From a virus: a stretch of 54,262 nucleotides of DNA. Where the stretch lies: positions 1 through 54,262 of the IMG/VR virus record IMGVR_UViG_3300009149_000003; one strand, written 5' to 3'. Made by a program: the position numbers and the translations under genes. This document shows positions 1 to 54,262 of this stretch, one piece after another (within the stretch, counting starts at the first letter, position 1; every line of letters begins with the position of its first letter). The notes under the pieces are model-generated. The model did no database searches, was not told the origin of the DNA, and was given only the letters and a program-made list of their open reading frames with translations.

Positions 1-87
1 CAATGGGACGCCATCTACGCCCGGCGCGGCCTCGGCTGGGACGCAAAAACGTGGATGTGGGGCGTGACGATCAGGAGGATAGGATGA
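1..87 (+). CDS. 3' end of ASCH-like protein (full copy at 53654-54226)
   Basis: This is the last 28 codons of the gene that starts at 53654, seen again because the ends of the sequence overlap. It ends at TGA 85-87, overlapping the ATG of the next gene at 84. Confidence 0.9.
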   Translation, partial: QWDAIYARRGLGWDAKTWMWGVTIRRIG

Positions 88-123
88 ACATCTCGTTCGC
101 ATGGACGGTGCCGTCGATACTCG
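1..123. repeat. terminal direct repeat, left copy
   Basis: Bases 1-123 are identical to 54140-54262. The repeat cuts through a coding sequence, so it is most simply the overlap left when a circular genome was opened, not a biological terminus. It could also reflect a circularly permuted genome. The unique circular length is 54,139 bp. Confidence 0.95.
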
Positions 124-428
124 ATCACAGCAAAACGGTCACCCGCCGGTTCTGGAATGACGACTACGCCCGGAAGTTTCATGCTGGGGACATCGTGGAT
201 GCTTATGACCAGTGTACGCGGGCTGGCGGGAAGAAAATCGATACGATCCGCCTTACGAGTGATCCATACAAACAACGCCTGTCCGATATGCCGGACCCCC
301 ATTTCGAGCGCGAGGGCGGCACCCGGTACTGGCGCGACAAGGCCGAGTTCATTGAGGTTATGGGCGGCCCGGATGCCGTGCCGTGGGTAATTGAATTCGA
401 TTACGACACGATGGAGGTGAAGCGATGA
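84..428 (+). CDS. ASCH-like domain protein
   Basis: A 114-residue protein. The start is ATG 84, overlapping the previous stop and preceded by AGGAGG at 73-78. The N-terminal stretch SFAWTVPSILDHSKTVTRR, followed by GDIVDAYDQ, resembles phage ASCH/PUA-like proteins, a small beta-barrel fold thought to bind RNA or modified nucleic acid. It directly follows a second protein of the same type (53654-54226), and such pairs are common in phage early operons. The cellular role is unknown; the family assignment rests on motif memory only. Confidence 0.75.
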   Translation: MNISFAWTVPSILDHSKTVTRRFWNDDYARKFHAGDIVDAYDQCTRAGGKKIDTIRLTSDPYKQRLSDMPDPHFEREGGTRYWRDKAEFIEVMGGPDAVPWVIEFDYDTMEVKR

Positions 429-628
429 AAGAAGAACTGGAACCGTGCCCGTTCTGCAGAATGACGCATACACTTGATCATATCGAAGAGCGGTGGCGGG
501 ATGTCCAAGACCCGATATTGGGAACTATAACTCATCGTGAATACATATTGGAATGTTGTTATCTGACATTCGGTCCGTTCCGCACCATACCAGAACTAAT
601 AAAAAAGTGGAATATGAGGACGCCATGA
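425..628 (+). CDS. Lar-like small zinc-ribbon protein
   Basis: A 67-residue protein that starts in an ATGA overlap with the previous gene. The N-terminus has EPCPFC and the C-terminus ends KKWNMRTP, the layout of Lar-type restriction-alleviation proteins (CPFC, later Cys pairs, then a W-N-x-R tail). Lar of the Rac prophage modulates type I restriction; whether this relative does so is unknown. A second Lar-like gene lies at 53287-53454, just upstream on the circle. Confidence 0.75.
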   Translation: MKEELEPCPFCRMTHTLDHIEERWRDVQDPILGTITHREYILECCYLTFGPFRTIPELIKKWNMRTP

Positions 629-753
629 GAAAGTATAACCCCGATCCCGCTGAATTCGAGGCCATGGTGATTGCCGGCGTAATCGCCGTGGCGATCCTCT
701 GGGTGCTTTCGTGGATCGTCAGGTCATGCGGCGGCGGAGCGATACCCCGATGA
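625..753 (+). CDS. single-pass membrane peptide
   Basis: A 42-residue peptide starting at ATG 625 in an ATGA overlap. Residues about 14-32 (MVIAGVIAVAILWVLSWIV) form one hydrophobic helix, followed by RSCGGG. No family is recognised. An upstream in-frame ATG at 553 lies inside the Lar-like gene and is rejected. Confidence 0.65.
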   Translation: MRKYNPDPAEFEAMVIAGVIAVAILWVLSWIVRSCGGGAIPR

Positions 754-995
754 GCGACCGCGGCATCCAATGCACCATCGCCTTCGAGCCGCGCACCATC
801 CCGCCGGAAGCCTGGAACATCCGCCGCGATACATGGGGCCTTTTCACCGGCATACGCATCGAGGTCCGGTTGCCGAGACATAAGCCCGAGAAGATGAAAG
901 TCGCCGAATTCCGGATCCGCTACGGCCATGACACGGTGGCCATGCGGAGACTCAACCGGCTGCTCGCACGGGGACCGGTGGGAGATGAAACATGA
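750..995 (+). CDS. hypothetical protein
   Basis: An 81-residue basic soluble protein with no recognised family. The start is ATG 750, overlapping the previous stop as ATGA. It has no clear membrane segment or cysteine motif. The overlaps at both ends support translation as part of the early operon. Confidence 0.6.
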   Translation: MSDRGIQCTIAFEPRTIPPEAWNIRRDTWGLFTGIRIEVRLPRHKPEKMKVAEFRIRYGHDTVAMRRLNRLLARGPVGDET

Positions 996-1201
996 GACGA
1001 TATGGTGTGATGAGGTATCCCGAAGATTCCAGGTATTGTATTGAGGAAGTACACAAGCGATACCGTGATCAGTCTAGTATGGAGATGTTGGAAGATAGAT
1101 ACCAATGCCGCGAAAAGCGTCGTTACGGCCCCAATGGCTTGTATTGTTGGTGGCACAAGGATAGTCATCCAAATGTACCGGTGGACGAGGACACGTTATG
1201 A
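992..1201 (+). CDS. small Cys/His protein, paralogue of 2294-2476
   Basis: A 69-residue protein starting in an ATGA overlap. The pattern MR-x-YG, then PE, YCIE, later C-x(n)-KRRYGPNGLYCWWH, is shared with the 60-residue protein at 2294-2476 (YGQYKMPENKYHCIE then GPDGLYCWQH). The conserved Cys and His residues could bind one metal ion. The function is unknown; two diverged copies in one operon indicate duplication. Confidence 0.7.
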   Translation: MRRYGVMRYPEDSRYCIEEVHKRYRDQSSMEMLEDRYQCREKRRYGPNGLYCWWHKDSHPNVPVDEDTL

Positions 1202-2004
1202 CCTCTGGCGAGATACTGTCGTTGCTCATGGCGAAACACGACGATAGCGTCTGCGTTCCGGAATGTAAGACCGGCGCGACATGGGGTGGGCATTGTCCGC
1301 GCCTGGACCTCTGGGTAATGGCCCGTTCATGGGCGCACCCCAGGTTCATCGGTTACGAGATCAAAATCCGGCGCTCCGACTTCGTGGCGGATAACAAGTG
1401 GCCCGCGTATCTCGACTACTGTCGAGAGTTCTATTTCGTGGCCCCCCGCGGCCTGATTGACACCGGAGAACTGCCGACCGAAGCGGGCTTGCTGGAGGTC
1501 TCGACCACCGGGACGCGGCTGTTCACGACGAAAAAGGCGCCGGTGAGGAACATCGTGATTCCCGACGACCTCTACCTATACATCCTCATGAGCCGCGTTC
1601 TCATCCGGCTCGAGGGCATGGATCCGGCAATGCCGGACGGTCGCCGCGCCTATTGGGAAGCATGGCTGGAGGACCGGAAAATTGACCATAATGTCGGTTG
1701 TAAGGTTTCAAAGGCGCTCCGTGAACGCATAAACGAAGAAATCATGGAAGCGCGGTCCGAAAATAAAAGGCTACAACAGGAATTGAGCGAACTTGCCGAA
1801 GTGCGAGCAATGCTCGATGAACTCGGATGCCGAAGCCGCTGGGACATCTATGGTAAAATACGCGACCTGAAACCCGGTGTGCCTGACCAGATGAAACGCA
1901 ACCTCGAATGTATATCCATCCGGCTCCAACAGGTACTCTCGGACATCGAGAAGGCCGATGCCAAACGGGCGGCTACGGTCGCGCAAGGGGAACTTGTCCT
2001 ATGA
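1198..2004 (+). CDS. MmcB-like nuclease-fold protein with coiled coil
   Basis: A 268-residue protein. The N-terminal half has RLDLWVMARSW, then GYEIKIRRSDFVADNKW, YLDYCREFYFVAPRG and GLLEV. This arrangement (an acidic residue in the first strand, then E-x-K) is typical of MmcB-type restriction-endonuclease-fold DNA repair proteins. The C-terminal part from about residue 165 is heptad-rich and probably a coiled coil. It starts in an ATGA overlap. The likely role is DNA repair or processing in the early operon. Confidence 0.7.
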   Translation: MTSGEILSLLMAKHDDSVCVPECKTGATWGGHCPRLDLWVMARSWAHPRFIGYEIKIRRSDFVADNKWPAYLDYCREFYFVAPRGLIDTGELPTEAGLLEVSTTGTRLFTTKKAPVRNIVIPDDLYLYILMSRVLIRLEGMDPAMPDGRRAYWEAWLEDRKIDHNVGCKVSKALRERINEEIMEARSENKRLQQELSELAEVRAMLDELGCRSRWDIYGKIRDLKPGVPDQMKRNLECISIRLQQVLSDIEKADAKRAATVAQGELVL

Positions 2005-2084
2005 CCTGGCTACGTGCCCGCTGGTTCGACGCGCTCTGGCGGCTCGCGGGATGGATGCGGAACCACACACAGGAGGCACCATGA
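2001..2084 (+). CDS. possible 27-residue peptide
   Basis: A small reading frame starting in an ATGA overlap with the MmcB-like gene and ending in an overlap with the next ATG (2081). The peptide is Trp/Arg-rich (MTWLRARWFDALWRLAGW). The overlap at both ends is the main support. No function is recognised. Confidence 0.4.
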   Translation: MTWLRARWFDALWRLAGWMRNHTQEAP

Positions 2085-2242
2085 GATCAGTCGAGATTCA
2101 TATCGACTTGGACAAACGATGTATCCGCTGTCATCGCAAAGGCGCTACACAAAACGGGCTATGTTTGGCTTGCATTTCGAAAGCGATAAAGAGCGGTGAA
2201 TATGATCCCATCATACGCAAACGAAACACGGAGGCACCATGA
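2081..2242 (+). CDS. small zinc-ribbon protein
   Basis: A 53-residue protein starting at ATG 2081, preceded by AGGAGG. CIRCHRKG and then GLCLACI provide two Cys pairs, consistent with a single zinc ribbon. Zn-ribbon miniproteins are frequent in this genome. The function is unknown; protein or nucleic-acid binding is likely. Confidence 0.7.
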   Translation: MRSVEIHIDLDKRCIRCHRKGATQNGLCLACISKAIKSGEYDPIIRKRNTEAP

Positions 2243-2292
2243 AAATCGCAATGTCAGACTTTTCATACAGGGGACCACTGAAAGGAGCGTGA
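2239..2292 (+). CDS. possible 17-residue leader peptide
   Basis: A very short frame starting at ATG 2239 in an ATGA overlap. It shares its ribosome site context (GGAGGCACCATGA) with the gene at 2081. It may only couple translation to the gene at 2294, or may not be translated. Confidence 0.25.
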   Translation: MKIAMSDFSYRGPLKGA

Positions 2293-2293
2293 C

Positions 2294-2476
2294 ATGAGAA
2301 CCTATGGACAGTACAAAATGCCAGAGAATAAGTACCACTGTATCGAGCCGGTGCGGGAAGGTCGTTATGAGCATCAGTGCTTCAATAAGCGCGGGCATGG
2401 TCCCGATGGACTGTACTGCTGGCAGCACAGCAAAAGGCATCCGGCGGCCGATGCGCAGATCAGGGACATCTCATGA
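2294..2476 (+). CDS. small Cys/His protein, paralogue of 992-1201
   Basis: A 60-residue protein preceded by AAAGGAG. It shares the YG, PE, CIE and GP-x-GLYCW-x-H pattern with the protein at 992-1201. The metal-binding suggestion rests only on the conserved Cys/His spacing. Confidence 0.7.
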   Translation: MRTYGQYKMPENKYHCIEPVREGRYEHQCFNKRGHGPDGLYCWQHSKRHPAADAQIRDIS

Positions 2477-2715
2477 CGGCCCCCGGCGTCACCCATGATA
2501 TCCCGCCGGAAGAAGGCGATGCCCTTCTATACTGGCGGACCATGGCTGGCATGACACAACGTCAGGTGGCTGAGCAGATATTCATCGAGAAAAACGGCGT
2601 CAACAGGTACGAACGGCACAAAGGGCGCATACCACCGTGGCGCATGGACCTGCTCGTCACCCTGTTCAAATGCGGGACGAGAGCGCGGTTCCTTCAGGCG
2701 GGACGGACGCTATGA
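2473..2715 (+). CDS. XRE-type helix-turn-helix protein
   Basis: An 80-residue protein starting in an ATGA overlap. Residues about 24-50 (RTMAGMTQRQVAEQIF, then GVNRYERHKG) fit the HTH of the XRE/lambda-repressor superfamily: a T-Q-x-x-V-A helix, a recognition helix and an E-R tail. It lies far from the lysogeny switch, so it may be an accessory early regulator. Confidence 0.65.
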   Translation: MTAPGVTHDIPPEEGDALLYWRTMAGMTQRQVAEQIFIEKNGVNRYERHKGRIPPWRMDLLVTLFKCGTRARFLQAGRTL

Positions 2716-2894
2716 GATTTCTCCTCTACGTCGCCATCTTTGCCGTGTCCTGGGCGCTCGCAATCGGCATCGGCTGGTTGATCGGAACGGGGCTCGTCTG
2801 GCTCATCCGGCAGTGGGAACCCTCGGCGCTGGTGATCGCGGCGGTTGCGATAGCAATGGTGGCGGGCGCGTATTCACGGGCGAGGGATAGATGA
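2712..2894 (+). CDS. two-helix membrane protein
   Basis: A 60-residue protein from ATG 2712 (ATGA overlap). Two hydrophobic helices, about residues 2-30 and 36-54, are separated by RQWEPS and followed by a basic tail. No family is recognised. It overlaps the next gene by ATGA. Confidence 0.65.
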   Translation: MRFLLYVAIFAVSWALAIGIGWLIGTGLVWLIRQWEPSALVIAAVAIAMVAGAYSRARDR

Positions 2895-3634
2895 ACTGGC
2901 CCGGCGACATGCCTGAGACGGTGGTTGTCTCGTTCAGCGGCGGGAAGGACTCGACGGCGGCCCTCCTGTGGGTCCGTGAGCACATGCCGGAATTACCCTG
3001 CTACGTTGTCTGGGCTGACACGGGTTGGGAGCATCCGGGGCTTGAAGCGTGGAATCGGGCGATAATGGGACAACTCGGATACAAACTGACGGTGGTGCGA
3101 AGCATATACACATTTGCAAATCTGGTGAAGAATCGCAAATGGTTCCCGAGTGCATCGTGCCGTCTCTGTACGGCTCGCCTGAAACAGGAACCGATTGAGA
3201 AGTTCATCAGGTCTTTACCGGCAGATTCCATCATTCACGTTTCCGGCCTTCGGGCAGATGAGAGCCGAATACGGGCCGGACGGGCACCGTGGGGCATTAA
3301 CTACCGTCTGACCAATGGCAGGCGCACGGTATACGAATTTCTGCCGATCCATAACTGGACTGCCGAACAGGTGCGGGGGTACATCCGGGCGCACAGCCTT
3401 CCACTCCACCCGGTATACGGCCACCTTTCCCGCTTATCCTGCCGCCTATGCATCTTCCAGACCCGCCGGGAAATAGAAGCCATCGAACATTATGACCCCG
3501 AAGCCATCGAAATCATAGAGAGCCTTGAGGAAGAAATCGGGCGCACAATGTCGCCGCTCCAATACCCTATCAGATCGCTCATAAGGGCGAGACAGGCGCA
3601 GACGAAACTCGAACTCTTCCCGGCAGGAGCATGA
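2891..3634 (+). CDS. PAPS-reductase/DndC-like ATP-pyrophosphatase family protein
   Basis: A 247-residue protein. SGGKDS at residues 16-21 is the nucleotide-binding PP-motif of the PAPS reductase and N-type ATP pyrophosphatase family. DTGWEHPG follows at 43-50. Two Cys pairs (C90/C93 and C184/C187) are placed as in DndC-like members, where cysteines hold an Fe-S cluster. Such genes are common in phages and the substrate is unknown. A role in sulfur-based nucleic-acid modification is possible, but no dnd partner genes are seen. Confidence 0.8.
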   Translation: MNWPGDMPETVVVSFSGGKDSTAALLWVREHMPELPCYVVWADTGWEHPGLEAWNRAIMGQLGYKLTVVRSIYTFANLVKNRKWFPSASCRLCTARLKQEPIEKFIRSLPADSIIHVSGLRADESRIRAGRAPWGINYRLTNGRRTVYEFLPIHNWTAEQVRGYIRAHSLPLHPVYGHLSRLSCRLCIFQTRREIEAIEHYDPEAIEIIESLEEEIGRTMSPLQYPIRSLIRARQAQTKLELFPAGA

Positions 3635-3638
3635 ACGC

Positions 3639-4511
3639 ATGAGCAAGCCACCGGCATTCCAGTTCTACCCCCGCGATTGGATGGAGAAACGAGTGCTCCG
3701 TATGTCGGATGCCGCCCAAGGTATTTATATGCGTCTACTCTGTTATATGTGGATGGACTCACCCGACCAGTGTTCGATTGAAAAAAATGACAAAATGATC
3801 GCAAGATTGCTTTCATTATCGTGCCGGAAATGGAAAAACATCCGCGCGGAATTGTTCTGGAAAGACGACCCGATATTTATTGAAACAGATACCCATTATA
3901 TTTCAGCCCGGTTGCGTAAAGAAAAGGAAAAACAAGATATTAAGAGCGGTAAGGCACATAATTCGGCCGTTGCGAGATGGGGCGAATCCACACCACAACC
4001 ACCATGCGAACGCAATGCGAACGCAATGCCGACGGTATGCTCTTCATCTTCTACTTCAACTACAGTAACTACCCCCCCTAACCCCCCCTTGCCAGGGGGG
4101 GATGCGATTGAAAAGCGCAAGCGATGGGAAAAGCGAAACGGGAAACCATCAGCACCGACCGTACCGGCTGTACCCGATCCGCCACCCGATACCAGCGCCG
4201 CCCGCCTCGAAGCCGAACGCCGGGACGCATACGCCGCCATACTGCTTTCCCGCCGGCCGAAAATCCACGAGTGGTTCGACGCGAATGTGCGTGCTGTTCT
4301 CCAGGAGGAATTGACAGAGACCAGTTACCGCGCCTATATCGAGCCGATTATCCCGGTCACAATCACCAAACAGGCGGCTGTCCTGTACTACCCGGATCCC
4401 GGATTCACCCCGATGATCAACCTGGCGCGGATAACGGAGATCATCCAAGCACAGCCAAAGTGCGAGCACTGCGTCGTCACCCTAACAGCGGAAATGGAGG
4501 CCAGAACATGA
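3639..4511 (+). CDS. DUF1376 replication-initiation-like protein
   Basis: A 290-residue protein starting at ATG 3639. The N-terminus has FQFYPRDWM, then MSDAAQGIYMRLLCYMW, the signature of DUF1376 winged-helix phage replication proteins. A Ser/Thr/Pro linker (about residues 120-190) leads to a C-terminal region, W-x(n)-VLQEELTETSYRAYIEPI, that resembles the DnaA N-terminal or helicase-loader interaction domain. It probably recruits the host replisome, in keeping with the absence of a phage polymerase. The linker contains a C/G-tract hairpin (4071-4101). Confidence 0.8.
   Translation: MSKPPAFQFYPRDWMEKRVLRMSDAAQGIYMRLLCYMWMDSPDQCSIEKNDKMIARLLSLSCRKWKNIRAELFWKDDPIFIETDTHYISARLRKEKEKQDIKSGKAHNSAVARWGESTPQPPCERNANAMPTVCSSSSTSTTVTTPPNPPLPGGDAIEKRKRWEKRNGKPSAPTVPAVPDPPPDTSAARLEAERRDAYAAILLSRRPKIHEWFDANVRAVLQEELTETSYRAYIEPIIPVTITKQAAVLYYPDPGFTPMINLARITEIIQAQPKCEHCVVTLTAEMEART
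4071..4101. repeat. C-tract/G-tract palindromic element inside a coding region
   Basis: Two C7 tracts (4072-4078 and 4082-4088) are followed by TTGCCA and G7 (4095-4101). The second tract forms a perfect 8-bp stem, CCCCCCCT/AGGGGGGG, with loop TGCC. It encodes the Pro-rich linker of the DUF1376 protein. Confidence 0.7.
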
Positions 4512-4759
4512 TCAGGTACAAAGAGGAACGAGAAAAGCGCGGATGGGAAAAAGTAGAGCACGGTTGGTGGTGCAATGTAAAGCAGAGCCAGGGGATATGC
4601 CATGAGTCCGATGACAAGTGGCATGTCTGGGGCGGTGGGGAACACTGCCTGATACAATGCCGGTTTGCCTTCCGCGAGGTCATTGACTTGGGCGCGTTCA
4701 AGACGCTCCGGGCGGCGATTGAATTTGCGGACGCTGTATACGATAGGGAGAGGACATGA
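4508..4759 (+). CDS. hypothetical Trp-rich protein
   Basis: An 83-residue protein from ATG 4508 (ATGA overlap). It is rich in Trp, Cys and His (EHGWWCNVKQ, KWHVWGGGEHCLIQC) and ends with a helix, LRAAIEFADAVYD. It sits between the replication protein and RusA. No family is recognised. Confidence 0.65.
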   Translation: MIRYKEEREKRGWEKVEHGWWCNVKQSQGICHESDDKWHVWGGGEHCLIQCRFAFREVIDLGAFKTLRAAIEFADAVYDRERT

Positions 4760-5268
4760 ACCACCCCAGCATCCAGTTCACCATTCCTATCACACCATCG
4801 GCGCAGATGCGGGCTCGGAGCACGGCACGGGGCGGATTTGCTCGTACCTACAAGCACCCGGAGCAGAGGCGGCATGAAGAACAACTCATGCCCCTGCTCG
4901 TCCAGCACCGGCCCCTCGAACCATTCACCGGCCCGCTGTCCCTGACGGTGATGGCTTTCCTTCCTATCCCCGGCTCGAAGCCGAAGTGGTGGCATGATGC
5001 GGCGCAGAACGGCGCACTACTACCCGTCACCAAGCCGGACCTCGACAACTTGGTGAAGAACATCAAGGACTGTATGCAGACGGTTGGCTTCTACGCCAAC
5101 GACTCGCAGGTAGTTGAAGTCGTGGCGCAGAAACTTTACAGCACATGCCCGCGGTGGGCAATCAAGTTGTTGGAACTCCCACAAGTGGACGCGAAGGAAT
5201 GGAAGCTGCGAGGCAGTCAGGAAGTGGCAACTAAGCCGTCCAACTCAGGGGAAGATAGACGATCCTGA
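4756..5268 (+). CDS. RusA-type Holliday junction resolvase
   Basis: A 170-residue protein that starts in an ATGA overlap. The motif KPDLDNLVKNIKD (residues 93-105), with D95, D97 and D105, followed by GFYANDSQVVE, is the RusA active site that cleaves four-way junctions. The Lys-rich N-terminus fits DNA binding. It would resolve recombination or replication intermediates before packaging. A C-terminal tail of about 25 residues extends beyond the core. Confidence 0.92.
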   Translation: MNHPSIQFTIPITPSAQMRARSTARGGFARTYKHPEQRRHEEQLMPLLVQHRPLEPFTGPLSLTVMAFLPIPGSKPKWWHDAAQNGALLPVTKPDLDNLVKNIKDCMQTVGFYANDSQVVEVVAQKLYSTCPRWAIKLLELPQVDAKEWKLRGSQEVATKPSNSGEDRRS

Positions 5269-5288
5269 CACGTTTTAGGAGGTATTCC

Positions 5289-5465
5289 ATGTCTGACGTT
5301 CCCTCGATCCTCTGGTTCCTTGCCGACTGGCGTATCTGCGCTGCACTTGTGGTGCTCGAAATCTTGGTATTCGGTGCCGCGATCGGCGGGGCGGTCCTGT
5401 TCATGTTCCGGAAACGTCAAATGGCAACCGGTATCGAACAGGGTAAGTTGATGGGAGGCCAATGA
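5289..5465 (+). CDS. single-pass membrane protein
   Basis: A 58-residue protein from ATG 5289, preceded by TTTTAGGAGG. One long hydrophobic helix (about residues 18-42: AALVVLEILVFGAAIGGAVL) is followed by a basic stretch, FRKRQ. It ends in an ATGA overlap. Function unknown. Confidence 0.65.
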   Translation: MSDVPSILWFLADWRICAALVVLEILVFGAAIGGAVLFMFRKRQMATGIEQGKLMGGQ

Positions 5466-5689
5466 AATTGTACTATGCCATAACCGCCGCTCATAGGAGG
5501 CCGCTGATCCGCACATTCGTCAGCAAGGCGGACTGCGATGCCTGGGTGGCGCAGTCGCCACGTACACGGCGGTCGCTCACTGTCACGGAGCGCGTCCGAT
5601 ACCGCCGGTGGTGCGCACGGGGCGAGGGTAAGTACGAGACGAATTTCTGGCGGGCAACAAAAAGTGGTTGCCAAAGATACAACCAGTGA
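5462..5689 (+). CDS. hypothetical basic protein
   Basis: A 75-residue, strongly basic protein (FVSKADCDAWVAQSPRTRR). The start overlaps the previous stop as ATGA. Its charge suggests nucleic-acid contact, but no fold is recognised. The 83 bases between this gene and the HNH gene show nothing clear. Confidence 0.6.
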   Translation: MKLYYAITAAHRRPLIRTFVSKADCDAWVAQSPRTRRSLTVTERVRYRRWCARGEGKYETNFWRATKSGCQRYNQ

Positions 5690-5772
5690 AAATGTTTCAT
5701 GGTATGGAAGGATAACTAAGGGGTTACGATATGTCACGAATGAGCCGACGCGATTGATATTGCAGGGCATTT

Positions 5773-6045
5773 ATGAACCAATTCAAACGATACTTGTGTG
5801 TAGTCAAGGAAATAAGGCATGAACGAGGGGATATATGCGAGGCATGTGGAGAAGAGGCGCATCATCCACACCATATTATACCGGTGAGCGAGACATCAAT
5901 ACATTCCGAGCTGGTGTTTGAAAAGGCAAATATGATACTGCTCTGTGATGATTGCCATGCGTTAATGCACCCGCTGATAAGGAATATCTGGGAATGGGGA
6001 AAAGCGAGGAAAGGCCGAGGCCATGCACTGTCGCGCCAGAACTAA
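5773..6045 (+). CDS. HNH endonuclease
   Basis: A 90-residue protein. C22-x2-C25, then HHPHHIIP (residues 30-37), N53 and C58-DD-C61-H62 form a treble-clef HNH motif. Small HNH proteins beside terminase genes are frequent in cos phages and can take part in DNA cleavage during packaging. This one lies about 200 bp before the small terminase gene, which fits that role, though a general nicking role cannot be excluded. Confidence 0.85.
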   Translation: MNQFKRYLCVVKEIRHERGDICEACGEEAHHPHHIIPVSETSIHSELVFEKANMILLCDDCHALMHPLIRNIWEWGKARKGRGHALSRQN

Positions 6046-6251
6046 CCGGAACGATGGATGTGTTGAAAAAGTTGCTGGCTATCGAACTTGACCGACTTGA
6101 TGTGGCTGTGCGGATTGAGAAGGAACGGAACATCGTTTTCCCGGAGACAACCGTGATCATCAGGGATATACAGAAGTTGACGGCGGCGATACATGGCAAG
6201 GATAAATCAGATGTAGGTGAATGGGACGAGATAGGAATGGGTGAATGGTGA
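5994..6251 (+). CDS. hypothetical protein upstream of TerS
   Basis: An 85-residue protein assigned to ATG 5994, overlapping the HNH 3' end by 52 bp. A later start at 6054 (MDVLKKLLAIELDRLDVAV) is equally possible. The core is helical and heptad-like. The stop forms TGATG with the TerS start, showing translational coupling. Confidence 0.6.
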   Translation: MGKSEERPRPCTVAPELTGTMDVLKKLLAIELDRLDVAVRIEKERNIVFPETTVIIRDIQKLTAAIHGKDKSDVGEWDEIGMGEW

Positions 6252-6631
6252 TGGCAAAAATGGGACGACCTAAGATAGAGATCGATTACGTCCTCCTCGA
6301 ACGGCTCTGTACCATCCAATGTACCGATGCCGAGATAGCAGCGTGCCTAAAGATATCGGAACAGACACTTGACAATCGGAAGCGCGATGACCCCACATTT
6401 TTGAGCATCTATAAAACGGCTAAGGATGGGGGCAAGATGTCTCTCCGTCGCGAGATGTACGCGAAGGCGAAAGGCGGCAATGTGACCATGATGATCTGGT
6501 TGTCGAAGCAGTACCTCGGCATGGCCGATAAGACGGACTCGAACGTCAACATGCGTATCAATTCCTGGGACGACCTCGAAAGGGAAGTGGGTGCCGAGAA
6601 ACAGCAGGGGCAAGCCGACGATGGGGCGTAA
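6251..6631 (+). CDS. terS: terminase small subunit
   Basis: A 126-residue protein starting at ATG 6251 (TGATG). An N-terminal HTH (CTDAEIAACLKISEQTLDNR) is followed by DDPTFLSIYKTAKDGG, the usual plan of DNA-recognising small terminase subunits. MIWLSKQYLGMADK then gives the oligomerisation helix and the GM-x-DK signature seen in many TerS proteins. It lies immediately before the large subunit. Confidence 0.85.
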   Translation: MAKMGRPKIEIDYVLLERLCTIQCTDAEIAACLKISEQTLDNRKRDDPTFLSIYKTAKDGGKMSLRREMYAKAKGGNVTMMIWLSKQYLGMADKTDSNVNMRINSWDDLEREVGAEKQQGQADDGA

Positions 6632-8210
6632 CCATGCGATACTCTATCTGCTCATGGCGGCGGTCATGGTAAGCGCGGGCCGGCCGGTTGTGTCGAGCGA
6701 GATGCGCGAGATATGGCGCCGTTCGCATGCCGACTGGTGCTACTTCGCCGAGAAGATACTGAACGTCAACCTCGACAGCGATCAGCAACGCATCGTCCGG
6801 GCCGTCCAACACGAACCCCGCGTCTCCGTCCGGTCGGGCAATGCCCGCGGCAAAGACTTCATCGCCGCCGTCGTGTCGAACTGCTGGTTGCATCTGTACC
6901 GCCCATCGAAGGTCGTCAGTACGGCGCCGACCGGCCGTCAGGTTGAATCGATTATGATGACCGAGATCGCCCGCATCCGGAAGGGAGCCCGCGTTCCTCT
7001 CGGCGGTCGCCCGCTGGTGAACGGCATCAAGTTCGACGACGAGCCCGACAGGTTCCTGATCGCGTTCAAGGCCGCCGATACGGAAGACGAGACCTGGACG
7101 GGGTTCCACTCGCCGAACCTCATGGTCGTCGTGACCGAGGCATCCGGCGTCAATGACCGCACGTTCGACAATATCGAGAAAATCCTGCCCGGCAATTCAC
7201 GCCTCCTGATAGTGTTCAATGCCATCCGCGCCAGCGGTGAGGCGTTTCGAAGCATCAAGGATCCCCGGTACACGTCCTTCCGGTTAAATTGCCTGGACGC
7301 GCCGAATGTCAAGGCGCGGCGCATACTCATCCCCGGGCAAGTCGATTGGGAATGGGTGAACGGCCTGATCCACAAGCCGGGCATGGTGACGGCGATCGAA
7401 CCCGATGAAGCACGGGCGGACCTGTACGATTTCGAGTGGGAAGGGCAATGGTACCGCCCCGGTGACTTGTTCCTCGTGATGGTGATAGGGGAGCCGCCGC
7501 GGGAGCAGGAGAACCAGCTGATCCCCTACGCATGGACGCAACTCGCGATTGCCCGCTGGCATGAGCGCAAGGGGACACCGGCCGAGGGTGCGCCGCTCTC
7601 GCTTGGTGTGGATGTGGCCGGCATGGGAGCCGACAGAACGTCGTTTACGTACCGCTACGAGACGCTGGTGCAGAAGATACAGCGATACGCCAAGTCCGAT
7701 CACATGGTGACCGTCGGGAAGATCGTGAACATCCTGAACGCGAATCCGGGCAGCCATGCCTTCATCGACACGATCGGCGAGGGGGCCGGTGTTTACAGCC
7801 GGCTTGCCGAACTTGAGGCATCCGGGGCCATCCCGAAGGGTTCGGTCACCAGCGCGAAGGGGTCTAACAGCGCACGGGGCAAGCGAGACTTCACGGGGCT
7901 GCGGACGTTCGCCAACATGCGGGCGTACTGCCATTGGGCGATTCGGGATGCGCTCGATCCCTCGTTCGACAGCCACCGGGAACCGCTCGCCCTGCCGCCC
8001 GACGACGACCTGGTACAGGAGTTGTGTGAGATTCATTGGGACCCGAAGAGCAACGGGGACATCCTCATCGAGGACAAGGACGATATCAAGAAGCGGCTGG
8101 GGCGGTCGCCGGACGACTCGGACAGCCTCGGGGAATCGTACTTCCCGCCGATGAGACAGCGGCAGGTGACAGGCACATTTGACCGGCGGCTCTTGGGGCT
8201 GCCGGTGTGA
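6621..8210 (+). CDS. terL: terminase large subunit
   Basis: A 529-residue protein if it starts at ATG 6621; a start at 6591 would add ten residues deep inside terS. The ATPase domain has a Walker A-like SGNARGKD (residues 72-79) and a Walker B LMVVVTEA (167-174). The nuclease domain has LGVDVAGMGADRT (D331) and FIDTIGEGAG (D383). It is the packaging motor that translocates and cuts DNA at the portal. It overlaps terS by 11 bp, which supports coupling. Confidence 0.93.
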   Translation: MGRNHAILYLLMAAVMVSAGRPVVSSEMREIWRRSHADWCYFAEKILNVNLDSDQQRIVRAVQHEPRVSVRSGNARGKDFIAAVVSNCWLHLYRPSKVVSTAPTGRQVESIMMTEIARIRKGARVPLGGRPLVNGIKFDDEPDRFLIAFKAADTEDETWTGFHSPNLMVVVTEASGVNDRTFDNIEKILPGNSRLLIVFNAIRASGEAFRSIKDPRYTSFRLNCLDAPNVKARRILIPGQVDWEWVNGLIHKPGMVTAIEPDEARADLYDFEWEGQWYRPGDLFLVMVIGEPPREQENQLIPYAWTQLAIARWHERKGTPAEGAPLSLGVDVAGMGADRTSFTYRYETLVQKIQRYAKSDHMVTVGKIVNILNANPGSHAFIDTIGEGAGVYSRLAELEASGAIPKGSVTSAKGSNSARGKRDFTGLRTFANMRAYCHWAIRDALDPSFDSHREPLALPPDDDLVQELCEIHWDPKSNGDILIEDKDDIKKRLGRSPDDSDSLGESYFPPMRQRQVTGTFDRRLLGLPV

Positions 8211-8224
8211 AAGGAGAAGGGGAG

Positions 8225-8803
8225 ATGTTATCAGATGATATGTTTGTTAGGTTACTATATAAGTGTAACCGCTGCGGAATAATAAATCCTGCACGTGTGA
8301 TTATACACGATTTCCATAATTCTCATTCAGGAACAGGTGGGGCGTGGGAAGAAACTTTTACATTGATAGTACATGAATGCGATAAAGAGAAAAAGTATTA
8401 TGGGCGCGTTGAATTGATGGGCCTGGATGATATAACACCGTCCGACGATCCATTAATTGAAACGGCCAAACAGATATGTAGAGAAGAAGAAAATAAGGTA
8501 ATTAAGGCTGCCGAACAGATATGTAAAGATACAGAAATAGTAAGGGGTGATAAACTGAATTTTGATGAGTATGACCCGGTACTCAGACCACAATACCGGT
8601 GTAGAAATTGCGGTATGATAAACCCCCCACATACGGTATTTCGATGTGACAGCTGTAAAACGGATTTCAAAACAGATGTGTTATTTCACCATTGCAATGA
8701 AAAGACAGATGTTTATGGCAAGATTGAGGTAATGAGTTATGTAGAGGTGTTTCGGCCCAAAGATTCAAAAGAATCAGAAAGGAGAGAAGGCGATGCAGAT
8801 TGA
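8225..8803 (+). CDS. duplicated zinc-ribbon domain protein, AT-rich
   Basis: A 192-residue protein. ATG 8225 is chosen over GTG 8207 because AAAGGAGAAGGGGAG lies just upstream. Two copies of one domain occur: YKCNRCGIINPARVI ending in YYGRVELMG, and YRCRNCGMINPPHTV ending in VYGKIEVMS. Both have C-x2-C and later Cys pairs and so are probable zinc ribbons. An Ile/Lys/Glu helical linker (about residues 80-115) joins them. Base composition is visibly more AT-rich than the flanking terL gene, suggesting acquisition. The next gene is a third, single-domain copy. Confidence 0.75.
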   Translation: MLSDDMFVRLLYKCNRCGIINPARVIIHDFHNSHSGTGGAWEETFTLIVHECDKEKKYYGRVELMGLDDITPSDDPLIETAKQICREEENKVIKAAEQICKDTEIVRGDKLNFDEYDPVLRPQYRCRNCGMINPPHTVFRCDSCKTDFKTDVLFHHCNEKTDVYGKIEVMSYVEVFRPKDSKESERREGDAD

Positions 8804-8987
8804 ACACGTGTACCGCTGTATGCGGTGCGGGAAGGAAGTTGTGATCCCGGTGTCGGGCGATCTCCACATGATGAGCGTACCCGGCCAAGACTTCATCACC
8901 GACGGCATTCCGGAGAACCACTACTGCGACCAGGACAGGGGTATCGTCGGGCGGCTGGAACTGATCGGGATGAATGTGAGAGGGTGA
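8793..8987 (+). CDS. single zinc-ribbon protein, third copy of the 8225 family
   Basis: A 64-residue protein that overlaps the previous gene by 11 bp. HVYRCMRCGKEV, then HYCDQDRGIVGRLELIG, matches the domain repeated in 8225-8803. Composition here returns to GC-rich, so the copies did not arise by a recent local duplication. Function unknown. Confidence 0.7.
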   Translation: MQIEHVYRCMRCGKEVVIPVSGDLHMMSVPGQDFITDGIPENHYCDQDRGIVGRLELIGMNVRG

Positions 8988-9020
8988 GGCGTAGTGCTGC
9001 ATGCGGAAAAAGGAGGGGCG

Positions 9021-9602
9021 ATGGAGATTCAGTCGATCACGCAGTACACGCAAGACCTTGACCGTCTCGAAGGGATTATCCGGCAGAACCTGACGGCGTT
9101 CTACGAGGTGGGCCGGGCGCTCATGGAGATACGGGACCGGGGGCTGTATCGGGACGTCAAGGGGTACGAGACGTTCGAGGCGTACTGCAAGGCGGAGTGG
9201 GATTTCACGGGGCGTCAAGCAGAAAGATTAATGGTATCTGCTGTGGTTATTGAGAATACCCGACCAATTGGTCGCCTTCCCGCAACCGAATCCCAATGTC
9301 GCCCCCTTGCCCGCCTCGAACCGGAACAGCAGCGGGAAGTATGGAAGAAAGCAGTCGAGACCGCGCCGGATGGCAAGGTCACGGCGGCACACGTCAGCAA
9401 AATCGCAAAGGAGATTACCGATGTGGGGAAAGCATCACCGACACCAGAACCGCCGGTAGACCCGCGTTTACTGGCGACATCGGCCATGCATTACGCTACA
9501 ATGGCCATAACGAATCTTGAAGGAATCAGGATGGACGATCCGAAGAGAACAGAAGCACTCATTCGGGTTATGAAGTGGATACAAATCCAACTAAAGGAGT
9601 AG
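9021..9602 (+). CDS. ParB-C-like phage DNA-binding protein
   Basis: A 193-residue protein. ATG 9021 follows AAAAAGGAGGGG. The N-terminal helical part has FYEVGRALMEIRDRGLY and YETFEAYCKAEWDFTGRQAERLM. It is followed by IGRLPATESQCRPLARL and AAHVSKIAKEI. This arrangement is common in phage and plasmid proteins related to ParB helix-turn-helix regions. It is adjacent to a ParB/Srx-type nuclease-domain gene, so the two may act on the same DNA target. Confidence 0.7.
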   Translation: MEIQSITQYTQDLDRLEGIIRQNLTAFYEVGRALMEIRDRGLYRDVKGYETFEAYCKAEWDFTGRQAERLMVSAVVIENTRPIGRLPATESQCRPLARLEPEQQREVWKKAVETAPDGKVTAAHVSKIAKEITDVGKASPTPEPPVDPRLLATSAMHYATMAITNLEGIRMDDPKRTEALIRVMKWIQIQLKE

Positions 9603-9606
9603 GGCC

Positions 9607-10392
9607 ATGACAGCGGCAGTATACGAAACCAAGAATTATGGGATGTTTGAACTCCACGAGTTCAACAGGAATGTGGTCAATACCCGCAGTATCGAATTAT
9701 CACTCAGGCGGAATGGTTGGATAGACGCCTATCCCATGCACGTTGTGAGAAACGGTAAAGGGAAACTCAAAATCAAAGACGGCCATTATCGCTTTGAAGC
9801 AGCACGGCACTTGGGTATCCCGGTGAAATACGTCATTTGTAATGACGGCGCACCGTTGGTTGAAATGATTAAGGCTACAAAACCGTGGCACCCGGCGGAT
9901 TACCTGTATTCCTATGTCCGACAAGGCAAGCATGAATATATCGCCTTGAAAGACTACATGGAGTTGACCGGGATTTCCCTCAGGCACGCGATCTCGATGC
10001 TTTCCGGAGAGAGCGCGGGTTCGTGTAACCAGTTTGAAGCATTCAAGAGGGGAGAATACAGGCTGGGAGACACAGCGCGGGCCGACCAAGTGGCAAAAAT
10101 GGTTTTACACATGAAGAAGTGTGGAATCAAGTATGCCGACAACTCCTATCTCGTGCAAGCGCTTTCAAAGGCCGTATGGTTGGATGAATTCTCCGTGACG
10201 CGCTTTATGGACAAGATAAGCGCACACTGGCATCATTTCGACAAGCAGCCCGACGTGAAGTCGTACCTTACACAGATTGAAGAGATTTACAATCGGCATG
10301 CACAGTCAGACAAACTGCCGCTTGCGTTTCTTGCCAATGAACGGTCATTGGAAAGGAAGCGCACTTTCGGCAATTTTCCGCGGCGCAAGTAG
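9607..10392 (+). CDS. ParB/Srx-fold (ParB N-terminal-like) protein
   Basis: A 261-residue protein. IDAYPMHVVRNGKGKLKIKDGHYRFEAARHLG (split here as GKLKIKDGHYRFEAARHLG, about residues 50-75) is the ParB N-terminal signature: a D-G-x-x-R motif followed by E-A-A. It is followed by a helical region with YMELTGISLRHAISMLSGES, which looks like an HTH. Such phage proteins may be CTPases, nucleases or partition-like DNA binders; this cannot be decided from sequence alone. It follows the 9021 gene after 4 bp. Confidence 0.75.
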   Translation: MTAAVYETKNYGMFELHEFNRNVVNTRSIELSLRRNGWIDAYPMHVVRNGKGKLKIKDGHYRFEAARHLGIPVKYVICNDGAPLVEMIKATKPWHPADYLYSYVRQGKHEYIALKDYMELTGISLRHAISMLSGESAGSCNQFEAFKRGEYRLGDTARADQVAKMVLHMKKCGIKYADNSYLVQALSKAVWLDEFSVTRFMDKISAHWHHFDKQPDVKSYLTQIEEIYNRHAQSDKLPLAFLANERSLERKRTFGNFPRRK

Positions 10393-10407
10393 TGGGGTGG
10401 AACAACC

Positions 10408-10431
10408 GGGGGCGGGTTCGCGCCCGCCTCC
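10408..10431 (+). terminator. GC-rich stem-loop, possible weak terminator
   Basis: GGGGGCGGG (10408-10416) pairs with CCCGCCTCC (10423-10431), nine pairs with one G-U, around the loop TTCGCG. No T-tract follows. It could slow transcription or protect an mRNA end between the ParB-like gene and 10450. Confidence 0.45.
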
Positions 10432-10449
10432 CATGAAACGAGGTGAACA

Positions 10450-10821
10450 ATGCTGCTGACATGTATCGACAACTGCCCGTATCGCATTATAAACAGGGAT
10501 TACGAGCCGAATGACCGGCAGGAGGACTTCACTGCGTTCTGTACGATTCCAGTCAGGAATATAGGCGATAATATATGGGGTCAGCCCGCAGATCGACAGC
10601 GCATCAGACTTTCATTCACGGAAGATGGCGAAACCACGACGCTCAGGTGTCAGCAATGCATAGAACGATTCGGACCCGGGATGGCGAAAAGGCCACCGGT
10701 GAAGTTTTCCGATATCATACACACAATGCTTGACCTCGTATTCGGCGACCTTGCTGAGATAGTTAAAGAGGCCACCGGGGAAACGATTCACGTCACCATA
10801 CGCAAGGCAGGCACATCATGA
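10450..10821 (+). CDS. hypothetical Cys-containing protein
   Basis: A 123-residue protein with GAGGTG upstream. The N-terminus CIDNCPYRI, then CTIPV and LRCQQCIERFGPG, gives scattered cysteines that could bind metal. The C-terminal half is helical (FSDIIHTMLDLVFGDLAEIVKEA). Its stop overlaps the portal start (ATGA). No family is recognised. Confidence 0.6.
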   Translation: MLLTCIDNCPYRIINRDYEPNDRQEDFTAFCTIPVRNIGDNIWGQPADRQRIRLSFTEDGETTTLRCQQCIERFGPGMAKRPPVKFSDIIHTMLDLVFGDLAEIVKEATGETIHVTIRKAGTS

Positions 10822-12206
10822 ACATCGGCGATATACTCAAACTGGACTTCGACAAGGCCCTCGAGGTGCTCACCGCGGACCCGAAGGAGAAGGACAAGGG
10901 CATCGCGGACAACCGGAAGGCGTTCCGGGGCGAGCACGCCATCCTCGACGACCCTGATCGCGCGACCAAGACCGTCGGGGCCACGGCGGCGACCCAGCGG
11001 GTGGTCAAGCTCACGTCCGAGACGATCCCCTTCCAGCGGCGCATCGTCAACTCCGCGGTGACTTTCCTGTTCGGCGAACCCGTGTCGCTTGTCCTGAACA
11101 ATGACGCTCAGGATGCGTTCGGCCTCATCAACGCCGTATGGAAGAAGAACAAGCTCAACTACTTCAATAAACGGCTGGCCCGGGATCTGTTCATTGAGTG
11201 CAAGGCGGCCGAGTTGTGGTACGTTCCGCCGAAGGACAAGGGGAAACCCGCCCGCATCCGGGTGACACTCCTGAGCAACCGTGAGGGGTATGCGTTCTAT
11301 CCCCACTTCGATGAGTTCGGCGACATGGACGCTTTCACGGTCAAGTATGAGATCAAGGGACCCGACGGCAAGCCGCAGGATACGGTCAACATTTATACCG
11401 CCGACAAGATCATCCGGGCCGTGAAAGCGGGCGGAATGTGGACACAGAAACCGGGGGAGAACATACTCGGCAAGATACCGGTCGTGTACTACGAGCAGGA
11501 CGAACCCGAATGGGATGGCGTGGATACTCAGATCGAACGGCTCGAATACCTGATGTCAAACTTTGCGGACACGAACGACTACAACGGCTCGCCCCTCACC
11601 CAGGTCAAGGGCGTCGTGTCGAACATGCCGAAAAAGGAGGAGACCGGCAAGGTGGTGACGGTCGCAGCGGAGACGAATCCGAACACCGGAGAGGTCACCT
11701 ATCCCGGTGGCGTCGAGTTCGTTTCCTGGGAACAGGCCCCGGAGTCCATCAAACTCGAAATGGAGGCCCTGAAGGACATCATCTACGCGATGACGCAGAC
11801 GCCGGACCTCTCGTTCTCGAACGTTAAGGGCATGTCGGCGGTGAGCGGTATTGCCTTGCGCCTCATGTTCTCCGATGCGCTGTTCAAGGCGCGGGACAAG
11901 CAGGAGATATTCGGCCCGGCGATGGAGCGGCGCCTGAGCATCATGAAGTCGATCATCGCACTTGCGAACGTCGGGAAGCGGCAGCAGATCGAGGAGGCGG
12001 ACATCGACGTGTTGTTCGGCGACGTGGTGCCGACGGACATTGAGGCGCTGATCAAGAGCTTGTCTACAGCCCGGGGCGGCGAGGCGATCATGAGCGAGGA
12101 GTCGGCGGTGCGGATGAACCCGCTGGTCACGGATGCCGAGAAGGACATCGAGGTGCTGGCGGGCGAGAAAACGGCATTGAAGTCATTCGCGGATAGCTAC
12201 GCATGA
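10818..12206 (+). CDS. portal protein, SPP1 gp6-like
   Basis: A 462-residue protein. VVKLTSETIPFQRRIVNSAVTFLFGEPV near residues 55-85, the Lys/Tyr-rich middle and EMEALKDIIYAMTQTPDLSF, then GMSAVSGIALRLMF, match the SPP1 gp6 portal family. The dodecameric ring forms the DNA channel at the capsid vertex, docks the terminase and later joins the connector proteins. It ends in an ATGA overlap with a run of small accessory genes before the MuF-like gene. Confidence 0.9.
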   Translation: MNIGDILKLDFDKALEVLTADPKEKDKGIADNRKAFRGEHAILDDPDRATKTVGATAATQRVVKLTSETIPFQRRIVNSAVTFLFGEPVSLVLNNDAQDAFGLINAVWKKNKLNYFNKRLARDLFIECKAAELWYVPPKDKGKPARIRVTLLSNREGYAFYPHFDEFGDMDAFTVKYEIKGPDGKPQDTVNIYTADKIIRAVKAGGMWTQKPGENILGKIPVVYYEQDEPEWDGVDTQIERLEYLMSNFADTNDYNGSPLTQVKGVVSNMPKKEETGKVVTVAAETNPNTGEVTYPGGVEFVSWEQAPESIKLEMEALKDIIYAMTQTPDLSFSNVKGMSAVSGIALRLMFSDALFKARDKQEIFGPAMERRLSIMKSIIALANVGKRQQIEEADIDVLFGDVVPTDIEALIKSLSTARGGEAIMSEESAVRMNPLVTDAEKDIEVLAGEKTALKSFADSYA

Positions 12207-12394
12207 GTGAGTGTAAATGTACTTCCGACAAAGTTGTTCTCGTAAAAGGTGATGGGCTCAATATCGCTCGGGAAACATTCTGTACAATACATGGGTATCA
12301 AAACACCTGTTTTGTCTGTAATCCTCATGCAACAACCACCGAAACATGCCGTAAACACGCATATGGCAACCGGGAAGCGGATAACTACGTATGA
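12203..12394 (+). CDS. small Cys-rich protein
   Basis: A 63-residue protein starting in an ATGA overlap with the portal gene. C-x-C (residues 4-6), C27, C36-x2-C39 and C49 with several His suggest metal binding. It is the first of four small accessory genes inserted between portal and MuF. Function unknown. Confidence 0.65.
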   Translation: MSECKCTSDKVVLVKGDGLNIARETFCTIHGYQNTCFVCNPHATTTETCRKHAYGNREADNYV

Positions 12395-12477
12395 GCACTG
12401 AGTGGACAGTTATCGTCGGATGCCTCCTCGTTATCATCGCGTGTTTGACATCGGCGTATTACCGAACAAGGGGCTGA
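12391..12477 (+). CDS. 28-residue membrane peptide
   Basis: A short frame starting at ATG 12391 (ATGA overlap). Residues 5-23 (WTVIVGCLLVIIACLTSAY) form a single hydrophobic helix with a basic end. Overlap and a clear membrane segment are the only support. Confidence 0.5.
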   Translation: MSTEWTVIVGCLLVIIACLTSAYYRTRG

Positions 12478-12480
12478 CGT

Positions 12481-12657
12481 ATGAAAGAATATAAACCGCT
12501 ACGGTTTGCATCGACATTTCCAGTACCGCATATCGTCTGCGGCGGCACTGCGGTCTCATGCTCATATGATGAATGTTTGAGTGTGATGCAAGAGATAAGA
12601 GAGGAGAAAGCATTGTATGCGAAATTGGCTATGGATAATCCGACACCAGATATGTGA
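12481..12657 (+). CDS. hypothetical small protein
   Basis: A 58-residue protein starting at ATG 12481 just after the previous stop. It has no clear motif; the second half is a likely helix (ECLSVMQEIREEKALYAKLA). It overlaps the next gene by 41 bp, which makes one of the two starts less certain. Confidence 0.5.
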   Translation: MKEYKPLRFASTFPVPHIVCGGTAVSCSYDECLSVMQEIREEKALYAKLAMDNPTPDM

Positions 12658-12955
12658 TGCGGCAAGGATATTCGGCATACGCGACCGCCTGCGTTGTCCT
12701 GAATGTAAATCGGTCGGCACATGGAAGCCGCACGGCGGGTGGTTTGACAATAGCAAGGCGAGCGGAAGGCGATGGTTGTGTAAATGGTGCGGACATTATG
12801 TTGGCATGCTGAACGGGGAGATCATTGAGCGTGATGCATTTATTGATTTCAATTTAAAATGTTGGCGTATATGGGATAATTACGACAACATAGAAGTACC
12901 ACAGAACGTCTATATCCCGCGTGATGATGCAAAATCCGATCCATGGGTGGGCTGA
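12617..12955 (+). CDS. zinc-ribbon protein
   Basis: A 112-residue protein. FGIRDRLRCPECKSVGTWK, then RRWLCKWCGHYVG, supplies two C-x2-C pairs, a zinc ribbon of a type I recall from other phage genomes. GAGAGGAGAAAG precedes ATG 12617. The composition is AT-rich relative to the portal gene. The role is unknown. Confidence 0.7.
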   Translation: MRNWLWIIRHQICDAARIFGIRDRLRCPECKSVGTWKPHGGWFDNSKASGRRWLCKWCGHYVGMLNGEIIERDAFIDFNLKCWRIWDNYDNIEVPQNVYIPRDDAKSDPWVG

Positions 12956-12984
12956 CACATGCCGATGAACGAAAGGAGAAAGAA

Positions 12985-13257
12985 ATGCAAGTCGAATTGA
13001 AGAACGGTGTGTTTACGGCAACGCAGTGGTTCAAGGACGGCGATCACCCGGCGGTGGATTATCACAAAGCGACCCGATCAAAGTACGGGAGTGCGTATGA
13101 TGGATTGGCATATTTCACTGTTGACACGGTTTATGACGACGATGCCGGGCCGCCAACTATCACCCCCGGCATGTGGATCGTGGAGATGTTCGACGGCATC
13201 CATCTCTACACCGATGAGGAGTTTAAGAAGTTGTTTGTGAAGGCGAACCTGAAATAA
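12985..13257 (+). CDS. hypothetical soluble protein
   Basis: A 90-residue acidic protein from ATG 12985, preceded by AAAGGAG. It contains beta-rich stretches (LAYFTVDTVYDDDAGPP, GMWIVEMFDGIHLY). No family is recognised. It ends 16 bp before the MuF-like gene. Confidence 0.6.
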   Translation: MQVELKNGVFTATQWFKDGDHPAVDYHKATRSKYGSAYDGLAYFTVDTVYDDDAGPPTITPGMWIVEMFDGIHLYTDEEFKKLFVKANLK

Positions 13258-13273
13258 TGAGGCGGAATCTCAC

Positions 13274-14209
13274 ATGCCGATGAACGCCTTTGAACGCGCT
13301 CACATCCGGGATATCGCCCGGCGCAACCGGCAGATCAGCGTAGCCGTGGACGATGCCATGATAGATATCGCCCGCCGGTACACGACGGTCAAGGGTCGCC
13401 GGTTTGCGGGGGTCATGCAGGGACGGCTCGCCGAACTCCATGAGCAGATTGTGAACAACGGGCACATGGGGATCCGGAACCAGTGGGCGCTCGCGAACAA
13501 GATGAACGACCGGAAACTCGACGGCTACCTGGCGGGAGTCCGGGTATCCGACGCCATACAGAAGAGCTTCCGGGCGCCAAACCTGGGGGCGTTGAACGCC
13601 TTTCTCGATCGCCGGGAGGCCGGGTTGAACCTCTCAGACCGGGTGTGGCGGGTCACCGATGGGGTACGCGGGCAGATGGATGACCTCATATCGCGGGGCG
13701 TCCTTGAGGGCAAGTCGGCAATCGAACTATCGAAGGAATTGAAGGGCTTCGTCAAAGGTCGGCCGATCCGATACGAAGGGACGCTCATCAAGGCAAAGAA
13801 CCTGAACTTCCAGGCGATCCGGGTCACCGCTACCGAGATGAACATGGCGTTCCGGACGAGCGACTACCTGCAGAACAGTCAACTCCCGTTCGTGACCGGG
13901 GTAACCGTGGAACTGTCGCCGGCGCATCCATTCCAGGACATTTGCGACGAGCTGGCGGGCAATTATCCGAAGGGCTTCCAGTTCTCCGGCTGGCACCCGC
14001 TTTGCATCTGCTACGCGACGTGGGACACGCTCCCGCGGGATGAGTTCGCCCGGTACATCCAGACGGGGGAGATGGACGCATCCCGTTTCACGACCGCCAT
14101 CCCGCCGAACGCGCGACAGTACCTGGCGGCGAACGGTAAGCGGCTGGCGGGGTACAGAAACCCGCCGTACTGGCTGCGGGACAACCGGAAATATCTATCG
14201 GCGGCATAG
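13274..14209 (+). CDS. MuF-like minor head protein
   Basis: A 311-residue protein. A helical N-terminal half is followed by SAIELSKELKGF, AIRVTATEMNMAFRTSDYLQ and the Cys/His signature SGWHPLCICYATW, typical of the phage Mu F-like family. These proteins sit near the portal inside the capsid and may be injected. It follows the portal after a cluster of four small accessory genes. Confidence 0.85.
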   Translation: MPMNAFERAHIRDIARRNRQISVAVDDAMIDIARRYTTVKGRRFAGVMQGRLAELHEQIVNNGHMGIRNQWALANKMNDRKLDGYLAGVRVSDAIQKSFRAPNLGALNAFLDRREAGLNLSDRVWRVTDGVRGQMDDLISRGVLEGKSAIELSKELKGFVKGRPIRYEGTLIKAKNLNFQAIRVTATEMNMAFRTSDYLQNSQLPFVTGVTVELSPAHPFQDICDELAGNYPKGFQFSGWHPLCICYATWDTLPRDEFARYIQTGEMDASRFTTAIPPNARQYLAANGKRLAGYRNPPYWLRDNRKYLSAA

Positions 14210-14238
14210 GAACCGGTGAAAGGAAAGGAGAGAGTAAA

Positions 14239-14658
14239 ATGATACGCGATCTTGTTTTTGGTTATGCATTTGTGGGATTAGGATTAATTATGATCTGCAT
14301 GTTTTTACCTATATTTATAGGTATGGATAATGCGCAAGTAATTTTGATGTATATATCGACTATATTCATTGGAATCGGCGGTATATGTATATTCATTTGG
14401 GGGTGCTTATTCATAAAAGAGTTCATAATTGATTGGTGGTATGATCACAAAGCGGACCGGGTGATGTTGGTAATGAGGAGAGACCATATCGAAAAGGGAG
14501 AGGGTATGAAAAAGAAAATCGGGCGATTCTTATGCCGGATTGGCTTGCATAATTATGATAATAAAAATCTGTATGGGTTCGGCCCGAGTCTCATGCGCAG
14601 ATGTAAGAGATGCCCCGCAAGACAATGGCAAAATGGACGTACCGGGGAATGGAAGTGA
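14239..14658 (+). CDS. membrane protein with C-terminal Cys domain, possibly two genes
   Basis: A 139-residue protein with GGAAAGGAGAGAG upstream. Residues 1-68 contain two long hydrophobic helices. After a charged linker, residues 90-139 (FLCRIGLHNYDNKN then RRCKRCPARQW) look like a separate small zinc-binding protein. ATG 14506, preceded by GGGAGAGGG, could start that part alone. The segment is AT-rich, unlike the MuF gene before it. Confidence 0.65.
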   Translation: MIRDLVFGYAFVGLGLIMICMFLPIFIGMDNAQVILMYISTIFIGIGGICIFIWGCLFIKEFIIDWWYDHKADRVMLVMRRDHIEKGEGMKKKIGRFLCRIGLHNYDNKNLYGFGPSLMRRCKRCPARQWQNGRTGEWK

Positions 14659-14690
14659 ATATTGAGTTGTTCCGTAGGAAAGGGGAGAGC

Positions 14691-14918
14691 ATGAAACTTT
14701 TTATAGTACTCGCTAAAGAATATGATTCGCAGAATGGCGTAGATCATATTGTAGGTGCCTTTGAGGATGAAGAAATGGCGCAAAAGATAGCGGACGAATT
14801 GACTGCTGAATGGGATAAACGTAAATGCGATAGATGGTGCTATTCATTCAAAGTACTCACCGTCGATGATATTAACGTGCAGTATATCCACTCCACCAAA
14901 GAAGTATATCCAGATTGA
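14691..14918 (+). CDS. hypothetical protein
   Basis: A 75-residue protein from ATG 14691, chosen because AGGAAAGGGGAGAG precedes it. The mixed alpha/beta pattern (MKLFIVLAKEYDSQ, then EMAQKIADELTAEW) suggests a small compact fold. AT-rich, like its upstream neighbour. No family is recognised. Confidence 0.6.
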   Translation: MKLFIVLAKEYDSQNGVDHIVGAFEDEEMAQKIADELTAEWDKRKCDRWCYSFKVLTVDDINVQYIHSTKEVYPD

Positions 14919-14928
14919 GGGGTGTCCC

Positions 14929-15927
14929 ATGACAAAACTCGCGTTCATCTGTCAGAAGGGACTGGAGACGTTCATCGAGCCGATCGTGATGGCGTTCGAG
15001 CGGGCCGGGGATCACCAGGTGCGCCGGTATTACGTGCAGACCAACCAGGAGGTCATCGCGGCCGTCAAGTGGGCGGACATCGTGTTCCTCGAATGGGCGA
15101 ATGAGGTCTCAATCCTCGCGACGTCCATCTATGACCTTCGGAAAAAAGGGGTAATCGTCCGGCTGCATTCGTATGAATCATTCACCGATATGCCCGGGCG
15201 GATCGACTGGACGGTCATCGATTACCTGGTGTTCGTCGCGCCGCACATCCGGGAGATCGTCAAGCGGCACATCCCGGACATCGAGGACCGGGTATGCACG
15301 AAGGTCATCTATAACGGCGTGGACTTCGAGCGGATCGAGCCGAACGAGGTGTTGAGTCCGCATGACATCGCGGTCGTCGCCAATATCGCCGATCACAAGA
15401 AGAACCCGCCGCTCATTCTGCAAATCATGGCCGCACTGATCAAGCACGATCCCAGATACCGGCTCCACATCGCCGGGGCACTCAGCGATGAGCGGTACAA
15501 GATATACCTGGAACACATGGCGAAGGCAATGGGGATCGCCGACAACATCCTGTACTACGGGTTCATCAAGGATATGGACACGTTCTGGAAGGGCAAGGGC
15601 GTGATCCTGTCAACGAGTATCCACGAGGGGCACCCGCTGAACGTCATCGAGGGCGCGGCGCGGGGACTGCGGCCGGTCATCCACAACTTCTACGGTGCGG
15701 AGGATATGTATCCGAAGGGATGGCTTTACAACACGGTAGGTGAAGCCGCGGAACTGATCGTTGCCGGGATATCGGTTGAAGATTCTTGCTGCATACGCCA
15801 GCATGTCATTGAGCACGGCTGGACATTGGACAACATGGTCGCGCAGATCAGGGAACTCGTGGATCGGCTCGGCGAACCGGCGGAATCACACAAAGAGGAG
15901 GAGATAGCAGATGTACCCAGCCAATAA
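14929..15927 (+). CDS. GT4-type glycosyltransferase
   Basis: A 332-residue protein from ATG 14929. The C-terminal half has VIYNGVDFERI, ANIADHKKNPPLILQIMAAL, LHIAGALSD, YYGFIKDMDTFW and SIHEGHPLNVIEGAARGLRP. This is the GT-B fold of family 4, with E-x(7)-E near the sugar-nucleotide site. It transfers a sugar from a nucleotide donor; the acceptor is unknown. It opens a module with a sugar dehydrogenase, a GT2 and a methyltransferase inside the morphogenesis operon. Confidence 0.88.
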   Translation: MTKLAFICQKGLETFIEPIVMAFERAGDHQVRRYYVQTNQEVIAAVKWADIVFLEWANEVSILATSIYDLRKKGVIVRLHSYESFTDMPGRIDWTVIDYLVFVAPHIREIVKRHIPDIEDRVCTKVIYNGVDFERIEPNEVLSPHDIAVVANIADHKKNPPLILQIMAALIKHDPRYRLHIAGALSDERYKIYLEHMAKAMGIADNILYYGFIKDMDTFWKGKGVILSTSIHEGHPLNVIEGAARGLRPVIHNFYGAEDMYPKGWLYNTVGEAAELIVAGISVEDSCCIRQHVIEHGWTLDNMVAQIRELVDRLGEPAESHKEEEIADVPSQ

Positions 15928-16204
15928 AGTGACTGAAGAGCGTATCCGCGAGATGTCGGTGATCCAACTACGGGCGCTGATCGCGGACGATCCCCGAATG
16001 GCGGACCTGATGGACGTGTACGACCGCGGGCGCCTGCAGGAAGAGATTATCCGGTTACGGCAGCCCCGTGAGGAAGAACCGGTCACAGTGCTTGCCGATG
16101 AACTACAGGTGGAGCCGCCGTTCCCTATCGACGATGTACCGGTGGCTCATGCCGAACCGGCGCGGGTGCGCACCCGGAAGACGAAACCTCGAGGCCGCAA
16201 GTGA
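15911..16204 (+). CDS. hypothetical charged protein
   Basis: A 97-residue protein that overlaps the GT4 gene by 17 bp, with AAAGAGGAGGAG as ribosome site. The N-terminal half is helical and charged (VTEERIREMSVIQLRALIAD). The C-terminal tail is Pro/Glu-rich, ending RTRKTKPRGRK. It resembles short linker or adaptor proteins; function unknown. Confidence 0.6.
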   Translation: MYPANKVTEERIREMSVIQLRALIADDPRMADLMDVYDRGRLQEEIIRLRQPREEEPVTVLADELQVEPPFPIDDVPVAHAEPARVRTRKTKPRGRK

Positions 16205-17100
16205 GCACGAAGCGGTATATCCTGCTCGGTGCGGCCGGCTTCATCGCCCCGCGGCACATGAAGGCCATCCAGGAGACCGGCGGTGAGCTGGTCGCTGTGG
16301 CGGATCCGCACGATTCCGTGGGGATCATCGACCGGTATGCGCCGAATGTCCGGTATTACCGGGACGAACAGCGGTGCATGGCCGAGTTCGAGGGCAAAGC
16401 GGACACGGTGGTCATCGCCACACCAAACAGCACACACTTCCGGCTCATCTATGAGGCGCTCGGGCACGGGTACGACGTGATCTGTGAGAAGCCGCTGGTG
16501 ACTCAGTCACAGGACATCGACTTCCTGAAACAGCGTGAGGAGACCACTGGGAAGCGGGTGTACGCGGTGCTTCAACTGCGGCACCACCGGGGAATACTGA
16601 CTCTATTTGAAAGACTTTCCGCCTGTTCTCACGGCGACATTGTGGACATCACCTATCACACCCCGCGGGGCTCTTGGTATGAACAGAGTTGGAAGGGTGA
16701 GGCATGGCGTTCCGGCGGGCTCGCGATGAATATCGGTATCCACTTCTTCGACTTGTGCCTATGGTTGTTCGGCGGTGAAGGCGGGATGGAGATGCGGTGC
16801 GATATACCAACGCACGGGCGAGTCTGCGGCCAATTCGAACTTGAACGGGCATCTGTGCGCTATGACCTGTCGATTGAGTCAGACCGTCCGCTCAAGAAGT
16901 TGTTCAGTTTTAATGGGCGGTACATCGACCTCGCCACCGGGTTCGAGGACCTGCATACCGAGGTCTACCGGGCCATCCTCGACGGGCGCGGGTACGGCCT
17001 CGACGACGCGGCCCCGGCGATCGCGCTCACGGAACGGATACACCGGATGGCGACGGCGAAGGCTGGTGTACAACCTTGTGTGATGGAGGTAATTCAATGA
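16201..17100 (+). CDS. Gfo/Idh/MocA oxidoreductase, WlbA/WbpB-like
   Basis: A 299-residue protein with a GTG start at 16201 overlapping the previous stop. LLGAAGFIAPRHMKAI (residues 8-23) is the Rossmann start, ADPHDSVGIIDRY follows, EKPL at 96-99 carries the catalytic Lys97, and GGLAMNIGIHFFDL (172-185) carries H181 and D184. The GAAG-x-IAPRHMKAI and DP-x-DSVGI-x-D wording closely matches, from memory, the UDP-GlcNAc-uronate 3-dehydrogenases WlbA and WbpB. These act in making diacetamido-uronic acid sugars. The exact substrate here is inferred. Confidence 0.85.
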   Translation: MSTKRYILLGAAGFIAPRHMKAIQETGGELVAVADPHDSVGIIDRYAPNVRYYRDEQRCMAEFEGKADTVVIATPNSTHFRLIYEALGHGYDVICEKPLVTQSQDIDFLKQREETTGKRVYAVLQLRHHRGILTLFERLSACSHGDIVDITYHTPRGSWYEQSWKGEAWRSGGLAMNIGIHFFDLCLWLFGGEGGMEMRCDIPTHGRVCGQFELERASVRYDLSIESDRPLKKLFSFNGRYIDLATGFEDLHTEVYRAILDGRGYGLDDAAPAIALTERIHRMATAKAGVQPCVMEVIQ

Positions 17101-17462
17101 AACCGTGGACACTCAGTGACAAATTCGGCAACACGCATAAAGACAGCCCAACGGGATTCGGCGGACATGATACCTATACTTGCAAGCGGTGCGGCTACAC
17201 GTTCGATCTGCATGACAGCGGAACATGGCCGTCAGACATGCCATCACCGGGAGAAATTGCGGAACGGCATATGCTTGAGCACATCGCCATGTTCCACCGA
17301 GACGAGATCATGGGGGAAAGCCGCAGGGGAATGTCACCGATGGACGAGACGGGGGCGCTTCTCCCGACCGGGATCGCCGCAGGTGACGACGGTAGAGTCT
17401 GGCACTCTCCGCCGCAAGAAGGAGATGGAATCAGACACAAGATGGAGGCCGACCGTGGCTGA
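17097..17462 (+). CDS. C2H2-like zinc-finger protein
   Basis: A 121-residue protein starting in an ATGA overlap with the dehydrogenase gene. TYTCKRCGYTFDLHDSG, then ERHMLEHIAMFH, gives C-x2-C and several His. It ends KMEADRG followed by TGA, the same ending as two genes of the mosaic array at 47 kb, and shares a 20-bp DNA junction with them (17444-17463). Confidence 0.65.
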   Translation: MKPWTLSDKFGNTHKDSPTGFGGHDTYTCKRCGYTFDLHDSGTWPSDMPSPGEIAERHMLEHIAMFHRDEIMGESRRGMSPMDETGALLPTGIAAGDDGRVWHSPPQEGDGIRHKMEADRG

Positions 17463-17604
17463 GCTGAATGAATATGAACGGGAACTCACCTGCAGGTTAT
17501 GTGAGATTTCGGAGGCGATTGCGCGTCTTGAATCCTTCCAAGAAGGTGTGATTGAAGATGTGTTTGCAGAACTTGCCGAGGGTCGTGATGGAAGTGGTAT
17601 ATGA
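17455..17604 (+). CDS. small coiled-coil protein
   Basis: A 49-residue protein assigned to GTG 17455, which sits in the same GGAGG-x(6)-GTGGCTGAG context as the array genes at 47060 and 47301. The chain is helical (ELNEYERELTCRLCEISEAI). An alternative in-frame start is ATG 17428. The stop overlaps the GT2 start (ATGA). Confidence 0.6.
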   Translation: MAELNEYERELTCRLCEISEAIARLESFQEGVIEDVFAELAEGRDGSGI

Positions 17605-18455
17605 TGGGTAAACTCGTCAGCATCATCATCCCGGCATACAACGCCGAGGCGTACCTCGTGAAACGTGCCGAGGAAATCGCCGAAGGCGCGGCGTGCCCCG
17701 GCATCCTGAAGCCCAGGGATGTCGAGGTGGTGATCGTGAACGATGGCTCCACCGACGGTACATTCGACGAAATGGTGAATACCGGCATCATCTTGCGGCA
17801 TCACGGATTCGGGTGGTTCGGGCATAGTTTCCGCGAGAACGGCGGGACGTTCGCGGCCGAGGAAATGGGGTTGCGCTGTGCTTCCGGCAAGTATGTGTAC
17901 TTCCAGGATCAGGACGACCCGTTCCATCCGCATCTTCTCCATGAACTCCTCGAATCCCGGGTCGCCGTGCCCCCGGACATTCACATCGCCGCGCCGACGA
18001 TGCTCATAGCGAACGAAAAGGTGACTGGGGAACTGTGGCAGAGCGAAACAGGCACGGCTATCGATGCCCTGTATAAGCAATTCAAGGCCCGCCACGGTAT
18101 CATCAACCGGCGGTCCCTGTTCCGGCGCGATGTCCTCATGCGGGCATACACGGAACTCGCGCTCGCTTTCGCCGAGGCTGGGATCGGCCCCATTAATGCC
18201 GTACAGGATTCGGTTGTCATAACCTATCTGCTCGGTTGCGGCGTGTTCACGTCGATCGTCGAGTCGAAAGCGGCGTACTGGTGGACCTGTGACAACCCGG
18301 GATCCATGAGCCGGGACGAACCCCGCCGGCAACACGACCTCGCCGTGCTCCATGCAGTCACGGCATACGCCATTGACCGGCTGGAGGTGCATATCGCCAT
18401 CCCGGACCTCTCCCATTACCTCTCGCTCGTCGATAAGGAGGCTGTGGCGCCATGA
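17601..18455 (+). CDS. GT2-family glycosyltransferase
   Basis: A 284-residue protein. SIIIPAYNAEAYL (residues 7-19), VNDGSTDGT (46-54) and FQDQDDPFHP (101-110) are the nucleotide-sugar and metal-binding motifs of GT-A family 2 enzymes. No membrane segment is seen, so it works in the cytoplasm. It is coupled to the methyltransferase by an ATGA overlap, which suggests that a sugar is added and then methylated. Confidence 0.9.
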   Translation: MMGKLVSIIIPAYNAEAYLVKRAEEIAEGAACPGILKPRDVEVVIVNDGSTDGTFDEMVNTGIILRHHGFGWFGHSFRENGGTFAAEEMGLRCASGKYVYFQDQDDPFHPHLLHELLESRVAVPPDIHIAAPTMLIANEKVTGELWQSETGTAIDALYKQFKARHGIINRRSLFRRDVLMRAYTELALAFAEAGIGPINAVQDSVVITYLLGCGVFTSIVESKAAYWWTCDNPGSMSRDEPRRQHDLAVLHAVTAYAIDRLEVHIAIPDLSHYLSLVDKEAVAP

Positions 18456-19138
18456 ACCCAACCGACCAGACGCGGATCGCTGCGTACTACGATGAGTATC
18501 TCGACTACCTTAAGCGCGACCACGTGCTGGGGAACAAGCGTCTCTCCCGGGTAAAGGTCAGTCTATCGGCCATCGTCCGGCCCGGCCAATCCATCCTCGA
18601 CCTCGGCTGCGGGACAGGGATCACGTCGCAATTCATGGGACAACTTGGGGCGACGGTCATGGCAGTGGACATATCCCCGGCACTTATTGAGTTCGCCCGT
18701 GAGCATTCGGCGCACCGGAACGTTGAATACCTCGTCGCGGATGTCACGGCGTTGGAATTCGACCGCACGTTTGACGGCATTGTCATGGTGGATGTGTTCG
18801 AGCACATTCCGCCCGGCGATATATCTGATCTCCTGGCGGTGATCGCGCGGCACTCCGGCGATAAGACATGGGTGTTCCTGAACATCCCGGACGGCCGATA
18901 CCAGGCAATGGCGCGCGCGCTCATCCCCCATCGGCTGCAGATCGTGGATGAGAGCTATCATCTTATCCAGTTGCTCTCCATATTCCGGGGCATCGGCTTC
19001 GAGGCCGCCAACATCGACATCTACGGGATCGACGTGGCATGCCAGTACAATTCGATCCTGTTCCAGCGCGGGGACAGCATCCGAGAGGCATATAAGACCA
19101 TGATGAGTCAATATAGCGCCGGGAAGGATGCCGATTGA
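18452..19138 (+). CDS. class I SAM-dependent methyltransferase
   Basis: A 228-residue protein. SILDLGCGTG (residues 47-56) is motif I and VDISPALIEFAREH the acidic loop. VEYLVADVTALEF and MVDVFEHIPPGD complete the UbiG/methyltransf_11-type Rossmann core. The substrate is not readable from sequence; as the last enzyme of the sugar module it may O-methylate a glycan or a sugar precursor. Confidence 0.88.
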   Translation: MNPTDQTRIAAYYDEYLDYLKRDHVLGNKRLSRVKVSLSAIVRPGQSILDLGCGTGITSQFMGQLGATVMAVDISPALIEFAREHSAHRNVEYLVADVTALEFDRTFDGIVMVDVFEHIPPGDISDLLAVIARHSGDKTWVFLNIPDGRYQAMARALIPHRLQIVDESYHLIQLLSIFRGIGFEAANIDIYGIDVACQYNSILFQRGDSIREAYKTMMSQYSAGKDAD

Positions 19139-19313
19139 AATAATGCCGATGGAAAAAGTGATTGACATAGACACAATCATACGGGATGTTTCGCACAGTA
19201 TGCGGGAATCCGTTGCGACGTGCAAAGATACACTGCCATTTTTCGGCCGCATCACGTTCTGCTTCGAGAGGGGACGGGTAACACACGTTGAGAAACATGA
19301 GGTCATCAAGTGA
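19128..19313 (+). CDS. hypothetical protein
   Basis: A 61-residue protein overlapping the methyltransferase by 11 bp. The second half (FFGRITFCFERGRVTHVEKHEVIK) reads as a short beta-hairpin pattern, as in small phage proteins of unknown role. It is the last gene before the terminator at 19368. Confidence 0.55.
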   Translation: MPIEIMPMEKVIDIDTIIRDVSHSMRESVATCKDTLPFFGRITFCFERGRVTHVEKHEVIK

Positions 19314-19367
19314 GGGAAGCGGGATAACAGCGAAGTGACATAGAAACATATACATCAGTGTCGGGAC

Positions 19368-19406
19368 AACCGGGCTGGCGCACAGAGTGCGTTCGCCCGG
19401 TTTTTT
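19368..19406 (+). terminator. strong rho-independent terminator
   Basis: AACCGGGC (19368-19375) pairs perfectly with GCCCGGTT (19395-19402). An inner hairpin, CGCAC-AGA-GTGCG (19379-19391), is separated by a 3x3 internal loop. Six T residues follow. It lies about 20 bp before the ribosome site of the next gene and no convincing promoter lies between, so expression of 19425 onward needs readthrough or antitermination. Confidence 0.85.
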
Positions 19407-19424
19407 GTTTACGGAGGTGGAAAG

Positions 19425-19829
19425 ATGAAAAAGGTTACACTGATGTTCGCGTTCGTGGTACTGATGCTGGCCTTCGCCCAGATCGGCCATGCGCAACAGC
19501 TCCGCGTTGCCGTCACCGACACGCTCACCCTGAGCGCCCCCGGATACACGGCGGCCGTCTGGTGCGGCAGCGGCTTCAACAAGCTCCTCTGGTACTTCAA
19601 GATCGCGAGCATCAACACCCGGGTCTCCGTCGCCGTCCAGGTGAAGAAGGGCAATAGCAACTGGACGAACGTGTACGCCGACTCCCTGGTCTACACCGCG
19701 AACGGGTCGTATGGCTTGGAATGGGATAATGTCGCGCTCGCCGATTCCGTCCGTTTCCGGTTCATCGCCGAGGCCGGCGGGTCCGCCGCGCTGATCACAC
19801 AGAATGTCGCTTTGGCAGGAGGTATTTGA
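19425..19829 (+). CDS. exported beta-rich protein
   Basis: A 134-residue protein with GGAGGTGG before ATG 19425. Residues 1-24 are a classical Sec signal peptide: KK, then LMFAFVVLMLAFAQIG, then cleavage after HA. The mature part is beta-rich and Ser/Thr/Val-rich (VSVAVQVKKGNSNW, SLVYTANGSYGLEW), resembling small jelly-roll or adhesin-like domains. It is the first of three consecutive signal-peptide genes placed between the sugar module and the scaffold. Confidence 0.7.
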   Translation: MKKVTLMFAFVVLMLAFAQIGHAQQLRVAVTDTLTLSAPGYTAAVWCGSGFNKLLWYFKIASINTRVSVAVQVKKGNSNWTNVYADSLVYTANGSYGLEWDNVALADSVRFRFIAEAGGSAALITQNVALAGGI

Positions 19830-20619
19830 TGATGCGAAAATTCATGCTGGTATTCGCGGTGCTTGTTGTCGCCCTGGCGTTTCTGTTCGGCGGGGACAGG
19901 CGAGTGACGCGGAAACAATGAGGTTGTCCGGGTCCACGATCAACCTTTCGGTGCCTTCGGATGACACCCTGTCTACCGTCCACCAAGAGTTGCAGGCGCT
20001 CACGAGTGCGACCGAGGATACTCTTACGGACATCCACTCGGATCTGACCGGCAGGGCTCAAGCCCTTAAAGATACTCTTACAGCCACGCATGCTGATGTG
20101 ACCGGCCGCGCCCAGGCACTCAAGGATACCCTGACGGCTACCCACGCAGATGTGACGGGGAGAGCGAAGGCGCTTGCGGACACTCTCACCGACGTCCACG
20201 AGAAGGTGCAGGCAATATTGATGGATTTATATGCCGGCACAAAAACCGCGACTACCACGGAAGACCTGGCTCAGTCAGCGACGTCTTATACCCTATTCAC
20301 GGGGACCACGGCGGATGTGATTCTTGAGGGCATATCCCTGCGCAATGCAAACGTGAATTGCTCGGATGACGCCTCGTTTACCGGCATATCAATTCAGACA
20401 GACGATGCGACTGTCGCCACATTCATATCTCAGACAGACGGAGTTAAAGCAAACCTCACTGCGGAGGCGACGATCGCCTGGACGGGTTCGGCTGTAATCA
20501 AAACAGGCACGATTATCAAACTAACTATCTACGGTGCCGCTGCGGATGCCACATGCGCAGCGGATATCATAGCAACCTATCGGCCGACTGGAACAGGCAC
20601 AGGGACGCTTGTACCCTAA
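19829..20619 (+). CDS. exported repeat protein interrupted by a -1 frame change
   Basis: The start is ATG 19829 (TGATG overlap, AGGAGG at 19818-19823). The first frame encodes a signal peptide, MRKFMLVFAVLVVALAFLFG, but stops at 19921. From the G4 tract at 19892-19895 the -1 frame continues to 20619 without a stop and would give FGGGQASDAET, a good cleavage region, if the tract had five Gs. The body carries three 18-residue repeats (20047-20208), helical and trimer-like, then a beta-rich C-terminal domain. It may be a sequencing or natural indel, or programmed slippage. Confidence 0.6.
20047..20208 (+). repeat. three 54-bp tandem repeats
   Basis: Copies at 20047-20100, 20101-20154 and 20155-20208 encode TGRAQALKDTLTATHADV and variants; a partial copy precedes them. 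The 18-residue helical unit suggests a coiled-coil stalk. Confidence 0.9.
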
Positions 20620-20644
20620 AGAAACGCGAGAGGAGGAAACGGAC

Positions 20645-22177
20645 ATGAAAGCATTCAGAACCATAATTGTGTTTCTACTGCTGTTCTGCACAGTCGCCGG
20701 TGTTGCTTCCGGGGATGTGTTCATTAACGGGGTTCTGTCCGAAGAGGCGCAAGTTGTAACCGTGGCGAAAAGCGGTGGAGATTATCTCACTATCGGCGAC
20801 GCGATCACTTACGCGGTCGCTCAGACACCTTCTGCGAGCAATCTGTATACAATAGCGATCTACCCCGGTGTTTACACGGAAGCCGTAACGATGGCCGCAT
20901 TCGTCAACGTCAAGGGCGTGGGAACGCGGAACAGCGTCGTTATCTATCAAAGTGATGCTACCGTGGTCACACTTGCTACCAATTCAACGATTGAAAACCT
21001 CACTGTCCGATTGGGCGCAACCGGCGACCTCTCCTCCATAATCGATAATGGGGTGGCCTGTGTCGCAACAATAAAAGATGTCATCCTGGAATCGACCTAT
21101 ACCGGTGGGGGTGCATGGAATCCGATCCACATTTCAGGTGACGGGACATATACCATCGACGGCGTGTATATGAGGAAAACCGAGCTACTCGGTGGAGAGG
21201 GTGACGACTGTTTTCTCTACGTCGATCACTGTACGGCGACCATCTATGTGACAAACTGCGATATCGACATGCGCGGCACTGCCCCCGACGAGGGCGAGGC
21301 CATGAACATGATGTTCCTGATTGTCGGGACGGACGTCGCTACTATTCACTCATCCAATAACAGGTTCGACGGCGATGGCGATGCGGCTCTGTGCTATTTC
21401 GAGGCCGGTGGCAGAATGATAAGTAACAATGATGCCAATTTCCTTACTTATCCTAACCAGCTTTTGGGAGGTTCGACTTTAACAGTTACTGACCATGACT
21501 TCGCCGGAATTTATACGCTTGATGCGTCAACAGCAACCACAATCGCTCTTGCCGATGCTTATGAGAAGATTGTGACGTTCACCGCCGACATGGAAGAACA
21601 GACCAGTAACGGTGCGCACGGAACAGATAATATCACCATCGGCGCAACCGGTACATACAGTATTGACTATCAGTTAGACTTTGAATCTGCCGCTGCCGCC
21701 AAGTTTTTTGGGTTCTCTGTTTTTGAGATAACCGCCGTTGCTGCAGGAACCGCTATAACCGGTATTTCCGAGGCAACACCAGGAGTTGTAACTACATCGG
21801 CGAATCATGGCCTAACCAACGGCGATAGGGTGAAGATAACCGGTGTCGTTGGCATGGTTGAAGTCAATGATAACGTATACACCATTGCCAACAAGGCAGA
21901 CAAAACCTTCGAATTAACGGATGACGAAGGTGTTGATATTGCCACTGGCGGTTATACGAGCTGGAGTTCGGGCGGTACAGTTCATCTTGCGACACAGATA
22001 GAGGCCGGTTATTCTCGTGCTGGATTTACGAACCAAGATATTCCTCGGACAGCATCCGCCGTTTGTTATGCAACTTTAACCGCAGGCAATACTCTCGAAA
22101 TGTACGTCAAGGATATAACAGACGATACCGACGGTACTTTGTCGGCCGGACAGTTCAAGATGCAAAGGATTAAGTAA
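20645..22177 (+). CDS. exported right-handed beta-helix protein
   Basis: A 510-residue protein from ATG 20645 with AGAGGAGGAAA upstream. Residues 1-22 are a signal peptide (MKAFRTIIVFLLLFCTVAGV). Then come VAKSGGDYLTIGDAITYAV and YTIAIYPGVYTEAV, the start of a pectate-lyase-like beta-helix, with coils to about residue 270. A later domain (TTSANHGLTNGDRVKITGV, then FELTDDEGV) resembles the FCCH-like domain common in phage surface proteins. The C-terminus (GTYSIDYQLDFES, LEMYVKDITDDTDG) is jelly-roll-like. It could be a head fibre or an exported surface protein. Confidence 0.75.
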   Translation: MKAFRTIIVFLLLFCTVAGVASGDVFINGVLSEEAQVVTVAKSGGDYLTIGDAITYAVAQTPSASNLYTIAIYPGVYTEAVTMAAFVNVKGVGTRNSVVIYQSDATVVTLATNSTIENLTVRLGATGDLSSIIDNGVACVATIKDVILESTYTGGGAWNPIHISGDGTYTIDGVYMRKTELLGGEGDDCFLYVDHCTATIYVTNCDIDMRGTAPDEGEAMNMMFLIVGTDVATIHSSNNRFDGDGDAALCYFEAGGRMISNNDANFLTYPNQLLGGSTLTVTDHDFAGIYTLDASTATTIALADAYEKIVTFTADMEEQTSNGAHGTDNITIGATGTYSIDYQLDFESAAAAKFFGFSVFEITAVAAGTAITGISEATPGVVTTSANHGLTNGDRVKITGVVGMVEVNDNVYTIANKADKTFELTDDEGVDIATGGYTSWSSGGTVHLATQIEAGYSRAGFTNQDIPRTASAVCYATLTAGNTLEMYVKDITDDTDGTLSAGQFKMQRIK

Positions 22178-22335
22178 TGCCCCTAATGCGGTGTCAGAAA
22201 GACGGTAAGCCCGGATGGAAATTTGGGGATTCGGGTTTCTGCTACACATACTCGGGCAATGATAGGGCTGCGGAAGCGGCGGCAAAACTGAAGGCGGCAA
22301 AGCAGGGTGCCGCGGAACATATAAATGAGAGGTGA
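22177..22335 (+). CDS. conserved small phage protein
   Basis: A 52-residue protein starting in a TAATG overlap. The pattern MRCQKDGKPGWKFGDSGFCY, then a TYSGND and AAKLKAAKQGAA helix, recurs in many tailed phages next to head genes. Its function is unknown. It links the beta-helix gene to the scaffold gene. Confidence 0.7.
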   Translation: MPLMRCQKDGKPGWKFGDSGFCYTYSGNDRAAEAAAKLKAAKQGAAEHINER

Positions 22336-22338
22336 GAA

Positions 22339-23094
22339 ATGTTGTTTGAAAAAGAAATCAAAGCCGCACTGGGAAAAGCAGGGCTGGCAGAGAGCCTGGC
22401 AGATCAGATCACGATCAAGACTGTGGACGAGATTGAGGGCGCAATATTGGCACTCAAGACGGACACTGACAGGTTGAAGGGAATGAGCGAAAGCGAGTTT
22501 CTGGCAGCGATAAAAAGTGCGGGACTGGACGATTCACTCAAAGGTTATGTTCAGAGGGAATTCGACAGGCGCGTAACTGATGCCATACAGAAACACGACG
22601 AGAAGCTCAAAAAAGCGGCTGAAGACGCCGCGAAGAAGAAGGACGATGACAAGGCGAAGGAAACCATGACGGAAGAGCAGAAACGTATCCAGTCGCTTGA
22701 GGAAGCCAACAAGGCGCTCGCCGAGAGACTTGACGGCCTCAGCACCACCATCACCACGGGCAACATGGATGCTAAACTTCGCGCGGAACTGAAGAAATCA
22801 GGATTGAGCGAGGAATTCTCCGCATACGTCACGGTGACCGATCCCGAAAAGGTCGCGGATGCGGTATCGGATTTCAAGGCGAAACTCGATGCGCATCAGC
22901 AGACCGTCATCGACAAGAAGCTCGAAGCGGGCGAATTCGCCCCGGTGAAGAAGGGTGGCGCCGGCCAGACCGTCGAGGAGAGCAATATCGCCGAATACGC
23001 GAAGTCTCTCGGCAAAGGCGGTGCCGTCAAAAACCCTGATTTCCTCGGCAAGATTTCGTCCGCCGAACCGGTAACAGCAGACACAAAGGGGTAA
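22339..23094 (+). CDS. capsid scaffolding-like protein
   Basis: A 251-residue protein rich in Lys, Glu, Asp and Ala, with a long charged helical middle (about residues 65-135) and no obvious catalytic motif. Position directly before the decoration-like and major capsid genes and the composition fit a scaffold. GAGAGGTGAGAA precedes ATG 22339. No protease domain is seen in the window. Confidence 0.75.
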   Translation: MLFEKEIKAALGKAGLAESLADQITIKTVDEIEGAILALKTDTDRLKGMSESEFLAAIKSAGLDDSLKGYVQREFDRRVTDAIQKHDEKLKKAAEDAAKKKDDDKAKETMTEEQKRIQSLEEANKALAERLDGLSTTITTGNMDAKLRAELKKSGLSEEFSAYVTVTDPEKVADAVSDFKAKLDAHQQTVIDKKLEAGEFAPVKKGGAGQTVEESNIAEYAKSLGKGGAVKNPDFLGKISSAEPVTADTKG

Positions 23095-23100
23095 CATGAT

Positions 23101-23760
23101 ATGTCTCTGCAATGCATCAAACAAACAGAGACGCAGTACAATCCCGTGTTTCTCAAGATACTGGAGGATGTCGTGGGCGGGGTAACGATCCGAACGGCTC
23201 GAATCCCGACTACGACAAAGTTCCTCCGGCCCGGGACACCGCTGAAAGCCGATACCACTTCGGTCGGTCTCTACGACATTGTGAAGACCGCGAAACTGAA
23301 GAGGACCCTCGGCACATCGGCCTGCGTCACGATCTACGTCTACAGTTCCAGCTTGCCAAATGCGCCCGGCCATGAATTCAAGGTCGGCGAATGGATCATG
23401 ATCGACAGCACCGGTTCCGCCGCGACGATCGCCTCGATCACCATCGGCGCGAAAACCAACGGCGTCGGAACGGACATCATCTACCTGACGGCTGGCGGCG
23501 GCGGCCTGAATGCTACGGCCATTACCGGCACGATTCTCCAGGAAGCCGATAACGATGTCACCACGGCGGCGGCTCCGCTTCATCTGGCGAGCTGCCTGCT
23601 CCGTGATGCCGTCCGGGTGCGCCTTGAATCCGGGTACACCCTGCAGAACATCATGGCCGGTGCGGTCGTGCGCGGTACGGTGGATGAGTCCATCCTGCCG
23701 TATGCCATGCCCACCGAAGCCGTAAAGACACCCTTGACCGCGCGGATTCGATTCGTCTAA
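23101..23760 (+). CDS. head decoration-like protein
   Basis: A 219-residue beta-rich protein with RTARIPTTTKFLRPGTPLKAD near residues 33-53, the layout of phage head-stabilising proteins that precede major capsid protein E. A central beta segment (TAGGGGLNATAITGTILQEAD) follows. It probably coats the capsid outside the shell. The assignment rests on position and general pattern. Confidence 0.7.
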   Translation: MSLQCIKQTETQYNPVFLKILEDVVGGVTIRTARIPTTTKFLRPGTPLKADTTSVGLYDIVKTAKLKRTLGTSACVTIYVYSSSLPNAPGHEFKVGEWIMIDSTGSAATIASITIGAKTNGVGTDIIYLTAGGGGLNATAITGTILQEADNDVTTAAAPLHLASCLLRDAVRVRLESGYTLQNIMAGAVVRGTVDESILPYAMPTEAVKTPLTARIRFV

Positions 23761-23774
23761 GGAGGTGAGCCTCG

Positions 23775-24884
23775 ATGGAACGTTCCATTCTCAAAGAATC
23801 TTCCAACAAGAATCTTGAGGTTTTCCTCAAGAATCGCGTGTACGAAAAGCTGTACTATCCTGATTTCTTCCCTATCAAGAGGGTCAACTCGCTCTCCTAT
23901 GAGACGCTGATTGGCAGCAGGGGGAACCGTGTCGCCGCCGACGTGGTGACATTCAATTCCAGCGCCCCGGAGAAGACCCGCAAGGTCATTTCCCGGCTCA
24001 CCGGTGAAATCCCGCCCATCAGGATGAAGAAAATCATGAAGGAAACTGACCTGAATGATTACAACGTCCTGAAGGCGATGGGTAACGCCGACTTGCAGCA
24101 ACTCCTCGGCCTGGTATTCGGCGATGTCGATGCCTGTGTTGACGGCGTGAATGCCCGGCTCGAATGGCTCGCAATCCAAGCGTTGGCCGGCGGTACGATC
24201 ACACTGTCTACGACCAATAGTGCGGGCGTAATCACCCAGGCGGCGATCGACTTCCAACTCCCCGCAGCGAACAAAGAGGTTTGTTCCGCTGCCGATCAGT
24301 ACTGGACGACCGCCGCCTATTCGACCAATTCGCCCATCTCCAACATCGAGACGATCATCGCCGAGGCGAAGGCTGCCGGTTCGGGCATCAAGCACATCGT
24401 GATGAACCGGTCGAAGTGGATCGCGTTCCGGACCTCAACGCAGGTGCAGAACTACACCAGTGCGAGCTTTGTTTCCGGCTCGTGGGTGAAGTTGGCGCCG
24501 ACGCTCGCCCAGGTCAACGATATGCTGAGGGACCAGGGTCTTCCGGACATCATCGTGGTGGACACCGTGGTGGACATCGAGACCGAGGCCCACACCATCA
24601 CGTCGTATGACCCGTGGCTCAACTCTTCCAGCGCCGACAGATACGTGCTCTTCTGCCCGGAACTGCCGCTCGGCAACACGCTGGTCGGCCCGATAGCGAT
24701 GGAAACGAACCCTCCGAAGCAATGCACGATGGCCAAGAAGGGCCACATCCTGGTCAGCAAGTGGTCCGACGTGGATCCGATCGCCGAATACACGATGGGC
24801 GAGACCAACGCCTTCATCTCGTGGCCGACGATCGACTCCTGCTGGATACTCGACACGGAGAGCCATTCCACATATGGGGTGTAA
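23775..24884 (+). CDS. major capsid protein, E-type
   Basis: A 369-residue protein with AAGGAGGTGAG before ATG 23775. VAADVVTFNSSAPEKTRKV, then GEIPPIRMKKIMKETDLNDY, is the characteristic early part of phage major capsid protein E (HK97 fold). LIPNIETIIAEAKAAGSG-like helices and GHILVSKWSDVDP near the C-terminus also fit. Hundreds of copies form the icosahedral shell. Confidence 0.88.
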   Translation: MERSILKESSNKNLEVFLKNRVYEKLYYPDFFPIKRVNSLSYETLIGSRGNRVAADVVTFNSSAPEKTRKVISRLTGEIPPIRMKKIMKETDLNDYNVLKAMGNADLQQLLGLVFGDVDACVDGVNARLEWLAIQALAGGTITLSTTNSAGVITQAAIDFQLPAANKEVCSAADQYWTTAAYSTNSPISNIETIIAEAKAAGSGIKHIVMNRSKWIAFRTSTQVQNYTSASFVSGSWVKLAPTLAQVNDMLRDQGLPDIIVVDTVVDIETEAHTITSYDPWLNSSSADRYVLFCPELPLGNTLVGPIAMETNPPKQCTMAKKGHILVSKWSDVDPIAEYTMGETNAFISWPTIDSCWILDTESHSTYGV

Positions 24885-24887
24885 GGC

Positions 24888-25199
24888 ATGACGATACTCG
24901 AAGCACTCCAGGCGATGTTGGAGTACGAGAACGACAACCTGCTGGCGAAAGCGTTGACGGATAACGGAGCAACCAGCACGGCGACGTACACGTCGGCGGA
25001 TGAACGAGCGGTCGATCTGGCCGCGGCCGACATCTATCTCGTGCTCTGCAGTCATCCCGAATTCAGGGAGGGCTCGAAGTACGTGAATTACGCCAAAGGT
25101 GCGCTCATGTCGCTGGCAAGGGAACTGATGCGGAAGCATGGGGTCCTGCCGACGACAATCGGCGCACCGGTGGACTCAAGTTACCAGAAAATATGGTGA
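24888..25199 (+). CDS. head-tail connector (adaptor) protein
   Basis: A 103-residue helical protein three bases after the capsid gene. ADERAVDLAAADIYLVLCSH and YAKGALMSLARELMRKHG give the helical bundle of gp6/gp15-type adaptors that bind the portal. The assignment rests on order and helical character. Confidence 0.65.
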   Translation: MTILEALQAMLEYENDNLLAKALTDNGATSTATYTSADERAVDLAAADIYLVLCSHPEFREGSKYVNYAKGALMSLARELMRKHGVLPTTIGAPVDSSYQKIW

Positions 25200-25204
25200 G
25201 GCGG

Positions 25205-25516
25205 ATGGTCAGCAAATATCCACATACGGCGACCATATCATGGCTAAGTGCCGGGACCACGAACTCCATCGGGGTCTGGACTCCCGGCACCCTCACCAGT
25301 CTCGCCATCACCTGTGACATGCAGCCGGTGAGCGGCCGGTACGTGGTAGGGGAAGGCGGCGCGGTATTGAACTACAACTGGAACGGCTTTGCCGAACGAT
25401 TTTCTGGCGATACGAGCATTCCGAATACCGCGAAATTGACCTTTGCCAGCGTTGACTACATCATCGTGCAACTGTTCGCGTACCAGAAACACGTGGAGAT
25501 GAAATGCCAGGACTGA
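25205..25516 (+). CDS. head-tail stopper-like protein
   Basis: A 103-residue beta-rich protein. ATG 25205 is preferred to 25193 because GGTGAGG lies before it. YPHTATISWLSAGTTNSIGVW and CDMQPVSGRYVV match the beta-barrel of SPP1 gp16-type stoppers that plug the connector after packaging. Confidence 0.7.
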   Translation: MVSKYPHTATISWLSAGTTNSIGVWTPGTLTSLAITCDMQPVSGRYVVGEGGAVLNYNWNGFAERFSGDTSIPNTAKLTFASVDYIIVQLFAYQKHVEMKCQD

Positions 25517-25926
25517 TACCTGAGTTCACGATGGGGGACATTAACCGCCGGATCGACAAGTTCCACCAGGCGAAAGTCAGGAAATGTTTCGAGGTACTGT
25601 CCTACGTCGGGATCGAGTGTGTCAAGTTCGCGAAAAAGCACCACGGGTATATGGACCAGACGGGTAATCTGACGAGTTCCATCGGATACGCCGTGATCTA
25701 CGACGGTGAGATCAAGAAGTCCATGATGATGCATGAAACCGGCGCGGCGCTTGTCGATCAATTGGCGAGGCAATATCCGAAGGGCATGGTGCTCGTGGTG
25801 GTCGCCGGCATGGAGTACGCGGCGGCGGTAGAGTCGAAGGGCTACGATGTCATCACCGGCAGCTCACAGGAAGGCGAGCAGTTGATGGCGTTCATGCGCG
25901 AAAAGCTCGGGGCGGTATTCGTATGA
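25504..25926 (+). CDS. HK97 gp10-like tail-connector protein
   Basis: A 140-residue protein overlapping the stopper gene by 13 bp. HGYMDQTGNLTSSIGYAVIYDG is the D-x-TGNL-x-SI signature of HK97 gp10-like proteins at the neck. YAAAVESKGYDVITGSS follows in the usual place. Confidence 0.75.
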   Translation: MPGLIPEFTMGDINRRIDKFHQAKVRKCFEVLSYVGIECVKFAKKHHGYMDQTGNLTSSIGYAVIYDGEIKKSMMMHETGAALVDQLARQYPKGMVLVVVAGMEYAAAVESKGYDVITGSSQEGEQLMAFMREKLGAVFV

Positions 25927-26330
25927 AAACGACGTTCGATGTCCTTGACGTGATATTCAAGGTCGTCAATGTGACGGCGGTCAAGGCGACGCTCACCGGG
26001 AAAGTCTACCGGAATGCGCGGCCCGTGGATTTGGTCACGCGGGACATCGTTGTCGTGGCGCTACCGATCTCCGGGGGCAAGGACATCGACGTACAGTTGT
26101 GTACGGTCATCCTGAATTGTTTCGCCAAGGATCTTGCGCCCGGCAGACCGGACGATACGAACCTGGACACAATGACCGCCGCGGTGATCGCCGTCCTGGA
26201 AGCATACGCCTCCACGACATCCTACATGGACCTTGAAATCAATAGTCAGGGGGTCATAGAGGACATCGACCAGGCGGGAATCAGCTATTCGTCTATCCGC
26301 GTAAACTGCACCATACAATTCAACACATGA
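25923..26330 (+). CDS. tail terminator protein
   Basis: A 135-residue protein starting in an ATGA overlap. GKVYRNARPVDLVTRDIVVVALPI near the start and the alpha/beta alternation fit tail terminators (lambda gpU or SPP1 gp17-like), which cap the tail tube. Position between the gp10-like and tail-tube genes supports this. Confidence 0.7.
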   Translation: MKTTFDVLDVIFKVVNVTAVKATLTGKVYRNARPVDLVTRDIVVVALPISGGKDIDVQLCTVILNCFAKDLAPGRPDDTNLDTMTAAVIAVLEAYASTTSYMDLEINSQGVIEDIDQAGISYSSIRVNCTIQFNT

Positions 26331-26346
26331 AAAGAGGTGAAACAAT

Positions 26347-26880
26347 ATGAGCGATATACGTTCCAACATCCGGCTCGTGGGGCTGGCATCCCTCCAGTTT
26401 GCGAATGTCCGGTCCACAGGTTCCTTTCCGGCCACGGCGGCCTCGTTCAGCACGATCGGCAACGTCATGCCGGGCTCAGCGCATTTCGTCGTTGAGGTAC
26501 CGGACGTGACTGATCTTTTCGTCGAGGAGGAGGATACGCCGGATATTCAGCTTTTTGGCCCGAGCAAGAAGTTCATTGAGTTCGCCGTTCGCGACATGGG
26601 GACGAAGACCCTCATCGCGGCGTTCGGCGGGGCCGCTGTGACGACCGTTTACAGTTTCCCGGTCACGTCTACGATTTACAGGGAGCAGGCGGTCAAGGCG
26701 GTGTCGAAGGTCATCAACGGGAAGAGTCTGACGTTCAAGATCCCCAGGGCCTCGATCGCGACCGGTGGTGATTTAAGGTTCGCTCGCAATGAGAGCGGGC
26801 AGATCACCTTCGCGTGCAACGTGCTCATGCCGAACAGTTCAACGGCGATCTCCCCCTGCACGATCACGCAGACGACCTAA
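26347..26880 (+). CDS. major tail tube protein
   Basis: A 177-residue beta-rich protein with AAAGAGGTGAAAC before ATG 26347. DIQLFGPSKKFIEFAVRDMG and GKSLTFKIPRASIATGGDL fit tube proteins that polymerise around the tape measure. Position before the frameshifted chaperone and tape measure is the expected one. Confidence 0.75.
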   Translation: MSDIRSNIRLVGLASLQFANVRSTGSFPATAASFSTIGNVMPGSAHFVVEVPDVTDLFVEEEDTPDIQLFGPSKKFIEFAVRDMGTKTLIAAFGGAAVTTVYSFPVTSTIYREQAVKAVSKVINGKSLTFKIPRASIATGGDLRFARNESGQITFACNVLMPNSSTAISPCTITQTT

Positions 26881-26895
26881 CCGGGAAAAGTCGGC

Positions 26896-27009
26896 ATGAA
26901 ACGTAAGCAGGAGAAACCGAAACCCAAAGAGGAGAAAATACCGGTTCATGCCCCGGTGGCAAAGGAACCGGTGCCGGCCGAGAAGTACCGGCATTTCACG
27001 AAGCACTGA
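26896..27009 (+). CDS. 37-residue Lys/Pro-rich peptide
   Basis: A short frame from ATG 26896 encoding MKRKQEKPKPKEEKIPVHAP and a similar tail. It follows the tail-tube gene by 15 bp. Similar Lys/Pro peptides sometimes follow tube genes. Support is limited to position and intact frame. Confidence 0.45.
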   Translation: MKRKQEKPKPKEEKIPVHAPVAKEPVPAEKYRHFTKH

Positions 27010-27012
27010 TAC

Positions 27013-27084
27013 GGGGAGTCCTCGTTCACGGCATACGGGCCGTTTCCCTCTCCTTTCCGGCCTCATAGAGGACGAGGGCTCTCC
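27013..27084 (+). promoter_or_regulatory. long RNA stem upstream of the tail chaperone gene
   Basis: Bases 27013-27027 pair with 27070-27084 in 15 consecutive pairs, three of them G-U. Inside, ACGG/CCGT (28-31 with 40-43) or GGCCG/CGGCC (38-42 with 58-62) can form. No T-tract follows. The ribosome site AAAAAGGAG lies just downstream. Confidence 0.65.
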
Positions 27085-27104
27085 ACAAAAAGGAGAAACA
27101 GAGC

Positions 27105-27796
27105 ATGGATGAGATACTCACCAAGGCCAAACCTGATATCGCCCCCGATATCGTGCGGACGATCCTCCAGGATGGCGTCGATTTCGAGGTGACAGCGGGA
27201 CTCGGCACGCTCTTGCGGCGCCTGAAACTCACCCCGGCGAGCCGCACGTTCATCATCTACCCGATCAACCTCGGCACCCTGTTCAACATCTCGAAGGTCA
27301 TCCTCACCATGACGGAGATCGAATCTCTCGAAGGCGAGGATCTATTCGCCGTCGGGATACGGAATATCACCGAGAACAAGGACAAGATGCTTGAGGTCGT
27401 GGCGCTCGCGATCCTGAACCGGCGGATATCGACGCCTTGGGTGCGGCTCCGGAAGTGGATGCTCAAGCGATATCTCGACGCCAACCTTGACCCGCGCGAA
27501 CTGCTGAAATTGGCGAGTCTCGTCATAGCGCAGATGGACGTGACCGATTTTTTGGCGTCTTTCGTCTCGATCAAGCGACTAAATCTGGTCGAGGCGAAGC
27601 GGGTGGCAACGGTCTCGTAAATTATTGGGAGATTATCGGCGGCCTCGTGAAGTATTTCAGGTTCACGGTGTACGACATTATGTGGAAGTATTCATGGAAG
27701 AATCTGACGATGTACATGCTGTCGATACCAAAATATGAACCGGGACACGAAGGCCGCGAGATAGAGGACATATCCGAATTGGGGGACCTGCTGTGA
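27105..27796 (+). CDS. tail assembly chaperone, G and G-T forms by -1 frameshift
   Basis: The zero frame (27105-27620) gives 171 residues. At 27548-27554 the heptamer T TTT TTG lies in the zero frame. Slipping by -1 there joins residue 150 to an 80-residue extension ending at TGA 27794-27796, for a 230-residue product. The extension starts GVFRLDQATKSGRGEAGGNG and continues with aromatic helices (NYWEIIGGLVKYFRFTVYDI). This is the lambda G/GT arrangement of proteins that guide tail tube and tape-measure assembly. Its stop overlaps the GTG start of the next gene. Confidence 0.85.
27548..27554 (+). promoter_or_regulatory. -1 slippery heptamer
   Basis: T TTT TTG fits the X-XXY-YYZ rule in the zero frame of the chaperone gene. 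It is followed by a -1 frame open for 80 codons. Confidence 0.8.
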
Positions 27797-28986
27797 CGAT
27801 AGACGAGAATGTGAAATTGAGTATCTGCATGATCGTGAAGGATGAGGAGGCGAACCTGAAACGCTGCCTCGATTCCTTCCTGCCGATCATTCACGAACCG
27901 TGGTGCGAATTGGTGATCGTCGATACGGGGAGCACCGACAGGACTGTCGAGGTCGCCCGCGGATACACCGACAAGGTATTCGAGCAGACATTCATCCCCT
28001 GGGACTTCTCCGCCGCCAGGAATTACGGCATCGAGCGGGCGGTCGGTCGGCGCATCATGATCGTGGATGCCGACGAGGAACTCGACCAGAAGAGTTTGTA
28101 CCTCCTCGAAGACGCCTTGCTCAACCCCCGGTACGACGGCATCAAGACCCTGTTTGTCAAGCTCCGGAACTTCTATACGATTCAAACGAACGAGTTCGCC
28201 GAGGTCATCCAGGCCCGGATATTCGAGAATACCGGCGGCCCACTGTACCAGTTCTCCATCCACAACCGGCCCCGCGTTGACGCGCCGTATATGTTCCTCG
28301 ACAAGGTGATCTTCAATCACTACGGGTATGTGTTCCAGAAAACCGACCTGTTCCTGCAGAAAAAAGAACGGTCGCTGCCGATGCTCGAAGCCGAATACAC
28401 GAAGAATCCGGACGATCTGCACATCCTGACGCATATCATCAAGACCTACTACGCCTGCGGGGACCATGAGCAGGTTGTGGCAAAGGGCGAGCGGTGGATC
28501 GAACTCATGCGGGGCGTGGACTTTCACGACGGGTGGTTCGCGTACCTGGAAGTGTTCGCGAACATCCTCGGCTCGTATGTCCAGCTTCGGGACGGCGAGA
28601 ACGCGGAACGGGTGTTGGCTGAGGCCCTGAAGTACACGAACAAACTGATTTCCCTCTACATGTTGCTCGGGCAGTTTTACCTCGATGCGAAGAACGTTGA
28701 GCGGGCGCGGGAACTGTTCGAGGAGGCGTATCTGATCTACAATCAGGATAGCGACCCCTATGAGTTGCTCTGCTCGACGAATTCGGCGTTTATCATGCCA
28801 GGAATACTGAACTACTTGTCGATACTTGAGTTCGCGGATGGCAACTACGACAAAGCCGGGAAATATGTCAACGAGGGCATACGGTTGAATGAGAACCGGT
28901 TACCGCTCCGGTGGGACGTGTGGAATGAAGGTTTCGCGCACGGGCGGCTGATCAAGAACGAGAATATGCGGAAAAGGGCCGGGTGA
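27793..28986 (+). CDS. GT2 glycosyltransferase with TPR-like repeats
   Basis: A 397-residue protein with a GTG start at 27793, overlapping the stop of the frameshifted chaperone product. LSICMIVKDEEANLKRCLDS (residues 9-28), VDTGSTDRT (43-51) and IVDADEEL (90-97) are GT2 donor and metal motifs of the type found in glycosyltransferases that modify proteins. From about residue 205 helical pairs (LHILTHIIKTYYACGD, KNVERARELFEEAYLIY) look like tetratricopeptide repeats that could hold a protein acceptor. Its place between tail chaperone and tape measure is unusual. Confidence 0.85.
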   Translation: MTIDENVKLSICMIVKDEEANLKRCLDSFLPIIHEPWCELVIVDTGSTDRTVEVARGYTDKVFEQTFIPWDFSAARNYGIERAVGRRIMIVDADEELDQKSLYLLEDALLNPRYDGIKTLFVKLRNFYTIQTNEFAEVIQARIFENTGGPLYQFSIHNRPRVDAPYMFLDKVIFNHYGYVFQKTDLFLQKKERSLPMLEAEYTKNPDDLHILTHIIKTYYACGDHEQVVAKGERWIELMRGVDFHDGWFAYLEVFANILGSYVQLRDGENAERVLAEALKYTNKLISLYMLLGQFYLDAKNVERARELFEEAYLIYNQDSDPYELLCSTNSAFIMPGILNYLSILEFADGNYDKAGKYVNEGIRLNENRLPLRWDVWNEGFAHGRLIKNENMRKRAG

Positions 28987-28991
28987 TATAG

Positions 28992-31772
28992 ATGGGGCTG
29001 AACGTCAGAGGAAGCGATTCACTGTATTGGAAAACCGGGCTTGATACCGGTGGACTTGACCGCGACACGGCCAAGGCCAAGGGTATCCTCGCCGGATTCG
29101 CCCGCCAGATAACCGCGCTTGACGTGTTCGCCGCAATATCTGTCGGCGCCGCTTACCACGCGAAGAAAGCAATAAAGGAAATAACATTGCTCGCCGCCCG
29201 GTATGAGACCCTCGGCGTGGTGATGCGCACCGTGGGGAACAACGCCGGGTATTCCGGTGAGCAGATGGAAGGTTTCGCCAAGAGTCTCGAGGAAACCGGC
29301 ATCTCCATACTCGAATCGCGACAATCGCTTCTCCGCATGATTCAGGCACAACTCGATCTCACGAAAGCATCAGAACTCGCTCGGGTCGCCCAGGATGCGG
29401 CGGTCATCGGCAATATCAATTCCTCCGAAGCGTTCCAGCGGATGGTATACGGAATCCAGTCCGGACAGGTGGAAATCCTGCGGACAATCGGCCTGAACGT
29501 CAATTTCGAAAACAGCTATCAGCGGGTGGCGAAAGCTACCAATCGCACGGCTTTGGAATTGGGTGAGGCAGAGAAAGCTCAAATCCGCATGAATGTTGTC
29601 ATGGAGGCCGGTGAGCGGATCGCCGGGACATACGAGGCCGCGATGGGAACGGCCGGGAAACAGTTGCTTTCGCTTGAGCGGCACGTCGAGAACCTCAAGG
29701 TGCTGACTGGCCGATTATTCACCCCGGTACTCGCAGAGGCCGTCGAGGGTATCACCAATGGGATTATTGACCTGAACGCTGAACTTGTGACGAATGAGGA
29801 AAAAGTAGCCGAGTGGGGAACCAATTTCCGGCTTGGCCTGATTAGCATTGAGGCGGAAATTATGCGGCTTGCGATGCTGATCGACAAGATCGGCGGCACT
29901 ATCAGCACAATGGCTGCGATGTTTGCCATGATACCGAGCATGATTCCCCATGTACCCGGCACCTTAGTAGGAGCATTGGCTGAAGCGGGCAAAGAGGCGG
30001 CGCAAGATTGGATCGAATTCAATCGGCAACTGGAATCCCGATACACGGCAACCGAAAAAGCGCTGGAAGCACTCGCACAGAGGTACATAGAACTCGAGGC
30101 ATCGAAAACTGATGCCGTCAAGAAACGGGCGAAGGCTGAACAGGACGCTGCGGAAGAGGCGAGACTGGCGGCGGTGAAAGCAACCGCAGCGGGAGTGCCA
30201 CTGACACCGGTAGGCGGCCCCATCGTATTCGGTCCCGCCGCCGAAGCGGCATTCAAGCGATACATGGAAGACGAGAAAAATCGCCGCGAATGGATCAAGC
30301 AGCAGGACGCCGAATACAAGGAATGGGTGCTCAGCTCAAACAAGGACCTCCTTGCCGCCAGGATAGCCAGCATTGAAACCGAGATGGCGCAGTACACCGA
30401 GGAGCAGAATTTCAAGATGGGGCTGATTGATGAATTGAAGCTGCGGAGGGAGCAGTTCCATGAGTTCGAGGTGGACGAAAACCGGGCGGCGCTTGACCAG
30501 ATCATGAAGGACACGCGGGGCTGGGGCAAGAAGAGCCTTGAAGTGTACGCGCAATTCCTGAAGGAGCAGGCGGCGCTGTATGAAGGCAATGAGGCCATGC
30601 AGGAGGCGATCCTGGAGCGGTACGCCGAGACGATGCAAAAGGTGTACGACGCCGAAATCAGGAAGATTCGGGAAGTCGGGGACGCGCTCTCCTCGCTTGG
30701 TGATCTGATTGGTCAGTTCGATACGGACCTCGGTTCATCTGTCCAGCAGGTGGCCGCGATGGCGAATGATGTTGCAGGCATGGTGGAGGGATTCGCTACC
30801 GGGAATTGGTTACAAGCAGGCACGTCCGGGGCTGACCTGTTGACGAAATTCATCAGTTATTTCGACAAGTCCGAGGAGCGGGCGCGACAGGCGCAGATGA
30901 AGAATCAGGCCCTTGCCCGATGGATCAGCGACCAGAGAACCTTCATCAATGATATGGGGAACACCGTCAAGGCATATACCCAGGCGATAGAGACGTTGAC
31001 TCAACTATCCAAGACAGGACGAGACCCGATATTGGGGGTCCTGTCCCCGGATGAACTCCTGGAAGTGCGGCGAACGCTGAAGAGCATCGAGGACGACTAC
31101 CGGCAGATGCTCACCGGCACGACCGCCGATTCCATAGCCGACGCCATCACCGCGGGGTTCCGGGAAGGTCTCGACTCAGCAACCGTGTTCGCCGACACGT
31201 TCGAAGACCTGATGCAGAACGCAATCATCAATTCATTCAAGGCCCGGATTGTCAAAGACTACCTCGAAAAGTTTTACGATGCGTTCGCTGGATATGCAGA
31301 GGGTGGTCTGGATCAGGGGGAAATTGATAAGCTTCGGACTATCATGCTGGGCGGCCAAATCACCGTGCCCTGGGGCGGCCCTACAATTACTGTCAAAGGG
31401 ATCATGGAGAGCATAGGCGAGGAGTGGGCAGTCCTTCAGGACCTCCTCGAAAGTGCCGGTATCGGCCTCCCTGGTGCGGCTGCCGTCACCCCAAAGGGCC
31501 TCGCGGGCGCGATTGCGGGCGTAACTGAGCAGACGGCCGGGTTGCTCGCCGGCCAGTTCGGCGCCGTCCGGATCAATATCGTCGAACACCTGAACGTGAC
31601 GAAGCAGATGCGGGATTACACGTCGGTCATCATGAGCACCGGGCTCGACAATCTGCGGGCGAACCAGGAGACGGCGGTCAACACGCGATACCTGAAGAGA
31701 ATCGACGAACGACTGGCGGTCATGAGCCGGGACGCGACAGTCCGGGCGATCGGCGCCGGGATGCTGCACTGA
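28992..31772 (+). CDS. tail tape measure protein
   Basis: A 926-residue protein, the second longest in the genome. It starts at ATG 28992 six bases after the GT2 gene. Residues about 80-200 (FAKSLEETGISILESRQSLL, then QDAAVIGNINSSEAFQRMVY) show the phage tape-measure core. Hydrophobic segments (about 290-340) and long charged helices follow. It sets tail length, fills the tube and is ejected first. By the rough rule of 0.15 nm per residue the tail would be near 140 nm. Confidence 0.9.
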   Translation: MGLNVRGSDSLYWKTGLDTGGLDRDTAKAKGILAGFARQITALDVFAAISVGAAYHAKKAIKEITLLAARYETLGVVMRTVGNNAGYSGEQMEGFAKSLEETGISILESRQSLLRMIQAQLDLTKASELARVAQDAAVIGNINSSEAFQRMVYGIQSGQVEILRTIGLNVNFENSYQRVAKATNRTALELGEAEKAQIRMNVVMEAGERIAGTYEAAMGTAGKQLLSLERHVENLKVLTGRLFTPVLAEAVEGITNGIIDLNAELVTNEEKVAEWGTNFRLGLISIEAEIMRLAMLIDKIGGTISTMAAMFAMIPSMIPHVPGTLVGALAEAGKEAAQDWIEFNRQLESRYTATEKALEALAQRYIELEASKTDAVKKRAKAEQDAAEEARLAAVKATAAGVPLTPVGGPIVFGPAAEAAFKRYMEDEKNRREWIKQQDAEYKEWVLSSNKDLLAARIASIETEMAQYTEEQNFKMGLIDELKLRREQFHEFEVDENRAALDQIMKDTRGWGKKSLEVYAQFLKEQAALYEGNEAMQEAILERYAETMQKVYDAEIRKIREVGDALSSLGDLIGQFDTDLGSSVQQVAAMANDVAGMVEGFATGNWLQAGTSGADLLTKFISYFDKSEERARQAQMKNQALARWISDQRTFINDMGNTVKAYTQAIETLTQLSKTGRDPILGVLSPDELLEVRRTLKSIEDDYRQMLTGTTADSIADAITAGFREGLDSATVFADTFEDLMQNAIINSFKARIVKDYLEKFYDAFAGYAEGGLDQGEIDKLRTIMLGGQITVPWGGPTITVKGIMESIGEEWAVLQDLLESAGIGLPGAAAVTPKGLAGAIAGVTEQTAGLLAGQFGAVRINIVEHLNVTKQMRDYTSVIMSTGLDNLRANQETAVNTRYLKRIDERLAVMSRDATVRAIGAGMLH

Positions 31773-31787
31773 CGGCGGGAGTGTGAC

Positions 31788-32225
31788 ATGTACTACCCTC
31801 TCAGCGGCTACAAGATCGACGGGTACGACCTATACGGGTACTGGAAGATCACGGTCAAACGTATCACCGGCATGGACGCCTTCCTGACCCGTAAGGGTGA
31901 TGTCTCACAGTCGTGGCCGGACTCCGACGGCGAGGAGGCGTTCACGAACGCGACTGACATTTGGTTCGAGGGCACCGACATCATCATGTTCTGCTACATC
32001 ACCGCGGACACATTCGCGGAATTGCGGAGTCTTCTGGCATTGTTCAAGCACCGGCTCGAACTGTCCGGGTTGCGCCTGTTGCGGACGCCCTACCTGTCCA
32101 TAACGACATCGGTCATGTATATCAAGGGAGGCGACGTGGAGATGCTCACGCCGAAATCGACTGCAAATAAATATGTCGGCGAGTTCTGGGTTCAGTTCCG
32201 GAAGCCGACGCCTGTAAGGAGCTGA
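31788..32225 (+). CDS. distal tail-like protein
   Basis: A 145-residue protein starting MYYPLSGYKIDGYDLYGYW. Its position right after the tape measure and the N-terminal pattern, with a repeated GY motif, suggest a distal tail adaptor. CYITADTFAELRSLLALFKH follows. The assignment is by order; sequence support is weak. Confidence 0.55.
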   Translation: MYYPLSGYKIDGYDLYGYWKITVKRITGMDAFLTRKGDVSQSWPDSDGEEAFTNATDIWFEGTDIIMFCYITADTFAELRSLLALFKHRLELSGLRLLRTPYLSITTSVMYIKGGDVEMLTPKSTANKYVGEFWVQFRKPTPVRS

Positions 32226-32229
32226 TACC

Positions 32230-33030
32230 ATGGGTAAACTATCGGATTATGCCGAGAACGAGGTGCTCGATCACATCCTGAAAGTCGGGGCATTCAACCG
32301 CCCGGCCGCGCTGTTTCTCGGGTTATGCACGGGCGATCCGCTCGATGCGGGGACAGGTGGTACGATCACCGAACCGAGCGATGCGGCGTATGCCCGGCAA
32401 TCCTGCGATGATTGGGATGCGGCGGCATCACGGGCGACGGCGAACTCGACCTCGATCGCGTTCCCGGAATGCACCGAGGATTGGGATCCCATCACGCACT
32501 TTGCCATTCTCGACACGGTGACGCTGGCGACCGGGAATATCATCGCATACGGGCCGGTGACGCCGAACAAAACATTCTACTCCGGGAACACACCGAACGT
32601 GGCGCTGGGTGAACTCGACGTGTCGGTTGACGCCGCCGGGATGAGCGATTACCTGGCGAACGCCATCCTCGATCACCTGCTGGCGGACACGCCGTATGCG
32701 CAGCCGGGGAGCATCTTCATCGCCCTCTGCACGGCGACCGTACTGGACAACGATACCGGCAGCACGATCTCCGAGCCCGGCGAGAACTACGCCCGCATTC
32801 AACACGACGGGTGGAAGATCGCGGCGGCGGGCGCGAGCTCGAACAGCGGCACCATCGTATTCCCTGCGGCAACCGGCGGCACTTGGGGGACAATCACGCA
32901 CTTCGGGTTGTGCGATACGCTCACGACCGGGAACCTGCTCATACACGCGGCGCTGAACACCGAGCAGCCGGTGGAACTCAGCGATGTCGCGCAGTGGGCC
33001 GACGGCACCATGATTGTGACGGCGGATTAA
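32230..33030 (+). CDS. tail fibre protein with a tandemly duplicated domain
   Basis: A 266-residue protein made of two copies of one domain of about 130 residues. Copy one has LSDYAENEVLDHILKVGAF, FLGLCTGDP, GTITEPSDAAYARQ and PITHFAILDT. Copy two has MSDYLANAILDHLLADTPY, FIALCTATV, STISEPGENYARI and TITHFGLCDT. The domain is common in phage tail-associated proteins, usually as a single copy. It probably sits at the tail tip. Confidence 0.75.
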   Translation: MGKLSDYAENEVLDHILKVGAFNRPAALFLGLCTGDPLDAGTGGTITEPSDAAYARQSCDDWDAAASRATANSTSIAFPECTEDWDPITHFAILDTVTLATGNIIAYGPVTPNKTFYSGNTPNVALGELDVSVDAAGMSDYLANAILDHLLADTPYAQPGSIFIALCTATVLDNDTGSTISEPGENYARIQHDGWKIAAAGASSNSGTIVFPAATGGTWGTITHFGLCDTLTTGNLLIHAALNTEQPVELSDVAQWADGTMIVTAD

Positions 33031-33040
33031 CGGGGATATT

Positions 33041-34063
33041 ATGGCAAATCGAGACATGGCCGGACAGGCCAATATCGCCTTCGATGCGGCGATGGAGATG
33101 TACCGGGGCCGCAACATGGCGGGGCGGGCGGACATCACCTTCGATGCGGCGGCCTCACTGTACGCCGTTCGTAATATGGCGGGTCAGGCCAATATAGGAT
33201 TCAACGATATATGGGATGACGCCGATTGGGGCGTGACGGCCCTGCTCGACGCGCCGTTGACCGAGGCGAGTTATGATGCGGGGACAAAGATATTCACTGA
33301 CCTCTCGTCCTATGCCCGTACACTGACAAGCGCGAACGCAGCGGCATTCAACACACTTGCCAGTGGCCTGACGATGATGAATTTCAACGGAACAACTGAT
33401 TTAGTCGATGCTGGCGTGGATATGATAGGCACGGGCGACGTGACGGTCGAGGCGTGGGCACGATGGGAAAGTACAGGTGAGGGAGGGAACGGAATACTAT
33501 TGTGCAACAATAAGTTTTTCTTGGGCAACAATTATCAGTTGAGACTCGCAGTAACGAGGAATTTGTATGGGAGTGTTGCGGTAGGACCTATACCAAGTGT
33601 GCAATTAAATATATGGTATCACATTGTAGTCACCAGCACAGCAGCAGGTGTCACGAATATCTACCTCAATGGAGCACTATTAGGTGCAGCAGATCAAGAT
33701 GCGGGAACACCACAAGCAGCAATTCAAGATTTGTTTATAGGTAATCGTAGTGGTGCTGCATCAAATACTTTTGACGGCGACATATCCGGTGTGCGGGTAT
33801 ACGACGGCATCCCCAGTGAACCGGCAGCATTCGCACGCGCCCGGTACATCTATGATTTGCCTCGGTATAACACCAGCATTTTCCTCGATCGCGTTCTCAG
33901 GATGTGGGCCAACCGAGGGATGGCCGGCCAAGCCGACATCTCCCTGGACGCCCTTATGGCTATGTATGCCGAACGCGCCATGACCGGGCAGGCCGACATA
34001 GAGTTCACCCCGTACCTGTTCATGGGGATCGACGGGGATACCGGCCTGATTACGAGGTATTAA
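33041..34063 (+). CDS. LamG-like lectin within a 20-residue repeat array
   Basis: A 340-residue protein. Repeats of about 20 residues, RDMAGQANIAFDAAMEMYRG type, start at residues 4, 24 and 44 and resume at 292 and 312. Between them lies a concanavalin-like (LamG/Laminin_G_3) domain: LASGLTMMNFNGTTDLVDAG, VTVEAWARW, WYHIVVTSTAAGVTNIYLNG and GDISGVRVYDG. The lectin part is clearly more AT-rich than the repeats. It probably binds host glycan as part of the tail tip. Confidence 0.8.
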   Translation: MANRDMAGQANIAFDAAMEMYRGRNMAGRADITFDAAASLYAVRNMAGQANIGFNDIWDDADWGVTALLDAPLTEASYDAGTKIFTDLSSYARTLTSANAAAFNTLASGLTMMNFNGTTDLVDAGVDMIGTGDVTVEAWARWESTGEGGNGILLCNNKFFLGNNYQLRLAVTRNLYGSVAVGPIPSVQLNIWYHIVVTSTAAGVTNIYLNGALLGAADQDAGTPQAAIQDLFIGNRSGAASNTFDGDISGVRVYDGIPSEPAAFARARYIYDLPRYNTSIFLDRVLRMWANRGMAGQADISLDALMAMYAERAMTGQADIEFTPYLFMGIDGDTGLITRY

Positions 34064-34064
34064 G

Positions 34065-37000
34065 ATGCGGATGAATGTATACAGGAATGTCTCGGTAATC
34101 GCCCATTTCAACATCGATGAGCGGACGCTGTTCGTGCAACGCTTCCTCGGCGAGAACTACATCCATGCCGAGACGACCGTCCGGGAACCGCTCGACATCA
34201 CCATCGGCGACTACGCGCGGTACAACGGCATCCGGTACTACGTCAACACCCTCCCCGACGTGACCAAGAACGCCACAAACCAGTACGTCTACACGCTCAC
34301 CTTCGAATCCGAATACTACGATTTCGCCAAGGTCCAATACCGCAGCGACGGCCAGGGCGACTTCTACCTGATGGGCGACCTCGAACTCTTCCTTGACCTG
34401 CTTGTCGAGAACATGAACCGCGTCTACGGCGCTGGCGTGTGGACGAAGGGGACCTGCACGCAGACGAACGAGGAATATAAGCTTCTGAAATTCGAGGCCG
34501 AGAACTGCCGACAGGCGATCCAGCGGCTCTGCACTGAATTCAGCGGCGAGTTCTCGTTCGCCCAAAAGGTGATCTCATTCTCCGACGAACAGACCACCGA
34601 TACCGGCCTGACGTTCCTGTACAAAACGGGGCTTCGGAACATCCAGCGCCGCCCGATCGAATCCGGGAACATCATCACCCGGCTGTACGCATACGGCTCC
34701 TCCCGGAACCTGGGCTCGTCATACGGCAAGCTCCGGCTCGAACTGAACACCGGCGGCGTGGACTACATCGAGAGCAACACGGCGACCTACGGCACCATCG
34801 AGGGTGCGGTGATCTTCGACGACGTGTTCCCGCGGCGCACCGGGACCGTCTCGTCCGCGGCAAGCAATGTCCTGTTCATCGACGGACCGCCGCCGGGCGG
34901 CATAGATTTCAACGTCAATACCTATCTCATCCCCGACGTGACGGCGAAGGTGAACTTCCTGACGGGGGACTGCGCCGGGTACACATTCGACATCGCCAGT
35001 TTCAACAACACGACACATGAATTCGAAATCATCCCGGTTACGCTTGAGGACGGCTCGGTCATGCCGAACGACGACCTTAATCCGGCGGCGACCGACACCT
35101 ACGTCCTCATCGACATCACCATGCCCGCCGAATACATCGCCGCCGCCGAAGCCGAACTCCTGGCGTTGGCGGAAACCTACATCGCGAAATACGATCACCC
35201 CCGGGTCGCGTACCAGCTCACCCCAGACTGGCGGTACCTGAAGGCCCGCAGCGTGAACCTCACCATCGGGGATACGATCACCATTGAGGACACAGACCTC
35301 GGCGTGGACGTGAAGGTCCGGATAACCGAACTCTCACAGCAGGTGATACAGCCGTACAAGTACACGTTGTCGCTCACCGATCAAGTGGAATATGCGGTAT
35401 CCGGCCAGGCGCAGATCATTTTGGGTACATACAAGACCGCCGGGGATTCGGCCGGCAAGATCGCCGCTTCGCCGGTCGTCCGGGACATCGGGAGATCACG
35501 CCGGAACTGGCGGGACACGGAAGAACTGCGATCGATGGTATTCGATCCCGACGACGGCTACTTTGACCCCGTGAATGTCAAACCGCTCTCCATCGAGACA
35601 ACGATGCTCGCCGCCGGATCGAAGAGCGGCAACTTCCAGCTCTCCGGGGTACAGGTTAAGCCGAACTACCTCGGAAACAACAATAAACTCTCCATCACCG
35701 GCGGGACGCTCGTCCACATGGCGATCGACACGTCCGGTGAAGACGAGATCGGGACATGGACGCTGGTCGCGAACCCGGATTACGAGGCGGGCGGGCTGAC
35801 GACCGAGACGGCGTACTACCTGTACGCGAAATGCCACAAGACGAACTACACGGACGGCGATAACCAGGTGATCGTCACCAGCACGGCGTACCAGGCCGAT
35901 CAGACGACACACTGGTACTTCCTCGTCGGGATCCTCCACAGCACGACCGGGAGCGTCCCGCGCGGCCTGTCGCTCACCTACGGCCAGACGCTCATCAACG
36001 GCGGGTTCGTCACCACCGGGAAGGTCCAGAGCGCGAACGGCAACACATACTTAGACCTCGACAACAATACGCTGGTGATTGCGAGCGGTGCGGGGACAAT
36101 CGCCGGGACGAATATAACATCCCTTGAGGACGGTGCGACGGCGGGCGCGACGTGGGGAGAGGACGTGGCGAGCATCCCGGCGCGGCTCACCGAGGACGAC
36201 ACGCCCGAGGCGACCGGCGTTTACATCACCCCCAATTACATCGGGTTCTACGATTTGGGGGCCGAAGGTTGGCCGGTGCGGATCAAGAACAACGCGGGGT
36301 CCGGGGAATTTTTTGTCGGCGAAGCAACTAAATACGTGTCGTATACCGCAGCGGAAGGGTTAATAGTTCGCGGGAAGCTGACGGCGAGTGACATCCAAGC
36401 GGGCGGGACAATCACCGGGAATACATTACAGACCGATACCGGCGCGGCGGAGGGGCATTACAAGCGGATGACGGTTAGCGGCGCGAACAATAATATCACC
36501 ATCCATGATGCTGATAATTTACTCGCCATGACGATTGACGACAACATATTCGGTGCAGAAACGAGTCCGGGGATACTGTGTGATAGTGCAAGTGGTGGCG
36601 GGTTGCGATTCCGGGTTGATGCGGAGAATGTATGTACTCTCCGCGAAAATTACTTTGAAATGGTAAGTGACTCAATCAGTTACATCATGAAATTGACGCG
36701 AAAGGGACAGGCATCAGAAGGTGATGCAATCATAAATCTTTACATGGATAATGGGTTGATTGGAGACGCATTATGGTTCAAATATAACAATATTGAAAAG
36801 TTCGCCGTCGATTATCAAGGTAACGTACGGGTGGCCGGTACTGTTGACTTGGTAGATATTGCAGCACATACACACACGGGAGAGAATAGTGGTGGCCAGG
36901 TGCCGTATACTTCATTGGGCAGTATACCGTCTACATTTGCCTCGACCAATCATAACCTCGTGGACACGACACATCATCCAGTTGCCGGGTTGACCACCGG

Positions 37001-37343
37001 TCATTTCCTCAAGGCGACCGGGACAGCTACCTATGGATTCGCCGCGCACGGTCTGAGTGCCGCTGATGTCGGGGCCGAGGCGTCCGGTGCCGTTGCCACC
37101 CATGCCGCCCTGCTCACCGGCGTTCACGGTCTCGCCATCACCGCCGGGAAAACCCTCACCGTACAGGATAACGTCACCATCACCGGGGCGCTCGGGACCG
37201 CCGCATATGCCGCCACCGGGGACTTCGAGGCGGCCATTGGTGTGGGCAGACTCGCATTGAATAAAATAGCCGGGAAAGGTGCAGGGGTAGATTACATCAT
37301 GAAATGGTCTATAGATACCGGGGCATACTGGAGCGCAACATGA
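34065..37343 (+). CDS. tail tip / central fibre protein
   Basis: A 1092-residue protein, the longest here. The N-terminal 450 residues (YNGIRYYVNTLPDVTKNATN, YTLTFESEYYDF, then RSVNLTIGDTITIEDTDLGV) resemble the hub domains of siphophage tip proteins. The rest is a beta-rich fibre with LTASDIQAGGTITGNTLQTD and a C-terminal Gly/His/Thr region (LVDIAAHTHTGENSGGQVPY, then GHFLKATGTATYGF). It ends MKWSIDTGAYWSAT, a motif repeated at the end of the next protein. No chaperone domain is seen. Confidence 0.8.
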   Translation: MRMNVYRNVSVIAHFNIDERTLFVQRFLGENYIHAETTVREPLDITIGDYARYNGIRYYVNTLPDVTKNATNQYVYTLTFESEYYDFAKVQYRSDGQGDFYLMGDLELFLDLLVENMNRVYGAGVWTKGTCTQTNEEYKLLKFEAENCRQAIQRLCTEFSGEFSFAQKVISFSDEQTTDTGLTFLYKTGLRNIQRRPIESGNIITRLYAYGSSRNLGSSYGKLRLELNTGGVDYIESNTATYGTIEGAVIFDDVFPRRTGTVSSAASNVLFIDGPPPGGIDFNVNTYLIPDVTAKVNFLTGDCAGYTFDIASFNNTTHEFEIIPVTLEDGSVMPNDDLNPAATDTYVLIDITMPAEYIAAAEAELLALAETYIAKYDHPRVAYQLTPDWRYLKARSVNLTIGDTITIEDTDLGVDVKVRITELSQQVIQPYKYTLSLTDQVEYAVSGQAQIILGTYKTAGDSAGKIAASPVVRDIGRSRRNWRDTEELRSMVFDPDDGYFDPVNVKPLSIETTMLAAGSKSGNFQLSGVQVKPNYLGNNNKLSITGGTLVHMAIDTSGEDEIGTWTLVANPDYEAGGLTTETAYYLYAKCHKTNYTDGDNQVIVTSTAYQADQTTHWYFLVGILHSTTGSVPRGLSLTYGQTLINGGFVTTGKVQSANGNTYLDLDNNTLVIASGAGTIAGTNITSLEDGATAGATWGEDVASIPARLTEDDTPEATGVYITPNYIGFYDLGAEGWPVRIKNNAGSGEFFVGEATKYVSYTAAEGLIVRGKLTASDIQAGGTITGNTLQTDTGAAEGHYKRMTVSGANNNITIHDADNLLAMTIDDNIFGAETSPGILCDSASGGGLRFRVDAENVCTLRENYFEMVSDSISYIMKLTRKGQASEGDAIINLYMDNGLIGDALWFKYNNIEKFAVDYQGNVRVAGTVDLVDIAAHTHTGENSGGQVPYTSLGSIPSTFASTNHNLVDTTHHPVAGLTTGHFLKATGTATYGFAAHGLSAADVGAEASGAVATHAALLTGVHGLAITAGKTLTVQDNVTITGALGTAAYAATGDFEAAIGVGRLALNKIAGKGAGVDYIMKWSIDTGAYWSAT

Positions 37344-37522
37344 TAACGACAAACAAAGGGCGGCGGTCCTTCCTGTTGGCACTTGGTGCCGGGGCCGTGA
37401 GTCTGGTGGGTTTCGCGATGGGTTTCAGTGCCATTGGCGCAAGCATCGGCAATAATCTCACCGGTATACAGCCCGGCATGATACTCAGATGGTCGGAAAA
37501 CACCGGGGCATACTGGGCGTAA
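37340..37522 (+). CDS. small membrane protein sharing the tip protein's C-terminal motif
   Basis: A 60-residue protein starting in an ATGA overlap. One hydrophobic, Gly-rich stretch (FLLALGAGAVSLVGFAMGFS) after a basic N-terminus looks like a signal anchor. It ends ILRWSENTGAYWA, matching the last residues of the tip protein, with a shared 15-bp DNA core (ACCGGGGCATACTGG). Confidence 0.65.
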   Translation: MITTNKGRRSFLLALGAGAVSLVGFAMGFSAIGASIGNNLTGIQPGMILRWSENTGAYWA

Positions 37523-37532
37523 AGGAGCAGTC

Positions 37533-37751
37533 ATGAAAACCACAGACGAGATCACCCTCACCATCAAGATATTCGAGGGAGAACTTCAGAACGCCGCGAA
37601 CGAGCGGAACTTCTGCATCCGCCAGGCCGAACAGCTTGCGGCGCGGATCAATTACCTGTCGGGCAAGATCGACGCGCTGAAGGAACTGACAGTGGAACCG
37701 CCGGACGTACCGGCTAAACCGGCCAAGGGGCCAAAAGAAAAGAGGCCATGA
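37533..37751 (+). CDS. small coiled-coil protein
   Basis: A 72-residue protein. EITLTIKIFEGELQNAANER and the following heptads form a coiled coil; the tail is Pro/Lys-rich (VEPPDVPAKPAKGPKEKRP). The upstream site is AAAGGAG. It lies at the start of the lysis region; function unknown. Confidence 0.6.
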   Translation: MKTTDEITLTIKIFEGELQNAANERNFCIRQAEQLAARINYLSGKIDALKELTVEPPDVPAKPAKGPKEKRP

Positions 37752-37969
37752 TGGAACTGCTGCAACTCATCCCATACGGGACGCCGGTCCTCGTGCTCGG
37801 CATGATTGTTTTCCTCGTCCGCATTGACGGCTTGGTGCGCGATCTTCGCGAGGACGTTCGCAGCATGAAGGATAACGTCGTATACCGGGACACATGCGAC
37901 GTGACACATCGGGCCACGGACCGCCGTCTTGAACGGCTGGAGCATTGTGCGAACGGGGCGAAACGGTGA
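37748..37969 (+). CDS. XhlA-like membrane-anchored lysis accessory
   Basis: A 73-residue protein starting ATGATGG at 37748. One N-terminal transmembrane helix (PYGTPVLVLGMIVFLVRI) is followed by a helical charged domain (LVRDLREDVRSMKDNV, ATDRRLERLEHC). The shape resembles haemolysin XhlA-like proteins that sit with holins. It overlaps the next gene as TGATG. Confidence 0.6.
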   Translation: MMELLQLIPYGTPVLVLGMIVFLVRIDGLVRDLREDVRSMKDNVVYRDTCDVTHRATDRRLERLEHCANGAKR

Positions 37970-38370
37970 TGCGGACGCTCGATCTGATACGGTTGGAAGA
38001 GACACAGGAGCACGGGACATTCGGGGCGCTCAAGATAGACGACGTGCTGTTCAGCTGGACGCTGGAGCCGCCGGACCTCGGGAACGTGCGGAAGCGGTCC
38101 TGCATCCCGGTTGGGACCTATCTGTGCCGCCGGTATTCGAGTAAGGCATACCCGGATACATTCGAGGTGACGGGCGTTCCGGGGCGGACGGCGATCCTAT
38201 TCCATTCGGGTAATACGGATGACGATACGGCCGGGTGCATCCTGCTCGGGGACACGCTCGGGAAGCTCAAGGGCAACCGGGCAATCCTGAACAGCGGGCA
38301 GACCTTCCGGCGGTTCCTGGGCGAACTGGCGAGCGAGGATGAGGCAATATTGAAGGTGCGGACATGCTGA
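37969..38370 (+). CDS. DUF5675-like protein, candidate lysis enzyme
   Basis: A 133-residue protein from ATG 37969. CIPVGTYLCRRYSSKAYPDTF, then ILFHSGNTDDDTAGCILLGD, matches the DUF5675 pattern. The H-x-GN and GCILLG pair recalls the His/Cys arrangement of L,D-transpeptidase-like enzymes. Placed among holin-like genes, it may act on peptidoglycan. No other endolysin is recognisable, which raises its candidacy but does not prove it. Confidence 0.65.
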   Translation: MRTLDLIRLEETQEHGTFGALKIDDVLFSWTLEPPDLGNVRKRSCIPVGTYLCRRYSSKAYPDTFEVTGVPGRTAILFHSGNTDDDTAGCILLGDTLGKLKGNRAILNSGQTFRRFLGELASEDEAILKVRTC

Positions 38371-38741
38371 TCCTAACGATCCTGACCGCGCTCGCCCGCG
38401 GACTGCGTGAGGGCATCGTTATGTGTCAACCAGGCCCGCGTGAGCATGTGGCGTTCTGGTCGTACCACGCGCTCGACTGCGCGGTCCTTGCTGGTATCGC
38501 AGCATTGGCCGTGCAGATCATCCGCCGCCGCCCGCGCTGGCCGTTCATCCTCGGACTGGCCGTCGCCGCATGGGAAGCATTCGAGGTCGGGTACGCCGTC
38601 TCTCGCGGCCTGTACGGGTATGAGCACATCGTTTTCGCTGACATCATATCGGTCACACTCACCGGCTGGCACGTCTATGCGCTTCACACTGCACGGGCTG
38701 TCGCCGCCGGAATACTACTCTACTTCGGGAGGTCAAGATGA
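38364..38741 (+). CDS. multi-pass membrane protein
   Basis: A 125-residue protein overlapping the previous gene by 7 bp. Hydrophobic segments near residues 34-53, 60-80, 92-105 and 107-120 suggest three or four passes. It might be a holin or an accessory membrane protein. No family is recognised. Confidence 0.55.
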   Translation: MLILTILTALARGLREGIVMCQPGPREHVAFWSYHALDCAVLAGIAALAVQIIRRRPRWPFILGLAVAAWEAFEVGYAVSRGLYGYEHIVFADIISVTLTGWHVYALHTARAVAAGILLYFGRSR

Positions 38742-39052
38742 GACGTACATGGATTATCACGTTCGCGCTGGTGCTGCTGGCTGCTACGGCGGCACAGGCG
38801 TTTGGTTTTGGCGATGTCAAGGCGTGGCTCAGTAGTACAGCCGTCGCGCTGTTGCTGACGGCCATTCTCGCAATCGGCGTCGTCGGGGCGTTCGTCGCCC
38901 GGTACACCGCCATCGTCGGGGCGTTCGGGTGGTTGCTCGTCGAACTCGACAACGCGGCGAGCGACAAGAAAATCACAAAGGAAGAACTCGCCACGCTCAA
39001 AGCGAAATGGACGGCCGTGCGGGATGCGGTCAAGGCCGCGAAAAATGGCTGA
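38738..39052 (+). CDS. holin-like protein with signal sequence
   Basis: A 104-residue protein starting in an ATGA overlap. The first 22 residues (MRRTWIITFALVLLAATAAQ) look like a cleavable signal peptide. Two hydrophobic helices follow (STAVALLLTAILAIGVVGAF and ARYTAIVGAFGWLLVEL), then a charged tail. The arrangement suits a holin or pinholin. Confidence 0.6.
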   Translation: MRRTWIITFALVLLAATAAQAFGFGDVKAWLSSTAVALLLTAILAIGVVGAFVARYTAIVGAFGWLLVELDNAASDKKITKEELATLKAKWTAVRDAVKAAKNG

Positions 39053-39242
39053 CGATCCGAAACAGGACAACCGGCCTTGGTGGGCGCTGGCGCGTGTCCA
39101 GGGCCTTGTTGTCATGGCGGCCGGGATCGCCATGCTGTTCAACCCGGTCACGGCTCCACATGCCGGTACGGTTATCGCCGTGGGCGCGGGATGGGCGACG
39201 GGCGGCACGGCATCCAAGCTCGCCCGGAAGATCATCAAATAG
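39045..39242 (+). CDS. small holin-like protein
   Basis: A 65-residue protein from ATG 39045, overlapping the previous gene by 8 bp. Two hydrophobic segments (VQGLVVMAAGIAMLFNPVTA and AGTVIAVGAGWATGG) lie between a hydrophilic N-terminus and a basic tail. This is the general shape of a class II holin. Confidence 0.55.
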   Translation: MADDPKQDNRPWWALARVQGLVVMAAGIAMLFNPVTAPHAGTVIAVGAGWATGGTASKLARKIIK

Positions 39243-39251
39243 GAGTGAACC

Positions 39252-39734
39252 ATGCCCTGGATAGACGAAAACCGAACGAACACCGGGTCACCGACCAAGC
39301 TGGTGATGGATGCAATTACCCCTCCTGATTGGATCGCGACGGGGGGGTACACATCATGCCCGCCGGCGGAAGTGATGGACCCGGAAGGAGCGGGCCCGGC
39401 GGACGAACCTGTAAGCGATCCTTACAAGTTCACAGTGGAGGCGACGTTCGACACCCGTTATGCGCGGCTGCGGGCCGTACTTGACGCGGCGTTCAAGCAG
39501 GCGGCGGAAGGCAAGGGCGAGGAACGGCATGGAGACTCGGAACCCTTCGAGCGGCAACTGTCATGCCGAATCAACAGGCGGCGGCACGGGTTCGCGCTCG
39601 GGCAGGCCGAGAAGAAGATAGACGAATCCGACCGCCTGCCCACCGATGCTCGAATCCGTGAACTTCTCGGGGCAATCAATTTCATCGCCATCGAGATCAT
39701 CACGCTCGAGGACGAAACCCAGGCGGCGGGGTAA
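39252..39734 (+). CDS. conserved phage protein of unknown function
   Basis: A 160-residue protein. An N-terminal Pro-rich region leads to YARLRAVLDAAFKQAAEGKG, EERHGDSEPFERQ and ARIRELLGAINFIAIEI. I recall this GKG-x-ERH and RELLGAI arrangement in other phages, sometimes near nucleotide-metabolism genes. No catalytic role can be assigned. Confidence 0.6.
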   Translation: MPWIDENRTNTGSPTKLVMDAITPPDWIATGGYTSCPPAEVMDPEGAGPADEPVSDPYKFTVEATFDTRYARLRAVLDAAFKQAAEGKGEERHGDSEPFERQLSCRINRRRHGFALGQAEKKIDESDRLPTDARIRELLGAINFIAIEIITLEDETQAAG

Positions 39735-39737
39735 GGG

Positions 39738-40835
39738 ATGTCCGGCAAGCCGCAGTATACGGACGATGAAATACTGGCGCAATTCCGGGCGAACCTCGAC
39801 GCGCTCGGCCATCATGTAAGCGGGAACCAATATGATACTGCGGGCTGCAAGCCGACTCGATGTACCCTTGCACGACGGCTCGGCGGCCGGTGGAAGGACT
39901 GGCTGGCAAAGATCGGGATCGAGCCGCCAGCACCCGTAATCCCGGAAGCTCCCGCCGACCTGCCCGCCCACTTCGATGAACTCACCCGGCAGAATCAATC
40001 CCTCCTCCGCGATATTGAAAAGCTCCGCAACCGTAACCAACTATTCATCGAAACCTGCCTGCCCGCCATTGACCGCTGCTCATTCCGGGCATCTCCGATC
40101 CCGAAGCCTGAGCGCATAAAGCGCGACCAGGGATTTCATTCGATGCAGGGCGATTTCCACATCGGGGAGCGCGTCGATCCCGCATGGGTGCAGGGCGTTG
40201 CCGAATGCAACATGGACATCCTGCTCAATCAGCGATTGCCACGCCTGTGCGAACGCATTATCACTTTCCGCGAACAGGACAAGGCCGCGCTCGGGCTGAA
40301 CAAGCTGGTCGTGCATCTACTCGGTGACATCGTGACCGGGGAACTGATTTTCAAGGGGCAGGCGTACCATATCGACGCCACGCTCATTGACCAGTTACTT
40401 CGGGGCACCGAGGCATATGTCTCATTCTTGTTAGCGCTGGCGGCTCACTTCCCGACAATGCTGGTACAGCACGGCGATTTCGTATTCGCCTTGAACCATA
40501 ATGATAACGTAAAGGGGTGGGCTGGAATCCCCTATTACGGCCTCGACCGCAAGGCGCGGCGCATGGATGGCCTGTACGGGATGCAAATACATTACAAGCT
40601 CGGCGGTCACTTTCACAGTCCCGCCGAATTGAACGACGAAACGCTCCTGAACGGGACGATGATCGGCGGCACCGATCTGTCGGTAAATAAGATGATGGTC
40701 GCCACGCGGCCCTCGCAAAAGATATTCTACCTCGACGACAAGCACGGCATCCACCGGACGACGAACCTGTACCTTGCCGACCGAGTGACGCTGACGCCCG
40801 ATGCGAACGGCATCTTTACGGCGTATTCGACTTGA
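39738..40835 (+). CDS. metallophosphoesterase-like protein with HNH-repeat domain
   Basis: A 365-residue protein. Residues 7-62 (TDDEILAQFRANLDALGHHV, then GGRWKDWLAKIGIE) resemble the homing-endonuclease-associated repeat that helps bind DNA. After a coiled segment (about 78-105), GDFHIG (138-143), GDIV (196-199), HGDF (245-248) and GGHFH (289-293) line up as calcineurin-like metal ligands. It may be a phosphoesterase or nuclease acting on a bound DNA site. It is the last gene of the long rightward operon. Confidence 0.7.
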   Translation: MSGKPQYTDDEILAQFRANLDALGHHVSGNQYDTAGCKPTRCTLARRLGGRWKDWLAKIGIEPPAPVIPEAPADLPAHFDELTRQNQSLLRDIEKLRNRNQLFIETCLPAIDRCSFRASPIPKPERIKRDQGFHSMQGDFHIGERVDPAWVQGVAECNMDILLNQRLPRLCERIITFREQDKAALGLNKLVVHLLGDIVTGELIFKGQAYHIDATLIDQLLRGTEAYVSFLLALAAHFPTMLVQHGDFVFALNHNDNVKGWAGIPYYGLDRKARRMDGLYGMQIHYKLGGHFHSPAELNDETLLNGTMIGGTDLSVNKMMVATRPSQKIFYLDDKHGIHRTTNLYLADRVTLTPDANGIFTAYST

Positions 40836-40860
40836 CTCAAGTCTCATATTGTAGTATATT
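40832..40860 (+). promoter_or_regulatory. sigma-70-like promoter for the HNH gene
   Basis: TTGACT (40832-40837), a 17-bp spacer and TATATT (40855-40860). The -35 overlaps the end of the metallophosphoesterase gene. About 112 bp of leader precede ATG 40973. Confidence 0.75.
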
Positions 40861-40887
40861 TTACTATGTGTGTAGTAATAAATACTA
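40852..40887. promoter_or_regulatory. twin operator-like inverted repeats
   Basis: TAGTA-N5-TACTA occurs twice, at 40852-40866 and 40873-40887, with centres 21 bp apart (two helical turns). The first covers the -10 box, the second covers the expected start site. The arrangement fits repression by a dimeric regulator. Confidence 0.65.
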
Positions 40888-40972
40888 CGCGGCGGGACAG
40901 CGGTTCGCAACCGTTTCCTGAAATCCCTATAGTAAGGATAACCGCCGCACACAACCCAATAGGGAGGGTGCC

Positions 40973-41500
40973 ATGAATCTCGCTGAAGAGAACTTCCACC
41001 GCCTGCTTGAAACCGGTATGTTCAGCATTGACGATGCTGGAAGAATATGGCGGCATTCAAAGTATTCCTCATGTGGTACAATCTGCCATATCGAACCGAG
41101 ACGCGCCGAATGTAAACACTCATGCGGCTATTTGCACTTAGCAATAGGTGGGCGAAAAGGATTAAGGGCTTATGCCCACAGGGTTATATGGCAACATCTA
41201 AACGGCGAAATACCCGATGGTATGGAAATCAACCACATTAACGGCATCAGAAACGATAATAGACCAGAGAACCTTGAATTGGTTACAAATAGCCAGAACA
41301 AAGTGCATGGGCACCGAGTACTTGGACATTGCATTGGTGAAGCGCATTGGGCCGCAAGGTTGACGGTGGCGAAAGTTAAGGAGATACGAAATCTCGCCAA
41401 AAGTGGAACCACCCATGCAGAACTGGCGCGGCGATATAATGTACGGCGCGAATCAATCCGGGATATTATCGAAAAAAGGAATTGGGCATGGTTGGAATAA
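40973..41500 (+). CDS. HNH homing-type endonuclease with HTH
   Basis: A 175-residue protein preceded by GGGAGGG. AYAHRVIWQHLNGEIPDGME, then INHINGIRNDNRPENLELVT (residues 66-105), is the HNH_3 motif of homing endonucleases. The C-terminal part (LTVAKVKEIRNLAKSG, HAELARRYNVRRESIRDII) is a resolvase-like HTH for DNA binding. It has its own promoter and operator-like sites and is followed by a terminator, so it is an autonomous unit. Confidence 0.85.
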   Translation: MNLAEENFHRLLETGMFSIDDAGRIWRHSKYSSCGTICHIEPRRAECKHSCGYLHLAIGGRKGLRAYAHRVIWQHLNGEIPDGMEINHINGIRNDNRPENLELVTNSQNKVHGHRVLGHCIGEAHWAARLTVAKVKEIRNLAKSGTTHAELARRYNVRRESIRDIIEKRNWAWLE

Positions 41501-41527
41501 TCGCCGCGGCATCTCGCAGACTTGAAC

Positions 41528-41546
41528 TATCCGGAATTTCCGGATA
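41528..41546. promoter_or_regulatory. 19-bp palindrome, possible operator
   Basis: TATCCGGAA-T-TTCCGGATA is perfectly symmetric. It lies between the HNH stop and the terminator, 66 bp upstream of the next promoter. Confidence 0.5.
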
Positions 41547-41551
41547 CTTGG

Positions 41552-41575
41552 GCCGTCCTTCGGGGCGGCTTTTTT
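41552..41575 (+). terminator. rho-independent terminator with TTCG loop
   Basis: GCCGTCC (41552-41558), loop TTCG, GGGCGGC (41563-41569), then six T (41570-41575). It closes the HNH unit. Confidence 0.9.
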
Positions 41576-41611
41576 ATTTTCAAAATAATTGGCAAAATGG
41601 GAAAATAATCC

Positions 41612-41640
41612 TTGACATAATGCTGTACCTTATATATATT
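41612..41640 (+). promoter_or_regulatory. near-consensus sigma-70 promoter
   Basis: TTGACA (41612-41617), a 17-bp spacer and TATATT (41635-41640). It drives the four-gene unit ending at the terminator at 42790. The predicted leader is about 33 bases with ribosome site CGGAGG. Confidence 0.85.
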
Positions 41641-41680
41641 ATATCCAGATGACAGAGGAAACCACCCAACGGAGGACACC

Positions 41681-42037
41681 ATGACCATCACCGCTATCAA
41701 GTATGACTACCCGATCAACGGAGCATCCGGGGATACAGTGGCCACCCTGGCCGATGGCCGGAAGGTGACAATCAATACGCAGTATGACTGCGTTGAGCCC
41801 CGTGGCCACCACGCTGATGATTGTGGTATCCGTCGCATGGGCGGCCGTTGCAACTGCCACATGATCGAGGGTATTGATTGTGCGGCCCTCATCCAGGACG
41901 CGATTGCCAATGGCAAATTCGGGCGTCACCCCAAGCCCGAAATCGATGAGGCGACCCGCGAAGCTAACCGCCGTGCCAATGAGGTGGCCGAGAATGAGCA
42001 GTATCGGATAAATCGGGCGTATGACAAGGAGGATTAA
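41681..42037 (+). CDS. hypothetical protein with Cys cluster
   Basis: A 118-residue protein, the first of the independent unit. Beta-strand-like start (SGDTVATLADGRKVTINTQY) is followed by EPRGHHADDCGIRRMGGRCN and CHM, a Cys/His cluster, then a charged helical tail (EIDEATREANRRANEVAENE). No family is recognised. Its strong promoter suggests expression independent of the lytic operon. Confidence 0.65.
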   Translation: MTITAIKYDYPINGASGDTVATLADGRKVTINTQYDCVEPRGHHADDCGIRRMGGRCNCHMIEGIDCAALIQDAIANGKFGRHPKPEIDEATREANRRANEVAENEQYRINRAYDKED

Positions 42038-42038
42038 A

Positions 42039-42209
42039 ATGTTTAGCTCGCAGCAGTTTGAGATTATCCCAGCCCTTTGCGGTTCGACGGGCTTGGGATA
42101 TTTCGAGAACGTGTATTCGTGCGTTGACTGTGGCGCACGGGTGACGTCCCGGCATTATGATGACCCGGCCGACACCGAAGATGGCCGGGAAACACATACA
42201 TGCATGTAA
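42039..42209 (+). CDS. small zinc-ribbon protein
   Basis: A 56-residue protein with AAGGAGGA before ATG 42039. VYSCVDCGARVTSRHYDD, with a later HTCM end, gives Cys pairs for one zinc. Function unknown. Confidence 0.65.
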   Translation: MFSSQQFEIIPALCGSTGLGYFENVYSCVDCGARVTSRHYDDPADTEDGRETHTCM

Positions 42210-42210
42210 C

Positions 42211-42457
42211 CGCCGGGCGACCGGCATACAAGGAGGGCAGGGCCATGTTAACACTCACCAATGATTTCCATCGCACCTACTACCGCACTTGTAAGTCGCG
42301 GACCGAGGTTACCGGCATACTTGACACTGAGCCGACACAGCGCACAGCCGCCGAACGCAGTTGGGTAGCCCGTGTAGCCCGGCGGCTATGCGGTATCCAC
42401 GGTTGTATTTGCGGGCGGAACGAAATCTACGAACGATAACTCGCCGGGCGACCGGCA
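42211..42457 (+). repeat. 16-bp direct repeats before two ribosome sites
   Basis: CGCCGGGCGACCGGCA is exact at 42211-42226 and 42442-42457, each time a few bases before an AGGAGG site. It looks like a duplicated translation-start cassette. Confidence 0.75.
42245..42439 (+). CDS. small Cys-containing protein
   Basis: A 64-residue protein from ATG 42245, with AAGGAGGG upstream and the 16-bp repeat CGCCGGGCGACCGGCA (42211-42226) before that. SWVARVARRLCGIHGCICG near the end may bind metal. Function unknown. Confidence 0.6.
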   Translation: MLTLTNDFHRTYYRTCKSRTEVTGILDTEPTQRTAAERSWVARVARRLCGIHGCICGRNEIYER

Positions 42458-42467
42458 GGAGGACACT

Positions 42468-42770
42468 ATGAACTACTGTGCGGCATGTGGCCGTCCGCTC
42501 ACGGGCGGCATCGGGATCGGGGGAGTCCTGTTTGATCGGGACTGCGCCGTAACGGTCGATCTGGAGATAGCCCGGCTCCGGGCAGAGGGCAAGCCGGTGA
42601 ACGTCCGCCACATCGCCCGGCGAATTTTCAACGAGACGAACAACGGCGGGGACTACCTACTCCGCGACATTCCCGCCGACCTGATGGATCGCATGAAGCA
42701 TCGCGCCGTTGATGAGCACGGCACGGTCCGCGACATCCTCATCAAGGCGCTGATGCAATATCTGGCATGA
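42468..42770 (+). CDS. zinc-finger plus ribbon-helix-helix-like protein
   Basis: A 100-residue protein preceded by AGGAGG. The N-terminus CAACGRPLTGG is a half zinc ribbon. The C-terminal YLLRDIPADLMDRMKHRAVD, then TVRDILIKALMQYL, has the strand-helix-helix pattern of Arc/MetJ repressors. It may regulate its own unit or the nearby lysogeny genes. Confidence 0.65.
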   Translation: MNYCAACGRPLTGGIGIGGVLFDRDCAVTVDLEIARLRAEGKPVNVRHIARRIFNETNNGGDYLLRDIPADLMDRMKHRAVDEHGTVRDILIKALMQYLA

Positions 42771-42789
42771 GGCCACTGCACCGGCTCAA

Positions 42790-42816
42790 GGGGCCGTCTT
42801 CGGGCGGCCCTTTTTT
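42790..42816 (+). terminator. rho-independent terminator with TTCG loop
   Basis: GGGGCCGTC (42790-42798), TTCG, GGCGGCCCT (42803-42811), then T to 42816. The stem closely resembles the terminator at 41552. It isolates the operon from the attachment region. Confidence 0.9.
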
Positions 42817-42829
42817 ATGTGCCAACCAG

Positions 42830-43037
42830 TGTGACAAATCCGCCGGTGTTCACCGTGTATGTACAGGTATCTACGGGTACAAATTGTGACAAATGGTGTC
42901 GACTGAGTATCGCTAATGTGGCTGCATTGTATTGGCATATAAGCGGTTAAATCAGGATATAAATAGTGGCGGCAGGAAATCGTTGAGTTCCTCGTACACC
43001 CTTATTTGACAGGTCTTCACGCGAATCTTTTGTCACA
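42830..43037. promoter_or_regulatory. probable attP region with integrase arm-site repeats
   Basis: The word TGTGACAAA occurs at 42830-42838 and 42885-42893 and in inverted orientation at 43029-43037, just beyond the integrase stop. The region is gene-free and lies between a terminator and the 3' end of the integrase gene. Repeats of this kind are typical integrase arm sites. The core crossover site cannot be identified without a host junction. Confidence 0.6.
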
Positions 43038-43039
43038 TT

Positions 43040-44053
43040 TTATGGCACAAACGGCAAATTTATGCACGGAGTTGCACTATTTTGCGGGTGAGTATATCGC
43101 TCGGTCATTCTGAGCGAGGCGTGGTCTACGGCCGCCTGGACCGCCAATGGGGATGCCCCGGCTTCGAGGGCCATTGTGATGTAGGTATGCCGGAGACTGT
43201 GCAGGTGGTAAGACGCCGACAATCCCGCGCGTTCGCGCGCCACCTTGAAATATCTGGACAGTGACGTGGCGTTGCGGACATGAAACGGGAACCGACCGGG
43301 CAGTGACAAGAAGTGGTTGAAATCATCCATCACCTGCGATGGAATCGAATGCCAACTTTTCGGCCTGTCCCGATGCTTGATGTTCTGAGGCCTGTATTGG
43401 CGTTGGTCCAGGTCCACGTCGGAGCGTTCCAAGCCGACGATCTCGGATACCCGCCGTCCCGTGAATAGCAGAATCCTGCATAGACGTTTGCTGTCGGTAT
43501 CAGGCATGGCCGCGAACAAGGCGCGAAGTTGATCCGGCGTGAGTACTGCGGGACCGGGATCGGGAAACCGCAACCGGCCGCATCGCATGAACGGGTTGAC
43601 CTCTATCGTACCGTCGTCGAACAACCGCTGGAAGATGGCGCGAAGGTAGTTCAATCGGTTATTGACAGTGGCGGGGGCGATTCCACGGGCAAGTTCCCGC
43701 TGCTGGTACGCCGCGACATGCGGACGCCGAGCGATATCCCTCACCGGGTAGGACGCTCCGAGCATATCAATCATCACATTGAGAGCATCCATGTATCGCT
43801 CGATGGACGAGTCCCGCACGTTCTCACGGGCGAGACGGTCTGGTAATGTGTCGTGGAGCCATTCGAGCGATCCCGGGGCATCCTGGGGGCCTTCCTCGGC
43901 CAGCAGGTGACCGGCCATGATGTCATACGCCCGGTCCCGCGTGAAGTCAGCAATCGGGAGCTTGGTGGAGCCGCGGGACCGGAAGCCCGGTGCGGTGAGG
44001 TCATACTGCCAGCACGTAGAGTCGGGGCGGGATCGGATCGTCAGGCGGGGCAT
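43040..44053 (-). CDS. int: tyrosine recombinase integrase
   Basis: A 337-residue protein. The start is the ATG at 44053, overlapping the upstream gene's stop (ATGA); a 66-codon extension is rejected. A core-binding domain (about residues 65-155) precedes the catalytic domain with TGRRVSE (R201), HSLRH (H285 and R288), H311 and the nucleophile in MTERYTH (Y320). It integrates the phage at attP. A short N-terminal arm-binding domain is likely. Confidence 0.95.
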   Translation of the reverse strand: MPRLTIRSRPDSTCWQYDLTAPGFRSRGSTKLPIADFTRDRAYDIMAGHLLAEEGPQDAPGSLEWLHDTLPDRLARENVRDSSIERYMDALNVMIDMLGASYPVRDIARRPHVAAYQQRELARGIAPATVNNRLNYLRAIFQRLFDDGTIEVNPFMRCGRLRFPDPGPAVLTPDQLRALFAAMPDTDSKRLCRILLFTGRRVSEIVGLERSDVDLDQRQYRPQNIKHRDRPKSWHSIPSQVMDDFNHFLSLPGRFPFHVRNATSLSRYFKVARERAGLSASYHLHSLRHTYITMALEAGASPLAVQAAVDHASLRMTERYTHPQNSATPCINLPFVP

Positions 44054-44295
44054 CAAGTCTTTCCGGGCGCGTCGCCCTCTATGTCCCCGATGGCGAGGTA
44101 GATATCGATGAGGTCCTGCTCGGTCAACTTCTCGCCGGGCATGAGCGGGATCGCCGCAACCGCGCCGCAATACCGGCATGCCTGCGCCTCCTCGCGACCG
44201 GGGAAGAACCAGGTGTAGAGGAACGCCCTGTGACATTCCGTGCAACGGCAATAGCCGGTTATGATTCCGCCGACGATATGCTGCAAACCTGGCAT
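44053..44295 (-). CDS. zinc-ribbon protein in the integrase operon
   Basis: An 80-residue protein. YCRCTECHRAFLYTWF, then ACRYCGAV, supplies two Cys pairs of a zinc ribbon, followed by an acidic helical tail. It is coupled to int by ATGA. It could regulate excision or be a generic adaptor. Confidence 0.7.
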   Translation of the reverse strand: MPGLQHIVGGIITGYCRCTECHRAFLYTWFFPGREEAQACRYCGAVAAIPLMPGEKLTEQDLIDIYLAIGDIEGDAPGKT

Positions 44296-44828
44296 CAGGG
44301 AGTCCCGCCCATCTTGAATATTAGAATATCATTGCCACCGATAGTATCAGGTGCGGTGAAAATGCAAACCCCTTCGCTTATTCCAAACAGGTACATAATC
44401 ATAGTACCCATGGATACCATATCCATACTAACGAGTGATGTCCCGGAATATAACCAGAAATCGTATGTATAGTTCACACTGAATCGTTCATCCTCAATCA
44501 TAACAATAGCATATCCACCAGATATTGACATCTCAGAAGCCAATATCGTGTGTACCCATGATTCAATGACTCCCTCTCCCTGTTCTCCTTGCGGCCCGAT
44601 AGGACCCTGTTCCCCCTGGGTTCCCTGTTCGCCGGGTATGCCCTGCTCGCCTTGGGAACCGGTCGCACCCGTCTCCCCCTGGGAACCGGTAACCCCTTGG
44701 TCCCCCCGTTCCCCTTGAATGCCTTGGTCGCCCTGTTCGCCCGAATCGCCCTCAGGTCCCATCGGACCCTCAAGGCATCCAGCACAAAGCACCATCACAA
44801 TGAGAACCATATAACCAATATAGCGCAT
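44295..44828 (-). CDS. collagen-like lipoprotein
   Basis: A 177-residue protein from the ATG at 44828, with GAGGAGGGGG upstream. A short hydrophobic signal ([16 protein letters not shown]) ends in Cys18, a plausible lipid-attachment site although position -3 is not the usual Leu. About 20 Gly-x-y triplets follow ([16 protein letters not shown] and on), a collagen-like triple helix. A globular C-terminal domain of about 95 residues ends the protein. It would be displayed on the host surface from the integrase operon. Confidence 0.8.
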
Positions 44829-44920
44829 AACCCCCTCCTCAGAATACATGTTCGTCCTGCGCCGATCTTCTCTACTTACCCCTACGATGATAGGGAAATA
44901 TTAATTTATATATAGTGCAT

Positions 44921-45310
44921 TTATGCGCCCCCATCCATATATTTTTTCCCGTCTTCTTCCTCGGCAGGCGGGGAAATTTCGCCTTCCGCCATTCTATCTA
45001 TGTATCCCTCCACCCGGCTGAGGTCGCTATCGGTCAACTGGCAGAGATGCACCGTTATTCGCCCAATCATCATGTGGCGGTCTGCCGGTTGTGACCGAAT
45101 GAATGTCGCGACAGAAGCCTCCTCTTCCCCAACTAACCAACCAACCTTGACACCATAATATGCCGCAAGTTTCAGAACAATATCAAGAGTCCCGGACCAA
45201 CCCGGCGCCTCGGCGTTTTTGATAGTCTCCTTGCTGACGCCAGATTCCGCAGCCACCACCTCTCTCGAAAGATGGCGATCATCCCGCAGTTTTTTTAATT
45301 TGGCGTTCAT
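44921..45310 (-). CDS. CI-like XRE repressor
   Basis: A 129-residue protein. LKKLRDDRHLSREVVAAESG, then SKETIKNAEAP and LDIVLKLAAYYGVKVGWLVG, is the XRE HTH domain. The C-terminal half is acidic and helical and lacks the Ala-Gly/Ser-Lys self-cleavage signature, so induction may not use RecA-driven autocleavage. The start at 45310 follows AGGGG; ATG 45316 would add two residues. It is divergent from the Cro-like gene. Confidence 0.85.
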   Translation of the reverse strand: MNAKLKKLRDDRHLSREVVAAESGVSKETIKNAEAPGWSGTLDIVLKLAAYYGVKVGWLVGEEEASVATFIRSQPADRHMMIGRITVHLCQLTDSDLSRVEGYIDRMAEGEISPPAEEEDGKKYMDGGA

Positions 45311-45323
45311 TTCCATACCCCTG

Positions 45324-45352
45324 AATATCCGCCCGCAAGAAAAAATTGTCAA
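45324..45352 (-). promoter_or_regulatory. repressor-maintenance promoter
   Basis: Read on the minus strand: TTGACA (45352-45347), 17-bp spacer, GATATT (45329-45324). The expected start lies at or next to the ATG at 45316, so the message could be leaderless or nearly so. Confidence 0.65.
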
Positions 45353-45412
45353 CCCAAAACGCTATATAACAAGTAATTGGGCATCCGCATACAAAAAGTT
45401 TTAAAATAATAC

Positions 45413-45441
45413 TTGACAACGGGGTATGGAATTGTTTTATT
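45413..45441 (+). promoter_or_regulatory. early rightward promoter
   Basis: TTGACA (45413-45418), 17-bp spacer, TTTATT (45436-45441). It faces the Cro-like gene. ATTGGG-Y-AT occurs at 45376-45384 and 45439-45447 (the second overlapping the -10), possible operator half-sites. Confidence 0.65.
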
Positions 45442-45510
45442 GGGTATGTAAGTAGTTCATGACCCGTTAAATATTTACCCCGTCACCCTCCATAGGAGTG
45501 TATACCTGAG

Positions 45511-45753
45511 ATGAAGAATCCCAACTTTCTCCTCAAAATAGCAATCCTCCAGCGGTTCGGGACACAGCGCAAATTCGCCCGGAAAATCCGGGTTCATGAA
45601 TCGATTATCTCCGGCGTGGTAAAGGGCCGTATCAACCTCACCCCGGAAGAACAGGAACAATGGGCGGAGAAACTCGGCTGCACACGCGGCGAAATATTCC
45701 CCGAGGCCGCGAAGTCCGAAATCGCCCTGGTGGACTGCGAGGTGCAACCATGA
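45511..45753 (+). CDS. Cro-like XRE regulator
   Basis: An 80-residue protein. TQRKFARKIRVHESIISGVV, then GRINLTPEEQEQWAEKLGC, is a typical small XRE HTH. The first gene of the rightward operon opposite a CI-like repressor is the Cro position. A ribosome site is not strong (CATAGGAG, 17 bases upstream). It overlaps the next gene as ATGA. Confidence 0.8.
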   Translation: MKNPNFLLKIAILQRFGTQRKFARKIRVHESIISGVVKGRINLTPEEQEQWAEKLGCTRGEIFPEAAKSEIALVDCEVQP

Positions 45754-46211
45754 CGCGCAGGAGAACCAATTGGGGGCGGTGGCCGAATATGAAACGCGCC
45801 ATCAAGAAGGCTTGTCCCGATTATGACCTGCGGCAACTGCGCCCGATGCTTTGGAAAGACGAACTCGGCGACATAACAATCCTCACGAAACATTTTGAAT
45901 GCTATCTCTGGAGCAAGAACAAACTCCGGGTGATGATGTTCAAATGGCTTAGACCGGCTCAGAGAGCAAAACTGGGGCCGATTTTCAACGAAATCTATAC
46001 GGACGACCATATTCATGCCTTCACCTGCGATCTTGCGAAATTGACCTCGATTATTGCATTGGGGGGCCGGTTTCGGAAAAGGCCGTACGTGAGTGGAGAG
46101 TGGATGTGCGAGAGACGGCTTGCGCTGGGTCATGAGTTCGCTCCGTTCAATCCCGAGGAGTATGACATCACAACTCATGCCGCCCTGGTGGACTGCGGGA
46201 GGTCCGCATGA
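45750..46211 (+). CDS. hypothetical early protein
   Basis: A 153-residue basic protein from ATG 45750 (ATGA). KRAIKKACPDYDLRQLRPML and the Trp/Lys-rich middle (YLWSKNKLRVMMFKW) suggest nucleic-acid or protein binding, but no family is recognised. Second gene of the early operon. Confidence 0.6.
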   Translation: MTRRRTNWGRWPNMKRAIKKACPDYDLRQLRPMLWKDELGDITILTKHFECYLWSKNKLRVMMFKWLRPAQRAKLGPIFNEIYTDDHIHAFTCDLAKLTSIIALGGRFRKRPYVSGEWMCERRLALGHEFAPFNPEEYDITTHAALVDCGRSA

Positions 46212-46480
46212 TCCCATTCTGCATATCGCCCGGCGAGGCCGCACGACGGTTGCCGCTCTCGTATGAGACGATCCGCCTCATGTGCCAGCGCGGTGAGATC
46301 GAGGGCGCGAAACAGGTCAAAGGCCGCTGGTGCATCCCGGAGACCGCGCCGCTGTTCCAGCCCGCGCCCGACCCGGACCCGCTGCCGCCAAACGCCACGC
46401 CGCAAGAATGTGTTGCACGGTTCAAGCGCATCAAGCGCGACCCGGAGAAGTTCAATCGACTCATCAGGAGAATGGCATGA
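46208..46480 (+). CDS. excisionase-like winged-helix protein
   Basis: A 90-residue protein starting in an ATGA overlap. ISPGEAARRLPLSYETIRLM, then CQRGEIEGAKQVKGRWCIPE, is the MerR-like/HTH_17 winged-helix pattern of phage excisionases and related DNA binders. It could bend attachment-site DNA with the integrase. Confidence 0.75.
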   Translation: MIPFCISPGEAARRLPLSYETIRLMCQRGEIEGAKQVKGRWCIPETAPLFQPAPDPDPLPPNATPQECVARFKRIKRDPEKFNRLIRRMA

Positions 46481-46737
46481 GCGCGACCTTTCCCATGCAC
46501 CCACGGCACGGCAAACCGTACCAGGCCCGGTATATGGCGAAACGCCTGGACAAGACCGTCCTCATCGACACATACGATTTCCCGTTCGAGAGCCGCGAGT
46601 TCCCGACGCCCAAAAGTCAAGCATTCGCCGTGATCTCGGAGCGCTGCCGTGAGCAGGGCTTCGATTTCGCCGGTATGTCGGTCATGCGGGTTGTGCGGCT
46701 CGATCATGAGAATATCACCCTTTTCGTGAATGACTGA
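46477..46737 (+). CDS. hypothetical early protein
   Basis: An 86-residue protein from ATG 46477 (ATGA). Basic start (HPRHGKPYQARYMAKRLD) and alpha/beta pattern. No family is recognised. The following 72 bases hold a small hairpin (CCGGC-TGTG-GCCGG, 46753-46766) and nothing else clear. Confidence 0.6.
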   Translation: MSATFPMHPRHGKPYQARYMAKRLDKTVLIDTYDFPFESREFPTPKSQAFAVISERCREQGFDFAGMSVMRVVRLDHENITLFVND

Positions 46738-46809
46738 CGGACAACATACTACCCGGCTGTGGCCGGACGTAATATAAGACGACGCGGGAAAACCGAAAGG
46801 GGTGGCGGT

Positions 46810-47067
46810 ATGAAATTACCGTTGAAATGGGATGATTCCGCATCATTTAGCGACCTCGCCGCCGTGAACGCGCACGACGCACTGGTGGCGGCATGTGAAG
46901 CGGCAATTCAATATGACAAGGCGATTAGACAATGCGCTGACGACCCTGATAAGATGGCATCATTTTGCACAGCAACGGGCGATGATTTGGATACGCTCTA
47001 TATGGACTGGATGGCAAAGGCCCGCGCCGCCCTTGAACTCGCCCGGAAGGAGGCCGACCGTGGCTGA
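46810..47067 (+). CDS. mosaic array gene 1, helical protein
   Basis: An 85-residue helical protein with GGGGTGGCGG before ATG 46810. It ends ARKEADRG then TGA, with the next gene's GTG start inside (GTGGCTGA). It is the first of five coupled genes that share interchangeable segments. Confidence 0.7.
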   Translation: MKLPLKWDDSASFSDLAAVNAHDALVAACEAAIQYDKAIRQCADDPDKMASFCTATGDDLDTLYMDWMAKARAALELARKEADRG

Positions 47068-47308
47068 GAATGAGCGGAATCGGGACCCACAACCTGGCGA
47101 CGATGATTACCAGGTGGACTCGCAGGAAGGTTACTACGAGCACGTCATCGCCCGCCTGAACGCCAAGGTCGAGCGGCTTACGCGAATCGAAACGGCGGCG
47201 CAGCGCGTTTGTGATAATCCAATATGGGCTGGTTATGGCGTAGGAGTCATCGAGGAAATGGACGATCTTCGCGCCGAACTCGCCCGGAAGGAGGCCGACC
47301 GTGGCTGA
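47060..47308 (+). CDS. mosaic array gene 2, coiled-coil protein
   Basis: An 82-residue protein with a GTG start in an 8-bp overlap; AAGGAGG sits just upstream. The part from residue 38, RLTRIETAAQRVCDNPIWAG, through ARKEADRG is almost identical to the end of array gene 4 (136 bp with three differences). The segment ARLNAKVERL is shared with gene 3. Confidence 0.75.
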   Translation: MAENERNRDPQPGDDDYQVDSQEGYYEHVIARLNAKVERLTRIETAAQRVCDNPIWAGYGVGVIEEMDDLRAELARKEADRG

Positions 47309-47917
47309 GCGAGCATCCGCAACTATGAGCGAAAAACGTGCCGTACTATGGGAGGATCGTTGGCAGAAAAGCGAGGAAGATGCTTTTAATTCCAAGCTGA
47401 AGGAACAAGAGGCTTTGGCCGAGAATGCCCGCCTGAACGCCAAGGTCGAGCGGCTGCGAGCCGAACTATTACACCTTGTCCGTCTTCTCGAACCAATGGA
47501 GCGCGATGGAACGCTCAACGTGCCTGGGCTGGCTACACTCAATGGTGCCCGCGCCGCCCTAGCCGTGAAGGAGGCCGAAAGTGGCTAACCATGCCGAGCA
47601 AGACCGGGAAATGCTTGAAGAATTGAAGAAATGGTATGACCGACCAATGAGCGCCATATCTACCGACAACGATGTGGGAGCTGTTGAGATTATCCGCGCC
47701 CACCTCGCGCCCGAACGGGCTGCATCACGGGAGATAACCCTTGTAGTAACTGCCGAGAATGCCCGCCTGACTACCGAGAACGAGCGGCTTACGCGAATCG
47801 AAACGGCGGCGCAGCGCGTTTGTGATAATCCAATATGGGCTGATTATGGCGTGGGAGTCATCGAGGAAATGGACGATCTTCGCGCCGAACTCGCCCGGAA
47901 GGAGGCCGCCCGTGGCT
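47171..47917 (+). repeat. direct repeats of the mosaic array
   Basis: Repeat A: 47171-47306 and 47782-47917 (136 bp, three differences). Repeat B lies at 47581-47657 and 47912-47988 (77 bp, three differences). Repeat C: 29 identical bases at 47150-47178 and 47428-47456. Their order differs between genes. Confidence 0.9.
47301..47588 (+). CDS. mosaic array gene 3, coiled-coil protein
   Basis: A 95-residue protein with a GTG start in the same junction sequence. A Glu/Lys-rich coiled coil (WQKSEEDAFNSKLKEQEALA) leads to ARLNAKVERLRAELLHLVRL; the 29-bp DNA coding ARLNAKVERL is identical in gene 2 (47150-47178 and 47428-47456). It ends KEAESG. Confidence 0.7.
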   Translation: MAERASATMSEKRAVLWEDRWQKSEEDAFNSKLKEQEALAENARLNAKVERLRAELLHLVRLLEPMERDGTLNVPGLATLNGARAALAVKEAESG

Positions 47918-47919
47918 AA
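47581..47919 (+). CDS. mosaic array gene 4, coiled-coil protein
   Basis: A 112-residue protein with a GTG start. Its first 25 residues (ANHAEQDREMLEELKKWYDR then PMSAI) recur in gene 5; its last 45 residues recur in gene 2. It is thus a chimera of two neighbours. The middle (EITLVVTAENARLTTENERL) is a leucine-zipper-like coiled coil. Confidence 0.75.
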   Translation: MANHAEQDREMLEELKKWYDRPMSAISTDNDVGAVEIIRAHLAPERAASREITLVVTAENARLTTENERLTRIETAAQRVCDNPIWADYGVGVIEEMDDLRAELARKEAARG

Positions 47920-48151
47920 CCATGCCGAGCAAGCCCGGGAAATGCTTGAAGAATTGAAGAAATGGCGTGACCGACCAATGAGCGCCATCGCGGGAAAGAA
48001 TGCTGAAATTGCCCGCCTGACCGCCGAGGTAGAGCGGCTGCGGGGTATACTCGAACACATTTGGGATTGGGATTATGACACTATGGGTAGTTCCATAGCC
48101 GATGTGCGAGGATTCGTTCGCGCCGCCCTCGCCGGGAAGGTGACGCCATGA
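47912..48151 (+). CDS. mosaic array gene 5, coiled-coil protein
   Basis: A 79-residue protein with a GTG start. The N-terminus ANHAEQAREMLEELKKWRDR matches gene 4. The zipper IARLTAEVERLRGILEHIWD resembles genes 2-4. It ends in an ATGA overlap with 48148. Confidence 0.75.
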   Translation: MANHAEQAREMLEELKKWRDRPMSAIAGKNAEIARLTAEVERLRGILEHIWDWDYDTMGSSIADVRGFVRAALAGKVTP

Positions 48152-48414
48152 ACGAACTATTTATCGCTCTTGCCGGATATGACCCTGACTCTGTCCTCTC
48201 GGACGAGCGGCCATTCATCGACCGCGGTGAGGACTTCGGCCCCGATGTTGACCCCGCTTGGTGCTGGTGGTGCATGGAGGCCATCATCCCGAACGCCGAC
48301 AACAGATGCCCCGAGTGCCGCCGTCCGGCATCCGACCTGCCGGATCGGGAGAAGTACCCCTACGATCTCGCACCGCTGACAGGCTGGGATCCATACGAGG
48401 AGGCACGTCCATGA
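48148..48414 (+). CDS. zinc-ribbon protein
   Basis: An 88-residue protein. AWCWWCMEAIIPNADNRCPE, then C, gives C-x2-C and C-x2-C, a zinc ribbon in an acidic protein. It starts in an ATGA overlap with the array. Function unknown. Confidence 0.7.
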   Translation: MNELFIALAGYDPDSVLSDERPFIDRGEDFGPDVDPAWCWWCMEAIIPNADNRCPECRRPASDLPDREKYPYDLAPLTGWDPYEEARP

Positions 48415-48620
48415 TGAAGCCGGGTAAAAAGTTCACGATGTTCGGGCGCTCATACCGGATACTCCGCCGGGTACCCGATCCGCCGGATGCGCCCTGGTTT
48501 CCTGAGATTCCGATGCTGCCGCCCGCACTCACGCGATCGATCGTCTATGTCCCGTGGGGCGCGGCGTTCCGGCATCGCACAACGCACGGGCGACTTGTCT
48601 ACTTGGGAGGTATGCGATGA
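48411..48620 (+). CDS. hypothetical basic protein
   Basis: A 69-residue protein from ATGATGA at 48411. Basic and Pro-rich (FTMFGRSYRILRRVPDPPDA). No family is recognised. Confidence 0.6.
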   Translation: MMKPGKKFTMFGRSYRILRRVPDPPDAPWFPEIPMLPPALTRSIVYVPWGAAFRHRTTHGRLVYLGGMR

Positions 48621-49567
48621 GTTGTAAAGACGAGTGCACCAACTACGCGCCGAAGAAACCCGCGACGCCCAAGGCCGCGCCCGATTGGGTTACGGCCGCC
48701 CGGAAGTCGTATGAAGAGCGGTGGCTGCCGATGTGCAAGGCGAAGACGTGCGAGGAGATGTACAAATTGCTGTATAATACCCTATGCGATATGTGTGGGG
48801 AATCCACCCGCGCCTGTCTCGGACCTTGTGGTGGTTATACGTGTCCGTTATCCGATGTCAAGGATACGGACACAAGAACATGCGCAGTGCAATATCACGA
48901 CTTCATGAATGCCTTTTCCGTCTACGATTTCCCCGCCGCTCATGCCGCCGCGGTCGCCCTCGCCTCGCGCCTTGCCGAGATCGCGGGGATTACAACGGGC
49001 GAGCACCTGGACAAGCCCGAGCCGCCGGAACATCCCTACAAGCACATCGCCTATCGCGTCGAGAAATCAGTCAACGGCGCCTGGGACTGCAAGGTGTACA
49101 TCACCGAGCAGACGCACCGGAGACGCGAATTCGGCAACAAAATTCTCAACAAGGACTTATTCAGAGCGGAAAGTAAGTTCTGGTTGGCAAGCAGATACGA
49201 ACCGAGGGCATACATTCCCGGTCACACACTATTCCCCGATGAGGGTCAAAGTACTGATGGATGCTGTCTGCGTGGCTCATGTTATAAGAGTGATGACCGC
49301 CCCATTGATGCTCCCTCTCCCAAGTGGCTGGCCCGCTTCGAGGCCGCCGTGGCCGAGTACAACGCCTATTTCAGCGGTGATCCTAAGCAGCCCGACAAGC
49401 CCGAGCCGCCCTGTGCCGAATGTGCCCATCAAGTTGCTGACGGAACCTGCCTCATTCGTCTTCATCAGGGTATTTGCACGGATAAGGACAAGTGGTCTCC
49501 CAAGCCGAAGGTCAAGTCCGGGCCGCCGGAATGTATTAAATGCCGCAACTTTGCCCCGATTAAATGA
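48617..49567 (+). CDS. large Cys-rich protein of unknown function
   Basis: A 316-residue protein from ATG 48617 (ATGA; GGGAGG upstream). It has at least five Cys clusters: CKDECTNY at the start, LCDMCGESTRACLGPCGGY, GCCLRGSCYK, CAECAHQVADGTC and ECIKCRNF at the end. The first and last clusters look like the same short motif, C-x2-C-x-N-[YF]-AP. Multiple metal sites are likely. It lies just before the recombination genes. Confidence 0.65.
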   Translation: MSCKDECTNYAPKKPATPKAAPDWVTAARKSYEERWLPMCKAKTCEEMYKLLYNTLCDMCGESTRACLGPCGGYTCPLSDVKDTDTRTCAVQYHDFMNAFSVYDFPAAHAAAVALASRLAEIAGITTGEHLDKPEPPEHPYKHIAYRVEKSVNGAWDCKVYITEQTHRRREFGNKILNKDLFRAESKFWLASRYEPRAYIPGHTLFPDEGQSTDGCCLRGSCYKSDDRPIDAPSPKWLARFEAAVAEYNAYFSGDPKQPDKPEPPCAECAHQVADGTCLIRLHQGICTDKDKWSPKPKVKSGPPECIKCRNFAPIK

Positions 49568-49592
49568 AAGGATACCATAAGGAGGACCGGAA

Positions 49593-50507
49593 GTGATTAC
49601 CGCAACCATTGAACGTCCGCGCCCTGCGTATCTATTGCCGGACCTCGCTGAACATCCGGCGCTGAACCGTCCGATCTACCGGTACGACCACGGCAATAAG
49701 CGGTGGTACTGCGCGGTGAACGGCGACGAACCGCAGTGGGCGGTATCCGTTACATCCCTCATCCATGCCACGCGCCCTACATCTGAACACCTGATGGCGT
49801 GGCGGGCCAACCTCGGCAACGACGGCTATCACCAGGTGCTTGCCGAAAAGTCCGCATACGGCACATGGATGCACATACTGTGGACCCGCGCCCTCATCAC
49901 CGGCAAATACACGCTGGACGAGGATTACCTGCGGGCGCAACTGCAAGATTGCCCCACCGGCCTTGAGAACGAGTGGGTTGATGCCGGACAATCTGATTTG
50001 CTGGCGTTGGCGGCATGGGCCGCTGAACGGCAACCGGAAGTTCTCGCCATCGAGCCGGTGATGCTTCATGCCATTAATGGCTGGTATGGCGGTGCCCTTG
50101 ACCTCGTATGTCGCCTGGACTGGAACCGGGTGCGAGTGGTCGCCATCGTGGATTTCAAGTCCGGGCGTAAGGGATTCTATGAGAACCATGAAATCCAACT
50201 CCACACCTATAAGGGCATCTGGAACTCGTACTTCGCGGGGACGGAGTACGAAGTCACGCACGTCTTCAATCTGGCTCCGAATGACTGGAAGACGAAGCCC
50301 GGATGTAAGTTCGTGAACCAGACCGACAAGGAAACGCGAGAGATCATCCCGCACATGCTCCAAATGTTTCTTGCCGACTCACAATGCAGACTGAAGCCGC
50401 CCGATGTGACCCGCTATCGCGGCACACACACGTTGGGCGAGCCGGTGGACGGCAAGGCGGAGACTATCACCCCGCTTGAAATCATCAAGGAAAGGATGGG
50501 GTTCTGA
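49593..50507 (+). CDS. RecB/Cas4-type PD-(D/E)XK exonuclease
   Basis: A 304-residue protein with a GTG start at 49593 preceded by AAGGAGG. H94 (GTWMH), GWYGGALDLV (D170), IVDFKSGR (D187, K189) and EIQLHTYKG (Q202) are the ordered motifs of RecB/Cas4-like nucleases. With the ssDNA-binding protein next door it probably resects DNA ends for phage recombination or replication. No annealase of the Beta or RecT type is recognised. Confidence 0.85.
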   Translation: MITATIERPRPAYLLPDLAEHPALNRPIYRYDHGNKRWYCAVNGDEPQWAVSVTSLIHATRPTSEHLMAWRANLGNDGYHQVLAEKSAYGTWMHILWTRALITGKYTLDEDYLRAQLQDCPTGLENEWVDAGQSDLLALAAWAAERQPEVLAIEPVMLHAINGWYGGALDLVCRLDWNRVRVVAIVDFKSGRKGFYENHEIQLHTYKGIWNSYFAGTEYEVTHVFNLAPNDWKTKPGCKFVNQTDKETREIIPHMLQMFLADSQCRLKPPDVTRYRGTHTLGEPVDGKAETITPLEIIKERMGF

Positions 50508-50508
50508 A

Positions 50509-51084
50509 ATGGCTGAAGCCAAGCACACACGCTATACGACGCCGGTTGGAATATTCCTGTTCCCCCGGTTGACTAGGCCGGACACGAAGTTCGACCCGGC
50601 GGGACGGTATTCCTGCAAGATCGCGGTGCCTGTTGAACAATCGAAGGAGTTGGTGGACCTCATTAATCTGGAGGTAGAAAAGCAAGCGAAAGAAAACCCC
50701 ATCAAAAAGGGCGACAAGATCGAGTATGCCAATCTGCCGCATGTCGAAGAAATTGTCGGTGGTGTGAAATGCTGCGTTTTCTACTGCAAACAGAAGGCCC
50801 GCGTCGAGTTGAAAGACGGCCATGTATTCGAGCCGAAAATCGCCCTATTCGATGCTCACAAAAGCGTTCTCGACCCCAACGAGATTGACCCTTGGACAGG
50901 AACCCAGGGGCGGCTGAACGTGGAACTGGTGCCGTACTCGGCGGCATTGACCGGCGTCGGCGTGACGTTGCGCCTCAAGGCGGCGCAGATACTCGAACTC
51001 GTCCAGGGAGGCGGCGGTAGTGCAGAGTCTTACGGGTTCGAAGCGGTAGTGCCCGAGGAATATGATGGCGAGTTGCCATTCTAA
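50509..51084 (+). CDS. gp2.5/DUF2815-like ssDNA-binding protein
   Basis: A 191-residue protein from ATG 50509, one base after the nuclease stop codon. YTTPVGIFLFPRLTRPDTKF, GRYSCKIAVPVEQSKELVDL and TGVGVTLRLKAAQILELVQG match the OB-fold of T7 gp2.5-like DUF2815 proteins. The C-terminus EEYDGELPF is acidic and ends in Phe, like SSB tails that recruit partners. It probably coats ssDNA made by the nuclease. Confidence 0.85.
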   Translation: MAEAKHTRYTTPVGIFLFPRLTRPDTKFDPAGRYSCKIAVPVEQSKELVDLINLEVEKQAKENPIKKGDKIEYANLPHVEEIVGGVKCCVFYCKQKARVELKDGHVFEPKIALFDAHKSVLDPNEIDPWTGTQGRLNVELVPYSAALTGVGVTLRLKAAQILELVQGGGGSAESYGFEAVVPEEYDGELPF

Positions 51085-51096
51085 GGAGGAACCCCA

Positions 51097-51345
51097 ATGG
51101 CATTACAGATATTCCGGTACGAGCAAGGGGACGCGGGAATTGTATTAACGGAAGAAGTAGGCGCACCCGAGTTCAAGTCGCAAGCGGCATTCCAGACGTA
51201 TGCCCGAAAGAATCCCGAGAAGTTCAGCGCCGGCAATTTCGTTCCCGTGAGAGTGGGCGATCCCGTTCATGTCGAGCCGGTAACACAGTACAAACTTTCG
51301 ATCCTTAAGGCCGCCCCGGCGACCAAACCGGTAGCCAAGGCATGA
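51097..51345 (+). CDS. hypothetical protein
   Basis: An 82-residue protein with AAGGAGGA before ATG 51097. Alpha/beta start (ALQIFRYEQGDAGIVLTEEV), then FQTYARKNPEKF. It follows the ssDNA-binding gene closely and may be a partner of it. No family is recognised. Confidence 0.6.
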   Translation: MALQIFRYEQGDAGIVLTEEVGAPEFKSQAAFQTYARKNPEKFSAGNFVPVRVGDPVHVEPVTQYKLSILKAAPATKPVAKA

Positions 51346-51349
51346 CATT

Positions 51350-51440
51350 GCGGCGGCGGGACGAGGGAGCGGGCCGAGACACCCGCACGAAGTGTGCCTC
51401 GTTTTCTCCCACACTTCATCCCCATCTCCCCCGCCGCCGC
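51350..51440 (+). ncRNA. pseudoknotted structured RNA, unknown class
   Basis: The 117-bp gap between two genes folds compactly. P1 is 11 perfect pairs (51350-51360 with 51430-51440). P2 is GCGGG/CCCGC (51369-51373 with 51382-51386). P3 is GAAGTGTG/CACACTTC (51389-51396 with 51410-51417). The P3 loop bases CCTCGT (51397-51402) pair perfectly with ACGAGG (51361-51366), directly after P1, which makes an H-type pseudoknot. Together this is 30 pairs in 91 bases. It matches no ribozyme or riboswitch I know. It lies 22 bases before ATG 51463. Confidence 0.7.
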
Positions 51441-51462
51441 TCACTGAAACGGAGACACGACC

Positions 51463-51717
51463 ATGAAACGCGAGAAACTGAGACGGGCAATAGAAATCGA
51501 CCTCGAACTCAAAAACCTCGAATCCGACCTCGAGTCTCTGAAGGAGGCGGCCGAGCGGGCATATCCCATGAATGCCTCACTGCAATTCCCAGAAGAAGAC
51601 AACGACCGAGAGATGGAATTGCTCACCGGCGATGATGCGGCTGCTGTACAGAAGGTATGGCATGACCGGGTGACAAAGCGCATCGCCGCCCTGGAAGCCG
51701 AACTGGAGACGCTGTAA
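51463..51717 (+). CDS. small coiled-coil protein
   Basis: An 84-residue protein with ACGGAGAC before ATG 51463. KREKLRRAIEIDLELKNLES, then DLESLKEAAERAYP, and a second helix (VWHDRVTKRIAALEAELETL) form a helical hairpin. It is enclosed by structured RNA leaders on both sides. Function unknown. Confidence 0.65.
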   Translation: MKREKLRRAIEIDLELKNLESDLESLKEAAERAYPMNASLQFPEEDNDREMELLTGDDAAAVQKVWHDRVTKRIAALEAELETL

Positions 51718-51881
51718 GACCCGGTAGACGCGCGGCGCGGGCGTGACCGGTCTGGTGGTCGATCCACCGCGCCGCAGCCGGGATAAAATTGACGTGTGCG
51801 GACCCTCAAGGGGGCGGCCTGACCAGCCCTTGTAAGACAGCTCGGGAAAGGTCGCCCCTCCGCCACTTAACGAGGCATGAC
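51718..51881 (+). promoter_or_regulatory. structured leader with alternative stems
   Basis: The 164-bp gap holds two structures. First, CCCGG/CCGGG (51720-51724 with 51778-51782) encloses a perfect 9-bp stem (51732-51740 with 51767-51775) and GACC/GGTC (51745-51748 with 51757-51760). Second, GGGGCGGCC (51811-51819) pairs with GGTCGCCCC (51850-51858). The same 51810-51812 bases can instead join CAAGGG/CCCTTG (51807-51812 with 51827-51832). The two folds exclude one another, as in a switch. Confidence 0.6.
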
Positions 51882-52433
51882 ATGAAGGGATTCACACAGG
51901 ACATGGCGGATGAACTATTGGAAGAAATTGACACTCTTCTTTACTCCCTTATCGAGCCGGAAGCGCTCGCTCCGCCCGCGGAGCATCGGTATGATGGAAG
52001 AATTGCTGACAGCTTACCAGGATATGTCTTTGGACGGAAGGAGCCACCTGAGCCGCCGCCGGTCGAGTTGCACGAGGGTGACTGGGCATGGCTGATGAAT
52101 CCCGACGGCAGCGATGGGAAACTGGTACGTCTCTTCGCACCCGTCTGTGGTGATCCGGGATTCTGGTGGTTATATGATAATCTTGCCTGCGTACGCGATA
52201 AAGCATTACGCATCCCCACGCGCGACCAACTCGCCGTCACGATACCGGGGACGGACGTGCAGGCGTGGGCGTGGGAATCGGCAGAATACCCGGAACTGGT
52301 CTATCGTTATCGCAGCGACCACATTAATTCGATGATCCGGCGCGATGAGGCCGAAGCCCTCGGCCTCCACATCGTCTCGGCCAGCCAAGTCGAGCGCCAC
52401 TATGGCGGAGTGTTCCCGCCGAAGGAGGAGTGA
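51882..52433 (+). CDS. hypothetical acidic protein
   Basis: A 183-residue protein. ATG 51882 is preferred since the earlier in-frame ATG 51789 lies in the structured leader. Helical start (QDMADELLEEIDTLLYSLIE), then a beta-rich part (LHEGDWAWLMNPDGSDGKLV, FWWLYDNLACVRDKALRIPT), resembling a small SH3-like domain. No family is recognised. Confidence 0.65.
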   Translation: MKGFTQDMADELLEEIDTLLYSLIEPEALAPPAEHRYDGRIADSLPGYVFGRKEPPEPPPVELHEGDWAWLMNPDGSDGKLVRLFAPVCGDPGFWWLYDNLACVRDKALRIPTRDQLAVTIPGTDVQAWAWESAEYPELVYRYRSDHINSMIRRDEAEALGLHIVSASQVERHYGGVFPPKEE

Positions 52434-52434
52434 A

Positions 52435-52572
52435 ATGGAAGTCATCCAAGTAACACCATGGCAGTTATTTATGACTATTTTCTTCCCGGCCGTGTTGACT
52501 CTCTTCGCTGGTATATGGATTGGCTGGACCATGCACAAGGAATATAGGCAGATCATCTTTCCAAAGGAGTGA
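52435..52572 (+). CDS. single-pass membrane protein
   Basis: A 45-residue protein with AAGGAGGAG before ATG 52435. One helix (QLFMTIFFPAVLTLFAGIWI) with a basic tail. No family is recognised. Confidence 0.6.
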   Translation: MEVIQVTPWQLFMTIFFPAVLTLFAGIWIGWTMHKEYRQIIFPKE

Positions 52573-52583
52573 GGAGGAGTACG

Positions 52584-52739
52584 ATGTGTGACATGAAGAA
52601 GAATCTGCCCTATAAAGTATTAACCACTAAGCCGGAAGAATTCAGGGCGGCTCTTCAACGGGCAACTGAAGAGGTTGCCTCATGGCCGGAGTGGAAACGC
52701 AACATACCAGTCACGGCGATACCAAGACGAAAGAGATGA
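52584..52739 (+). CDS. hypothetical small protein
   Basis: A 51-residue protein from ATG 52584, preceded by GAGGAGG. KNLPYKVLTTKPEEFRAALQ, then a helix and a basic tail (IPRRKR). No family is recognised. Confidence 0.55.
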   Translation: MCDMKKNLPYKVLTTKPEEFRAALQRATEEVASWPEWKRNIPVTAIPRRKR

Positions 52740-52751
52740 AGGAGTCCAGCG

Positions 52752-53021
52752 ATGGCGACTGATCCGATGGAAAAGCGGTGGAGGTGTGGTGACGATTACG
52801 ACATTCTAACCGTTGACGGCGAAGAAGTATTGGATTGTGACGGTTGGACTCACGAAGATATTGACCGCATCGTCAGCGACCACAATCGCGCCCGGATGTG
52901 GGACGAGATGGCGGAAATCATCCGAGTATCATCCGACGAATGGCCGGAAGTATACGAATTTATCGCGCGTGATCACCCCGGCCTGCTCACCCGTATCGAG
53001 AAGGAGACCACTGATGAGTGA
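52752..53021 (+). CDS. hypothetical acidic protein
   Basis: An 89-residue protein with GAAGGAG upstream. WTHEDIDRIVSDHNRARMWD and EVYEFIARDHPGLLTRIEKE are helical; strongly acidic, in the range of small phage inhibitors of host proteins, though nothing specific is recognised. Confidence 0.6.
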   Translation: MATDPMEKRWRCGDDYDILTVDGEEVLDCDGWTHEDIDRIVSDHNRARMWDEMAEIIRVSSDEWPEVYEFIARDHPGLLTRIEKETTDE

Positions 53022-53187
53022 CTACTATGATGTGATGTTATTTGCAATTATCGTGATCCCATTTGCCTATGGTGTTGGCCGATTACACGGATGGAGCGCA
53101 GGATGGGAAGAACATAAAGACATGACCAAGTGGAAGGACAAGTATTTGCCAGATGTGATCAAGGCGGCTGAAAAGGAGGGGGCATGA
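53014..53187 (+). CDS. single-pass membrane protein
   Basis: A 57-residue protein starting in an 8-bp overlap at 53014. One hydrophobic helix (DVMLFAIIVIPFAYGVGRLH) and a Lys/Glu-rich tail (HKDMTKWKDKYLPDVIKAAE). No family is recognised. Confidence 0.6.
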   Translation: MSDYYDVMLFAIIVIPFAYGVGRLHGWSAGWEEHKDMTKWKDKYLPDVIKAAEKEGA

Positions 53188-53290
53188 GCACGCGCATCGA
53201 GTGGGTTGTCAACCCCGACGGGGCAAGAAAGCCGCCGGGCGTCTGCTCGACGGCCGCGAGCACATGGACCTGCCGGGGGTGCTGCGATGA
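53184..53290 (+). pseudogene. remnant of a Gp37/Gp68 (DUF5131) family gene
   Basis: ATG 53184 starts MSTRIEWVVNPDG, the usual N-terminus of DUF5131 proteins. From about 53222 the -1 frame reads GKKAAGRLLDGREHMDLPGV and stops at 53290, which is the usual C-terminus. The middle of the gene, normally over 200 residues, is missing and the two ends are out of frame. The stop still overlaps the next ATG. Confidence 0.65.
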
Positions 53291-53454
53291 GCGAAGAACT
53301 GAAGCCGTGCCTGTTCTGTTGCTGCGCAGACAAACTCATGGTAGAATACGATGCTATCATTTGGTATGTCTACTGCGATAACTGTTGCGCCCAAGGGCCT
53401 CAACAAATAACGCGCGAAGATGCAATATCTGCTTGGAACTGGAGGACGCCATGA
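53287..53454 (+). CDS. Lar-like small zinc-ribbon protein
   Basis: A 55-residue protein from ATG 53287 (ATGA). ELKPCLFCCCADKLMVEYDA, then YVYCDNCCAQGP and the tail SAWNWRTP, match the Lar-type pattern C-x2-C, C-x2-C, W-N-x-R. Second copy beside 425-628. Confidence 0.75.
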   Translation: MSEELKPCLFCCCADKLMVEYDAIIWYVYCDNCCAQGPQQITREDAISAWNWRTP

Positions 53455-53657
53455 CCGAACAAAGCGAGTTCATGACGTGGTTCACGGCGCAATGCGGTAA
53501 GCGGGAGAATACGCCAGACAGCGACGATGAGTTGTATGACCGGGCAGAAGCAGGTCGTCTCGCAGATACGGAATTACATCGCCGCCTTGACTGGGACATG
53601 AGGCGCACCGCCGCGCTTTGGGCCTGGCAAGCGGCGAGAAAGGCAGGTAAGCCATGA
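53451..53657 (+). CDS. conserved small phage protein
   Basis: A 68-residue protein from ATG 53451 (ATGA). RRTAALWAWQAARKAGKP at the end and EFMTWFTAQCGKR at the start recall short phage proteins ending in a WQAA motif. Function unknown. Confidence 0.6.
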   Translation: MTEQSEFMTWFTAQCGKRENTPDSDDELYDRAEAGRLADTELHRRLDWDMRRTAALWAWQAARKAGKP

Positions 53658-54226
53658 CCGAACACACCCTGATCCTGCATCCGCACGAGGTGCGCGGCCT
53701 ACGCGCGGACCCGCCGACCGTGACGCTGATCATGAGGCCGGTAAAGCCGCAACCGCCAGTTGGACTCAGTAAACTCGATGTCCCAGGGCCGTTATGGACA
53801 TATACCTGTTGCGATAGGGATTGGGTGTGTCCCTTCGGCACCGTCGGCGACCGGCTCATCGGCAAGGAGACGTGGGCGGTGCATGACGATTATGTCTTAT
53901 ATAAAGCAGACCTCCCCGAAGTTGACTGGAAAGAGGTATTCGAAGATACCCCCAATCATCGCTGGCTATCCCCTATCCTCATGCCCCGCAAACTCTCCCG
54001 CTTCACCCCTGAAGTCACCGCCGACCCGTGGTGCAAGCAGGTGCAGGAGATGACCGCCGAGGAATGTATAGCGTGGGGATGCCAAACCAATCAACGAGAA
54101 TATGACGCGGAATGCCTCCTGCGAGACCTACTCGCCCGCCAATGGGACGCCATCTACGCCCGGCGCGGCCTCGGCTGGGACGCAAAAACGTGGATGTGGG
54201 GCGTGACGATCAGGAGGATAGGATGA
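53654..54226 (+). CDS. ASCH-like domain protein
   Basis: A 190-residue protein starting in an ATGA overlap. LHPHEVRGLRADPPTVTLIM, CPFGTVGDRLIGKETWA, LSPILMPRKLSRFTPEV, then VQEMTAEECIAWG and LLARQWDAIYARRGLGWDA match phage ASCH-type proteins (often annotated as morphogenetic). It runs into the terminal repeat and its end is duplicated at 1-87. Paired with 84-428 on the circle. Confidence 0.8.
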   Translation: MTEHTLILHPHEVRGLRADPPTVTLIMRPVKPQPPVGLSKLDVPGPLWTYTCCDRDWVCPFGTVGDRLIGKETWAVHDDYVLYKADLPEVDWKEVFEDTPNHRWLSPILMPRKLSRFTPEVTADPWCKQVQEMTAEECIAWGCQTNQREYDAECLLRDLLARQWDAIYARRGLGWDAKTWMWGVTIRRIG

Positions 54227-54262
54227 ACATCTCGTTCGCATGGACGGTGCCGTCGATACTCG
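54140..54262. repeat. terminal direct repeat, right copy
   Basis: Identical to 1-123. It contains the last 29 codons of the 53654 gene and the first 13 codons of the gene at 84. Confidence 0.95.

Follow-up and report, generated by a model that had tools for sequence, protein, structure and literature searches.

A structured intercistronic RNA of no recognised class in the early operon of an uncultured temperate phage

The spacer between two small orphan genes in the early operon of an uncultured phage is predicted to fold into a stable three-way junction of the helices P1, P2 and P3, which lies between the stop codon of an 82-aa gene and the ribosome-binding site of an 84-aa gene and leaves the CGGAG of the latter outside. 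Our tentatively favoured reading is an intercistronic mRNA structure that serves as a boundary to both translation and decay, to which a pseudoknot (PK) would add an optional tertiary contact. The interpretation reaches no further than a structured RNA of no recognised class.

The element and its genomic setting

The window analysed spans an entire virus record (54,262 bases) with the gene content of an uncultured temperate tailed phage: a terminase-like gene (6591-8207), a portal gene (10818), a major head protein gene (23775) and, on the minus strand, a tyrosine integrase (43043-44251). Short plus-strand genes follow one another from 45.5 kb, among them a recombination exonuclease and a Gp2.5-like ssDNA-binding protein (Ssb). 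Because the relatives of the exonuclease and those of the Ssb belong to different phage groups, the early region looks mosaic. The element is found just downstream of these two genes, in the spacer between the 82-aa and 84-aa genes, and the features of this region are as follows.

49593-50507, + strand: recombination exonuclease gene (phrog_298, E 6.2e-20; identity to relatives ≤38%)
50509-51084, + strand: Gp2.5-like ssDNA-binding/annealing protein (Ssb) gene (phrog_112, E 9.8e-21; identity to relatives ≤42%, mostly T7-like phages)
51097-51345, + strand: 82-aa orphan gene upstream of the element, with a strong Shine-Dalgarno sequence (SD; aaggagg)
51350-51360, + strand: 5' arm of P1, the 11-bp closing stem, GCGGCGGCGGG; exact complement of 51430-51440, pair probabilities 0.87-0.98
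51361-51366, + strand: 5' strand of PK, ACGAGG, flush against P1; exact complement of 51397-51402, overlapping a competing nested helix
51369-51386, + strand: P2 hairpin, 5 bp (51369-51373/51382-51386) with an 8-nt loop, in loop 1 of the possible H-type pseudoknot; pair probability 1.0
51389-51417, + strand: P3 hairpin, 8 bp (51389-51396, GAAGTGTG/51410-51417, CACACTTC) with a 13-nt loop; pair probability 0.98-1.0
51397-51402, + strand: 3' strand of PK, CCTCGT, six bases at the start of the P3 loop; no base between it and the P3 5' strand
51430-51440, + strand: 3' arm of P1, CCCGCCGCCGC
51450-51454, + strand: CGGAG, presumed SD of the 84-aa gene; outside the helices of the element in the fold of 51300-51520
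51463-51717, + strand: 84-aa orphan gene downstream of the element, with a good coding score; coiled-coil-like by eye

The initial annotation had placed four perfect helices in a 91-base non-coding gap. Direct reading and a script both recovered these helices as Watson-Crick paired without mismatch, with 11 bp in P1, 5 bp in P2, 8 bp in P3 and 6 bp in PK. The element does occupy 91 nt of non-coding spacer in a plus-strand operon; the gap itself is longer, at 117 nt (51346-51462). The element starts 4 nt past the stop codon of the 82-aa gene, and 9 nt separate its end from the CGGAG, which in turn stands 8 nt ahead of the AUG of the 84-aa gene at 51463. A coding function for the spacer was considered and rejected, as the 97-aa ORF from 51342 overlaps the 84-aa gene and the coding model favours the latter.

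When the helices are read as an H-type pseudoknot, S1 is PK (6 bp), S2 is P3 (8 bp), loop 1 holds P2 and loop 3 is 7 nt. The junction between S2 and S1 contains no base, in agreement with the earlier claim of a zero-base junction between the P3 5' strand and the PK 3' strand. P1 encloses the whole arrangement and is flush with S1. This loop and junction geometry would be sterically reasonable.

Several other features of the phage were recorded. Tandem small genes at 46759-48151 have near-identical blocks in common (for example ERLTRIETAAQRVCDNPIWA.YGVGVIEEMDDLRAELARKEA.RG), which look like a recent duplication inside the early operon. Beside the integrase, a minus-strand ORF (44295-44849) combines a lipoprotein-like start with collagen-like Gly-X-Y repeats. 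The phage also carries PAPS-reductase-like and beta-1,4-glycosyltransferase-like genes (2891-3631 and 27793-28983), with further glycosyltransferase-like genes at 14866 and 17601.

Predicted fold and chance expectation

The minimum free energy (MFE) of the 91 nt was -49.1, and P1, P2 and P3 were robust in the folding models, with pair probabilities near 1. The MFE structure also contained a nested helix (51363-51367 with 51421-51426) that uses the same bases as the PK 5' strand and takes the nested energy from -44.4 down to -49.1. The isolated PK duplex was estimated at -7.8 kcal/mol including initiation, a value that stands outside the nested folding model, which gives no score to PK. Thus, of the pseudoknot proposed in the initial annotation, the pairing capacity stands, by exact complementarity, whereas its formation is contested by a helix competing for the same strand. 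The same holds when the element is compared with the three-stemmed H-type layout, in which two interleaved stems are combined with an embedded hairpin: the complementarity is present, and the nested helix competes for the same bases.

Among the gaps of the gene model up to 600 nt, the spacer containing the element was the most stable per base (-0.435 kcal/mol/nt), and its fold energy ranked 76 among 1,805 GC-corrected 120-nt windows of the phage. Of all windows of the phage, 25081-25200 had the strongest GC-corrected fold energy (z -3.68); it lies where a small gene ends, just downstream of the major head protein. Strong folding was also predicted for 51718-51881, the spacer that follows the 84-aa gene (MFE -75.9, z -2.0), in two domains and without an Rfam match. 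In its second domain, CAAGGG (51807-51812) is complementary to CCCUUG (51827-51832), which sits in the loop of the hairpin that comes next, and pairing of the two would give another possible, though sterically tight, pseudoknot.

The energy of the 91 nt corresponded to a z of -5.2 against dinucleotide shuffles, -3.8 when the two halves were shuffled separately and -3.0 when quarters were shuffled; a 121-nt stretch gave a z of -3.1. Shuffling by halves keeps the purine-rich and pyrimidine-rich parts apart and so retains the purine/pyrimidine skew, and in these shuffles a P1 of at least 11 bp arose in 0.05% of trials and the H-type pairing in 0.15%, the two never together. In Markov genomes, 8-bp hairpins whose loop pairs over 6 bp with a zero-base junction were found 0.195 times per simulated 54-kb strand, and this P3 and PK core inside an enclosing stem of at least 8 bp was found in 0 of 200 simulated genomes. 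With a relaxed descriptor, the element reached a summed stem length of 25, whereas 60 simulated genomes gave 21 at most. Among other phage loci, two places scored at least 25 in 5.3 Mb of strand (about 0.4 per Mb), and therefore about 0.04 would be expected for a genome of this size. The combination of 11 bp in P1, 8 bp in P3 and 6 bp in PK was absent from every simulation and from the other phage loci. Perfect 11-bp inverted repeats are ordinary when taken alone, with five in the window versus about two expected. Because the composite descriptor was written after the element had been seen, and was thus tailored to it, the rarity of the composite is suggestive, not overwhelming; the description of the four helices is accurate, and their combination is somewhat unusual.

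Search for relatives

The initial annotation described the RNA as of no recognised class and proposed an Rfam scan, which bore this out: none of the 4,227 families, including the known ribozyme and riboswitch classes, reached the gathering cut-off on either strand of the whole window. At E≤10, the segment 51300-51500 gave only miRNA-type matches at chance level, far below the cut-off. The exclusion of hammerhead and HDV-like ribozymes in the initial annotation likewise holds, as these and the other Rfam classes gave no match and the order of the helices is unlike that of HDV.

No relative of the 82-aa or 84-aa gene was found in IMG/VR, queries with the 183-aa neighbour and with the single Ssb were likewise fruitless in the hunt for homologues, and the exact PK/P3 pattern had 0 matches there. 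Profile searches of the same collection returned 80 loci for the exonuclease (identity ≤38%), mostly T7-like phages for the Ssb (identity ≤42%) and terminases with an identity of ≤53%. GenBank phages contained no relative by DNA search at distant settings, and none of the neighbour genes by tblastn. Structural proteins at about 50% are common to this phage and its closest counterparts, in which neither this Ssb nor an RNA match is present. We also searched with a structure model, R1, which detected no RNA relative in 84 loci, 50 whole phage records and 1,189 genomes from three bacterial phyla, and which could miss a diverged relative since it was built from one sequence, that of the element. 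Its sole match (28.7 bits, 59 nt) had an E of 0.0039 for one genome, which is chance level over 395 genomes. There was no second copy of the element in its own genome. The searched collections therefore hold no detectable homologue of the RNA or of either orphan flank, an absence that applies to those collections and not to nature at large.

Possible roles and comparison with known systems

As a structured intercistronic segment of an early polycistronic mRNA, the element would fold as P1-P2-P3 on transcription, and the G-rich strand after P1 would either join the P3 loop, forming the pseudoknot, or extend P1 as the nested helix. Intercistronic hairpins in other phage early operons act as boundaries for decay or processing. 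Here, the boundary may bar terminating or scanning ribosomes from continuing into the 84-aa gene, which, we propose, would therefore start only from its own SD. The element may also slow 3'-to-5' decay, or supply a double-strand cleavage site that parts the exo-ssb-82aa message from the downstream one. Its position between the stop codon and the next SD, its stability, the shuffle tests and the lack of an Rfam class make this boundary role plausible, at somewhat less than an even chance. Against it, good folding is common to the GC-rich stretches of this phage, as the rank of the spacer among the GC-corrected windows indicates, and there is no sign of selection on the fold, because the element has no homologue. 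An intrinsic terminator was rejected, as P1 is followed by UCACUGAAAC, with no U tract directly after the GC stem; terminator-like matches on the plus strand occurred only at 51384-51397, around P3.

The main rival to the boundary reading, which we regard as doubtful, is that the spacer has no function: a GC-rich stretch of purines followed by pyrimidines, with triplet-repeat arms (GCGGCGGCGGG/CCCGCCGCCGC), would fold by composition, and the pseudoknot would be a coincidence selected by the reader. The ordinary frequency of 11-bp inverted repeats here, the weakening of z from -5.2 to -3.0 when more of the local composition is retained, the occurrence of comparable composite scores in other phage DNA and the absence of a homologue are all consistent with this explanation, whereas the three stem lengths occurred together in no simulation and in none of the other loci, and half-shuffles never produced P1 and the H-type pairing at once. 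The inverted repeat, being symmetrical on both strands (R1 scores the minus strand too, at 18 bits), and the strong folds in both spacers around the 84-aa gene might instead point to an element acting as DNA, such as a cruciform, a recombination or replication site or a cassette boundary, with the second structured spacer (51718-51881) flanking the gene. We consider this improbable, given that neither direct repeats nor a target duplication were seen by eye around 51350-51440 and the genome has no second copy.

In a translational operator for the operon's own Gp2.5-like Ssb, by analogy with T4 gene 32, the protein would nucleate on the pseudoknot and spread over the SD of the 84-aa gene, an attractive reading because ssb lies in the same operon, two genes upstream. 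T4 and RB69 have Ssb operators in which a pseudoknot stands 5' of the SD; in T4 it measures about 28 nt, lies ahead of the Ssb gene itself and leads into a less structured tract of more than 40 nt with UUAAA/UAAA repeats covering the SD (PMC535899). The element, however, comes after ssb and before the 84-aa gene, and the 22 nt downstream of it (51441-51462, UCACUGAAACGGAGACACGACC) contain no UUAAA or UAAA repeats and no unstructured tract of more than 40 nt, so that it lacks two defining features of a T4 gene 32-type operator. To our knowledge, moreover, T4 gp32 and Gp2.5 are different families, and we rate an Ssb operator as quite improbable. It is highly unlikely that the element belongs to an undescribed class of ligand-binding riboswitches or self-cleaving ribozymes. 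Fluoride and preQ1-II riboswitches use three-stemmed H-type pseudoknots (PMC11262651), for which the element has the complementarity, and a strand with two competing partners could act as a switch, but the element has neither an Rfam match nor relatives with a conserved core, its helices do not sequester the SD, and the downstream gene is a small orphan without a metabolic theme. A trans-acting small RNA, released from the operon by processing and directed at host messages or at others of the phage, is equally hard to credit; the compact fold with an exposed pyrimidine-rich loop would suit it, whereas a promoter-like match near the element and a U-rich terminator are lacking. The ribozyme and small RNA readings, both raised in the initial annotation beside a cis regulator of the 84-aa gene, and the riboswitch reading have no positive evidence. 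A type III toxin-antitoxin system was rejected by eye, there being no tandem pseudoknot repeats and no nuclease-like gene.

Structured spacers are frequent in phage early operons, and their roles are known only for a few model phages. There is a slim chance that the element is a lineage-specific, switchable mRNA element, in which the G-rich strand picks either the P3-loop pseudoknot or the extension of the closing stem, controls the orphan early gene and responds to ribosomes that terminate 4 nt upstream or to a protein, for example the Ssb of the operon. If true, a pseudoknot under protein or ribosome control would have few parallels outside T4-like phages. The element, a lone sequence for which no relatives were found, is so far indistinguishable from an ordinary mRNA boundary structure.

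HDV-like ribozymes are compact pseudoknotted RNAs of a length similar to that of the element and form a nested double pseudoknot, unlike the element, the closing stem of which lies outside the possible H-type pseudoknot, with no nested double pseudoknot and no Rfam match. In the fluoride and preQ1-II riboswitches and the coronavirus frameshift element, an H-type pseudoknot carries an additional embedded hairpin (PMC11262651), as it would in the element, which differs in that this hairpin occupies loop 1, an 11-bp stem encloses the whole and no Rfam model matches. The operators of T4 and RB69 gene 32 resemble the possible pseudoknot of the element as phage mRNA pseudoknots 5' of an SD in an operon encoding an ssDNA-binding protein, and differ in that the element is 91 nt, has an 11-bp enclosing stem, precedes an unrelated orphan gene and lacks UUAAA repeats. 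The RNase III sites of T7 exemplify the intercistronic processing and stability hairpins of phage early operons. Unlike these, the element is a branched three-way junction with a possible pseudoknot and is a candidate for cleavage only; like them, it is a stable predicted structure between two early genes, 3' of a stop codon and 5' of the next SD.
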